NCBI GenBank assembly: GCA_015345905.1
Contig: JADDTR010000010.1
Coordinates: 744,001-808,000 of the forward strand
DNA: 64,000 bases
Direction of reading: 5' to 3'
From: Aotearoamyces nothofagi
Lineage: Eukaryota; Ascomycota; Leotiomycetes; Leotiales; Tympanidaceae
In this document: positions 1-64,000 of the stretch, piece by piece
Layout: each line of letters opens with the position of its first letter
How positions within the stretch are numbered: the stretch's first letter is position 1
Notes under the pieces: generated by a model
What the model saw: only the letters and a program-made list of their open reading frames with translations
The model's database searches: none
Told to the model about the DNA's origin: nothing
Translations under genes and position numbers: made by a program

Positions 1-866
1 AGACTCGCCGTTAACTCTACGTTCCTCTCCTCCTGGCTCACCTCGAGTAGAAATAGCAAAGGAGATAGCCGAAGATGCTCTCACAGAACGACGTAAGAGT
101 AGTGTTCAAGAAGAACGTAAGCGCGGGCAACGATTATTCGGGGGTCTCCTTAATACTCTCAGTCAGAGCACTTCGAATGTCCAGCAGAAGAAGCGATTAG
201 AAATTGAGAAGCGTCAGCAAGAGAAGGCGAGGCTACAAAAGGCAGAGGATGAATCTCGAAGAGCCGAAAGACTTCAGAAGCTCAAAGAAGTTCGGAGCCG
301 AGAGCAGGTAAAGTTTGACGAACAATCTGTAGGTGATTATGAGCCAATGACAGAGATATTGAAGCTAATCTTAGATATAGATGCGGATACGGCACTCGAA
401 CATAATTGCTAAGGCGCAGTTCTTCTCTACAAAAACAGAGCCGAAGTTGGTAAGTCATGAGGCTTGCCGCATTACTGAATAACATGAATACTGACATTTT
501 TAGTATTACAAGCCATGGGAATTATTACCGGGAGATGCCCAACGTGTCAAAGACCAAATCGCAGACGCAGAGAGAGTAATTGAGCGTGAAGTCCAAGAAT
601 TCAAGAGGCGGCACAGTTCTGAATCTCAGCAACAGACATTACCGGATCTAGCAGAGAAGAGTGATGGCTCAGCCGCTAAGACTGTGGGTGAGCACTATGT
701 AGAAACTTCGTCTGTTCCTAGTGTTACTGCTGTTCTCACAGATTCTACTAATTCTCAAACCCCTGCACATGCAAATCTGTCTAGCAAATCCGATGTGGAA
801 AGAGCCCCGTCAGCTGAAAATGAGGAAGTTCTTTTAGAGGCAGAGGAAGATACAGTTATCTACTGA
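1..866 (+). CDS. Pinin/SDK/memA-domain protein, 3' part (5' end outside window)
   Basis: Open from the left edge. Exons 2-328, 381-449 and 504-866 join in phase (introns 329-380 and 450-503, both GT-AG). The translated start is charged and coiled-coil-like and contains RGQRLFGGLLNTLSQ followed by QQKKRLEIEKRQQEKARL. The second exon gives IIAKAQFFSTKTEPKL and the third YYKPWELLPGDAQRVKDQI. This order is the pinin/SDK/memA domain signature as I know it. Pinin-family proteins associate with the spliceosome and exon junction complex in the nucleus. The C-terminal ~120 residues are low-complexity and acidic, ending in TVIY. The N-terminal part and start codon lie upstream of the window. The intron 2 boundary is supported because it restores the conserved KLYYKPWELLPGD stretch. 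Confidence 0.85.
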
Positions 867-2533
867 TCACACGATGCAACCTGGCCTTCATGCTGATAGT
901 GTGTTTTGTATTTCGCCGGAAGGCATTTGAGAGGAGTATAGCTTCAAATACCCGTGTGTTGATTCAGTACTTTGATATAAAAATAGTCGCATAAGGCTGT
1001 CGTCACTGAATACTGCAGGTCAGCGATTCTGTAACTTGCAACTCATGTTCGGCGTATCGAAACACGTGATCCAAATGCTTAATGCCTGCGTGGATAATAC
1101 TCTGCCGACTTCGTTCGTGAACCGAAGCCTTTCTATATCAAGGAGAAGAAGTGGAAATGCATCTTGGCAGTAGTGCAAACTGAATATACTAAGCATGGCA
1201 ATTTACCAAAACCCAACATCTCTCGGGTTCTATTACTGCAGAGTTGCCATGCCCTCTAAGTCAGTATTAGGAAAGGTGCTGCGCCAAAGATGACCAGTTG
1301 CTAGGAGAGGAATAGTTAGACGAGGAGATCAGGATAATTCTACAGGGCGCCCAGCCTTTCCCGGCCGCCATGACTTCAGTAAGTTCTGTTCGCGATGCCA
1401 AATGCTGCTTTAAACACCACAAATTCGACCCGGCACCTATCTCACGCTCTGAGCTTGATTGCAACCAGACTGAGCATTACCGCCTCTTATCTGCTTGGAA
1501 TCACAGCACCCTACCGTATAACTGATGCTATTGACATGTCTATGGTTTGGCGTGCCATCTCCGGCGTTTTGAGATCCCGAAGGTCTGCTGGCATTTCTTT
1601 GATCAGACTTTATAACGTGGAGGTAGAGGGTTGCCAACAGCAGACATATTCGGTATGCCTGCATTGGATACCATTTTATGCTCTTTTATATCCGACTTTG
1701 GTATACCCGTCAGCGAGCAGCATGCCTTGAAAGGTCTTGGTGTAGGTGAGAATCGCATTCCTTCGAGGATAGATGGAATCCAGCCCAGCGTGTAGAGTGG
1801 CAGTATTATGTCGCCGAGACACTGCTTACTCCCTAGATACCTCACTGCAGATCTGTGGCAGTGTCGCATCCATACAACTTAGACGGCTGAATAGCAAGGT
1901 AGTCACGTTCAACACGCTTGGACTACGCGTTTGGAATAGCACCCGCCGCAGTGGTGTAATTGGATCTATCCAGTCCCGCTGCGATGGTATCGGTATCCAC
2001 GCACCCGAATACTTAATAGGATGCTTAATGGAAGTTAAGAAGCGTTATGTTACCGAAGACTGTTGGCACTGCCGTCTACCCGTTGCGCAAAAACAACATT
2101 GTGGACTGAATGCAGAGAATAGTGTGGCCATGACCGTCTAGACAGGCAGTTTCTACGATAGACCTCGTAAAGTAAGATCAGTTTGGCTTCTCCTACTACA
2201 CTAAGGCGGGTTTGAGATGTGTGGCTGCAAAAGTGGCCTACGACTTCTCTGAATGCGGCAAACTCTATCGACCGAGCAGCAAAATCAAAATTCTGCAATA
2301 TCACATAGTATTGAGCCATAATGGATCTTTCTTGTTCCGATAACGAGCAAACCTGGTGGATATATTTGGTAGGTTCAAGTGGTACTATCACAGTAGATAA
2401 GTATCCTTTATACTCGTACGTCGTCACATCTTGGTTTGGTCATTTTATCATGTCTGAAAGAATGTTATACACATGCATTGGAGATAGTCCCTCAATCTTT
2501 TCATTCTTTTGGATCCTAGTCACTTCACTTGTC
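867..2533. other. Intergenic stretch without a supported gene
   Basis: Only short, mutually overlapping open frames on both strands. A minus-strand stretch around 2050-2427 has a weakly protein-like composition, but I recognise no family and could not extend it by splicing. It may be decayed coding DNA. No RNA gene seen. Confidence 0.5.
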
Positions 2534-3394
2534 ATGGATACAACTGCTTCAGTATGCAAATTTACCTACTTCCTCCTATATTGAAGTTAACATGGCTAGT
2601 ATAAGAAGGTCTTGGCTAGTAGCATTGGCCCGGCCATTATCCCGACCTTCTTCGTTTTTGCTCGTCTATATACACGTGGGGTTGTTACAAAAAACATGGG
2701 TCATGATGATTGGTGGATCTTACTGTCATGGGTTTGAAGCTCTTTGACGCCTCGATATTATGAGTAACTGACTTTATAACAGATTGTTGGAATAGCCTTT
2801 GTGATCATGACCTGTCTCGATTATGGAGTTGGTGAAGGCATCCAGTCCCAGCGAAAGTCTGTCACGGAATACAGAGTCCGTATAGGCTTTGCCTCCCTAA
2901 TATTATATCAATTTGTGCTGGGGACGACGAAAATCGGCGTGTGCATATTCTACCTTCGAATTTTCCAACAAAGAAACGAGAAGATCATAATTAAAATATT
3001 CATAGCCGTCATTGCATCATTTACAACCGCTCTAATATTTACGCACATCTTTGCCTGCAGACCAGTTGCGGGCTCGTGGGATCTCGATTTATACAGCGAG
3101 CAAACCTGCATTAGCATATATCGTCGTCAATATGCTTCAGGAGTGTGCAATATCTTTGCTGATCTCATGCTTTTGATATTTGTTATACCACGAATCTGTA
3201 AGCCACGGCCCCCTTCAACATTCCAAGTCCTCGTGATTTTTAACTAATGCTTTGTAGTTGGTCTGAAGATGCACAACAGACAAAAGGTTGTCTTGCTAGT
3301 CCTTGTCTCTCTCAGCTCTCTGGTCACTGTCGCCGCCACCGTTCGCACAACACGCATCGTACAGGTCCAGCGATACGGAAAAAATCAGCGCTAG
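2534..3394 (+). CDS. Pth11-like rhodopsin-domain integral membrane protein, probably 3'-truncated
   Basis: Exons 2534-2551, 2600-2731, 2783-3197 and 3258-3394 join in frame (233 codons to the first stop). Introns are 48, 51 and 60 bp; the last contains a clear TAACTAA-type branch site. The product reads like the fungal rhodopsin-domain family (Pth11-like, seven membrane segments): FARLYTRGVVTKNMGHDDWW before helix 2, LYQFVLGTTKIGVCIFYLRIF in the middle, then FACRPVAGSWD and the N..AD..L..IP pattern. Family members usually have ~350 residues and a seventh helix starting with a D-x-T-W motif. Here the frame stops at 3394, and remnants of that last helix (around 3450-3530, with GIFCAATLANQ) are out of frame with each other and lie beside C/G homopolymer runs. 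The 3' end may be decayed or the assembly may be wrong there. The start is the ATG giving MDTTAS; other starts are possible. Confidence 0.7.
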
Positions 3395-4560
3395 CCTCCC
3401 CCCACCCCCCTCGGCACCCAGGTTTCTCACAGCACAACCCCCAGGGTACGAAGCCGACGTCACCCACCTGGACCATGATCGAAGGTCCAGACCAGGCATC
3501 TTCTGCGCCGCCACCCTCGCCAATCAGGCCGCGCTCGTCCGCAGATACACCCCCGTGGGTGCTCGGCGCCCGCTACGCGCCCGACAGCGCGACCGCGTCG
3601 AGGCGCCTCCGCTACCCGTGCAGCAGGAAGGCCAGCACCGTCCCGGACCACGCCCCCCCCCCCCGGCCCGCACCCGCGGCAGCCCGCGAGTCCAAGGACG
3701 GGGAGCGGCCGTCTGGCACGACGGGGTCGTCGAGGTCGTGCCGGCGGGCGCGCGAGCCCAGGTGCCGCCAAGACGACGGCCGCGGTACAGGCCGCGCCTG
3801 CTGCCGCCCAGAGAGCGGGTGCGGCATGCGACGTGTATCGCACGGGCGACTGACCCCGCGACGGCCGAGACGCGGGGGGGGGGGGGAAGCAGGCGGGCGG
3901 GCGAGCCGTGTTCCCGCGGCCTCGGTGCCGTGGCTCGCTCTTTTTGACGCCTGGATGTGGGGGGGGGGGGGGGGGGGTTTATTTGGCAGGCTGCGGGACT
4001 TGACGGACTGGAGAGTCGAGAAATAGGATACGTTCGAGAGATCGAGTTAGGTATATATGAACATATAATCCATGGACCCCCCCCCCTTCACGCCCTCACT
4101 GAGCTCAAAAACAGCCAGCCAAGGGCCCAAAATCGATAATTCAGAATCGCAGCATTGATTGATCCTGGCCGGGTATATATATTATTGTATTGTGTACACA
4201 CACACACATCCAGCCCTATGCGGGCGCTGTATTAAAATCTATATGTAATTGCTTTGTTATTCCGTCCCGCCAATCCCATCCCGTCCCGTCCTGTTCCCGT
4301 CCTGTTCCCGTTTCCATCCCATCCCATGCCATCCCAATCCCAATCCCAGTCCCAGCACGTCTGGCCCATGCCCCCGAATCCCAAAATGTAATGCAGCCGC
4401 CCCCCATGAACGCCAGATCCTCAGAACACCCGAGGAAAGAGTAGAATAAATAAAAAAAGTTGAGTGTCGATCAATTAGAGGAAGAGGCGTGTAGCCGGAA
4501 TGCAAGCGCACGTGCGCCTGAACCCCTCTTGAGTGAAGATGGATGAGAGGGGAGGATTTC
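3395..4560. other. GC-rich low-complexity stretch with C and G homopolymers
   Basis: Contains a C run near 3654, a 13-base G run at about 3874-3886 and a 19-base G run at 3959-3977, then CA and CCCGT/CCCAT-type pyrimidine repeats at about 4198-4360. Long open frames exist on both strands but reflect the lack of stop codons in GC-rich DNA. The first ~140 bp probably hold the decayed last helix of the preceding rhodopsin gene. Confidence 0.6.
3959..3977. repeat. Poly-G tract, 19 G
   Basis: Uninterrupted G run on the plus strand. Such a run can form G-quadruplex DNA and is prone to sequencing-length errors, so coordinates to the right may be off by a base or two in the real genome. Confidence 0.9.
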
Positions 4561-5967
4561 CTATACTAGTGGTCCCGGTGCCGTAAATGGCGTCACGAGA
4601 TCTATGCTTTTGGGCCTGTGGCTGTACCCTGCACTGCGTGGCGGCAGTGGCCTGTCCGCACTCAAGCCTCCTCCGCGTGGAACGGCGTAGCTAGAGCTCT
4701 GCGTGTACGAATGCTCGTTGAGTCCGCCTCTTGAGAAGGGAACTTGGGAAAAGCTCTTGGAGATGTGGGGAGTAGGCCGTGTCAGGGCGGTTGCCGACGA
4801 GGAGAAGGTCATGTAGCTCCATACTCCGCTTCCAGACCGGCTGATGGGCGGGGAAGGATCGTCGGTTTCGGAACTGGAGCCAGACGTGCTGTCGCGATCT
4901 GTGCCTGAGCGACGACGGGAGCTTCCGAGTGCGGATGCTAGTTCGCGGAGGCTGTCCAGAGCAGAGTTCTTGCGCGCTGGGTTGCCATTTACGGACGAGT
5001 CGTGCGATTGGGGGCCGGAGATTGTGGGGTTGGAGGGGTACGGGTTGTTGGAGAAGGGATCGTGGTGAAAGTGGGAGTGGGGGTGAGAGATTGACGGCGA
5101 CGCGCGGGGGACGATATCGGGACCGTCGGAAGGAAGGAAGATGGAGGCAGGGCGGGAGTAGTGTTGCGGCAGCGGCGAGGACGGCACTGGTGCGTGGGCT
5201 GGTTTGCGGTGGGCGTGGGAGAGGTCTCGTTGTCGGCAGCTGCAGGTTACATGTCAGCATCATGAGTAACGACGAGGAGAATATTGTCGAATCAACAATA
5301 GCAGGGAGGATATAACAAGTACACACCTCTCTGAGCAGTACAGAAGATAATTGCTGGTCGACGAGGTTATTTGCTTCTCGCAGATAGTGCTGTGCGCGTC
5401 ACTTGTCAGCTCCCTGTCGCCGTGCGTTTCACAACCCCCGCTGCCGATGCATGACAGGACGGGATTCCAAACATACCAGTAATTCGGGAAGCTCTCCCCC
5501 GCGACCCCGCTGTCACTATCGCTATCCCATTCCCTGTCCCGGTGACTGTTCTTTCCGAGACTCGACTTTGTATGCAGATACTGCGGTGTCGACCGCCGAT
5601 TTAGTGTTGCCGGCCGCGACGTCTTGCTAGGCGTCGACCGCCGCTTTGTATTCGCACTGCTCCGGCTCGAGGGCTTGTCCTTCTGGCTGTAGTCGCGAGG
5701 CGAGAGCGGGGGCGGAGAGGCCGTCCCAGCGACCGAATACAGCGGCGGTGGGCGTGAGTGAGCCAGATTGGCGGTTGCGCAACTCGCGCGAAGGCTGTCG
5801 ACGGCGACGGCGATGCCAGAGCGGGAACGACCCGGTACGCTGTACTTGGCCAGACAAGACGAAGAGAAGGCGAAGAGAAGACGAAGACCAGACGGCTGCG
5901 CAGAAGATACTTGCGGAGCTGGGAGCTGGGGACTGGGGAGAGTCGATATATGGCAGGACGCGGGCAC
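4561..5967 (-). CDS. Ecl1-type (life-span regulatory factor) zinc-binding protein
   Basis: Minus-strand exons 5967-5477, 5389-5327 and 5239-4561 join in phase (410 residues); both introns are 87 bp. Splicing creates the zinc motif: C164-T-I-C167 in exon 1/2 and YC182SESC186 across the second junction, i.e. C-x2-C ... Y-C-S-E-x-C followed by RQRDL. I know this as the Ecl1/Ecl2/Ecl3-like (life-span regulatory factor) domain of ascomycetes. The small yeast proteins extend chronological lifespan and respond to zinc and sulfur supply; the exact role in filamentous fungi is not established. The rest is disordered: Ser/Pro/Arg-rich N-terminus with an acidic DSDSDSG patch, and a C-terminal Ser/Pro-rich tail. 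The chosen start (5967) is the first ATG in frame; the N-terminus could be shorter. The zinc motif appears only after splicing, which supports the model. Confidence 0.8.
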
Positions 5968-6053
5968 GCTGCGAGATCGGCAGGGTGTCGCGTGAGTAGC
6001 TGTTGTCTAGCAATGGGGTTTGCAGCCGTCACTGGCGCAGCGATGGGGGATTG

Positions 6054-6117
6054 GGATTGCGATTGCGATTGCGATTGTGGTTGTGGTGGGCGTGGGCGTG
6101 GGCGTGGGCGTGGGCGT
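6054..6117. repeat. Hexamer microsatellites GATTGC and GTGGGC
   Basis: About four GATTGC units (6054-6076) followed by about five GTGGGC units (6087-6117), upstream of the Ecl1-type gene on the minus strand. Confidence 0.85.
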
Positions 6118-7350
6118 CGGGGTCGCTGATGCCGGGGAGATAAGGACGGCGGGATGACTCGTCGCTGTTCGCGTTGCTTGGCCGGGGCTTAGGGGCAGGA
6201 AAGGGCGGTTCGGGGTGCTGGAAGGCCCTGTGAGGCCCTGTGAGGCCCTGTAGGAGACGGCAGCCGACACGCTCTGGAGACGCACGAGCAGCCACAGCGG
6301 CTTCCGACAGCGGAGGCGGATGAGGCCTTGGCCCAAGATATATCTGTCTGAGATCTCTGTCTGAGATCCCTGTCTGCCGTCGACGATGCAGCCTGTCGAG
6401 TTAAGAGGCTGGAGCAGAAGAAGAGGAAGAGGTAAGAGGAAGAAGAGGAAGAAGAAGAAAGAATCAGGCCAAGAGGAAGAAAGAAGAGACTCGCGGGAAT
6501 GGCGTCTTCAGGTTAACTAGTTGTTTGTTCTCTTTGTCGAGCTGGATTGCGTGCCCGCACTTCCGCCTCCGCCTTCGCCCTTTCTGGGCGCGGCTGACTG
6601 CGGGCTGCCGGGGGCCTGCTCTGGCTGCTGGCGGACTGGCAAACCTCGCCGGTTCCTTATCGGGGGCACGTCAGGCCTCGATGCGGCCGGGAGACGGGAA
6701 AAAGCGCGAGCGATAACGAAAGAAAAAATTGCTGGGCCGAGCTGGGGGCACGGGGGGTCAACCTTTTGCCGGCGCGACGCGGCCACGCTACCGCAGCTGC
6801 AGAGGGTCCGGCCGAAGCTAGCCGCCGGGCGCGGTTGGCTGCCGAGTTCTGCCTGCGCCTCTGCCTGAGGCGAGGCTGCCCGCGCGAGAGAGAGCGGGAG
6901 AGCGACGGCGGCGTGCTGTGCTGGGCTAGAGCGCAGCGAACAACCGGCCAAAAAGGCACAATGAGGTGAGGAATGGCGGACGAGGGACGAGGAATGAGCG
7001 GTGTAGCCGCAGCTGGCAGCTGGGCGGCCGAGCGAGGACGAGGCGGCGAGGTGAAGCAGATGCACCCGATGCACAAGCTTGGGTGATTATTGCGTGCGAA
7101 GGTGCACACGGCCGTCGAGGACCGGCGAGGGTGACGTGCGTGGATGGGACGGAGCAGGCAGGGCAGGTGTAGGTAGGTAGAGGTATGCTACAGTGCAGGC
7201 TTGCCGGTGCTGCACTGCACTGTACTGCACTGTCCAGAGGGCCAAAATGCTGCAGGTGTATGTATATGCTCTTCTGTCCGAATGGCAGCTGCCTCTGCTA
7301 CTGCCGAGTCGGTGGAAACCAAGGTTGTAGGGCGTGGATATACTGGGTGT

Positions 7351-7445
7351 GTATATACTCTGTGCATATATGCTGTGTGTATGGTATATACTCTGTGTAT
7401 GTATGCTGTGTGTATGGTATATACTGTGCGTGTATACCGTGCATG
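7351..7445. repeat. 33-bp minisatellite, about three copies
   Basis: Units 7351-7383, 7384-7416 and a shorter, more diverged third unit from 7417. Each begins GTATATACT and ends in TGTGTATG or a close variant. Confidence 0.8.
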
Positions 7446-8454
7446 GTCCGTTCTCTACTCAAACTGGCGTGGGCAGAGGGATACCTATATATATATACAT
7501 ACATCGGCACACACGCATCCACATGCCCGCACACCACACAGACACATATGCATTCCGTGGAGCAAGGCAAGGCAGGGCAGGGCACGGCAAGGCATGGGAT
7601 GGCAGATACACCACACCCTACAGTATATCCACACCGCGGCGCTGTCTCGTCTCGAGCTCGCCTGGCCGGCTGGCCGACGCAGACGCAGACGCAGTCGCAG
7701 ACGAAGACGGCCGGCCGGTGGGCAGATGAGCCCATCCGCTGCTAAGCCAGGCAAGGCAGGCCAAGGCAGGACAAGCCCAAGCACGCTTCGAACCATAAGA
7801 AGACATGGCATCTCTGAACATGGCATTGCATCATGGACGGATCATAGACGCAGCAGCCGTGGCCCCTCCCCCCCCCGTGGTGCTGCTACGGTACGGTACT
7901 TGGCTGCTCTACTGCTCTGGCCTGCCCTGCCCTGCTCTGCTGCTCGCGTAGGACTGGCCGGCTGCTCGCGTAAGGCTACGGAGTACCGCAGTGCGCAAAG
8001 TGGGGTGCGGCAGTATTATTATTAGCAGTAGTGCAGCAGTGATTCGGTGTATTGTACATACCTGCCTGGAATGGGTGGCAGGGTAGCTGGCAAGAGGAGA
8101 GCAGACGGCAGCAATAGGGCAGCGAGTCGGTAGATGGGAACGGGTTTAGTGGATGGGATTGAAGGGTGTATAGTAACATGACGCTCAAGAAATATGACGC
8201 TCAAGAAATATGAAGCTCAAGAAATACGATGCATAATACTGTATAACAATACATGCTGCATATGCCGTGCGTGCACAGACAGAGACGTGGGTGCGCACGT
8301 ACGGTACCTTGGAGGTTTGGGGGGGGGCCAGCTTTACCCAAGTGGCCTGGCTGGCCTACAGCAGCGCTGTAGGTACAGTGCACTGCCCTTTAGCTACAGT
8401 ATAGCACAGGACCTTGGGCACCGTCGCTAGGGAAGGGCTGCCGTATTGTACTGG

Positions 8455-8536
8455 TACAGTACAGTACAGGTACCTGAAGATACCCACATACCTTGCCTAC
8501 CTAACGTGATAGGGCACAGTACAGTACAGTACAGTA
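8455..8536. repeat. TACAG/ACAGT pentamer clusters
   Basis: Two perfect runs of the pentamer ACAGT (about 8455-8470 and 8515-8536). Related runs occur at several other places in the window. Confidence 0.8.
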
Positions 8537-10738
8537 GCTATCGTAGCTACACTACTACAGCTGCACTGCCTGTCGCAGCTGTGGCTCGGCACTTGCCGCA
8601 CCCCACTCCACAGTACATACAGTACTGTATCCTACGTCCAACGCCCAAGGGCCACAGGTCCAGCGCACCTCGAGGTACTGTACTGTAGCTCCAGCACCGC
8701 TCTTCAGCACCGCTCTCTAGCACAGCTCTGGCCCGGTAGGCCCTGCAAGCCCGGGACATGCCATGCTGTCTGCACCTCTCCTACCTGTACCTGTACCTGT
8801 ACCTAATACGACCTATACCCAATTACCTGTAACCTGTACCCGGTATCTACCCTGAGCGACCGAGATCTAGTGCTGTGCTGTGCTGTGCTGTGCTATGCTG
8901 TGCTATGCTGTACCGTACTGTCCTGACAGCTGTAGACAGCTGTAGACAGCCGTAGACAGCCAACGCAACCTGGCAAGCTGTCCCCTCTGCCGAGCTATCT
9001 ACTGTATCCCCTCTGCTCCTTGCGCCCCCTTTCCCTGCCTGCGACTGTAGCACTTGTGCGTGCCCTAGCCTGCTATCTGCTACCTGCTCTGCTACCTGCT
9101 GCCTGCTGCCTGCTGCCTTGCCAACCTCCGTCCACCCTCGTCCTCCCACCGCCGTGCAACAGGCCCACCATCCCACTTCCGCCGCTCTGCCGATCCACTT
9201 CTTCGTGAACAGTGCACACGTTGGACGAAAACGTTGCGTTGCGTCGGCCTCAACCCAACCCACGAGCCGACCAGTCACACCGGCCCAGCCAAGCCAGCCC
9301 GCCCCACCTGGACTCTGGCGGCTATCACTGCCCCTTTCCCTTCTCTTCTCCCGCGGCACACTTGCTCCGTGCTCCGTGCTGCGTCGGGGTCCTCGACGGG
9401 GTCCTCGACGGAGTACGAGTGCTGTACATACAGCACGAGTACGGATGCTCCTACGGTGCTGTATACAGTAGTATACAGTAGTATATGCTACGTAGACTTG
9501 ATCTATCATATTGCTGCATCACCACCACCGTTAATCACCGTGGCCGTGGCCGGGGCCGTCACGGTCCTGAGGCATCTGCCATGGCCGTACCCGTCCTCGT
9601 CTTCGTCCACGACGTGATTTGCGTCTCCGCTCCTTTCCTCTCTCCGCTGCCACTGCCTGCCACTGCCACTGCCAAATGCCGACGGCGTCTCGTGCTCGCC
9701 TCTGCTACAGCATTGACGCGTCGTGCGTCGTTGCGTCGTTGCATCGTGCATCGCGCATCGTGCGTCGTCGTACTCCGACTCGACAGGATGTCATCAGTGC
9801 CATTAGCTCTGCCGTATCCACCAGGCTGTCAGTGAAGCACCCGTGGTGAGTCGTCGATGACTCGATGAGGGGATCCGGAAAGGCTCCAGACCCGCCTCTC
9901 CCCCCTCCCTCGCACCCGTCGGCGCCAGAGGGGTTCCGCCGCGCGCGCATTCCCGCGCAGAAACAGAGGAAAGAAGCTTTCTGAATTATGCGCCTCGGCC
10001 GTCGGCTGGCTCGTCGTGTCGGTCGTCGCGGCGGGCGTGCAGCTGGGCATAGATGGCGTGATGCTACTGGTGCAGACGGCGTCCAAACCCCACGTCGCCA
10101 GCACGCCCAGGCCCGTGTGAAGCGCAGATATGTGGATGTGTGGATGAGTGGATGTGTGGATATGTGGATATGGCGGAATGCGGATGGAGAGGAGGGCGGA
10201 AAACAGGAGAGAGGGTCCAAGATTTAAGCTTGATGCGGCTACACCAGGGCCCCTGCGGTGTCGTCGGCAATTCCAGAGAGCGACGGCAGGCACGCACGTA
10301 CAGTGAGTAGGGAAGTGTTGGGAGCTGGGAGCGAACTGCCCGGCGGCCTGGGAGCCTGGGTGCCTGGGAAGAGGGCTGAGTCTGGCGGGGCAGCTTGGCC
10401 GGTACCCAAGGCAACACGACGACACGGCACGCACACACTGCGCTGCGCTGCGCTGCAATGTACAGAGATACCGGCGTGTCTACCGCGTCCAGCGTCCAGC
10501 GTAGTGTGCAGTGTACCGTGTACAGCGCCCTGCGTGCAGTCTACAGGGCAGGCCTACAGCGAGTGCACTGCCTACAGGGCAGTACGTGGGAGCCCCGCGG
10601 GTACCTGCCATGCCAGGCCAGGCCGCTGCAATCCCCATGCTATTCTTGGCTCGGTGGCCGATCCACGATGCACCTGGCGTGTCCCTGGCGTGTCTGGGCG
10701 CATTCTGGGCGCACGCTGGGAATGCCTGCCCCGTGCCC

Positions 10739-10826
10739 TACAGTACAGTACAGTGCAGTACAGTACAGCCAGCCAGTCGTGCCAGTCGTGCCAGTCGTGC
10801 CAGTCGTGCCAGCCAGTCGTGCCAGT
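10739..10826. repeat. ACAGT pentamers followed by CCAGTCGTG nonamers
   Basis: ACAGT run at 10739-10768, directly followed by about five CCAGTCGTG-type units with one internal slip. Confidence 0.85.
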
Positions 10827-13572
10827 CCTCGCCAAAGGCGACTTGACTTGACGTGACTTGACTGGCCGACCTCCTGTGCGACTCTACGTAGCACCGTCTG
10901 TGCCTCTGGCGCATGCCGGCCCATGATCCCTGCCGGCACCCGCCCCGGCCGGCGCCTGAGATTTCGGGCTGCCGCCGCTCGAGAATGGGTGGGTGCACGT
11001 GCATGCTTCCGCGCACGTCGAGTTGTCGAGCTGTCGAGTGTCAAGAGTGTCGGACCTGTGAAAGAGGCCAGCTGTCTGCTTGCTAGCCAGCCCAGCCCAG
11101 CCCCAGCCCGTTGGGGTAGGCAGCAGCAGCAGAGCGATCCTCACCACCTCGCCCGGCCCGCAAAACACACTTTCCACCGCCCCAAGGTCCCAACGAAGGA
11201 GGCAGGCAGGTAGTAGGTAGCCACCGGAGGCCTGTACTGCAACGACAAATGCTGAGGAGGTTGAGCTCATACCACAGAAGCGTGTACAGAACTCACGGCG
11301 GGGCATGCCTGAGGAACCGAGTCAGGCACTCCGGTAGCGAAATGCGTGCTTCCGTCCATCTGTAATGCACCAGCACACATACAGTACGTACAGACGACGC
11401 CTTGCCAGGACGGAGCAGGCATCCTCAGAAGGACCGTCCTCATTGGACGCGTCCCCCCCTCCCAGTCTCAGTCTCGGCCTCGCCTCCGTCCAGGAAAAGA
11501 CTGCCTTGCCTGCCTCATCTCCCAGGCGACGAAGGCACCAGGCGCATTGGCGATGACGGTACCGCGACACGGCAGAGACGGCAGCAGTCGCGCCGAGCCG
11601 ACCAGGCCCTCTCTTCCTTCTGAAACGTGGCATCGTCGCTGTGCTCGCCCTGTGCTGTGCTGCCTCAGCCACCTTGCTGGTGCCGCCCAGCCTTGAATGC
11701 AGAGTAGCGGCGATTGCATCATCGATGAGTGGTCACGTGAGCAGGCCTGCTGCTGTCTGGCATGGTGCGCCTGCGGTACGTAATACGGACGGGCCGGGAC
11801 TTGGACGAGGGAGTGCGAGGTCGAGGTACGTAAGGCGAGTGCGACGTGAGGTGAGGCAGCTCTGAGGCCCCTCGAGGAAGCACTGCCGACGGGCCGATAC
11901 TGCCACTCCTGACCGCTCGCATGCGTGCATTGCGTCCGTCTCTGGCCAGCCCGGCCCGGAACCATCCCCCCAACGACCTGAAACTCCAAACTCCAGATCC
12001 CAAACTTGCGATTTCAAAGCCCGCCCGCATGCTCGGACGGACGGCTTTCCTTCAGGAGAACCCTTCATCGCCCTGTGGGCATGGATCCGCCCAGAACATC
12101 TCGGCAGGCCCGTGAGTATCGTAGCCCGCATCGCCTCATACAGGTCTGCGATGCGACGACCTAGCAGAGCAGAGCTCTGTGGCATAATGACGGAGTAGCC
12201 GAGCTGTAACCGGCGACGAGCGAGAACCAGCAGACGCGACTGACAGGTCCCGTGACGAGCACGACGGCCGGCTGCCTTGTCGCCTCGCCTGGCCTGCTCG
12301 TGTCCTTGCCGGACAGATTCGATATCGCAGCTCTCGCAGCGGAATTCGAGCAATGCGATATGCCCCTCCCTAGCCGAGATAGCCGCGGGAGGAAAAAGCA
12401 TGCCTGCCGAATCCTCGAATCCTCGGACCGAGAGTAAGGTCTGTGGATGTTGTGGAAGAAGCCTGCTTTGCGTGGCATAAGATGCTGCTGCGCGCCAGAC
12501 TTGCGTTGCTGCACCTAATCCTCCTTGGCCTGTCGTGATGCTGCTTGCTACCGTGGGAACGGTAGGTAGGAAACCTTCGATGAAGATGGAAGGAGAAGCG
12601 AGAGACTGGCTACTCATGGCTGCGACGTTGTCATGTCTGGCACTGCCTTGCTTGGCATTCTTCAATGCTATCTATGGCTGATCTATGGCTGATCTATGGC
12701 TGCTACTTCTTTGCACAGATCCCCCCCAAAAAAGAGAGAAAACGAGTAAGGAGTCCTCCGCCTAACCGATGATAACGTGGTATCGGACTCTACCCCCGCG
12801 TTCCTACAGTCCTTCTTATCTTATCTTGTCTTGTGGGCTATCTATCCCATTGAGAGAAAGAAACCGAAGCAAGTTAGAGGATACCTAGGGAAGGATGGCA
12901 GGTACGTGACAACACTCCCTCTCGCCGCTTTCCCGTCTCCTCTATCCGCGCTGGGAAATCCTCGGCTTCTTGTTATCTATCTATCCATCTATCCATCACA
13001 CAGACTCTCTCGTCTCGCGCTGCGAACCCCTGTCTGCCCGTCTGTCGTACAGCGCACTGCTTCTTCGGCAACATGCAGATGCGCGTGCGCTATGCATCCC
13101 ACTCGCCTGCATGATGCACGCGTGCCGTTGTTTCTGATCTCCAGGGTGGATTTGGCTGTTGCGTGGGGGGGTTGTGGCCCGGACGGGGACGCGGAGCGAG
13201 GAGCGAGGATCTTGGGCTTGAGCCTGAGCGGGAGAAGATAGATAGATAGATAGATATAGATAGATAAAAGATAGATGAAACAAAACAGCAAAGAAAATGA
13301 TGAACAAAAAAATAATAATTTCACCACCATCAGGACTTCTGGAGCTGGGGCACACGCATCTCGATCTCGGCCACGGCTACGGCGCCAGGAACCGGGCCCG
13401 GGCTGCACACCGTGCCTGTGCTTGCTAGCCTCATCATACGTGACGATGTCTTGACTTCAGCGACCCGGCCCTGGGGGATCCGACCCGGATGGATGGATGG
13501 TCCGGATGGGATGGGCGAGCGTGCCGCTTATACATGACGGCGCTCGTGCTCGCGCTCGTACGCGTGCTGTTT

Positions 13573-13615
13573 ACGGTACGGTACGATACGATACGATACG
13601 GTACGATACGATACA
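13573..13615. repeat. GATAC/GGTAC pentamer microsatellite
   Basis: Alternating GGTAC and GATAC units, eight to nine copies. Confidence 0.85.
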
Positions 13616-13667
13616 TGAAAAAGCGAGCTGGCGTGGCGGCTGAGGGGGTGGGGGGATGGGGTGCTGG

Positions 13668-13782
13668 TGAGAGGGAGAGATGGAGAGGGAGAGAGGGGGG
13701 GAGAGAGGTGGAGAGAGAGAGAGAGGGGGAGAGAGGTGGAGAGAGAGGTGGAGAGAGAGGGGGAGAGATGGAGAGGGAGAGA
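13668..13782. repeat. GA-rich (GAGAGAGG/TGGAGA) microsatellite
   Basis: Almost pure purine tract on the plus strand built from GAGAGA, GGGGGAGA and TGGAGA units. Purine:pyrimidine strand asymmetry of this length can adopt triplex structures. Confidence 0.85.
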
Positions 13783-14189
13783 TGACAGCAGGCAAACCGA
13801 AATACTGAGATGCAGACCCCTCTAGCTTGGAAGCGGAGCGCCTTTCTCGCAGACAGCCAGCCAGCACCCGCTGCCCGCTGCCCGGGTCGCGGCGATAGTG
13901 GGCATGGGCCTCGAGGTGCTCTGTGAGTGGAGTGGTATGGTGGAGGCGGAGGGAGGGGAGGGGGAGGGGGAGGGGGAGAGAGAGAGAATGGGAAGGGGGG
14001 GGATACCACATGACATGATAATGTGATTCGGGATAGCTAGTACACGACACGTTTCACGAAGCATGGTTGGGAAGTCAAGTCAAGTATTGGACACACTCTG
14101 CCAGTTTGATTTTTAGAGAACAGAAAGACAGATCGGAGAACAGTAGAACAGAAGAACAGTAGAACAGAAGCCTAATCCCTTCTCCATGC

Positions 14190-14999
14190 TCAGGCATAAT
14201 TTATACCATTGAGTAGAAGACGGATACGAGGTCTCCTACGACGGCTGGAATCACCTATCGTCTCCTCGTTTGCTTTCTCATCGCTTGCTTTATCCTCGCC
14301 GGCCTCCTCCTCTTCCGTCTCCTCTTCCGTCTCCTCTTCCGTCTCCTCTTCCGTCTCCTCTTCCGTCTCCTCGTCTGCCTTCTCTGCCAGCCGCTCCACG
14401 CCTCTTATGATCTTTAGGTGATTCCCCCAGTAGGTGATGTAACTTGCAGCAGCTCCCATCACCTTACCATCTGCCGTTCCCGCTGCTGTTCGGGCAAGGA
14501 CGCGGTGAAGAGGGTCCAGTGCATTGTAGACCATTCTGCTAGCACGGTATGAGTCCTTCCGACCGTGGTTGGTTCTCGCCGTTGAGATTTTGCCGTTCGG
14601 GGTTATACCGTGCACGTGTGCATTTGGGATCTCGTCGACGATATCGTCGTTGAGTTCACGACGAATCTCCCGGATCCGCTCCAACGCCACTGTGAGGATT
14701 CGAGCTTTGAGCGGGCCTTTCATCTCGAGATACTTCTTGACCAACTCAGGTGGTAACACATTATGGAGAAGATCTCGAGCATCAGCGTCGGCCTTGCCAC
14801 TCTGCTTGCTCCACAATTTATTATGAGCGGCTATACAAATATTAGCCAGGCGTAGAAGGAACATCACCAGTCAGATAGCTCTTCGTTAATCGACAGGAGC
14901 TTCTAACAAGATATAACTTTACTTACCCTTGCGCCTGGCTTTACGCTTATCAACGCGGAATGCCCTCTCTGTGGCCCTCGTACGGGCGGCGAATTCCAT
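14190..14999 (-). CDS. Hypothetical protein with acidic EETE repeat
   Basis: Minus-strand exons 14999-14927 and 14830-14190 join in phase (237 residues); the intron (14831-14926) has strong GTAAGT and TATAG ends. The N-terminus is basic (MEFAARTRATERAFRVDKRK). The middle is helical and charged (ELVKKYLEMKGPLKARIL). The acidic run near residues 175-200 is made of EETE units encoded by a 12-bp DNA repeat. The C-terminus is basic (SSRRRRPRIRLLL). I recognise no domain, no signal peptide and no membrane segment. It looks like a real, lineage-restricted gene because the splice sites are strong and the frame stays open across them, but there is no family to name. It stands alone between a repeat desert and the U3 snoRNP gene. 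Confidence 0.55.
14310..14372. repeat. 12-bp in-frame minisatellite (EETE coding)
   Basis: About five copies of a CTCTTCCGTCTC-type unit inside the preceding hypothetical gene. The unit length keeps the frame, so copy number can change without breaking the protein. Confidence 0.85.
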
Positions 15000-16047
15000 C
15001 TCTGCTTGAAAAAAAATTCAAAAGTGTGGTCTATGGTTCTTGTCAGCCTCGAATCAAGCCCAGAACTCTTGTCGATTATGACAGTAGCATCTCAAGTGTG
15101 TTGGGATACATAACAAATGTAGGCATCAAATCTTGGAGCTCATCAAAAGCTTGTGTTAGTGTCCGATCCAAGATATTGATTCATCCCAGACATCTGTAAT
15201 CTCAGAAAAGCTTAAAAGCATTCGTTGATCATCGACAACATCTTCCTGACAAAATAATGGTCCCAACTGACTGCTATCAATGACTGTAGGTGTAACTTAC
15301 TAACTTTGATGAAATATATCAACGACAAGAACGAACGAGCTGTAAATATTGATTAGCCTTCTACACATGAGAGTTGAGAGTTGCTTTATACTATAAGAAG
15401 TAGAAATCAAGGTAAGTACTTACTTCCTAGCGCTTCAAGGTATCTCGTTGTTGATTTTGAAAATCAACAATTGTATGTGACTTGTGAAGTCAGTAAAAAA
15501 CAGCAGTGGTGGTAAACATATGAGACGGGGGTCCGAGGCGACGACTAGCGTGGGGCACAGAGTCCCTACGCGTCTCCTATAGCGCTCCTGATGCACCTCC
15601 ACATCACACCCACGCCAAAATTCAAAATACACATCCCAAGCATAAGAGAATGATGAAATTTGTCCTTCGACCACATACATACCTTTCGTCAATATACATT
15701 TCACTGCCAACTGAATTCTTGCCGCCAAACCGAAGTTTGTCACTGCAAAGATGTCAACCATTGTCTCACCACGAGGTTATTGTAGAGTGCCTACAGTGGC
15801 CATCTGGCAAACAGAACAAAGAACGATACAGAGATAAGTAATGAATAAGAGTTCTAATGAACCAGAAATAGTAACTGGCAAGGCGAACAGGATCTAGATC
15901 ATCAATCGAGTCAAGAAGTGGCCGAAAAGGAGGCGGCAGGAGCTAAGCTGTCTCTGCAAGCAACAACGTTGGTACGTGCAGGACCGTACATTGACTAGCT
16001 GATATTCTTCATGAGATATCTCTGATCACTTATAAATCTCCAGACAC
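15000..16047. other. Intergenic stretch without a supported gene
   Basis: Includes an isolated 108-codon minus-strand frame (15761-15435) with no recognisable domain, no neighbouring exon and no homolog known to me; I do not call it. Otherwise ordinary AT/GC-balanced DNA. Confidence 0.5.
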
Positions 16048-17582
16048 TCATCTCTTGGCCTTTCCATTGACGAAGAACCCACCGGAAGTTAACTTCCGAG
16101 CACCACCACCACCACCTCCGCGAACACCGCCGTTTCGGCCACGAAGCCAGGCTTCTTTTGTCGAGCGAGCATTAGGAATGGCCTTAGGTGGCAACCCATC
16201 TCTGGTGACCTCTAGGACACGATATACAGTCGATCCCTTTTTTCTGTCTTTAGGCTTCTTCTCATCCCTGTCCACGAACCTGGTTTTCTTCGAATTCCTA
16301 GGTTGTTCATCGAATTGGGAAAGGGAGTCAGAGGCTTCGCTAACATCATCTTCAAGATATTCTTCTGGAAGAAGTTCTGGTAGGTTATTTCTATCGATGA
16401 CGGTCTTGTTCTTTAGAGAGTCGCCTTGAGCTGATGCCGATGGCAGTTGTTCAGCTGGGGTGGAAGTCTTCATGTTCTCCTGTTCGTCCTCGTCGATCTC
16501 ACTGGTCTCATCAGCCTGTTTGCGTTTTCTGTTTGCCGATTTTGCCTGTTCTTTAAGTTGAGCGTCCCTTTCCTTGCGCTTCTTCCGTACTATGGCATCT
16601 TGTCTATAACAGATCGAGTCAGCTGTCAAGTTCTAAATTAATGGCTTGTTTGAATCTCTTACTTCTCGACAGCCTTTGCAGCATCACGTGCAGCAGCTCG
16701 TGCTTTTTCTTGAGCGGCCTGTGTTCCAACCACTTCTGGTGCTTCGTCATCAGAGCTGTCCTCCTCCTCATCTTCATCAATAGGATTGACTGCTTCTGCA
16801 AAGTGTTCAATATCTGCAGGCTCCTCTTCATCACCAAAGCGTTTATGCTTAGGTTTAACAGCACTTGATACCTTTGGAGTTGCTACAGGTTCAGGGGTTG
16901 ATCCTGCAATTCCTTCTACTTTATTGGACCCTTTCTTGCTTGATCTTGGGGTGCGTGCTTTTGTTGGCGTATCTTTCGAACCTTTTCTGACCGGCGTGGG
17001 ACTTGGTGCGGCAGCATCATTGGAGGTCGCATCTTCTTGGTTCAAAATTGCTAATTTATCTGCCATGTTGCTATCGTCCTTCTCTTTCGAAGAAGCTTTC
17101 GTAACTCTGGCCTTCTTCCGACTCGAAGGTGAGTTTTTCAATGTCGACGCTTCAGTCAGGGGTATCTCGACGGAGAAATGCATGTGGCTTTCATGATTCT
17201 CGTTGCCAGCCTTTATTCTGACCGGGAGCTTCTTCTGTCTCTTCGAAGTCGACGTGACAATGCGTTCAGCATTCCCGTCACCACTTTCCGCCTTAGAATT
17301 TTCTATGCCTTGCGCACGTCGTCGCTTCCTTGAACTAGCAGACAACAGCTCTATTGGTGCATCATCTGTGATATGGGCTTCTGCGCCTGTTGTGTCTGGT
17401 GTGAGTGCAGCTTGACGGCCACTCTGACGCCTTGTGGTCACCATCGCAGGAGTCGCAGGCCGCGAAGTCTCTGTATCAGGTTCAGCTTCGTTGCCTTCTT
17501 GGCCCGGCTGTTTAAAGGGTAATATTGTACGAGCGGATCGGAGGATTCTTGAAAGCATTAGGGTAGTGCACTTGTTAGCCAA
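16048..17582 (-). CDS. U3 snoRNA-associated (Utp16/Bud21-type) nucleolar protein
   Basis: Minus-strand exons 17582-16663 and 16603-16048 join in phase (491 residues); intron 16604-16662 is 59 bp. The N-terminal half is disordered, Ser/Thr/Lys-rich, with several basic nuclear-localisation-like clusters (RKRRR, KRQKK, KKGSNK). The conserved part starts at KHKRFGDEEEPADIEHFAEA, continues through an acidic DEDEEEDSSDDEAPE run and an Ala/Lys helix, and crosses the splice site as AVEKQDAIVRKKRKERD. This arrangement matches the U3 snoRNA-associated protein family (yeast Utp16/Bud21), part of the small-subunit processome that processes 18S rRNA in the nucleolus. The C-terminus carries a GGVRGGGGGG patch and a basic end. 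The splice site lies inside the conserved helix and is therefore well supported. It shares a 329-bp divergent promoter with the next gene. Confidence 0.8.
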
Positions 17583-17911
17583 GTGATGTCATGAACATAT
17601 AGCTCTCGCAAGTTGAGAAAAAATATTGCACTTTTGTCGTACGGAGGTACATTCTGCCGGTCGCGTTTAGCTACCCTAGTGCTACAGTACAGCAATGTGG
17701 GCGCGCTACGATATCGCGGTTAATGCGGCAATATACCATGATAGTAATCTGAAACCCATCAAAATCTCGACTTTCGTCTATGATACAATGATAATATAAA
17801 AATCTACAAGGCTGCCATCTTACCGAGGTCCCTTTGTACGTTAAGTACAGGAATATCTCTCAACAAACCCCCTGAAGAGGACCCCTGTCGGACCTCTCCC
17901 TACTGCCCAAG
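17583..17911. promoter_or_regulatory. Bidirectional promoter region
   Basis: Divergent start codons of the U3 snoRNP gene (-) and the mitochondrial Sel1/TPR gene (+) are only 329 bp apart, so the promoters must share this DNA. No specific factor site is claimed. Confidence 0.5.
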
Positions 17912-19190
17912 ATGCTGTCTTTAGTTGTCCCCATCGTCAGCCGTCCAGTAAGATTCGTGACAGGCAAATCTTCTGGATATGCAGTGACCCGATCGCTCTC
18001 TGATACTTCAAGATGCCTTGGCAAACATGCCGTCTCTCCAAGACAGCAGAAAGAAAGAGCCCGAGGTACAGGGCGTACGGCCGTCTCAGGGCGACCTCTA
18101 CCCCGGCAAGCCACCTTCTCTATTGAAGAAACTCTCCCACCAATGGCACTATTGAAGTCAGCAAAGGTCTCTGGTGCGCTGGGTATTGAACCGGAAGCAG
18201 CTTTAGATATCATCCGTCGGTACCTTGAACTGTCCAAAAAGAAAGAAGGGTTGTGGGAGAAGCAGGTTTGCCAAGGTGTGTCTGGATCTCTGCCATAATT
18301 CATAAAAGCCCATCTCACTATCTTTAGAGGGTAATATCCAACCCGAAACCTTGACCCTGCTCGGCCTTATTCTTAATAAGTTGCCTGAGCCCTCGAGGAA
18401 GTTCCTGGCAAAGGAGCTCATCTTGTCTGCATCCTCCCTGGGAGATCCTAGTGCCACGATTCATGTTCTCTCTTCTGCCCTTCGAAAAGGAGATCTTCGT
18501 CGTCCAGAGCTTACTTCCCATCTTGCTCGCCTGCAGTTCTTTGCAAACAAGCAGGGTAGAGTGGATGCAATGGTGCTGATGGGTAGGATCTTTGAAAGCC
18601 AGAAGAAGGAGAACGAGGCTTTCGAGATGTTCCGTAAGGCTGCCGAAGCTCCTGCCACTAGGACTTCTGATGGGGATCTGCCTGCAGCTCAAGCTCTTGG
18701 ACAACAAGCACCCGATGCCATTGATATTGCTGAAGCACTCGTTGCTAAGGGTCAGATAATGCTGCGGAGACATGACCGTGTGGGTGCAGAGGCAGCCTTT
18801 AGGAAGGCAGCCCTTGAACTGGATAATCCGGTAGCCTATTATCATTTAGCGCTGCTCCAGGATTCAGGATCTTCAACGCAGGAGGTTTTCCTATTGAAGG
18901 CAGCTTCATCCGGAATTGTTCTGGCTTGCCACCAGCTTGGAGAGTTGCAGCTGGCCAAGGCCAAGGCCGTATCTGAAAGAGAGAGTGATGAAACGAAACG
19001 ACACGTAGAGATGGCCAAGGAATGGCTGCAGCTTGGTGCCTACGGAGGAGTTGGCCAGAGCATGCTGAGCCTTGCATCACTACTGAAGGCTAAGGATGAA
19101 ACGGAGACTGCGCTTCAATGGCTGCAAAAAGCTACAGAGGTGCCAGATGTGGCTGATGAAGCAGAAAGAAGGATGCATGAGTGGTCTTAA
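17912..19190 (+). CDS. Mitochondrial Sel1/TPR-like repeat protein
   Basis: Exons 17912-18275 and 18328-19190 join in phase (408 residues); intron 52 bp with GTGTGT donor and CTTTAG acceptor. A donor 15 bp upstream (GTTTGC) with the acceptor at TTAGAG also keeps frame, so five residues around the junction are uncertain. The first ~40 residues (MLSLVVPIVSRPVRFVTGKS) are Arg/Ser-rich without acids, typical of a mitochondrial presequence. The remainder is a string of paired helices with the Sel1/TPR pattern: MVLMGRIFESQKKENEAFEMF, then AYYHLALLQDSG and ACHQLGELQLA, ending in LKAKDETETALQWLQKA. Such repeats are protein-interaction scaffolds; no enzyme motif is seen. I infer a mitochondrial assembly or translation role only from targeting and fold. 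Confidence 0.7.
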
Positions 19191-20073
19191 AGGGGAACTC
19201 CAAATCCTCATCCCGAACAACAGTTTTGTAAAACCTACCACTTCCGCACTTTCGTCAACATTTGTTGGACCAAGAATCAAATACCAGCAAAACACTCTCA
19301 TCCATCAAACGTTGAAGTAGTAATATGTCTCACTTCTTCTCACCCAACTTCCCAACTTGTATTGTACAGTAAGAAACGGACAATGGGAACAGAGAAGTGA
19401 TGGAAGCGGTCGGAGATTACATACACTACATGAAGATATAGCAGCAAATGGAGATATCACCACGCTACATACCACGCTCGACGACGAGTGGTCGCCCAGT
19501 CCGTCCCAAAGACGGATCGAATCCGACTTCAGGGAGTACGCTGCCCCGAAGGCAGTACCTTGGCACCAGCAGCGGAACGGGCTAGGGATGGAGAGGAGGA
19601 TAGAGGTGTCCTTGGGCGACTCTGCTTTGCGGCGAGGGATTAACATCTGTGCACGAAAGATAAAGAACCTAGTCATAGCAGATAGCATGGGTCACTTGAA
19701 ATCTGCCTTTAGCTGAGCGAGCGGAGAGGGAGAGATGGATGAGGAGACCCAATTGACGTAATCGGCGTCATCTCTGCCGCCGGTTGCTGCGCTCATCTGG
19801 TTCTGGAATAGAGATATGATCTAGCAAGCTTCATCTTGTCTTGCCTCGTTCCATTAATCTATGCTCTATATCCCACGAGACTGGGTAAGATCCTTCAGAC
19901 ATTCACATATGTATCGTGGGAAAAGACATTTCAGGTAGGTTGGCAGAAGCTGCACAACTCGTAGTTATATATTGCGGGCTAAATTGCTCTCAAGCAAGTG
20001 ATAACACGACCAAACCAACGCCATAGGTATATGCACCACACCGCAACGCCGCCTCACCCACACTCTAGTAGCC
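19191..20073. other. Intergenic stretch without a supported gene
   Basis: 3' flank of the Sel1/TPR gene (+) and of the NC2-alpha gene (-), which converge. A 119-codon plus-strand frame (19357-19716) has no recognisable domain. Confidence 0.5.
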
Positions 20074-20612
20074 TCATTCCGCTACTTTCTTTTTCCTTCC
20101 CTTGGCCTTTTTCGCCGGTTTTGCTCCCTCGGCATCATCGTCACTATCATCCTCATCCTTGACTCTCTTCCCCCCCGCCTCGGGACCCTCTAGCACCCGC
20201 GAGACAATGTCGCCCAAGAAGTCAAACTGCTCGTCGGCCTCAATCGCGTGCTTCAGATGCTGTGCTGTAACGCGCTTCGAGTTGTTGCCCCGCGCGAGAT
20301 CCGCGGACTTTGTGACCAGGCTGATCATGAATAGTTCTAGTGCCTTGGCTATATTGACCTCGTCAGCATTTCTGCAGGAATTGGGTGCCAGGGATGGGGA
20401 GACTTACAAACTGCCACAGGTGTGACCTGGGCTACTTTACCTACTTCTTCATCTGCCTGCATTATTCGCTTTATCCTCGCGACGGGGAACTTCGTTTTCA
20501 CTTCAATGCCTCGGCTGGGACCCACACCTGCAGCTACTGGCACTGCGCTTCCATTCTGCTTCTTTTCTCGCTTCACTCTGGACGCCATAATATCGGTGTC
20601 TGGCTCGTAATT

Positions 20613-20643
<31 letters not shown>

Positions 20644-21035
20644 TCTGATTTGAAGGCAGGTATCGTTTGGCGTTCCTGAGGATAGGCTTGTGTTGGGTAG
20701 GAATTCAAGAATGAATAGTGTTGTGGAGGAGACGCGGGCGAGGGCAACGCGTGAGCGGGCGGCAGGTCAGGAATCGGAGGTAGATAAGCCTGTAGTTGCT
20801 CGTTCTGATATGCAGCGTGGCTTCCAAAGCCTCCACTGTACTGTGGCTGCTGCTGCGGCGGCTGGTATCCGCTAAAGGCGGCGGGATTCCGAGCCTGCGC
20901 TGGAGAGGTGAATGCAGGGAGGTTCGGCGAGCGAGGCGTGTAGGACGACGTCTGTGCTGGCTTGGGCGGCGAGGCAGATGATAGGAATGAAGAAAGATCG
21001 GGGGATTGTGGTGCATAAGTACCGTCGACGGGCAT
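20074..21035 (-). CDS. bur6: NC2-alpha (Dr1-associated corepressor; Bur6/DRAP1-type)
   Basis: Minus-strand exons 21035-20408 and 20348-20074 join in phase (300 residues); intron 59 bp. The histone-fold domain lies at about residues 180-260 and spans the junction: [20 protein letters not shown], then VTPVAV joined to SKALELF, then [20 protein letters not shown] and [10 protein letters not shown]. This is the H2A-like fold of NC2-alpha, which pairs with NC2-beta (Dr1) and binds TBP on DNA to repress or tune transcription in the nucleus. Other H2A-like partners (Dpb3, HAP5) are less similar, in particular the EQFDFL motif points to NC2-alpha. The first ~175 residues are Pro/Gln/Ser-rich and disordered and contain an Asp-Ala repeat from a GCGTCT hexamer run (20611-20640). 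The C-terminus is acidic then basic ([12 protein letters not shown]). Confidence 0.85.
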
Positions 21036-22678
21036 ATTGGCGAAGCGTGGAAATCTGCAGCGGAGCTAATGCACGACCCGTTTGCTGGCAGATAGGGCAC
21101 AGTGCCAGGACGGCCCAATCCTCCTCGCTCGAGCACGTATATCGACCAGCTTCACCCTGCCCCAGACGGGAGGGCGAAGAGACTCTGCTCCCTTGGGATT
21201 TGCGAACAGACGCTCCTGCTGTCCTTCTGTCCTTTTTTGCACACTTTGCAGAATGCGATGACGCCCAATGCGGCTAGGTGGCAGCGTCAAGGCGGTGAGC
21301 GAGAAAGTAGGATCTATTTGTTCGCGGGCCGGATCAACGTCGGGGCGAGGAGGGCGTTCACGTGACCTAAGCGAGCAATCCCGAGCTGTGTCGAATTCTG
21401 GGAGTTTTCTTTGGGGTGTCGCCGGCATTATTATAAGCAGCCGACACTGCAGACGGAATGAAGGAAATTTACAGGGATTGCTAGCGGAAGCGTGGGAAAG
21501 CCAAAACAAGAATTGCCTAGTCCGGGGCAGACGCGACCGACAGCGACCTCAGCGACGACGATGTCTGTCCGCGTCCGCCAGAGCGCGTCTTGCGGCTCTG
21601 AGCGCAGTCTCGTACATTTCCCCATGCGCTTTGAGATGCCATATCTCGCGCTGCTACCGGCATTCTCGATATCTCGATGCCATGACGCCACGTAAGCAGA
21701 AAGGCGAGATGGGCTCTGCGGATCCTGAATACGCTTCTCAGCCTTGCATTGCGCTCCGGCTAGGGAGTCAGGAAAAAAAGAGCCCCCATCTTGGTGCGTA
21801 CGTAAGGTCGAGTCACTTATCCTGACGCACGTCTCCTCCACCCGACAGCCAGCGATGGCGCGATGCAAGCTTGCTGTATAGAAGGAGAGCTACCGAGGTA
21901 AGTGCTTTCTTTCCTCGAGTCATCTCTGTCTGCAGAGCCGCAGGACACGCGTCGAGGCATTATCTGTACATGGAGCTCTTTCGCGTACATGGGCGTTGGG
22001 TGATGATGACAAGAGCTTACCAGAGACCACATCAAGCACCTTGCTTCCTGTGACGAGCACGAAGCCTGGCCCCTGAGCTGTGGTTTCCACTCGGCAGAGT
22101 GGTCATATGAAGGAGCAACTTGATCTAATCTGACAACACTTGGATTTGCCTGACTTCTCCTTATGCTTCCTGTCTGCGGAGGCTATATGGCCAGTTTTCT
22201 ATCCTGCCCGCTGATGTTGTGGCGCCGGGATCGCAAACTGAACGAACTGATAACTTCCATATGTATGTATAAAGGTGTGGGGCTAAAAACCACCCACGGC
22301 GTAGGTTAGTAGCTACATTGTTGGTAGAGGTTCTCGATGGTCTATGATATACTGCTTTTGGCATTCGTATCGATCGAGTATCAATGAATTTACATGAACG
22401 TAGGAAGAACTTAGAATTAATGGTAAGCAAACTCGAGTGGCCAATTAATGGGATAGCGCATGTCACGTGAAAGCGATCAAGCATTGGTGAGATGTGAGCA
22501 TCTGGGTATGTATGTATTTATTATGATTTGTATATAGTCATTTATAGCAGGACATAAAACTCCGGGCTCTGCCAACCAATCCTAATATAGCCTTTGTCTA
22601 AAACTCTAGAAAATAAAGATTTCAGTAACCACCCAGTGACTAATTACCGCCGTGGAAGATCTTATACCATCTTCTAAA
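21036..22678. other. Intergenic stretch without a supported gene
   Basis: Promoter side of the NC2-alpha gene and 3' flank of CTP synthase. Overlapping frames up to 185 codons (for example 21268-21825) have no domain and no splice-compatible partners. No tRNA-like cloverleaf noticed. Confidence 0.5.
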
Positions 22679-24752
22679 TTAGATACTGACACCGCTTAGC
22701 CCATTAGCCAAGGCTCCATTGATCTCTCTTTGAGCATCTAGCTGGACAATTTCTCTCGTAACTCTCTCGAGACACCCACTCGCAGCAGCCACAAAGCCCA
22801 GGTATGGACGACTAGGGCTCAGAACTCTGGAAAGGTACTCGGGGTGGAACTGTACCCCGACGTACCATGGATGATCCTTCAGCTCTATAATTTCCATTCT
22901 CTCACCCTTGTCGTCCTTTCCAATGAAATGTAGGCCGCCATCAACCAACCGCTCGATATAGTCAGGGTTGACCTCGTATCTGTGGCGATGACGCTCATTG
23001 ATGACTTTCTTCTCACCATACAATTTTCGCAGCTTTGACCACTCGCTACCATCTTGGAAGATGGTAGGTCTGATACCAAGACGCATCGTACCACCAAGAG
23101 CAGTCTTGTCAATTTCTGGCATGAAGATCACCACAGGGTCTGTACAATTTTCGGAGAGCTCGACGCTGCCTGCTGCAGGCAAGGAGCAGACATGGCGAGC
23201 ATACTCGATAACGGCAATTTGCATACCGAGGCAAATGCCTAGATAAGGCGTCTTGTTTGTTCTTGCCCATTCCGCAGCCTTGATCATTCCCTCAGTGCCT
23301 CTGTTACCGAAGCCACCAGGGACAAGAATACCATCAGCAGTACACACTTCGTGCCATGCTTTGTGGAATCCAGCAGGGTTATCGTGCTTAGCCTGGTCTT
23401 CTAGATTAGAGGCATCGACCCAGATAAGATTCAGTTTCTTGCCGCAGCGCATAGAACAGTGCTCAAGGGACTTGATGACGGAGAGGTAGGAATCATGCAG
23501 GTTGGTGTATTTGCCAACTAGCACGATATCGACGCTCTCGTACATGCGCTCTTGGGTAGTCGTCAGGGTATTCCATTCGGTCCAAATGCTCTGACCACGT
23601 TTAACCAGTGCAGAGGCCTTGATAATACTATCGAGCCGAAGAATTTCACGAATGGTGGGGATGAGGCCCTGCTTTTCGAGAAGGAGGGGAACGTGGTAGG
23701 TAGAGGAGACATTGTGAACGGCAATGACTTGCTCGGGCTCAACTTGACAGAACATGGAAATTTTGTTGGTGGTGGCTTTCTCCAGAGGGACGTCGCATCT
23801 GCAAGCAATCTTTAAGATGTTAATCTACCGTAAATAAGGGCGATGACCAAAACTTACCAAATCTGGGCTCAAGCCGGCACTCCGAACATCTCGAATAGCC
23901 TGCTGGGTTGGCTTTGTCTTCTGCTCGCCTTGGATAACTGGAACGAGCGATACGTGTATCTGCAGGAAATTTCCCTTGCCCGCTCTTCTCCTCAATTGCC
24001 GCATAGACTCGACGAATGGCGCACTCTCGATATCACCGACTGTACCACCCAACTCAATAATACAGACATCAGGAGTCTCATTTGTATCATCGACCGGAAT
24101 CTGAGCAACTCTCTCAATCCAGTCTTGGACTGCATCGGTAAGATGTGGAACGACCTGCACAGTCCGACCAAGGTAATCACCTCTTCGCTCCCGCTCAATG
24201 ACGTGCTGATAAACCTTGCCAGTTGTAATATTGTTCTCCCGAGTCAGAGTGATATTGAGATAGCGCTCGTAGTTTCCCAAGTCGAGATCGACTTCGCCGC
24301 CGTCATCGAGGACAAAGACTTCACCGTGCCTGTGCAACTCATGCATTAGTAATGAGCATTTATGTCTCCTCATCTTCCGTAAAAATAGGATATACGAGGA
24401 TCGTCGAGAAGAGTACACCTACTCGGTAGGAGCCATGGTACCAGCATCCACATTCATGTACGGATCGATTTTAATGCTCGTGACGTGCAGCAATTGTCAG
24501 CCAACCTCCAAAATCCGCGTCCACAAGAATAACATATCTTAAGTCCAATAGTCTTGAGCAATAACCCGGTGGAAGAGGCTATATGTCACGTCCATCAGCA
24601 TCACGCGTCGCGTCATATCTCAATTGGCACGGTCCTACCAATTACGCCTTTTCCGATCCCAGAGATCACACCTGGTACGAAGGTCAGCTAGACTGCTTCA
24701 AAAAGTCAAAGCGTTGGCATTACTGACCTCCGGATACTAAAACGTACTTCAT
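22679..24752 (-). CDS. ura7: CTP synthase
   Basis: Makes CTP from UTP, ATP and glutamine in the cytosol. Six minus-strand exons: 24752-24728, 24671-24639, 24578-24538, 24484-24423, 24329-23858 and 23809-22679 (587 residues). The N-terminus [19 protein letters not shown] is the family start, followed by [31 protein letters not shown] and [20 protein letters not shown] (amidoligase domain, ~1-275). The glutamine amidotransferase domain follows: YLGICLGMQ with nucleophile Cys404 and FHPEY with His533/Glu535. Length is normal for fungi. Four introns are GT-AG. Intron 3 (24485-24537) starts AT and ends AC; no GT-AG choice I tested gives the conserved K-V-T-S-I-K-I-D sequence (see its own entry). 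Exons 2 and 3 are unusually short (33 and 41 nt). The closest neighbour downstream in the window, the velvet gene, is transcribed the same way, 497 bp away. Confidence 0.93.
24485..24537 (-). other. Apparent AT-AC intron (intron 3 of CTP synthase)
   Basis: On the minus strand the 53-nt interval begins ATATGTTATT and ends GACAATTGCTGCAC. Removing it joins ...[10 protein letters not shown] in phase 0 to [11 protein letters not shown], exactly the family sequence. The donor ATATGT is the fungal GTATGT donor with G1 replaced by A, the end is AC instead of AG, and a branch-like GCTGAC lies about 11 nt before the end. This is what a U2-type AT-AC intron looks like; the U12 donor (ATATCCTT) does not match. 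First-base A with last-base C is a known compatible pair. Confidence 0.75.
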
Positions 24753-25249
24753 CTTTGCGTTTGTGAAATTTGTACGTGCCCGTCCTGGCTTATGCCAGAG
24801 GGAAAGAGAGAAGAAGAGGAAATCGTGTAGCCGAACTTCTTAAGAGCGCTTGATTTCTGGCAGAATTTTGGACGTTTGGTGGGGCACACCCAAACTAGTC
24901 AATTGTTGGCTTAGCGTTTCGACATGAGGCTACAGAAAATCGCTCAGCCTCGCGGTTGGGGAAGGGAAAAGATATTATATTTCATCAGAAGGAATCATGG
25001 GAAAGTACATCCCTCCTAGTCTATGGAATTTCGCCCAGGCGATATAACGCCTATGTGTAGGCGACGTGAAACCGTCCTCGGACCGTAAATCGTAGCTGCT
25101 GTGTTCGCTTGTTCGTCACTGTAATCCTTGGTATCCCAACTCCTGGGCACACCTCTTGAATGCTCTCCAACCGAATAAAATGCTGCAGGGTATACCCATG
25201 AAGCCTCTATATAAACAGCCGCGGCTGTGTAACTAAGGGTGGAGCAAAC
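24753..25249. other. Promoter region of CTP synthase / 3' flank of the velvet gene
   Basis: No gene seen. The CTP synthase start at 24752 and the velvet stop at 25250 bound this 497-bp stretch, so it must hold the CTP synthase promoter and the velvet 3' end. Confidence 0.5.
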
Positions 25250-26738
25250 TCATTTTTTAGACCGCTTCTGTCCTTTCTTAGAACTATGCTCATCTCTATC
25301 TCCGCTACCATCTTCGGCAGCGTCATCCTCCTCACTCTCTTCACGAGCGTGTACCGCGGCTGTTTTTTCACCTATCTTTTCAATGCCTTTCTTGACTGAG
25401 ATCAGGCAGCCTTGCTCTTTGAGGCGTTTTGTAAGCTCAGTGCTAGATCTCATACCGGGAAAGTCCTTAGCGGCATAGACCTGGAACACATCAGTGATAA
25501 CGGTGGCCATGAATGGTGCCCTATCTCCAGGCTTCATTTTCGACGGATCTAGAACTACTAGCACAAATTTGAGTCGATACCTCCCCGTTGTTCGGCATGA
25601 CAAATCAGGAAAGCAGAAAAAGCACCCTTCGATGTTATTCTCATCCTTGCCGACGAATGGCGATGCCACAAGAGTACCCATCAGTCGCCGCTGCTGGCGC
25701 CTGTCGCCTATGTCATCCATGGCAGTATGATCTGTATCAGTTTCTGCATTCCATAACGAGCAGTGGATAACACAGAAAGGATAGCGCAATCTGGCCTTTC
25801 TCTCTTCTGGAGTAGCATCTGGATCATTGATTGTCATCTCTAGGATGGGCGGCGGATCGATAACTCGCCGATCTCTTTCACCAAACCCACAAGCTCGAGC
25901 TGCGATCGGTTGCTGTCGGATGCTAATGTTGAACTGAGGTTCCGATCTACATAACGTAAGTAAGCACAACAAACATTTACTAGACTCTTCATTTATCATA
26001 CCTCTTCTCAATCAATCCAGAAATTGGCATCAATCTTGAACTCTCGCCTTGTTGAGACAGGCTAGGGAGACTGCGTCGCGACGTAAAATCCTCTTGCCTG
26101 GAAGATTGGATATGCATCTTCGTTTGAGACGTAATACTCTGTCGTGTAGGCGTTCCGTCGGAGAATATTGGTCGCTGTACTGAGAAATCTTGCGCGTGAT
26201 GCGTGTGCCGCACGGTCTGCGGCGGCCTTTCTTGCTCGTAGGGGCGTGATGGAACTGGCGCTGGTGATGCGTCAATATGAGAATAATAACCCTCCAAGGC
26301 ATCACGCCTCTGACCTATTTTCTTTACCTGGCGCTGCCCAGCTAGCTGCGTGTTCTCTGAGGATTTGGGGGCTTCATAGGGAGATAAATGCATAGGGGAA
26401 ACCCTTGATGGCTGATCATGGCGGTGGAGGATATGACATGGAGGGGCAGCGGGATACTGTTGACTGTATTGAAGCGGGTGAATTAGAGGGCCCTGTCGAG
26501 GTATATACGAGTTAATCGCCTGCGTCGACCGGTCCGTAGAATGCACGGCCGGCAGCATGACATCGGGTATGCTCGATGGATACGGTGGATTTCTCCGGGC
26601 AATATCATCTGGCATATAAGGTAATGGAGGAAGATGAAGGTGGAGCTCCGGATGTGGCCTTGTGGATTCCGTCAAAGACATTGTTACCGGTGTAGTGCTG
26701 GATGGTATAGGTAGCGAAGATGTCGGCCGTGGTGACAT
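25250..26738 (-). CDS. velC: Velvet-family developmental regulator, VelC-like
   Basis: Minus-strand exons 26738-26002 and 25946-25250 join in phase (477 residues); intron 55 bp. The first ~245 residues are Pro/Ser/His-rich and disordered. The velvet domain occupies about residues 247-425: FNISIRQQPIAARACGFGER, then DRRVIDPPPILEMTI, RRLMGTLVASPFVGKDE, GCFFCFPDLSCRTTGRYRLK and TELTKRLKEQGCLISVKKG. The tail is acidic then basic (KKGQKRSKK, a likely nuclear signal). Velvet proteins are NF-kB-like DNA-binding dimers that link light, sporulation and secondary metabolism. The sequence belongs to the VosA/VelC side of the family (CGFGERDRRVIDPPPI). A long N-terminal extension with the velvet domain near the C-terminus is the VelC layout, whereas VosA carries its velvet domain near the N-terminus; hence VelC is preferred but VosA is not excluded. 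Confidence 0.82.
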
Positions 26739-29700
26739 GAGCTAATCATCCGGAGAGAAGACCCTATTGAAAGTATAAGGTGTTCGATGTTAGATCTCGT
26801 CTAAAGCTGGATAATCTATTGGGATAAAGTATCAGTCATAAAAGCGAGGTTAGCTGTGGACGAGCGATAGCTTACATATAAAGAGGTGCAGGGTGTTGGT
26901 GTACATCTGGTTCTCGACGTGTAACCTGGTCCAAGAAGAAAACTCGGGACACAGGAGTCCAACGCCTCTCTAGCCTGGTTCCAAATAACGGGGTCAGATA
27001 TGCTGCCCAGACGCAAATAGGAAGTTTCCAAGCACCCAACGGGTGGGATATGCAAGTATCAGCTGGCGATGAAGCTACTGCAGAAAGGCCATGTCTAGGA
27101 TATGCGCAGAGATACAGGTATTCGTGCAGTGGATGCGGGCGAAATGAGAATTAGTGGCTTGATTCGACGAGGTCGCTCCCGCCTGAACATGCAAACCAGA
27201 CCTTTTGGATAGTACAGTAAGTATCATCTAGCCGTCATAGCAAGGTAGGAATTCTAGCCCAGGGCTGTGGGGTTGGGGACGGTGGTGCGAGGGCGGCGGC
27301 GGATCTTCAGTCGTCCGGAGCACTCCAGATGGACATCACTCGGAAAGGCGTAGTATAGCAGAGAGAAGTGACAGAGATGGTGTTCTGAAGCTGAGGTTAT
27401 AATCAATCGGGGAAAGCGCTGTATAGAAGACATACGATGATCAATGCTGTCAACCGTCAAGGTTCCGACGATCTTGGACCGTGGCCAGAGGCAAGGCCGA
27501 CTTCATGGATGGAGAGCAGAGCGCGCACGACCCAGAGCTCGAGATAGGACTGGCGGCTGGAGTGCAGCGAGTGTACGAGCGTAGGAAGAGGGATTCTTAT
27601 TGGTATTGGAGAGGAGAGAAGAGACTCTGGTGTTAGAGAAGGAGTTGGGAAGCGTGGGAAGCGTGGGAAGCCGGGAGTTGCATGGGTACAGCGGGCGGGC
27701 TGCGGTCGAGCTCCGTACAGGACTTGCAGTAGAGCGCAGCAGGGCACGATGGAGTACCTTGCGATGGGACGTCACAGGTGTAGAGGGCAGGCTGGAGGCT
27801 GTTGCAGCTGTACGGAGCGAGGGACGATGGACTGGGAGGAACAGTGAGCAGCGACAGTGGTGAGGCCGAGAGCTCAGCGACAGGAGCGTTGCAGGTACCC
27901 AGCACCCAAGCCACCTAGCGCACCTAGGGCAAGGCAGGCGGCGCGCGCCTTGGCTCTCCAGCGCTGTCGCGGCATGTAGTGCCTGTAGTGCCTGCGGTGC
28001 CTGTAGTGCCTGTCGTGCCTGTAGCGTCTGCGCAGCGTGCTGTAGTGCCCTGGAGCCCACCTTGCAGGCCTCACCACAGTGGAGTGCCGCCTAGCCTGCG
28101 CGCCTGGCTGCTATAAAAACGGTAGCAGCATGGCTGCGGAGCAGATGCGCCACGGGCGTGCCTGGGTGCCTGGCACTTGTGGACTGCGGACTTGTCGTCT
28201 CCAGCAAATTTGGGGCGCGTATGCTCCCCATATTTCCAAATATCTCCGATCAATTAGAAGCCCTGGGAGATTGCAGTGCCAGAAATGTACATGCAGCGAT
28301 CTTCACACGCTCTGCCTGCCGTCGGCCAGGGACGGCCATGACGGCGTGGAGGCCGTATATTCGGATCGTGCTTCCACCTACCAATCTGCCCCCGTCGTCG
28401 GTCGTTTCCCGAGACCCGTCGCTCTCAGCGCGACTGGCAGAACGCACAGCACTGGTGAGAGTCGCAAATAGACTGGCAGCCGGCAGCCATCACCCTCTCT
28501 TACGGCCTCTGCTGACGTGAAGGCGGCCAGGGCGGCCACGGCGGCCAGGGCTTCCAGGGCTTCTTCCACGCTTCCAGGGCTTCCAGGGCCTCCAGGGCTG
28601 CCACGCTGCCACGGTGCCACCGATAGCACTTGGCCTCGATGCAGATAAGGTACACCTCGCCTACTGCAGCAGTTGCTGAAAAACGCTTCAATAATGGCGA
28701 TGTATCCACAGTGCTATCCACCTCTATCGTGGTCCGGAGATCTGTGAAAGATGCCGCGGAGCGGTGTGTCCTCGAAGAGCACGGAGAAGCCGCTACTCCA
28801 ACTCTATGGAGCGAGATGCACACAACACAAGCCACGGAGATTGACCAGGAATGGCTGGCCCATCATGCGCTGAGCACCCATCGACCGATCGCGCACATAT
28901 CCTGTACCCATCCTGTCTCCCAATGGAATGGAGTACATAACACCGCATAAGTGCGAACCCATAACGGCGGTTGGCCGGCACGGCAAGATGCTATCTTCAA
29001 CCCTCTGCGCTCTCCCATCCCCACCGGCTTTCGTGATCTAAGCTCGAGGCTACTCTGCACGAAGTCCAATACCCCCTCGTGAAGCCCTGGGAACAGGACG
29101 GCAGAAGCACCTTCCCCCCCTCTCCTCCCAGTCCCGGGTGGCTACCGAAAATGGCTCAGGAAAATGGCTCAGCCTGTACGTATCCTCTGCGCGAGCGAAT
29201 CACCAACTCCTATAAGCGAATGAGGAAAGCATAGCATGTACGTGTACTGTGTATGTAACCTCTAGCAGGCCGGCCCTGCTCTCAACTGCCTTCCTGGCCG
29301 CCAGCGTCCCGATCATTTCCTGAGATACCTTTCCGGGTCCCCAGTCTCTGGGAGCTTCGTATCAATTTCCGGTGATGTGATCGATGGGATAATTGACAAT
29401 GAAACCCCAAATAAGCGACCAGCCACAGGTCGCATTCAGAGCGGGTCTGCTACAGTAATGAGTTCAGGCCTTCAGATTACAATCATACTCGAGGCCTTGG
29501 AAGGTCAGGCCATGGCTGCATTTACATGGAAGCCCGGCGGATAACCGATGGGTCTCGAAACATCCCCACTTGAACCTTCCCGGACGCTGTATGTACTAAC
29601 TCGGCATGCAGCTGTAGCTGTAGGTACCTCACTGGTCACTAGCCGTTGAGACTGGCAGCTGGGGACCAAGGATATCGATCGGCATGCTGTCTTGTGTAAC

Positions 29701-30954
29701 AATAACCGGATACCTCAGGCTGTAATATCTAATGAAGCTTTGCGCCTCGCTGCACCTTGCGCCTCGCGCCTTGCAGAAGAGCAAACAGCGACAGCGGACA
29801 GCGGACAGCGGACACGGAACCCAGAACAGAGGACGGAGGAGGGAAGAGGGAAGGCGAGGGCCTCTGGAATGCAGCTTGAGAAGAACTGACTGAGCGGCTA
29901 CCGGCAGCTGAGCTCGGTGCTCGGTGGAAGAAATGTCTGGAGCTCGGTGCCAGGGATGGGCCTCTACTGTCGATCTGGAAAGAGTTTCCACATGGCCAAA
30001 AAGGGTTGCCACTCTGGATGATGCCATATCCAGTATGTATGGTACCCTACGAAGGCGTCCCGCTGCGTCGACCTTTTGGGCCGTCGACAACCAGGTAAGG
30101 CAGGGCAGGACAGGGCAGGAGGGCAAGACAGGGCTTGGCATGGCAGACAAGGCGAGGCGAGGAAGGGAAGGCAAGGCAAGGTAGGCAAGGCAAGGCAGAT
30201 AGATGGCTCCAGTTAGCAGTTAGCAGTTAGCAGATGCCCGTTAGCAGATGCTCGCTAGCAGCTAGCAGCTAGCAGCTAGCAGCTACAGTACAGTACAGTA
30301 CATGCACTGTACCAGTACAGGACCTCAGGACCTCCAGCGTACAAAGTACGGTACAGGCTTGCAGCAAGGCCCCGGGCCCACGATGCACGCCGGCGTTGGT
30401 GGGTGGCTGGCCGCTGGCCGCCGCTGTGTTGGGCGAGGTGCAGCAGCGTCGCCTGCTGCTCCAGTGCGGCGGCCTTGTCGGCGGCGCACGGCGCAGGCAG
30501 CCCTGGGCCAGGGCGGCGGCCTGATTGGCATGGCGCCGGGGCGGCCGATAACAGTCGTCCCCAGCAGCCGGGTTAAAGCCACCTGTTCCTCGATAGTGAC
30601 AGATCAGATGTCCAGCTCCGCCGTGGCGCCCACTGCCGAAGGGGCCCGCCCGTGCAAAGTTGCCGTACACGGGACGGGGCTGCTGTCGCCAGGCCCCAGC
30701 GGCTCGGAGCTCCAGGGTGCAGCGCGATCCAGCAGCGCAGCAGCGCAGCAGCTCAGCAGCGCAGCCAGCAGGCAGTGCCGCGGTTGTCGCCCTGGTCGCT
30801 CCGCCGGGGCCTGTTTCCCCGTTTGTTTCCATGCGTCCAAGTTTCCATCTTGACTGATCATTGATCACTGTTCATTGCCCATTGTTCATTGCTCATTGTT
30901 CATCAACGCGGGTGGTAGCGGGAACTGCGAGTCGGCCAGGACGGAGTGCCGAGG

Positions 30955-31102
30955 ACTGTACTGTACTGTACATGCCGTGCGTCCTGCTACGCACTCTACT
31001 CTACTCTACTCTACTCTACTGTACTGTACTATACTGTACTGCACTGCACTCTACTGTACTGTACTGCACTCTACTGTACTGCACTGCACTGCACTGCACT
31101 GT
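30955..31102. repeat. CTACT/GTACT/GCACT pentamer satellite
   Basis: Roughly 24 units of the pentamer NNACT (CTACT, GTACT, GCACT). This is the reverse-complement relative of the TACAG runs elsewhere in the window. Confidence 0.85.
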
Positions 31103-32100
31103 AAGAGCCCTTGCATGGTGGACTGCTCTGCATGCGGTGCTATGCGCATCCCACGATCCGGGTATCGCACGGCGCCCAGGAGCAGGACGGACGACAGTTC
31201 GCATGCAGGACGCGCTGGGAGCAGAGGGCCCGTGGCGGTCTGCGGCGAGCGTGCCTGGGCAACCGCAATGCCACGCAGCAGGGCCTGAAGCTGTGGGCAG
31301 GCAGGCCCTCGTTTCCGCTCCTGTTGTTTCCCGCTCCTGAAGCTGCCGGCCGGATAGGCGTCTCGCTGCACCGCGGGGGACTTGGCTTGGCTACCGCACA
31401 CGGGCACGGGACAGCGAAGACGGCGACGACGGTGCAAATCGCTGTCGGGATATCCAAAACGCGATACTGCAGTTGCACTACGGAGGAAGGGCCGGTGGCC
31501 TGTAGGCCCACAGCCTTTATGAGATTTCTTGATATTTCTTGATATTTCTTGATATTCCTGAACTTTTCGATCCCTTGGACCTCGGATTTGCCGCTGGACT
31601 GGAGCTGGAGCTGCAGCCGAGGAACCTGGCAGCCCGGAGTGCCTGAAGCAGGTGCCTGAAGCGGGTGCCTGAAGTCAGTCGAGCAGGTAGGTGCCTGGAG
31701 TGCCTGGGCCTGGAGTGCCTGGGCGGCTGTCGATAAACTTCGATAAACTTCGATACGGCAAACTTCGGATCTTGCCGCTGTCAGGCTAGGCGGAGTGCAT
31801 GGCTCAACCCTGAAGCCACCCGAAAGTATATTTACTCCTTGGCCAAGCTCGGGACGACCTGCGCTGGCCGTAGTATGTATGGCATGGCATGGCATAGACA
31901 GGAACAGGAACAGGAACAGGAACAATAAGAGGAACAATAACAAAAGCAGTAACACTAACACTAACACCAACAATAACAGTAACAACAACAGCCATGCTCG
32001 AGCAGTGGTGCAGGGTGCAGGACGGCCTCGAGTCAAGATAGCCAAGATAGCCAGGGCCGTCTGGATCTCGAAGCTGGCCAGGCACATGAGGCATGGCCGA

Positions 32101-32147
32101 CCTGCCAGACCTGCCAGACCTGCCAGACCTGCCAGACCTGCCAGACC
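32101..32147. repeat. CCTGCCAGA nonamer repeat
   Basis: Five perfect 9-bp units in a row. Confidence 0.9.
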
Positions 32148-34224
32148 AAAGCAGACGTTGCTCGGACGCGAGGACCTGCATACAGTAGAGTAGAGTAGAG
32201 TAGAGTTCAGTACAGCAGTGCAGTGCTGTGTGCCGTGCTGTGGGCGTGTGCTATGCCGCACGCCCCGTAATGTACCAGTACCAGTAACATAACATACCTC
32301 TGTCCAGCGTCCACCCGCCCGCCCGCATCAGCCGCAGCCGGGGGACGCGAGACGAAACCGCGGCACCGTAACGCGCTCTCTCTCTCTCTCGCTCTCTCTC
32401 TCGCTCTCTCTCTCCCGCTTGCTCGCCTCCCAGACGCCCCATCGCCGGCCTGCTCTCCTCGGAGCGCACCGGCGGCGGGCGTCGAGACCGGGCCCTTGGC
32501 GGGGCGACCAGGCCCCTCGGGGCACCGCGCTGCACGGGTTACTGTTGTAGGCTGTAGCTCGTGCTTGCGGTGTGGGGGAAGGGCCGCTGGGCTGGCGTCT
32601 TGCCGTGCTCGTTTGCCGCTGCTCCGCCAGCCCAGGCCAGGAGACGCAGCACGCAGGACGCAGGACGCAGCACGCAGGACGGGCTGGGCTGGGCTGGGGC
32701 TGGGGCTGGTCCCGGAGACGGCGACGGAGACGGGCGACCGTGATCTCGGCCATCGTCCGCTCGCGAAGTCTTCCTTCTTCCTCCTCGAACGGCGGGATTG
32801 GATTCTACAGCAAACATGCTCGGGCTGGCTGATGCGCATCCCTCTCTCCACCTCCCTCCCTCCCTCTCTCTCCCTCTGAGAGCCGCAATCGTACCACCGC
32901 GCCATCCCTTGCCCGCCCGGATATAAATATACACTGGCGGCGGCTCGTTCGTGTTCGCGGGGACCGCAGGCGGGAAAGATGCGCATCTCCGAGACTGCTT
33001 CCTGGGCGCAGGCTCCTAGGAGGCTTGGCCGAGAGTTCTCTTGTCTACGCTCGCCGTTCGGGATCTGGTGCCTGAGGCTGGGGCAATCGCATGAGATCCC
33101 TCACCTGTGAATATCTCCAGCGCTGACCGGCTTGCATCTCTGCTTGCTTGCCTGCTTGCTGGACGGCAGCCAGGTGCCAGGTGCGGCCGAGCTGCTTGCA
33201 CGGTGCCGTCTTCGCAGGCCAGGGCGAGGTTGCAGCTGCATCCGCTGTACACGCAGCGACTTGCAAGACATACGTATCCGGACGCCGCAAGTGCCCAGCC
33301 AGCATCCAAGACTCTCCTCCCCGTCCCCGTCCTCTTCCTCCATGCAACATCCGTCCGCCGCCCACTGCCGGCACAGTCTGGCGATCGCCCGCGCCCTACA
33401 TGACTCGAAGTCGTCCGGGGCGGCGTAGCGCACCTGGCAACCCGGCACCTGGAACGCCAGCCCTCGACGTCAAAACCGGCCGCCGGGCGCCACAGGCGTA
33501 CAACGCGTGTCTGGCCGTGGCAGGATGGGCAGTTGGTGCCGACCGTTCGACGTCTCGCCCGTCTCGCCCGTCTGTCTCTGCAGCTTCCGGGTCTTGTGCG
33601 TCGCGCTCTCGCCGCCGCTGCCGCTGCCGCCTTTTGGAGCAGGACTGGGACCGCAGTGCTGTGGCCGCATAGCATGTGTCGAAGTACGAAGCACGAAACA
33701 CGCACCAAAACATATCGCATCGACAAGCAGATCCAATCCCCGCCGCGCCTCTACACCAGTCCCACTCTATAACTGACCCCCCCCCCTTCCAAAAGACCCA
33801 TCGCTACCTTGATGAGAACAAGCCACGCCCCCTTTCCCAACCCCACAGCACCGTAAGCCCGTCCCCATCAAGCCCTCTCTTTCCCGCAACACCATCAAAA
33901 CAATCCCCGAACCGCATCCCCTACACACACGCGTCCCAACCCAGCCGTCTGCTCTGTCCCAATCCAGCCATCTGCCTTGTCTCAACCCTACCGCCCCATG
34001 CCGCCCGATAGCCAAGCCGCACAGAAGAAACTCGTGGATCTTGCGCGCCCCGGTCGAGACTCTCGATGTGCTCCGCTACTCCCTCCCCTCCCCCCGAACG
34101 TGTGCTGGCTGCAGAAGCAGAAAGAGAAAGCTGAGCCCGACGGCTGGGCTGGTACTGGGCTTTGTTCTCTCTCTCTCTCTTGTCTCGCCAGGGAGAGATC
34201 TATCCGTACCTGCCTGCTTGCGTG

Positions 34225-34259
34225 TCTTGTCTTGTCTTGTCTTGTCTTGTCTTGTCTTG
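34225..34259. repeat. CTTGT pentamer microsatellite
   Basis: Seven perfect units. Confidence 0.9.
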
Positions 34260-34677
34260 GGTGCGCGAGCGGACTAGGACTGGGACTGGGACTGGAGCTG
34301 GAATTGGACCCCAACACCCCAGCGTCGATCTGTACAGTACGTGAGGCTAGCTACATGCACGCGCGCGCTCTCTCTCTCTCTCTCTGCGCACACACACTCC
34401 TCTTCTGGACATGATCGATCATGTCATAGCTATGATGGTTCTGTAGTTCTGTAGTTTTACTGTATCTAATCTACAGCATCAACCCTACCCTCCCTGTCAG
34501 CCAGCCAGCCAGCCAGCCCGTCACAGAACGGTACATAGCATAGCATAGCATATACCCCCCCCCCCCTCCCCCCTCGCTACGAGACAAGTAAAGAAAATAA
34601 AATAAATATATAAAAGACGGACCCTCATTCCGCTCAGTGCTGTCGGCCGCAAGAGCAGCCCAGACCCTCCACCTCTA

Positions 34678-34731
34678 TCATCATCATCATCATCATCATC
34701 ATCATCGCCAATAAAACCCCCCCCCCCCCCC
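34678..34731. repeat. ATC trinucleotide run and 15-C homopolymer
   Basis: Nine to ten ATC units (34678-34706) followed within 12 bp by a 15-base C run (34717-34731). A separate 12-C run lies at about 34555-34566. Confidence 0.85.
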
Positions 34732-35106
34732 TCAGAGCTTTCCTCTCCCCCGCCCCCCCGACGCATAGGACGGGCGCCGGGCGCCGCTGTATATATGTAT
34801 GTGTCTGTATGTGTATGTAGCTCGCTTTGCGGGCTGGGGGTGCTTGTTCGCTTGCTTGTTCGCTTGCTTGTTCGCTCGCTTGCTTGCTCGCTTGCTTGCT
34901 ACCAAAAAAGGGTGGAGGGGAGAGGGAGGGACGGAGGGGGAAGAGGGAAGAGGGGAGAGAGGGGGGCGGGGGAGAAAGAAGAAGAAAAAAAAAAAAAAAA
35001 AGGAGGCACGCAGAGGCGCATCCAGCGCGGGCTTGCATGACTCGTCGACGGATCTGGTTCTGGTTCTGGTTCTGGCCGGCTCGCTTTTCACTCTTTTTTC
35101 ACTTCT

Positions 35107-35188
35107 TCGCATTTTCGCATTTTCGCATTTTCGCATTTTCGCATTTTCGCATTTTCGCATTTTCGCATTTTCGCATTTTCGCATTTTC
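35107..35188. repeat. CGCATTTT octamer satellite, 10 copies
   Basis: Ten perfect or near-perfect 8-bp units. Because eight is not a multiple of three, the long frames across it on both strands are artefacts. Confidence 0.92.
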
Positions 35189-35741
35189 ACTTCTTACTCT
35201 TGCCGTGACCGTCCAGGAGCAACAGAGCGGACCAGGAGCAGGACAGGACAGGACAGGACACGTCTCTGAAGAAGAAGAAAAAAAAAAAACTGCGCATTTT
35301 ATTATATGTCTGTAGCTAGCTACTACGTCTACTGCTGTACTGTACTGTACTGTACTGCACTGTACTGGCCGCGTAGGACTGACCTTGGGCGGATGAGAAG
35401 AAAGAAGAAAAGGTGCCCGAGATGTACTGAGCTCGTGCGTGTCCAGCGTCGGCCGAGCTGGCGCCCAAAATGATATTTTTTTTTTGAAGCTATTGCTTTG
35501 CATTGCACGCAACCTTTTGGCGTAGCGAGAAAAGCAGTGCGATATATGTTCCCTCCGTAATATGCCCCCCCCGCCCCATTTCATGTCACGACGGCCCAGC
35601 TTCTTATGCTGCCTTGGTGGTGAGGATCTGTCCTGCACCACGTCCGTGCCGCCTTGGTCCTATAGCTGTGGCGCACCAAATAGACCCGGCACAGTGAAGT
35701 CCCTAGAAGGATTGTCGGGTGTGGGGGAGAGCAGAGCGGCA

Positions 35742-38700
35742 TCAGCCCCATCTCACACTCTCGCGCTCGCTCTCCAACCGCTTCATGCGCTCCTCCTCCC
35801 TATCCGCGTCGTCGAGTCTCTCACTCTTTCTTCGACTTTTCGATCCGCGACTCTTTCTTCCGCTGTCATCTCCCTCGTCTCTCGCGCGCTTGATACCGGC
35901 ACCCGCGAGCGACGCCAGACCCGCGATGCGCTGCGCTTCCTTCAGTAAGCGCTCTCTATTCCGCGCCTCTCGTTCGAGAGTGTGAGGATCGACATTGGCT
36001 CCCTTGGGCTTCGATGGCGGTGCAGCGGCGGGCTCTGCGCGCTTGCTGGACGAGGCGTGACGATCAGAGTTGTAATGGCGACTTGAGCGTTCGCGATCGC
36101 GATCTCTGCGCTCATCATTGCGAGACGAGGAACGCATGTTCTCCGCGTCGGCCTGCACTGCGCGCGTGCTTGCGCCTTTGATCTCCAAGGCTTTGCCTAT
36201 CGACATGGCACGTGGACCGCTGGGAATCTTAGGTTCTGGCTTCTCTTCTTCTGCATCGATTGTCGCTGGAGTAGCCTCATTGGGTTCTGTTCTCGAGTTC
36301 GGAGATGGTTCTGCCGAGTCATGGCGGCGACGATGACGATTATCCCGATCGCCATCTCGACTCCCCTCTCGGTCTCGGCTCCGATGTGAGCGGTGCGATG
36401 AACGGCGTTTGTGGGATGAAGAAGATTTATGTTCTCGGTCTCGTTCGCGTTCGCGCTCTCTATCCCGATCTCCATGCTCCCGCCTGCTACGGTGGCTGGA
36501 GCGACGAGATTCGGTAGGTGATTGAGACCTTGAGCGTTCTAGTTCATCAGTGCTCGCTGCTTTCGTGTCTTCTTCCACTGCATCATCCTCTCTATCATTA
36601 GTATCGCCGTCATGCTTCTTCGCATGCCGACGTCTGCGCTCCCTACGCCGTTCTTCCTCTTTTCCATCGTCGGACGGTGACGTTGAACGGTGACGATGGC
36701 GTCTTCTATGCCTATCGTTTTGGTCGCGTGATCTAGATATAGAACGCGATCGTGAACGTGATGGAGACCTGGATCTATCTCTATCTGTGGCCTTGGGAGG
36801 CTCGCCACCTCCGGATATTACACGAGACTCAACATTGGTACCATTAGCCCTGGAACCGGCTCGCCCAACAATAGAAAACCCCCCTCTACCACGCAAGTTA
36901 ACCAGACTGGTATTGGGTAGTCCATCTCTCATAGCCTTGGGACCTGTGGGCGCATTGATGGGCACTGATGGAAATTTAGCAGCTACAGCATAGTTCTGAG
37001 GTGGCTGCATTGAGCCATATCCGCTTTGATCCTGGAAGCTACCACGAAATCCTCCGCGGGCGGCCGTTGAGTAACCTGATATACCATTATTTGAGAATTT
37101 TTGCGACTCGAGCTCTTCCAGAGTTAGAATCCGCTGAGGAGTATCATCTTGAGCCTTAGTTTGAGCCTCAGTCTGTTCCTGTAATGGGTGCTCTTGAGAT
37201 ACTTCATCATGCGGTACAACGTTTTGGCCTACAGGCTTCTCACCATCGGTAGCAGGAGCACCATCGTCATGATTTATCTTAGTTTCAGCCGCTTCATCTG
37301 AGACATTGATTTCGGAGGCCGCCCGAACCTCACGACCAAATTCATCAACATTATCGGGCGGCGCAGTGGGCGCCATGTCAGCCTTTGGTCCTGTAGGGAT
37401 AGAACCTGTATCATTCATGGGCGTAGCTGAACCATTTTGTAATTGGGGCACCTGGTTTGACAGAGGCTCTGCGTTCTGACCAAATCCTTGGCCACCGCGA
37501 CCTTGGCCGTAGCCGTAGCCACTACCCCTACCTCTTCCTCGGGAGTAATAACCTTGTCCTTGGTGACCGTAGCCATTCTGTTGATAGTCATTGTACTGGT
37601 TTATGCGACCGTAATTACCTTGATTATAGCCCGTAGCATGTTGCTGGTATCCAGAGTTATTTGCTCCAAAATCACCGTGACCCATGCCAGAAGCATTTGG
37701 ATGATTGAAATTATCTTGGCCGACATTCCATGATTGTTGACCGTTCCAGCCATTATTGAAGCCAGCACCTACTCCCCCATCGTAGCCTGCCATCCCACCC
37801 ATTCCAATGTTCATGCCGTTCATGCCGTTCATTCCCATGCCTTGTGCACCAAATCCCCCATTCATATACATATTCTGCATCGCCATTGGGTCCATCGTCA
37901 TACCTGGCATTCCTAAAGTGTGTTAGATCTTTCGTTTAAGAGGGGACGTTAAGCATACCCATCATTGGAAAAGCTCCAAAGGCATTTGATCCCATGCCGT
38001 TTTGCATTGCCATCATCATCTGCATCTGGTTGAAGTCTCCTCCTTGTCCCATCATAGCCATATTTGGAAATCCACCAGCTGTAGTAGGATCAAGTCCAAA
38101 CCCCATACCAAACGCCGGGGTTTGCGACATGTCAGGCACAACTATAGGCTGATCATTCGTGTCTTTCTTAGGAGATTCCTGTTCTTCGGCTTGACCATTC
38201 ACATCCTTTTCAGTGAAGTTTCCAGTATCGTTGGCTGTCGTACTGCTTTCCTCGGTCTGCTCCTGGCCAGGCGCAATCTCCTGGAAACAGTTAATATGCT
38301 TTCTATAACAACATGCTATTATCTTACCTCAATAGATGGTTGCGGGATATCCTGCTGCTCCTCAAGCGATATGTTACCATCCACAACATTTTGGTTGGCC
38401 TGATCTCCATCCTGCTGTGCCATCGAAGGATGTTCAGGTGCGAAGGGTTCTTCAACTTTGACATCCGGCGCAGGAATTGGGTTTGGCTGTAGAACCCGAG
38501 GCTCAATTGGAGTAGCTGGTAGTGTATTCTTCAGCTCCTTGAGTCGTAAAGCTTCCCGCTTTTTTTCTTCCGTCCTGAGAAACACCTTGATCGTAGTTCG
38601 AAGTGATTTATTTGGCTTGCAGTCTTCTGCTGCTACCGGTGTATGCTCGCAGACTGGGCAAGATGAAGGCAAGGAGGATTGGCCTGATATATTGTCAGCA

Positions 38701-38951
38701 CATGCCGTAGATCAGTCACAATAGAGACCTTTATGTCGAGTACTCACATGATTGACAGATAGCCTGCTCGCAGCATGGCAATCGAAAGGCGTTCACAGTC
38801 AATTTACTGCAAATAGCACAACGAAGCTTTAATGGGATCTCATCCTGCGAGAGAGAGCTATATCAAGAATCAGTGCCTGTTATGGCCATCCAAATCTGAG
38901 AGCTTACCTGATGAGCTCAGCTTGAGCTGCAGTAGGTGGAGCCGCTGCCAT
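35742..38951 (-). CDS. RING-finger protein with RS-rich tail (RBBP6/Mpe1-like RING, no DWNN)
   Basis: Five minus-strand exons join in phase (1000 residues): 38951-38908, 38857-38748, 38683-38328, 38280-37959 and 37912-35742; introns 46-64 bp. The RING lies at residues 28-63: C28-x2-C31-x11-C43-C44-x4-C49-x2-C52-x7-C60-x2-C63, with LPCCEQAIC and CPVCEH. The double Cys and all-Cys spacing resemble the RING of RBBP6/Mpe1, subunit of the mRNA 3'-end cleavage and polyadenylation machinery, but the DWNN ubiquitin-like domain and zinc knuckle of Mpe1 are absent. After the RING come KSLRTTIKVFLRTEEKKREA, a Gln/Glu/Pro region, a Met/Gly/Asn-rich segment, a Tyr/Gly/RG-rich segment, and a long Arg/Ser/Asp-rich tail typical of splicing-associated proteins. 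I infer a nuclear E3 ligase acting on RNA-processing factors. Divergent from the alpha/beta hydrolase, with a 509-bp shared upstream region. Confidence 0.82.
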
Positions 38952-39460
38952 TGCGCGAGTCCGATATAAGGTACTTCGTGTGACAAGATTGCAGCTGTCT
39001 AGCGTCAAGTCATTATAAGGAGTGAAACTAGTTAGGTAGAGGTAGACACTGTGCGCATTGTAGCGCTTGTTGTATCAGCAATTATCAATGATTATGTTGG
39101 TGACTCGTTTGATTTTCACGATTCTCGAGAAGCTCGAATCGGCGATTCATGTGCTCGCGAAAGACGCTGGCACGTGACCTAGCCAGAATTGTAGTAAGAA
39201 CAAGACTCGCTATCTATCCGTATACTCGACGCGCTAGCCTTGACGCCAAGTTTTGTATAAATCCCCGTCTTAACAAGATCTCACTCATATCAATTCTTCT
39301 ACCATCATTTGTATATAGATTTGGCACGCACCTGCTCTTTACCAGCGTATTTTCTTTTACTTGCTACAACTATAAGCGACTATCACACAACTTGCATCAC
39401 AGCCTGCCGTGAGACGTAAGCCTATACACTGCAAGCAAGACGTTTCTACACCTTCCGTTG
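38952..39460. promoter_or_regulatory. Bidirectional promoter region
   Basis: Divergent start codons of the RING/SR gene (38951, -) and the alpha/beta hydrolase gene (39461, +) are 509 bp apart. No open frame of note; no specific factor site claimed. Confidence 0.5.
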
Positions 39461-40889
39461 ATGCAGTTCGGATGCGCTTTATCAGTACCGGAAGACCTCA
39501 TGATACTGAGTCAGATATCTTACCTAGACATTTTTGTCTTTCTTGTGTTTCTTACTCCTCAATTGCTTCTCCATGTTGGCATCATAGATATATTGTCATG
39601 CGCTCTGCGAGCAATACCCTTCCTAGGTAATTAGGTCAACTCTTATGCTATTCGGATTGCCTCCTGTCTCTCACCTTCAATTATGTATTTTGAAGCTTTC
39701 TGAAAACCTTCTAATTTAATCATAGTAATTAAACTACCCGTCAAGTTTGTTTTTGAGCACTTTCTACTGCGACGTAAATACCAGACTCCTTTCGTACGAC
39801 AAGCCTCTGGATTTGAGGATTTTGTTGTGCGTTGTGTGAGATATGCATTTGCCCAGATTCCTGTTAGCATTGGCCGGGTCTTTTTCGCGAAAGAAGTTGC
39901 GCTGCCCTTTTTACAGTTTCGTCTGTTGAGGCATGGCTATTTTCGTTGTCCAATTCATTGGCATGAGGTTTCCCAGGTATATTCTATTTTTATCAAATTG
40001 TAGTATGTTCAAACACATTCTGACTTGTATTAGGGTGACTTAAGAGGACTATGGCTTGTCTCAGATGAATCTAAATTGCCGGATGTTGTAATATATTATG
40101 CTCATGGTACGTGATTGATATCTTTTAGGATCTCAAACATATCACTAATATCATAAAGGAGGTGGATTTACCATGGGATCTAGTTACTTCTATCTTGAAT
40201 TCCTTCTCACATGGCTCAGTCTTCTCAAATCTTCTGGTTTTAAAAATCCAGCAATCTTTGCGCTCGAGTACACTCTTGTTCCGGATGCTTGCTACCCAGT
40301 GCAACTCCAGCAAGCGGCTGCTGGTTATCACTATGTCCTGTCCATTATCAAAGAGTCTTGCCGCGTCTGCGTGAGTGGCGATTCCGCTGGTGGCGCAATC
40401 ATGCTCAGTCTTCTACTCCATCTCGCTCGAGCCGACGCGGACAAAAAAATAGAAAGAAGTCTGGTGCCTGGACTGGCAGTTTTAATCTCTCCTTGGGTGA
40501 CATTAATATCACCTCAAGATAAGATCACAACGAGCGACTTCCTCGACCCCGAAACTCTTCATAATTATGCTCGTCAATATAGCGGATCAAAGGTCTCATT
40601 TGACAACCCATTGATTTCGCCAGGTAACTGCAAAGATCTAAATGTCTGGGAAAGAGCGAGCCCATCAAAAGGGTTCTATTTCTTTTTTGGCGCCGAGGAA
40701 GTCTTTGCGCCGGAAATTAGAGATCTTGTAAATCTTTTGCGAACAGCTGGCATTCACGTCGGTTTCCAGGAGCAAGAGGGAGGTATTCATGCTTGGCCGG
40801 TGGCCGGACTTTACCTTAGTGATACACGTGAGGGGCGCCAAAAAGGGCTCAAAGATATTGTAGAAGTTATTTGCAGAGAGATTTTATAG
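39461..40889 (+). CDS. Alpha/beta hydrolase, hormone-sensitive-lipase-like esterase
   Basis: Four exons join in phase (406 residues): 39461-39626, 39726-39976, 40034-40106 and 40159-40889. Exon 1 encodes a hydrophobic N-terminal segment (YLDIFVFLVFLTPQLLLHVG), so the enzyme is probably membrane-anchored. The oxyanion motif H163-G-G-G-F is completed across intron 3, which supports that junction. The nucleophile is Ser239 in GDSAGG. The acid is likely Glu343 or Glu344 in FGAEEVFAPE, where HSL relatives often have Asp. The histidine is H374 in GGIHAWPV. These are the three catalytic elements of the alpha/beta hydrolase fold-3 (HSL/carboxylesterase) family; the substrate cannot be told from sequence. 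The conserved block FEDFVVRCVRYAFAQIPVSI between anchor and catalytic part looks specific to a fungal subfamily. Start chosen as the first ATG (MQFGCALSVPEDL) that stays in frame with the anchor. Confidence 0.85.
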
Positions 40890-43841
40890 CTTTAAATCCT
40901 GTCGATCTCCTCAGATAAATTACAAAGCTTTAAAGGAGTCTTGCAGGACCTCGTTATTTTAGGCTACAGTACTACCTACTCTTTCAACAATCTCTCATTT
41001 CAAGTCTCGGGGAGTCTAATCAACCAACAGAGATCCCTCATCCATTCCATTTTCATCAACTACTTCTCCTCGAGGAACGAGATTATCTCTTATCATATTT
41101 TCAAGTGACTCTCGTTAGAAGATAAAAGAGTCCTCATTAAGCTCGAAGGGTTTAAGGTACGATAGCATGTCTTGCCCTGGAGCATTAATGCACGTAGATG
41201 AGCATATGCAGCAACCTTCTTGCCCACAGTGCGGATGTCATCCTAGCCAACAAATGACATCAAAGCCTGTACTAAAGTCTCTCATCTACTGTTTGGAATA
41301 CTTGCCATACTGCCTCCTTTACGTCTACTCAACGGCATCATCTAATCCTCCGATCATCATGCTGGCTGTACTCTTACCAATTCTCTCCTGGTCATCCATT
41401 ACCACTCTATTGGGTTATGATGCACCAATAGGTATCCGCAAATCCGAATAAGCTGGCTATCCTGTGGACGTCTACCCATCCTTACATAAGACCCGAGCAT
41501 GCAATTGAGCTTCATTTGTATGAGTTGGTGCTGGTGAGCCACCTCCTCTATTTTACAATTATTGCAAGGCTTTGACCTAGTCTCACTGTTGACTTTACAC
41601 GAGGCGCTGACGAGCAACAGCGTAGAAAAGGAGTTTGTAGGCCAAAGATTCAAACGGCAGTAGGAAATGGACGAGCATTATCAAAACCAGCATTCCTCAT
41701 TATAATTTGCTCCTATCCTGTGGTTGATTACGTCTCTGTTTAATGACTAACTTGAGGAATATCAAAAGATCAGGATGTTGCACAGGCTCCTTAGTGAGCC
41801 ATTATTATTGCCTCAGCTGTCTCTAGCGGAGTGGACCTTGCAAGTAAAGTAGACAGATTTGACAGTCCCTCCTACTTGCAGCCTTACACGTCAGCCCTTT
41901 CCACAAGATGGGTTAATTCAGCAACTACAAGCACCTCGAAGTTTCCACTCTGAAACATCGCCGCCTTTCATATAAATTGACGTCATGGTTCAAAATTTTC
42001 TACAATTGCAAACGCAAGCAACCAAGCTCTTTTCGACGAACAAGTTGCATGACACACGCACGCCAAGCGAGAAGCCTTCTCAGAACATCAAATTCTTCGA
42101 CAATAACAGAAATGTCTTCAGCAGAATCGACTACAGTCTACAGGGCTACCATATCTCTAGCCATGAACGTCCATGCTGTTTCAACCCAGACCAAAGAGTC
42201 CCAGAGTGGGAACTAGCTAGCAATCCGGTTGGCTCATCACATACAAAACAGTACTTGTATCAAGACTCGTAACAAAAAGAGAAGTGCTTGCTTTTTTCAA
42301 GAGAAATTTGCTTTCCGAGCTTCCGGTCGACTTACTAAAACTTAGGGATAGTACGATAGTCTCCAACAGCATCACCGAAATCTTGAGTGAAACGGTCTCT
42401 TGGGTCGACTTGGCAGTAAAACTGATATTTTAGGTAGAGTTTATACTAACGGAGCAATCCATGATACAAAAGGAAAAATCTTGCGAAAGTGGTCGACCTT
42501 CTAGCCGCCAAGAACCGTCGGGATTCGGATGCAAACTCTTGAGCTATGTGTGGGAATAGGAAGTTATCCAAGTATTAGTATGGAAGGTATTTTGCCGATC
42601 AAGGGTTCTAATATCACGAGATCTAATCTTCGCATGAAATGTTCTTCACGCTCTGGCCAATACAGATCAGATCACCTGCTTAGTGACTGCAGAAATCTAC
42701 TAAAATCAGGCGAGAAATCAGCCTTGTACAAAATCTCCGATTTCGAGATCCTTTCACCGGTTCCACTCGAGTTCGGCACCATTCCAAGCATCTAGGAATG
42801 TCTAGATGGCATCGATGAAGGTTGTCCTAGGCAACAATCTAGAAGTCTACCGTCGTGGAATGAATAGATTTTGAAGAGTAGATTTAGTAGTAATAAATTA
42901 ATTATGTGGTCCTTAATAAATTCCCCGTCTCTAGAGAGTATTGTAATATTCTCCGCAACCGATATGTCGGCGACGAAGTCGACGAATTCAAAATGTCTTA
43001 TTTATTTATAATGTAGGCAAATCGATGATTAAAATGTATTACGGAAGTTGCTAGGTAGTCTTTTCTATATATACCACTTTGTATTCTAGTCAGTCCCAAG
43101 TTATCAAGACTCAGCTTTGATCTGACTGCTCTGTTGTGTCTGGACGAAATACTCAGAAAGAGAATTGTAAGTAAAATTTAATAGACCAAATAGCATAGTT
43201 TGTACCAGGTGATTAACTACGAAAAATCTCTCATAGCAGTGACGTTTATACAGATCATCTCAAGAGGAAATCTGGAATTTGCAACACTTACGAGTACATC
43301 AGACGAGTTACGAGATGATGTACTCCAAATTAGACGAGCAGAGTAGACCGAGGCTGCATTGTAGGAGACAACGGGAAGGATTCTCTGATAATCTACTTGC
43401 AAAGGCGGGAATGTAGCTCATGGGGTATCGTATACCATAGATGTGCTAGTAATTGATTAGAATAGAACTAGATGAGATTATGCGGGTCCAGTTGCCTGAT
43501 GTCGCGTACGCATTGGGAATGAAGCTCAAAGGGTCGCCTTGGAGGATCCACACGGTCCTAGATGTCATTCCCTAAGCTTGATTAAGGAATGGAGAGGAAT
43601 TCTGTGCCTCTGTGACCCTATTTTGGTCGTCAAGCTCTCTGATTAATTCATCAATGAACTTTTTTATAATGTCTTCAACTGTAGTATGAATTGTCGGAAT
43701 TGTTGGTATCAGAAGGCAACGCGTAATCGACACTTTTTTCAATATCAGACGCTATTTTCGACGAGATAGCAGTCTTAGGACCTTTGAATTCATCGGTAGC
43801 AGGCTCTATAGATATTTCAGTGACCTATGCCTCGAGCCATA

Positions 43842-44028
43842 ATCGTCAGAATTAACCACCTGCGGTAATAAATTTTGAGCTCTATGCACCCACCAGCTAC
43901 TGTATCATATTTTCGGTTGCAGTTCAATTTGGTGTGTACGCACTGCGTACACGTGGCTGCGCCTATACGCTTACGCGCACCGAACGCTTACGCTGACCAC
44001 TGGTAGGTAGGTGGTCAATTCTGATGAT
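43842..44028. mobile_element. MITE-like non-coding element with terminal inverted repeats
   Basis: A left end (43841-43863, AATCGTCAGAATTAACCACC...) matches the reverse complement of the right end (44007-44029) over about 23 bases with three differences, all transitions. TA dinucleotides flank both ends (43840-43841 and 44029-44030), as in Tc1/mariner-type insertions. The ~187-bp interior has no coding capacity. It contains an internal near-perfect palindrome (43934-43952) and CGCTTACGC-type repeats. This is a plain DNA-transposon derivative (MITE); the autonomous partner is not in the window. Confidence 0.65.
43934..43952. repeat. Internal palindrome of the MITE-like element
   Basis: GTGTACGCA - C - TGCGTACAC: nine-base arms around a single central base. 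Confidence 0.85.
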
Positions 44029-44834
44029 TATACGATATCGCGAGCATCTACTACACCTGCTCAGAAACTCCCTTAGTTGCAGTTGTATGATTAATCCGTC
44101 ATAAGCTCAACATGGATTCCTGCTGCCTCCTTTTGAAAGCGGAATACAGCCCAAGATGGCAGAGTAGAAGCATCATGCAAAAAGCAACACCTTCTTTTCG
44201 AGACTTGTTCTCCTATGGCCCTTGGCATGTTTGTTTACTTAATTGAAGGGGACGGAGGACGTCATGCCGGAGACAGCGACGTCACATAATGAAGACCAAA
44301 TCACGTGATGACCTAAATCGAAGGAACTGCCTCTATTGCAGACATCTGACGCGCATTTATCAGATCAAGCTGCATCAACCGGAGCTATCCGGTCGTAACC
44401 GAACCGTTTTACTGGGAATACAGGCACAGGTACGTCAGGCAAGGACGAATCCTCCGCTGCCAATGCCAGAAATGGCGCTACTCCTGATTGGGCTGTATGT
44501 TTGCAGCCATTTTTACTAAGCCCGTCGTCCCATCGCGTCCAGCGGCCGTAAGAGCGTTAGCAACTGTAAACATACTCGCTCATAAGTAGGACAGTGACGT
44601 GTGAAGTTTGAAAAAAAGGCATACATAAAGAAAAGCAAGATGAGCTCCGAGAAAGGGTTAACAAGCCAGGCGAAAACGACAAACGGTTGTATTCCGAACA
44701 TTATAAACGTGTTTCGGACATTATCAAAGAAAACGGTATGCATCTACCAATCTACCACGTGATCTGCGCAAGCGATCAACTGATGAGTCCAGACTAGGCA
44801 GAATAGGGCTAATTTTATTGATTAGTGGATTATC

Positions 44835-45984
44835 ATGCTCAGCGTTGTGATAGCAGCAGCTCTCGTGCTGGGACTGGGATGCGGGCTTGGTATTAGTGCA
44901 GATTCAGATACAAGCACCGAGAGATATGGGAAAGAAGTTGTGTTATATTGGGTATGTCTTCTACTCCCTTTGGCTTCTATAATTCCAGACCGCTGACATA
45001 CTCTCAGGGCCATGGAGGGACTACACAGAGCAACCTGTCATGGGTCTGCCAAACACAATCCGGAGTGTCTGTCATTCCTATCGTCTTCGTAGTATCTTAT
45101 GGAGAAGAGCTCGAGGGCGTCATGCCGTCAGTTCATTTCGATTCCTCCTGCGACGATACATACTTCAGCCTTACCAACACCACCATCGATAACTGCCCTA
45201 CCATCGCTGAGGGTATTGAGGTCTGCCAAGCTCTCGGTATCAAGATCCTTGTCTCTATCGGTGGCCCAACTTCCAATAGTACCCTAGATTCAGAAGCTGC
45301 CGCCAACGCCACTGCTGATGTTCTGTGGGCCGCATTTGGGTGAGTAATTTCCAGACCCCAAGATTCTAACTGCTCTAACGCTATTTCCCTTTGAAAAAAT
45401 ACTTGCTAATGTTTTTGTTTCTTCGAACTTCTAGGCCTCCAGGTACCCTAAACTCCTCACGTCCTTTTGGCAACGTGAGTGTCGATGGCTTTGATCTCGA
45501 CATTGAGAGTGGGTCAGGGGACAACTATCGCTACCTCGTGGACCGGTTCCGTGACCTGTACGCCGCTACCGGAAATGCATCCTCGTACTACATCTCAGGC
45601 ACTCCACGCTGCGCAGTACCTGACGACCAGCTCAGTGACGCTTTTGAGAACTCTTCCTTTGACTGGCTGTTCCCACGCTTCTACAACAGCGCAGTCTGCT
45701 CCCTAAGCGCTGATCTTGCGGGCACTGGAGAGTTGACCATGGATAGCTGGCTTGCGGCTGCAAAGACGAGCGGGAACCCCAATGCAACGATCTTCCTTGG
45801 GCTGCCCGCAAGCTCGAACAGCAGCTATACAGTCACAGCTGAGCAGCTGAAGAAGGCTGGTAGGAGCTTCCAGAATGATACGAGTTATGGAGGTGTGATG
45901 CTTTGGGATGCGGCAAGTGGGATAGCTAATCACCTGTCGGGAGGTTATAATTATGTCAATTGGACGGTAGATGCGATTGCGTGA
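44835..45984 (+). CDS. GH18 class III-type chitinase, secreted
   Basis: Three exons join in phase (332 residues): 44835-44951, 45008-45339 and 45435-45984. The N-terminus (MLSVVIAAALVLGLGCGLG) is a signal peptide. Then VVLYWGHGGTTQSNLSWVCQ gives the first barrel strand of hevamine-type chitinases, with KILVSIGG as the substrate-binding strand and VDGFDLDIE as the catalytic motif; the proton donor is Glu174 and the DxDxE pattern is intact. YGGVMLWDAASG is the last-strand motif. It hydrolyses beta-1,4 linkages in chitin, outside the cell or in the wall. There is no chitin-binding module, Ser/Thr-rich linker or GPI signal, so it is a short free enzyme. Several NxS/T sites fit secretion. It lies 1.2 kb upstream of a chitin-synthase-like gene on the same strand. 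Confidence 0.9.
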
Positions 45985-47218
45985 TCTAAAAGTCTGGGGT
46001 GCTTTGGCGTAAAAAAGGAGCATATGGGGCGTATAGATTACCCGGGGCATATGGATTGGGAAATGGGAGACTTAGGCTATAGAAAACCAACATTTGAAGA
46101 CAATTCTAGAATCACAGCATCACTGGCCACCGCTAATGCCGCGGCACATTATCTTCCGATCCACGTGCAGCTAACCACCGCGCTAAATAAGGTACGACCC
46201 GTTAGTTGCCGAATACGGCGCTAGTTATGACAACGCCGCGAAGCGACGGGGACTACAACAACGCTAGAGGACTCGAAGACTCGAGGACTCGAAGACCCGC
46301 CACATCGCTGAGGAGAAAATAAATTCCTCTGCTGCTTTGCATATACATTTTCTTATTCCGTCATTCCTGATGATCTGGCTATCTCATAGGACAAAGCTCT
46401 TGTTTCATTTAGCATTCTGATTGCCAGTATCATCTGAACAGATAACTGAACTGTCTACGAGGCCTAGGAACTTATGGATAAGTGCCGCAGGGTCCAACTA
46501 ATTATCATATCACAGTAACGATATAGTGTATACTGACTGCAGCTGTGAGTGTAGAATTCTCGAGCACCACCTACCTCATATGGTACCTATTCGAATTTAA
46601 ACCAGGCATTTGAGTTAATAGTGTGTGGAACTGGCTGGCAGCAGCGATGACATCTACAGTGAGAATCCTTCATTAGAGTTTGATAACAGCGAACATACAC
46701 GTAAGTATATCTCTTCAAATTATTTGCATGCGGCCGCCAAGAGTATTTCGGCTGGTTTTCTTTTTAGTTTTGTCAAGATAGCCCCGATTCGTTTGTTGTG
46801 GCAACCAGATTCTGTAGTCACGATATTTTATGGAGCTCGTTGCTGCATGCAACCACCGTCAATGCATTTGGAATGAAATAGGCAAGCTTTTGCGTCGCAA
46901 TTGTCCATCCATGCGTCATTTCACAAGATCTCATACTGCTATCGCGATCGAGTTAGTTGTATTGCGTGCGTATCTTACTATCTGGATAATCTCTGTCGTT
47001 TCTATGTTATTAACCTCGGCCGGCCGCTATGCCGTTGGACACCCTATGTAAAGTTCGAAATACAAATTATATACCCTTCATACTATTATTCATTTTTTAT
47101 ACATTAGTTGCCGTTGTCTATGCTGCAGATACCAATCAAGAAAACTATCAGAGACGATTCCAAGCGCCGTAGTAAGAGAAGATTTACACAGTCATCTCAT
47201 GGAGAGAAGTAGACCATC
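45985..47218. other. Intergenic stretch between chitinase and GT2 genes
   Basis: 1.2 kb with only short frames. Must hold the chitinase 3' end and the promoter of the GT2 gene. An 83-codon frame at 46625-46876 (+) has no domain. Confidence 0.5.
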
Positions 47219-49917
47219 ATGAGCGACATGTATGTCACGGCCTAACATAGCCTGCTGTATCTACTACCTAGATTTAAACTGACTATAGCAGATACCGACT
47301 GCCAGAAGATGCTGATGCTGATTCCATATCCAAACATCGGGAAATATCATCATATCGCAAGAACAAATATATGCCACCATTTAATAGCACAGAATCAGGT
47401 GCTTTGAACTTAAGAGGCATCGAAGATTTATACTACGAGAAATACCCAGCTTTGTTCCAACCTATCATCTACAGGCCTGATTTCGAAGAAGAGTCTTCTG
47501 TCGTCGATCCGCCTAGAAAGTTTCACTATATTAAAAGGCCACCAATTGGACCTCGTACAAAGTCAGACAACACAAGAGTAAAGCGTGGGTCAAATTTGGT
47601 AAATCCCCGTGGGTACAAAGTTAGTTTTACAGGAGAAACCGCACCAGCTGCGCCGAGCTATATACCGGACCATTTAGACCCATCTACACCACCGGAGAGT
47701 CACCAAGAAGCAAGCCGACTTCATTCACTAGACCAAGAGGAATTGGACAGAAGGGAAAGTCGACTTCCTTCATTAGTTCAAGAGGAATGGGAGAGAAAGG
47801 AAAGTCGACTTTCTTCACTAGATCAAGACGAATGGGGGAGAAGGTCTACACGGTCTACACTCGGCAGCATCGCAGAGGTAGATAACGACTCCCAAGATGA
47901 ACCCGTCAGTGGTGGTCGACAATTCCCATTGGTCAATCCTGAACATAGACCAATTGGGGAGGCTATTATCATCCCGTCGGCCGATCCTGCTCCATCCTTT
48001 TCCACTAGATCTCGATCAAATTCCGAGACCAGTATATCAGATATCCCTTCCCCAGAGGTTGAAGTAGACCCTGGATACGCTCCAAGGGAGCCGCCCCCTG
48101 TCTTCATAGATCCGTTTGCAAGAGACCGCATTTACACTCCGGATCATCCGAGTTCTATCATCCACGAGCAGCCGCCGGAGGCCGAGGGTGATGCCGTCGT
48201 CACCATCAACGATGACGGAATTTCTGATCCGTTTAATCCATCTCGCATTCTTACAAAGGCAGAGCTGGGCTCACAAAGAGTATTTGTTGGAAGCATAATA
48301 CTTTTACTTAATGCCACCTGTATAGTATGCGCCTTAATATTCGCCGGATCAATAGGAACCTTCACATTGGCTTTCATTTGTTTTGTGAAATGCAAGGATT
48401 TCATCTTCGTCTGGATCCAAATATTTGGGCTAAGCTTTCGTGCCCTCAAGGCATGGCATCACCCCAAGCCGGACGTCCCAGGAACGTGGATCTTGAGTTT
48501 GATCCCAACCTATTCGGAGAGTGAGGAGCAGATTGTCAAAGCGATTTATTCGTTGCGCGACAACGGCGTTGAACCTCACAAGCAGGTAATGTGCGTTATA
48601 ATGGACGGCAAGCCACGAGATATAGTGAAGCATATGTCTTCAGTCATCATATCTATGGAACGAAAGTACGTCAACTTCAAATACAGACGAGCGGACCTAA
48701 AAATCACGGCTGGCTTTGTGGGCAATATCCCAACCATCGTCATTGAGAAGGTCCAGAATTCCGGAAAGAAGGATTCGTTAATCCTATGCCACGACCTCTT
48801 CAACTATCCCAGAGATAATATCGAAGAGTCTATCCAAAAGCTACGCGAAGAGATATTCAGAGATGTTCTCCCCAAACTTACTCACGTCCCCAACTTTCCC
48901 GGCTTCGAGCTGGTTTTCTGCACCGATGCCGACTCCACGATCCATGAAGGTGCCCTTCGCAAACTCGCTGACGCTCTTATGAGGGATGACGCCGCCATTG
49001 CAGCATGCGGCCTTGTCTATGTTGAGCTCGAAAAGGGTCTGGAATGGTCCTTCTGGAATAACTTCCAATCCTTTCAATATACATATGGCCAGTTTGTACG
49101 TCGTGCCGCCGAGGGCCTCATTGGAAAAGTGACCTGCCTGCCGGGCTGTATCACTATGATCCGTGTACGACCGGAAATGGCTGGAGCAATCAAGAAGTAC
49201 GCAAAGCCTGTTACTTCTGCTCCTGTTCTTCAACATCAAGTTCAGTATCTAGGCACCGATAGACGTCTTACCTATTCTATGCTGAGCCAGGGAAAAGGGC
49301 TGCGTACACTCTTTGTCCCTGATGCTGGTAGCGAGACACTCGTGCCGCAAAGCTTGAAGCATTATCTCTCACAACGTCGCCGTTGGGGTTCCAACGCCTA
49401 CTTCAATAACACCTACTACTTTAGCGGAGACAACATGATCTGGTTTACGCGTATTGAAGCATTGATCGATATTGTCCGTATGTCCATGGTATACTACCGT
49501 CTTGTCAACACGATATTATTCTTCATATCACTAGCGACGAGCTTTAGCATCATGGCGCTTATCCCTATGCTGATTATCAGCCAACTTCCAACGCTATGGT
49601 ATATATTTATCGTGGCGTTTCTAAGTAAGACTTTGAGGAAGAAGTGGAAGAAGTTGATTGTGGGATATGCAATTGATAAGTGTGTCGGCCCGTTTCTGAG
49701 CCTGAGTGTATTCACGCTGGTAGTGAAGAACTTGGGCTCTCAGGCTTGGGGTATGTCCGGTACTATCGTACCAGCATCGGCAACAGCTAAACTACCAACA
49801 ACATCTGATGATCTCGATCCAGCAGCAGAAGCAGCAGAAGCCGCCGCACTGGAGAGTGAGATTCTAGACCGTGAAGAGAGAGAGAGAGAAGAACGAGGAG
49901 AGACAGTAGTTATATGA
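47219..49917 (+). CDS. Divergent chitin-synthase-like family 2 glycosyltransferase
   Basis: Exons 47219-47229 and 47292-49917 join in phase (878 residues); the first exon has only 11 nt, and an in-exon start (for example Met31) is possible. Residues 1-~330 are disordered and charged, with a 15-residue repeat (ESRLPSLVQEEWERK type) in three copies. Two membrane segments follow (RVFVGSIILLLNATCIVCAL, then LAFICFVKC). The catalytic GT2 core carries FCTDADS (Asp549, Asp551), LGTDRRLT (Asp660) and QRRRW (698-702), then three or four C-terminal membrane segments. This is the order of processive chitin synthases (Chitin_synth_2 superfamily). It lacks the myosin, cytochrome-b5 and DEK parts of class V/VII enzymes and has GTDRR where standard synthases have EDR. 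The product could be chitin or another beta-linked polymer; chitin is inferred from family and from the adjacent chitinase. Confidence 0.82.
47713..47846 (+). repeat. 45-bp in-frame tandem repeat in the GT2 gene
   Basis: Three units start at 47713, 47758 and 47803, each beginning AGYCGACTT. They encode the SRL-x-SL-xQEEW/DEW repeats; the unit is a multiple of three so the frame is kept. Confidence 0.85.
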
Positions 49918-51757
49918 CCAAGCTTCGTCATTTAATAAGAGATCTAATTCTACATATAAAACCTTACAACTTTTGAGACTAACACACATGATTCATTTGA
50001 TGTGATAACGTAATCTTAGATCCTTAGATCTAGCTCGGGCAAGATCTTCATAGTCTCATCCATTGTCTCCCCTACCTATTCCGGCTCCGTTAGCTCGAAG
50101 CGCTTTTACTTAGTCATCATCTTTCTAGCTTCACCCTTATCGTCATCTGTGATTTTGAAAGTCAATACAATAGTAGAAGACTTCTCCTTGCTCTACCATC
50201 AGCGATTAGACTAGTCTGGCTGCGAAGATATTAAAAACGCAGCAACATCAAATACTTTAACAAGCACGCGGGCATTAAAAAAGTTATACACTTTAATATA
50301 GATTTTTTTACAACATTTATTTGTCAACTTAAATAGAAATTTAATTAATAAGCTTTAGATATGGAACCAAAGCTGCTTCTGATCTTTATACAGCTCAAAT
50401 CTCAATAAATTTGAGATGGTTCTTGGAATGCTGAAAAACGATTGAAAATAATGATTTTTTTGTTCACGAGGCGGAGCGTCGGAGTTGTATTTTATTAGAG
50501 ACCTTATATTATACTGTCGGGATCATGGCTATATTATATTATATAGACTATTAGCTGAGATCTTCTAGCCCTTATATTAATAATGGCTTGATATATATTA
50601 ACTATACAGAGTAACAGAATTCCAAGGTTCTTCCTTAGAAGACTATATCCACTTCAGGTTTCTGATATCTACTATACTGAGCAGTAGACCAAGTACCATC
50701 GCAAACCTATTTTCAATACTACTATCTTGATATTGAGATAACCTGGCCTACAATCTATGGACCGGCGATATAGATATCTGACCCCGGCTCTATTTCCAAA
50801 ATCCTAGATATCAAAGCTCTACAAATCTACATATCCTATAAATATATCTATCATTTTCTTCTCGATATAAATATCTTTCTGATCTGTAGATAGCCAGTTG
50901 CCAGTCTCTGTAAATAGGAAATAGAATACTCAACTGCATTTCAGCGTTGAACCTGTAGGGATAGTAAGTCTTGGAGTGCACCGGCAGTGGCAACTACTAC
51001 TATCCTTCTTGTTAGATTTTTAAAAGCGGAGTAAAATCGAGGCTATAAGCAAGGTGTTTTGCTCAATTAATTTGTGAGAAGTAGCGATTGCTGGTTCTAA
51101 AATAATGCAACGTTGTATAACGGTTGGCAATAATGATAAATTTACACGATAACTCTACGCTATAGATTATCCAGCGAACCAGCGACACAATATACAGAGC
51201 CCTAGCTTACTAAACGGTACAACCTGTACTTCTATGAAGGCTAACAAGGAACCGGGGGGAGAGATAGTAGTATCGCGCACAGTTGTGCAAATGCACGTGC
51301 GGCCCGCCGCTATCTTTTTCTCTGGCGGTTCTGCTCACAGCTGACAGCCGGAGACGAGAAGGGTCCGCGAGACCTACATAAACGAATTGTGGAAGAGAAA
51401 AAAGACCGGGAATTGAACTTTCTTGTTCTTAGAATGCCCCTGTAGTTTCAATATATCTTATTGACTTGAACCCTGGCACTTGCAAGATATGCTTAGTTCG
51501 TAACCCTTGTAAGGTATTACAATGCACAGACCTAATAACCAGCCCTAGACGTCTTAAAATGAACTAGATAACCTTAAAAGCACCATCAATTTATTATATT
51601 GATGTACTTGTAGCGTAAAGCTCGGCCTCTTCTTCTCTATTGTGTAGATTCAGAATAATCCAAGTTCCACATAATACATCTGCGAGTCATAAATATGCTT
51701 TGAATAATTCATTATAGAGGCTTCTTAGAGCTGTCTTAAAACTTGCTAAACACGATT
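49918..51757. other. 1.8 kb AT-rich intergenic stretch
   Basis: No supported gene. From about 50.2 to 50.9 kb it is strongly TA-rich (for example the TATATTATATTATATAG-type runs near 50535), which is compatible with repeat-induced point mutation of an old repeat or simply with AT-rich spacer. Confidence 0.5.
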
Positions 51758-53632
51758 CTACTTCCTAAACCGAGCTGTCAGACCCTCAATTCTCCCATTG
51801 AAAGTTGTAAAGCTATGTTCCCACCACTCCGGGCCTGCGCTGGCACCAATAACCGAACCATCGTGTCTCACTCTTTCAAAATGACTGGCTGTCCAGCCAT
51901 CGTCTCGGATAATCGTTCTCCTGACAAGGGTGTAGCCGCCAATCTTTGGGAGTATCTTGGCCCAGATAAGCCAATAGATGCCACCTGCGACAAAAATCCC
52001 AACACCGACGACACAGTGTAGGTAGTAAGGGAGATGTTCGTAGACACTCTCACCGTCGCTTGGTGGCACGTACGGCGCGACTACGAGGTATATGTTGGAG
52101 AGAAGGAAGAAGACGATGACGGGGATTGTCGCACGGAAAGGTGGTGCCCATTCTTTGGGATTGCGGTCTTCGGAATAGGGCCGGATGTAGAGCCAGAGGA
52201 GACCACCAGCGACGAAGACGTTGACAATAGCAAGGGGGTAGGAGATAACACTAAAGAGGAAGAGTGGTTAGTGTGATGCTGAAAAAGTCGCCGGAGATCT
52301 TGTTATAAGGTTGCACTTACTTCAAGATGAAATTATATGCGTCTCCAGGTGGAGGCGCAAGCATAATAATAACGGAAACGGCCCAGTGCTCAAACAAGCC
52401 CATGAATGGAGTGTTGAATGGCTTATTGCTGGCCCAAAGGCGGGAGAATGGCAAGATACCTTCGCGGCCGACTTCTTGAACCAATCTACCTTGTGAGAAT
52501 ATCACACTCAAAACATTTCCAAACGCCGACAGAGCGACGAAGACGGACAAGGCACGCTCGGCTTTGGAGCCAAACATGTTGCGGAAGAAGGAAGCTGCAA
52601 GAATGCGACCAGAACTGATGATTTCTGCCTTCGGAACAGCGGCGAAGTATGCGATATTTGCTAGCATGTATAGAATGGAGACTATAATAAGCGCAACTGG
52701 TGCAGCAATTTTGAGAGTCCTCACGGGGTTCTTGACTTCCGAAAGAGCGTAGTTGACATTACTGTAGCCGATATAACTCCAGATGACATTGTACAGGGCG
52801 GTGACAACTCCATATGCATTTCCAGTCGTCCCTTCAAACGCATTGGAGAAGTTGTCTGGCTTGTCGATCTTGAGATGACCACCCAGGGCAAAGAAACCCG
52901 AGACAACAATCAAGAGAAGGATAAGAAGCTTAACTATTCCCAAGAAATTCTGCAAACGAAGACCCCAGTTGAGAGCAAAGCCGTGGACCAAGAAGGCTGC
53001 TGTGATACAGGCAAGACCAACACCACGTTGATTCCACCGATTAACCTCGATCTGGGCAGCACTCAGAATATACTCTCCGAACACGACGGAATTGCTACCA
53101 GCCCATCCGAGAAGAACGACATAACTGGCGTACATGCCAGTCACGAGGAACGCGGGCTTCTTGAAAACATACTCCAGGTAGTTCTTCTCACCACCGTTAC
53201 GAGGAAGTCCAGAACCCCATTCCATATAAACCAGCATACCAGCAAAGGCGATGAGCATTCCGGCAACCCATATGAAGAGAGCCAGGCCGACAGATCCAGA
53301 GAGTTCGAAGATTGAACTGGGAGTTGCAAAGATACCGGTACCGATCATGCGATTGAAAATCAGGAAGATGGCAGAGAGAGTGCCGATCTGGCGACGGGAG
53401 TCGCTGGTCTCATATTCGATCTGGTCTAGAAGGAGTCAGTATAGAGGTTTTTTTTTTTTTTTTGGATTTCCCTTCTGGAAATTGGAGGTATGTATTGCTA
53501 GGAACTACATGTGGCATGCTTACCTGTATTAGATATATCCGCGGCCACACCGTCTTTGCCTTCATGCTTGACTTCATGCTCCGAGCTGTCATTGCGGACG
53601 CGACCACTCGAGCGGCCACCCAAAAAGCCCAT
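51758..53632 (-). CDS. mup1: Mup1-type (high-affinity methionine permease-like) amino-acid transporter
   Basis: Three minus-strand exons join in phase (568 residues): 53632-53524, 53425-52321 and 52250-51758; introns 98 and 70 bp. The N-terminus (first ~35 residues) is hydrophilic with Lys and Ser/Thr, suitable for ubiquitin-driven endocytosis. The APC core starts at NRMIGTGIFATPSSIFELSG and shows about 12 hydrophobic segments, including MEWGSGLPRNGGEKNYLEYV and GYSNVNYALSEVKNPVRTLK. These are hallmarks of the fungal Mup1/Mup3 branch of the L-type amino-acid transporter group. It takes up methionine or a related amino acid across the plasma membrane; the exact substrate is inferred. Intron 1 contains a 15-base A run on the coding strand (plus-strand T run at about 53446-53462). 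Promoters of such genes are usually nitrogen/sulfur controlled; I see no site I can claim. Confidence 0.9.
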
Positions 53633-55696
53633 ACTCAGAGCAGCTCTAGGTATACCTAGCGAATTATGTAGCTACCTCTTAGCGAAAAAAATGAAAGGGC
53701 AAAAAAGAGGCTCTCGCGTGTTGCTGCTACTTAATAATAGCTGTGTAATCTTGCAAATAGACAAAACTGAAAGACTGGATGAAAGAGACATTTTATTCAA
53801 TACTCGCCTCAAAAAGCACATGTTGGTCGCAGATATTCGCAATAGCAAGGCCTCAAAGGCGCAATCGCCATCAGCCCTTTTCTATTTTTTTCTGTCCGCA
53901 CGTATAGGGAAGGTCTGAAGATGTGGTTGTCACCCATATGTCATGGCTCGTGACGGCACCAGTGTTATTGGGCGGCCGGCGAGAGATTTTAGTCATAGCT
54001 TCTATGCTGAGCATAGCCAAGCGGCGTGGCTTCAAGTCTGAGATGTCGTGATCGCGGCCCGGCGACATATTTCGCCGAGAGCCCATGCCAAGCGAGGGTG
54101 AGAACGTTTTGTAGCGCCATCGTGGCCAGACACCCAGAGCAGTTCAAGGCATCCTCATTGGCTGGAGGGGCTTAGTCAGACGAGTTGTTTCAGCCGTGAT
54201 GTTTGATCTTGTCTTGCTATACTGTTGCAAAATTGAGTGAACATCATGTCTAACCATGTAGAATCATGGCAATTGGGAACTGGCCTTCATACTCCCACTA
54301 GCGCAACCTTGTTGCTAGCGTACGCATGGTAGTATAGCATATATGCCTTGGTATACATATAGGGACCCTGTAGGCAGGTAGGTAATAATATCTATTCTTT
54401 AGCTGGGTAGCTTACTATATAGTAGAAGGCAACTTGACTTATAGCTGTATTCCAGGCAATGGAGTAGATGTACGGCCTAGTAGATATATAGATAATACAG
54501 CCTTGTAAGTTCCATTGTAAGAGCTTTCAAAAGCATGGCATAATATCCTTGCACAAGGTACCATTATTCAGCTTCTGCAACGCCTCTAAAGATTCTCCTC
54601 CACCTCCTTTTTCTTTCTTTCTCAAATCGTCGCCCTTTGCCGAATTACACCAGTTGACCACAGCAGTCCTATGATCCTACTATTGTATTCGACCCCTGCA
54701 TTTCATGACATTAAAGATCAAGGCTCCTGCCTAAGGCAGATGTTTTGCCGGCTTATGCTTGTATATATCGTGCACCGGATTACTTTTGAGGTTTTGGGCC
54801 GTGCCCCGAGCTGACCGACGGCGCCTCTTTCGCCCGAGATTTCAATCCAAGAGGCACCGTGAGACCTCCCTCCTTATCCATCTCTCATACAGGCAGTCAT
54901 GGTTTTCACCTCTGTGCCGAAAGAAGAGGCGGCGATTGTTTGGGAAACAAACAGCCCATAGTCTGGCCGGTCATACGTCAATTCTTGTCTACTCAGATTG
55001 ACCCATTACTTATTTGGCTGCTATTTCGTTTTATAATATCAGTAGCCGCGGCACGCAACAGTGTGCATCATCAAAACCACATCCAAAGATCTTGGCGCCA
55101 CCACCAAGAACTCTGCCAAGAATGGCGTTCGTCAAGCCAATACGCGTCCATTTGTTATTCTTGAGCCACTCCTGCTTAGACAGCTGGATCTAGTCTGGAA
55201 ACAAGAAGAATCGATATTCCTAGCATCTATCGAACCAGAGCTCGAAGAGCCAGCCGTAAATAAACACCATAGATGGGCTTCGATAGCCATCCGGTACTAC
55301 ACCTCGCCTCAGCCTCCTACTCGCTATTACCTATAACCAGAACTTCCCGATAAAGTCAGCAAATGTCACGATGCCAAGGAGCCCAGCGGAAAAGGGGGTT
55401 CCAGAGGTAATAAGTCACGTGTAAACATTCCATGTTTCCGAGTATATATCTCTGTATTACCGAGGCACTGGTGGAATCCCAGTACGACATCTATTCTGCC
55501 TCCACCACCTATATAAATACCAGAGGGTTCCCTTCAAGAATCAGTCTTCGTATATAATTGCACCTACTACTATCCAGAGATTCGCCAGCGGTCCTACCTT
55601 GGTGTTTTCCAGCAGTAGAATTCCTACAGAATATCTATGAATGTGCAATCTCGACAAGCAGAAATAGGCCGAGGCTGTTTCAACCCCGAGGCTTTT
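53633..55696. other. AT-rich intergenic stretch without a supported gene
   Basis: Includes the Mup1-type promoter. A 91-codon frame (55061-55336, +) and an 80-codon frame (54759-55001, +) show no domain. No complete 5S rRNA or tRNA seen. Confidence 0.45.
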
Positions 55697-55727
<31 letters not shown>

Positions 55728-56003
55728 AATGACCAAGTTTGGACAACTTTCCAGCTCGGGGTGGTCGTATCCGACCTCCGTGAGCCATTCAATCGATAGT
55801 AGCGGCCGGCGGTGGACAAAGGGGCAGAGACGTAGTCGGCTCAAGCTGATGACTTGTGCCTACTATGAACTCCTCGCTGAAGAGCAATAATTGCAATGCT
55901 CTATCCTTTATACGACAGAGTTTAACAAGATTACCCAGACCTTTCGGCCAAGGTGATGAACTTGCTGGCTCTATCAGAGTAGTGTATATACGGCCCAGAA
56001 CAT
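55697..56003 (-). pseudogene. Ectopic, decayed 18S rRNA 3' fragment
   Basis: The plus strand reads as the reverse complement of the 3' end of fungal 18S rRNA from memory: GAAACCTTGTTACGACTTTT, then TCCTCTAAATGACCAAGTTT, GATGACTTGTGCCTACTA, GAAGAGCAATAATTGCAATG, GTTTAACAAGATTACCCAGA and CCTTTCGGCCAAGGTGATGA, to CGGCCCAGAACAT. About 307 bp of similarity end abruptly on both sides with no ITS, 5.8S or further 18S. Many differences from a functional copy look like C-to-T and G-to-A changes. It is a non-functional, single fragment outside the rDNA array. Confidence 0.88.
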
Positions 56004-57412
56004 TCGTTTTATCTTATAAAATTGAATTCAACACTGCTGTCATAAGAGAAACTCTAGTAGGAACATGCTACCAGTGCTTACCTATAAGCAGGTACTACTC
56101 TATCGAAGTGCTCGTCGGCTTCTTCTTCGACGAGTACTTGGAAGCCGAAACCAGCTATCTCAACAGTTCTACTTGCTACTATTACTTAATATATAGCCAG
56201 TTATATGACCACTATCCACCAATCATCTTACCAAGAGTCTATATATAACAACGCCGTTATCTATTTCTGGACCAGGAGGTAGATGTACTGTATTCCAGGT
56301 CCTGACAGCTATCTATACTCTTACTCAGATCCTTCCGAAGGTATCCAGATCGATGAAGGCTTCCCACTTCTGCAAATGTCCTAAATTAAAGGCTTCCTGC
56401 TTACCTACTCGATGCACTAATATCTGCAAGCGTATCCAATGCCTGCCTGATACTGTCCGCGCTGATGTTATATCAATAATAAACCCCTCCAAGAATGAAA
56501 AAACCTATACATGTCCTCTGCCATCGCGTATCTTCTGCAAGCCATCACATCCTTGCTAGATGAACACGTTCCAAGATACAGAGAGTGCATGCTTCGAAAC
56601 CCCATCACAGGGTATCGATACTGTGAATGGATGATATATACTAGTCGTACATGGACAATCCGGATCCGGATCTTGGTCGTGATCGCTTTGGTTTTGCTGG
56701 AGCGGATAAGGGATTTGTAGGCTGGGAAAGAGGGGCTTTTCTTGGATGTGTGGTTTTGGAGCTCGTTTAGAGTGCAACGGCTTGTGAAGTGGAAGTCGGG
56801 TCACCCTATGGAGTGGAAAATGCAATACCACCGTCAGTTAAAGATTGCGTCGTCCTTAAAAGTGGCAGCGGGCCTCACCTGCATAGGGACGAGGTATGTA
56901 TCCATGGCATGCCAAGGGATGCAGTGGAGCCATGGAGGTGCAGAGGTGCCGAGCCAGTGGTGTTTCAAGGAGTATATAGCACCAAAAGATGGTCTACTAT
57001 AGCATGTACAAGATGGGAATTTTCGAATACTCTGCTGCTATACTATACTCGAGTAACTGTACATTTAGTTATACTATGCAAGAGAATTACTGTTCGCTGT
57101 TCTGTACTGTACTGTACTGTACCATCTATTTGGAATGAGTGAGACAACTTGGGGGTGCGATATGGTGGTTTTAATTAGTTGATGTACACGTTAGACTGGA
57201 TGATAAACTATTGCCATTCTGCTTGTCTATATAGACTGATGACAAGGACAAGCTCTAGGCGGAAGTTCAAACATTACAAGGACAAGGTAGCCTTCGAAGG
57301 AATATATTGTTTGATATCTCGTCTTTTCAGCACTGGGTATATACCAGCTTTTTTAAGCAATTTCGCAGAAGAAAACGTCGACCCAAATATTCGCCATTGT
57401 TATATTGTTGCA
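56004..57412. other. Intergenic stretch without a supported gene
   Basis: Several short frames, none with a domain. A perfect TGTAC-type pentamer run (TGTACTGTACTG, 57102-57122) is another member of the TACAG/CTGTA family. Confidence 0.45.
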
Positions 57413-58284
57413 TCATTGTATTAATTCCATACAACACCCAGAACCAACTGTGTCTTGCTCTGTAGAATCGTCGAAAAATGGCGACGCCATATCCGCCGAG
57501 GTGTAAGCCCAGTCTAGGATACAGCAAAGAGGACAGCATTGTTGCTCCATAGCAGGAATTGAGAGGGTAGTATCTACACCATCGGGAATGTTACTTGGGG
57601 CGGTGGAATAGGGCTCGAAGGAGAAGGAGAGTGATTCGTGGGGAGGTAATCCCTGAGTTGGAGGATATGCTTGGTATGTGAAAGGACTGGCTTGCTGGAC
57701 ATCTTGAGCAGGAATAGTATAGCCAATATTGCAGAGGTCTGCATTGTGGATCCAACCGAGAGATGCATCATCGAATGGGAATTGAGCCATATCCTGACTC
57801 TGGAGCTCCGGGTCTTCTATCCCCAACGGCCCCTCGTGAGCCTGATCTTGTGCCAAGGACAATGTATTGAAGTCGTTGTACTCGTTGGAAGCCGGTGCTG
57901 TGAACCATATCAGTAGTCTCCTCTGTAGTAGTCGATGAAGACCTTACCAGTGGATCTTTGTGTAATGCAAGCATGCTGGGTCAAGACATACCTACACTTA
58001 CACATATAATTGCACCGCGGGCAGACAAATTTCGGCCCATGTTCTTCCTTTACATGCCGCCTCAGTGCTTTGATGGTTCCGAACTTGGCTGTACTTCCAC
58101 AGCCAGGTACATTGCAGGAGATGGATTTCTCGGCCTTGGATGCTTTCTCCACCTTCGATACTTTCTTCGACTTCGATGATTTCTCTACATCGGTTGTCTC
58201 GTGCATCCCGGGGGAAGGAGAAGGAGGAGGGGAAGAGGTTCGACTCCGGCCATTCGCTGCTGGCTGTAAATGCTCTGAAGCCAT
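57413..58284 (-). CDS. C2H2 zinc-finger protein (paralog 1)
   Basis: Minus-strand exons 58284-57948 and 57897-57413 join in phase (273 residues); intron 57898-57947 is 50 bp. The N-terminal 50 residues are Ser/Lys-rich and basic (KSSKSKKVSKVEKASKAEKS). A C2H2 finger follows: CNVPGCGSTAKFGTIKALRR with HVKEEHG, then a second, imperfect unit FVCPRCNYMCKCRYVLTQH whose last zinc ligand is not in the usual place. The C-terminal half is acidic, Gln/Pro/Ser-rich (DPELQSQDMAQF..., PPHESLSFSF) and resembles an activation domain. Such proteins are usually nuclear transcription factors. A second, shorter intron around the degenerate finger (36 nt) is possible but below the usual size here. Related to the gene at 61.3-62.1 kb. 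Confidence 0.65.
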
Positions 58285-61200
58285 ATTAAGTCTTCAGGAT
58301 ATAGCTATCAAGATACAGTTGGCAGAAGACGTGATATATTGATATTGAATGATCGTGATGTGGTTTTGGACATTCGAAAGGGCGAGAGATGCTACACAGC
58401 TCCCTTCTTATAGCGTTCAGCACAACGCCAGGTCAGTGCCGTTGCTCTGAAAGTCTTGAACGTCATTGCTATATTCAGCACGCCTCTGTGCAGATGCAAA
58501 GGGTCGACTGATTGACCAGGACGGGAAGTGGAAAGTCGACTCCTAGACATGTTGATTATTGACAGCCGGGGGCGCGAACGGACATGGTCCAGGGTTTCCC
58601 AGGGTTGCTTTCCGGCTTTCCAGGGTTGTTCAGCGTCATCCAGGGCCATCCAGGTCTGCTTTGCACTGTGCCGTCCGACCCCAATCCTGAGGCTGCATCC
58701 GGTTATACACGTTACACGGCGAGCAATGCAAGGGACCTGCCGATCATCTGGAGGGGGCGATTTGCAGTTGATAAGGAACCTGAGCATTATAGCTGGGTCT
58801 CCGAGACTCCTGTCCTGCCCTGGCCTTTCCTGCAAACATCCCTACAAGCAATCCGGCAAGAGAATGCTGCAAATTGGGATAAACTAGTGTCGATATATGA
58901 TGTTGAAATCTGAGGGCCAGTACCGGCCAGTCAGTGGAGTGAAAGCCCTAGGCAGTAGTGGGAGCCACCTTGTGTGGGATTCCCACATCCTGCAACCAAA
59001 GTCTTTAAGCATCAAGCAATACCAAGCACCGGAGCTCACAACTACAAGCATAATTGCTGCAATATCGCCAGGGATTTAGAAGGAAAGGGTACCAGCAAGG
59101 CGTCTAGGACGAGAGCTACAAGACAAGATGACGGATAGATAACAAGAACAAGAACAATAATACAATACAATGTAATATAATATATAATATATATAGATAA
59201 TACATCTTGCACGGCCCATTGCAATATAAAGTCGGCATTGCCTAGTGGGGGCCATCCGCCAGGTCGATCCGACGTTAGGTCGGGTCAACACCACACAACT
59301 CACGCCTACCGCATGTCCTCAGGAGCACGTTTGCACACGCCAAAACACACAGAACACAGTCTACAGAAGCATAATCCCCAGCCGCCCCAGGCCCGGCAGC
59401 TTGTCGTCTCTCAGTGTACCAGTGGCCGGTGAGACATGCATGGCTGGCAGTACACGGAGGCTACCGGAGGCGCGGCGGCTCATGCTGCAGTGGCTGCAGT
59501 GGCTGTAGTAGACGTAGTCGACGCAGTGGGCTTTCCTACACTGCACCTCACTACACTGCAATGTCTGCACCCCATGCACTGCACTGTACCCAGCACCCTG
59601 TACTAGCACCCATACCAGCATCTCTATAAAAAATAGAGTTCACGGCTATCTTCCGTCTTCAGCGCCTCGTTCTGCCAACTTGGCCCTCCCCAGCTCCGCT
59701 GCAAGGCCACAGGAGCCAGCAAGCCTCCTGCTCCGAGTATCCATCCTACACAGCATGCATACAGCATGCGTGACGAGTCCAGGAAGGGTGACCGAGGACT
59801 CACCAATGCCTAAGCCGCTGCCTGCCAGGCGCTGATCTACAGTATACCGTCTAAGCACCTCTCGACGACCTATCCTACGATCCATCTCTGCTGTCACATC
59901 GCGCCATATCTCCCCGTCGTGCCGTCGCAGAGGCCAAGTCACCATCCGGCTTTTCGGAGTTACCAGCCGGGTCTAATCGTTGCTGAGTCCCTCCAGACGG
60001 CATCATGTAGCTGCCAGATACCCTGCTATCACCCTACAGCCGGCGTGACACCCACCTCCTGTGCCAGGATATCTAACAGAAAGCTCCATTGCGCCTGTAC
60101 AAGCATGCATATAAGGGCTCGAGGATAGGGCTTGCATTGTATCCGTGCACCCCGGCGCCGTCTAGGTCTTGCAGGTTGAGCGTGGTGTTCTAGCTTCTCT
60201 ACAGTGTCTATCAACCAAACATTACAGATGCAAGTATGCCTCATCCCTCCTACATCTCTCCCTGCCATCGCTGTCAGACATCTTGATTCTATACATGAGC
60301 TATCTGCAACCACCGTATCTTGCACGAAATCCAACAATCTAACTCCCTGTAATCCATCGGCCGTCAGTTCTGACGACCGAACATGACAGACTCCCTATCC
60401 GACATCCAGATTCCACACACAGATCACCTAAACTTTCTGCATCTTGCAGGATATCCAGCAACCAACCTAGCATCTTTCCAGTAATCCACCCGCCGACAAC
60501 AGCTAATACGACAGACTCGCTTCTGCCCTGCAAGGATTGGTCTTCTTCTGCTACTTGCGCCCCCAAACTGGCAGTTCTTGTACGGGCATAGGCGGGATTT
60601 ACCTTCCCGGCCCACTGTGATGCTATGTAGCCCCCGCCACTTGTAGGAACAGTGAGGTGCTCCCGCTTCGGAGACGTTCCGGGAGTCAATCTCTGCATTA
60701 CTTTGTCTACTACTATCCAGAGCGAGCTTCTCAACGATTATGCAGTAGATAGTGCCGTAGTGAACATATTCGGTATTAGAAAGTAGCAGGACATTTGTAG
60801 CTGAAATATCCGTCCTTTGATTCTTCTGCTTCTACAAGTTTTGATCTAGGTCGAGATATATCTGATAGGAGTAGAGATATGATGACTCTGAGCTAACTGG
60901 CACAGAACTCGATGATGAATTGCAATCGTTCTTCTCATCTTACCGCCTTGCCATCTCCGTATACTCGGACAGGTGTTGTATAGGGGGTTTAAGCATGAGT
61001 TTGTGCTCTGATAGGTTCTACTTGTAAAGTATATCACATAACAAGCAACGAAGCTGCAGTACAATAAAGCTGTTTGAGAGTTTACACTGACAAAACATGA
61101 GCCCGGCATCTCTTGTAAATCTTGAGTGACTTGAGTAACTGATGTTTGAGCGCGATTCCTCTTAAAACCTGCACAAGAGATTCATCTTTAGCTGGCATTT

Positions 61201-61297
61201 CCCCTCCCGACGCTCCTCTTGAATGATGAAAAATCGATATGCCATCCGCCATATATAAAGAGAAGCAGGTCAGACACTGGCCCTTGCTGGCAATGAC
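58285..61297. other. 3 kb intergenic stretch without a supported gene
   Basis: Separates the two zinc-finger paralogs. Contains short frames only. Two loosely similar blocks of ~125 bp (from about 60319 and 60443) share CTTGCA, GTAATCCA and ACGACAGACTC-like motifs and may be old tandem duplicates. Confidence 0.45.
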
Positions 61298-62101
61298 TCA
61301 GTGTCGACCTCGGGGCTGATATTCTGCTGATGTGTTGCTATAACCATCATCCTCTAGGCCCGCATCCCAGGATGCAGAATCAGCCTGGTGAGACACAGTC
61401 TCGTTATACTCAGGGACTGAATCTGTGTAGTCGCTGCTGAGACTAGCAGTTGCTTGATAGTTTTCACTCGAGTGGCCTTGCTTATATTCGGGCGAGCCAT
61501 TCGCAAGTGTAGTGCGCGTGTTGTTTGATGGGCTGAAAGGTGCTCTACTCTGCACGCTAGGATTCTGCGACAGAGTGGAGAACGGAGCAGAAAGTGACTG
61601 CCATAAGGCTGAGGTCGGAACTTGTGCCATCGTAGAGTGCTCGTTGATCGCTATACCGTACACGAGTGATGAGTTGCTGTAATTCACCTGGGTATTCGAC
61701 ACAGTTCGTGGTTGGAACAGCGGCTGAAATCTTGTCGAAGATAAACGCTCAGGTAGTCCGGAGCCGACAATAGGACTCAAGGTGTATGAAGGTTCGTCGA
61801 ATGGCTGAGTAGCCACTGTAGGGTTGGTTTTGTTGATGCTGGAAGGAGCTATAGTACAAGTTAATCTCTTTCTTAACCTCTCCAGATATAAATGCTTAAA
61901 CTTACATGTCCTGCCTCCATGCTTTCGAAAGACATGTTTAACGTGCCTGGCTCTCCTTTTGGTACTATGTTTGCACTGTGGCCATGAGCATACAAACGGG
62001 CCACCGTGTATTTCCTTTACATGCCTGTTCCGTTCGCTACGTCGAATGAAACGAGTCGAGCAGCCGGGAATCAAGCAGGAAATACTTGGTCTTCTGGCCA
62101 T
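61298..62101 (-). CDS. C2H2 zinc-finger protein (paralog 2)
   Basis: Minus-strand exons 62101-61906 and 61848-61298 join in phase (248 residues); intron 61849-61905 is 57 bp with GTAAGT donor and CTATAG acceptor. Because the intron is a multiple of three, an unspliced frame is also open (267 residues), but the donor and branch region favour splicing. Residues 1-65 carry two C2H2-type fingers: SCLIPGCSTRFIRRSERNRH with KEIHGG, then FVCSWPQCKHSTKRRARHVK with HVFRKHGG. The rest is Ser/Thr/Pro/Gln-rich and acidic, likely an activation region. It shares the C-x4-5-C...RHVKE-x-HG-x-FVC layout with the gene at 57.4-58.3 kb, same strand, 3 kb away, so the two are probably duplicates. Confidence 0.7.
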   Translation of the reverse strand: MARRPSISCLIPGCSTRFIRRSERNRHVKEIHGGPFVCSWPQCKHSTKRRARHVKHVFRKHGGRTCKFKHLYLERLRKRLTCTIAPSSINKTNPTVATQPFDEPSYTLSPIVGSGLPERLSSTRFQPLFQPRTVSNTQVNYSNSSLVYGIAINEHSTMAQVPTSALWQSLSAPFSTLSQNPSVQSRAPFSPSNNTRTTLANGSPEYKQGHSSENYQATASLSSDYTDSVPEYNETVSHQADSASWDAGLEDDGYSNTSAEYQPRGRH

Positions 62102-63166
62102 CGTAAGTATAGAAGTGCTTTGATAAGCTAGCGGTCTCTTCGTCAGAAATTGAAACGAGCCCTTCTAAGCTCCTGTTAGAGATACGTAGTGTAAAAAAGC
62201 CTCTAAATGGTGGCGATCTCTCTGGTGGAAAGAAATGGGATTTCGGGGGGCAGAGGCATTTTTGACCGCAAAACCACAAGGCCGAGCCAGTCTTTTGCAG
62301 ATGCCACACACCACCATTACTTGATCTGACAAGAGATGGAATGGAGTACTGGTAGCCGTAGCCATTCCGAAACGATATTCAGCAACGCCAGCCAGCCTTG
62401 ATTACTTTGGTCTCGATGTATGAGACCTAACAGGTAAACGTGCCCTCCGGGCGTAAACGATATGCAGTATTAAGTCTACAGAGAGCAAGGAAATGTCCTC
62501 GAAATGCATCTCGACAACACCCCGGCCATCACACCACCAGCAGCTTGATGCAACAGCATGCCCAATGTGCTGCTTGAGCACTCCTTCTTTTCTGCATTGT
62601 TCTCGTACGGTATTCACAGGGAGCTTTCCGAGAGGACGGGCAAGGAGTTGCTAGGAGATTCAGCTGTCCTCAAATGCGTCCAAAGTGGGAACGGGAAGCT
62701 ACGAAGTTCATTTTGCACGTCTGTACAATCGCTTCGACCTTCTAATAAACTGACAAGTGGAGGCAGATGGCCGTTGATTTCTCTCCGCGAAGACAAATAT
62801 CTCATAGAATACACTTAAGTATAAGGATAACTATTTATGACCTTGAGAAAGTCCAGTTAGTCTTGATTACAAAGAAAAGAAGAAAATAAAACTCAAGCAA
62901 AAAGAATACCAAAGTACATCGGAGAGCACAACAGTAACACGTTTGACCTCTCTACTAAGCCTACACTAATATAACTGATATGCCCTGGTAGCGAGGTGCA
63001 TGGCAGTAAGGCTGGAGGGGACATAATCACAGACAAAACGTGCTTAAGCGGCATATGCACTGAGGTTTGTAAGGCAGTTCCTCCCTTGCACTTCAGTATC
63101 CTTTGGATGGAAACCATTTGAGGAGATCTGCTGGTTCTTGAAACCATGTCATAGACTGTATGAACG
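62102..63166. other. Intergenic stretch without a supported gene
   Basis: Contains the promoter of the C2H2 paralog 2. Frames up to 90 codons show no domain. Confidence 0.45.
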
Positions 63167-63282
63167 CGAAAATTCGTACAGGGGAGTTTCTCCCCCTGTT
63201 ACGGCGGACTAAACGTTTAGTCCGCTGTACCTGTAAATGCGAAAATCCCTACAGGGGAGTTTTTCCCCAGTACGAAATTTCG
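63167..63282. mobile_element. 116-bp palindrome-rich MITE-like element
   Basis: Ends CGAAAATTCGTAC (63167-63179) and, inverted, CGAAATTTCGTAC (63282-63270) differ at one base of 13. Inside each end is a hairpin: GGGGAG-TTT-CTCCCC (63181-63195) and GGGGA...TCCCC (63254-63268). The centre is a perfect 22-bp palindrome (63204-63225, GCGGACTAAAC and its complement). A second copy of the left-end motif, GCGAAAATCCCTACAGGGGA, lies at about 63239-63258. No coding capacity. Best read as a tiny inverted-repeat element; a regulatory site is an alternative. Confidence 0.55.
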
Positions 63283-63752
63283 TGTAAATTTAAATCCTGG
63301 ATAACCTTTGGTCTGTTGAATGTGTGTGTAAGGCCTGACTGAACGGCGTTGAGCAGACAGTCAGTTGCCTTCTATGCGTGCAACAGTTGCCTCTCGATGT
63401 TTGATCGCTAGACATCAATTCTCCCATATCGAAGCCAAATGCAAACCGAACGGGAGCTTGAGCACCAAATATATCACTGTTTCCAACAGCCTAAATAGAT
63501 CATAAGATAGCCTGCAAATTTTCTGAAATTTTTAGAGAGCACCCAGAAGAGGCGCTTCTACTATTCTACCACTTATCGGCACTCTAGACGAACTGGTAGT
63601 TGTGATATAAAATCTTCAAAGTTGTTTAGGCCGCTTGCTAGGTAGGCGTTTAATTTTGCGTTTGGCCGCCTTGTATAGGCTGATCTGGAGCGTCTATTCT
63701 CATCAGCGACGGTGCCAAGTTTCCTTGAAATACCCTAGATCCTAGTATCTCA
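63283..63752. other. Intergenic stretch without a supported gene
   Basis: 470 bp, AT-rich, no gene or structured RNA recognised. Confidence 0.45.
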
Positions 63753-64000
63753 TTAGTTAACATCACTGCCTGAATAAATAGGTATTATCAGCTGCGTCGG
63801 CAGAAAGTATTGCATAGCGGGAGTGATTCCCGCCGGGTCTGTCTCAGGTTTGCCCTTGTACACTTCAATTGATTCCCCACACCACTCGAAATAAGGCAGA
63901 TGTGTGTTCATATGAGTGGGCCAGATACGAAGAAAGAAATGCTGTTCAGCATTGACAAGCACTAAGAATGACTCGCCATCGTAAAATTATCCTTGCTGGC
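63753..64000 (-). CDS. Possible C-terminal part of a gene continuing past the right edge
   Basis: Minus-strand frame with stop at 63753. The peptide LVNAEQHFFLRIWPTHMNTH, PYFEWCGESIEVYKGKPETD and PAGITPAMQYFLPTQLIIPI has ordinary protein-like composition and no repeats, and no in-frame ATG gives a convincing start before the window ends. An in-frame stop near 63988 means an exon junction (for example after GGCGAG at about 63972) would be needed to connect it to upstream coding sequence. I recognise no family. Confidence 0.3.

Follow-up and report, generated by a model that had tools for sequence, protein, structure and literature searches.

The window analysed here, a stretch of 64,000 nucleotides from the fungus Aotearoamyces nothofagi, contains a CTP synthase gene whose third intron appears to begin with AT and to end with AC. 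This raises the question of whether the gene depends on so rare an intron and, if so, which spliceosome would remove it. The sequence-only reading had proposed a U2-type AT-AC intron in a genuine CTP synthase gene, and this is the reading that best fits the tests run on the sequence. In particular, intron 3 is very probably a constitutive U2-type AT-AC (AT-AC type II) spliceosomal intron. If this is true, a gene presumed essential, as no second locus was found, relies on a class of introns that gene finders limited to GT-AG termini would miscall.

The CTP synthase gene and its introns

The features of the locus are as follows:

22679..24752, minus strand: CTP synthase gene, ATG to stop, six exons, 587 aa; matches PDB 7rkh and PF06418
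24672..24727, minus strand: intron 1, GT-AG, 56 nt
24579..24638, minus strand: intron 2, GT-AG, 60 nt
24485..24537, minus strand: putative intron 3, AT-AC termini, 53 nt, phase 0, at the K33/V34 junction
24532..24537, minus strand: predicted 5' splice site of intron 3, ATATGT, with G at +5; 5/6 match to GTATGT
24496..24501, minus strand: branch-like site of intron 3, GCTGAC, with the branch A at 24497, 12 nt before the intron end
24485..24487, minus strand: predicted 3' splice site of intron 3, CAC
24330..24422, minus strand: intron 4, GT-AG, 93 nt
23810..23857, minus strand: intron 5, GT-AG, 48 nt

The product matches 7rkh, a CTP synthase chain, in a PDB search that covers residues 1-565 of its 587 amino acids (E 2.8e-239), and its N-terminal 260 amino acids correspond to the Pfam domain PF06418 (CTP_synth_N). 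The chain 7rkh is presumably from yeast, and the PDB matches in general are taken by us to be yeast and human proteins; in the best 5 of the 27 matches, the region of the intron 3 junction is aligned without gaps. CTP synthase is an essential enzyme. A genome-wide search with the Pfam N-terminal domain, over 25.5 Mb in 55 contigs, detected no CTP synthase locus besides this one. The sole locus was picked up by this search in two pieces, and the in-frame TAG met there lies inside intron 5. With this locus as the only one detected, the splicing of intron 3 is presumably needed for growth.

Four of the five introns are ordinary GT-AG introns of 48-93 nt. Intron 5 requires the AAAG acceptor at 23810, and a more usual-looking TTGCAG is located 11 nt downstream (in the interval 23857-23799, minus strand); AAAG must be the acceptor, because the use of TTGCAG leads to a frameshift and to a protein that ends at 230 aa. 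Retention of intron 3 would truncate the protein to 60 aa. It had also been suggested that this intron could be a regulatory point for CTP supply, a suggestion for which no evidence emerged: a premature stop results from the retention of any one of the five introns, and therefore intron 3 is not special in that respect. Elsewhere in the window, a 726-codon open frame with a start very rich in Met and Gly (35745-37922, minus strand) has no Pfam match, and an open frame resembling chitin synthase (PF03142, 115.7 bits) occupies 47278-49914 on the plus strand.

Read on the minus strand from 24537 down to 24485, the putative intron is ATATGTTATTCTTGTGGACGCGGATTTTGGAGGTTGGCTGACAATTGCTGCAC, placed between CTTAAG and GTCACG. 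In other words, it runs ATATGTTATTC...GGCTGACAATTGCTGCAC, with GGACTTAAG before it and GTCACGAGC after it. The bases are as originally described, that is, 53 nt with ATATGT, GCTGAC and GCAC in this order. The ends of the intron cannot be slid to an equivalent position, because its first base is A and the base that follows the intron is G, while the last exon base is G and the last intron base is C.

Excisions compared through the protein

The evidence on intron 3 comes from the protein. When all start-end pairs between exon 3 and exon 4 were tried, exactly one single excision gave the expected conserved protein, namely the removal of the 53 nt from 24537 to 24485, which agrees with the sequence-only reading, where it was the only such removal found. 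A survey of excisions of at least 20 nt that leave the downstream frame intact and free of stops comprised 2473 cases, including two with GT-AG and one with GC-AG termini, all three of which harm the conserved core. The product of the 53-nt AT-AC excision scores 398.5 bits against CTP_synth_N in Pfam, and the alternatives reach 389.5 bits (AT-AC, 56 nt), 388.6 bits (AT-AG, 59 nt), 383.3 bits (GT-AG, 29 nt) and 358.7 bits (GT-AG, 89 nt).

An ordinary GT-AG intron would have the usual termini and an open frame at either of two lengths. The sequence-only reading was right that the 29-nt version leaves a foreign insert, as ten foreign residues replace VT; its statement that every other GT-AG choice it tried is out of frame has to be refined, since the 89-nt excision is also in frame, with the loss of twelve conserved residues. 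Both products alter the conserved core and fall 15 and 40 bits below that of the AT-AC excision, and 29 nt is shorter than each of the four other introns of the gene (48-93 nt). An intron of this kind is therefore a highly improbable explanation.

Two further non-standard excisions deserve attention, a 56-nt one with AT-AC ends, giving GLK-M-SIKID, and a 59-nt one with AT-AG ends, giving GLK-I-IKID. Both are in frame and cost just 9 to 10 bits in Pfam. However, both would use the donor ATGTTA, which lacks G at +5, and both shorten a conserved distance. The spacing from GKG to (K/L)xDPY is 20 residues in 16/16 bacterial CTP synthases as well as in the AT-AC model, a comparison based on 16 loci that all come from bacterial records; it follows from this spacing that 53 nt must be removed. 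An N-terminal expression requiring GTM recovered 12 of the 16 bacterial loci, and a looser expression all 16, while a search for CTP synthase relatives among viral contigs found none. Either of these excisions is thus an unlikely substitute for the 53-nt intron.

The length being settled in this way, the exact position of the 53 nt can be considered. Excisions of the same length moved by -7 to +3 bases change a single residue (GLH, GLN or KI), and GLH and GLN are plausible. Because these shifted excisions alter only one residue, the protein alone does not define the boundary of intron 3 to the exact base. Among the 31 excisions of 53 nt, shifted or not, with at most 6 changes, a known terminal splice-site pair occurs at offset 0 only. 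A stwintron reading was also considered and ruled out by reasoning, as the outer bases would still be A and C after any nested excision.

Probable spliceosome type, and proposed mechanism and origin

The words inside intron 3 point to the major spliceosome. Its ends are AT and AC, as indicated by the sequence together with the unique protein-restoring excision; its donor, ATATGT, has the G at +5 that is characteristic of U2-type AT-AC introns (PMC2831892, in the part consulted); and GCTGAC, a putative branch site of the U2 type, is normally spaced, with the A 12 nt before the intron end. The branch word GCTGAC and the G at +5 are the grounds on which intron 3 is assigned to the U2 type rather than the U12 type. 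The donor and branch words would make this the better reading whatever the status of the minor machinery.

The consensus words of U12-type introns are ATATCCTTT for the donor and the nine-base TTCCTTAAC for the branch site. Removal of intron 3 by the minor spliceosome, as a U12-type AT-AC intron, would accord with its termini and with a donor that agrees with the consensus at 6 of 9 bases. Nevertheless, the bases at +5/+6 are GT, not CC, whereas the published donor rule is RTATCCTT, in which no more than one C of the pair may be replaced by T (PMC2846911, relevant passage). The best match to the branch word is 5/9 at a usable distance, and 6/9 is reached only by a match overlapping the 3' end; the U12 branch site is also given as CCTTAAC (PMC3033335, relevant passage). 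Moreover, the U2 snRNA is present in the genome (E 5.1e-34), and U12, U6atac and U11 gave no match in a search run without a positive control for the minor families. The earlier statement that ascomycetes such as Pezizomycotina lack the U12 machinery was weakly tested here for this fungus, and its absence is based mainly on published surveys, which in the passages concerned describe minor introns as completely absent from Dikarya (PMC10639083) and report that Basidiomycota, Ascomycota and Pezizomycotina have lost U12 splicing (PMC2846911). Taken with the donor and branch words, this makes a U12-type intron 3 very improbable.

As to the nature of the organism, there are 15 HET-domain matches in the genome, and an open frame with a Velvet domain (PF11754, 195.1 bits; 25253-26011, minus strand) adjoins the CTP synthase gene. 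Both the HET domains and the neighbouring Velvet gene fit a filamentous ascomycete.

A mechanism can be proposed for the U2-type intron. The major spliceosome would recognise the donor ATATGT after AAG, aided by its G at +5, together with GCTGAC as the branch site. The second splicing step would then involve a pairing of A at the first position with C at the last, replacing the usual pairing of G with G. Suppression work on first and last intron bases exists in yeast. For U2-type AT-AC introns, which have G at +5, the interaction of the first and last bases is described as limited in freedom (PMC2831892, in the passage on this interaction). Intron 3 may have originated from a GT-AG intron that lost its +1 G by transition, with function kept or regained when the last base became C.

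A different origin would be that of an ancient relic, in which a U12-type AT-AC intron predating the loss of the minor spliceosome in Dikarya came to be U2-spliced with its AT-AC ends preserved, and was perhaps retained because its inefficient splicing adjusts the level of CTP synthase; we give this little credence. The U2-type intron of the present gene would offer a clean test case for the handling of AT-AC ends by the ordinary spliceosome. It would also be a compact natural substrate for tests of first-last base pairing, in a fungus that probably lacks a minor spliceosome.

Search for further AT-AC introns in this genome, and AT-AC introns of other organisms

The pattern ATATGT..GCTGAC..AC occurs 86 times in the genome and its reversed control 74 times, which is no clear excess, while its GT..AG counterpart has 192 matches against 87 for its reversed control. 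As the AT-AC motif is no more frequent than expected by chance, it is the protein, not the motif, that marks intron 3 as an intron. The 86 matches represent 62 distinct donors, including that of CTP synthase. The other 61 donors correspond to 62 loci, in which 93 donor-acceptor pairs were tested with the requirement of an open frame of at least 75 nt on each side, a rule that misses introns between short exons, CTP synthase intron 3 included. Both sides were open in 35 of these pairs, in 24 loci. Codon scoring and inspection of the best 25 of the 35 revealed no convincing second AT-AC intron among the 61 other donors, and the genome therefore offers no second example.

Pfam comparison of the top two candidates identified one tRNA synthetase and left the other without a match. 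The top candidate (L010, 1484-1544) is an intron of isoleucyl-tRNA synthetase in which the motif occurs by chance; AT-AC ends were rejected there because the protein is accounted for, free of gaps, by a GT-AG intron whose start lies 17 nt upstream of ATATGT. A hexamer-model scan of 264 kb gave 77 GT-AG and 64 AT-AC candidates, with consensus signals in just 3 of the 77 GT-AG ones, which makes the scan uninformative. A sample of 88 GT-AG introns was obtained with the hexamer model at a lower threshold and a minimum length of 44 nt, chosen by the author. In 6 of these 88 introns GCTGAC was picked as the branch word, in a sample selected for branch-like words; since donor and branch consensus were required, such counts are partly circular.

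In fungi, AT-AC pairs are uncommon. According to the relevant passages of the sources, they account for 0.019% of the splice pairs annotated in fungi (PMC7072748), 0.03% of the introns that SnowyOwl models predict for A. niger, P. chrysosporium and T. lanuginosus (PMC4084796), and 69 of 14305 TopHat junctions (0.5%) in Trichoderma longibrachiatum (PMC4324775). For Fusarium graminearum, AT-AC is listed among the non-canonical sites, and seven non-canonical genes were Sanger-checked, which according to the passage need not include the AT-AC one (PMC3577648). These frequencies bear on the possibility of an assembly or sequencing error, with GTATGT and GCAG as the true ends of an ordinary GT-AG intron. 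The sequence comes from one assembly only, and apart from its first and last base intron 3 resembles a standard intron of this genome. However, such an error needs two independent wrong bases, at precisely the two positions known to accept A and C in combination, and we estimate, without computation, that it is far less likely than the 0.019%-0.5% share of AT-AC in fungi. An error at both ends is accordingly improbable, and a U2-type AT-AC intron is retained as the explanation.

A literature search, with most subscription papers outside its scope, found no description of this intron, and none of the papers listed combined AT-AC introns, fungi and CTP synthase. The F. graminearum, T. longibrachiatum and SnowyOwl data resemble the present case in having rare AT-AC junctions, and CTP synthase is not named in the passages concerned. 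Rare AT-AC introns are thus already known from fungi, and CTP synthase intron 3 most likely adds one more.

Comparable introns are described outside the fungi. In Caenorhabditis elegans, 59 AT-AC introns are reported, at least 42 of which were judged real by the authors; the minor spliceosome is thought to be absent there, so these introns are probably U2-spliced as well, but in an animal (PMC3033335, relevant passage). Sodium channel genes contain U2-type AT-AC introns that require the major spliceosome, and one of these, intron 21 of human SCN4A, is similar to intron 3 in its AT-AC termini and its G at +5; they differ in being vertebrate introns, for which descent from U12-type AT-AC introns has been proposed (all PMC2831892, in the part consulted). 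A GFP reporter in Arabidopsis also contains a non-canonical U2-type AT-AC intron. As described in the part of that report concerned, it is a transgene with a nested GT-AG competitor, whereas in the CTP synthase gene neither in-frame GT-AG excision keeps the conserved protein (PMC5473141).
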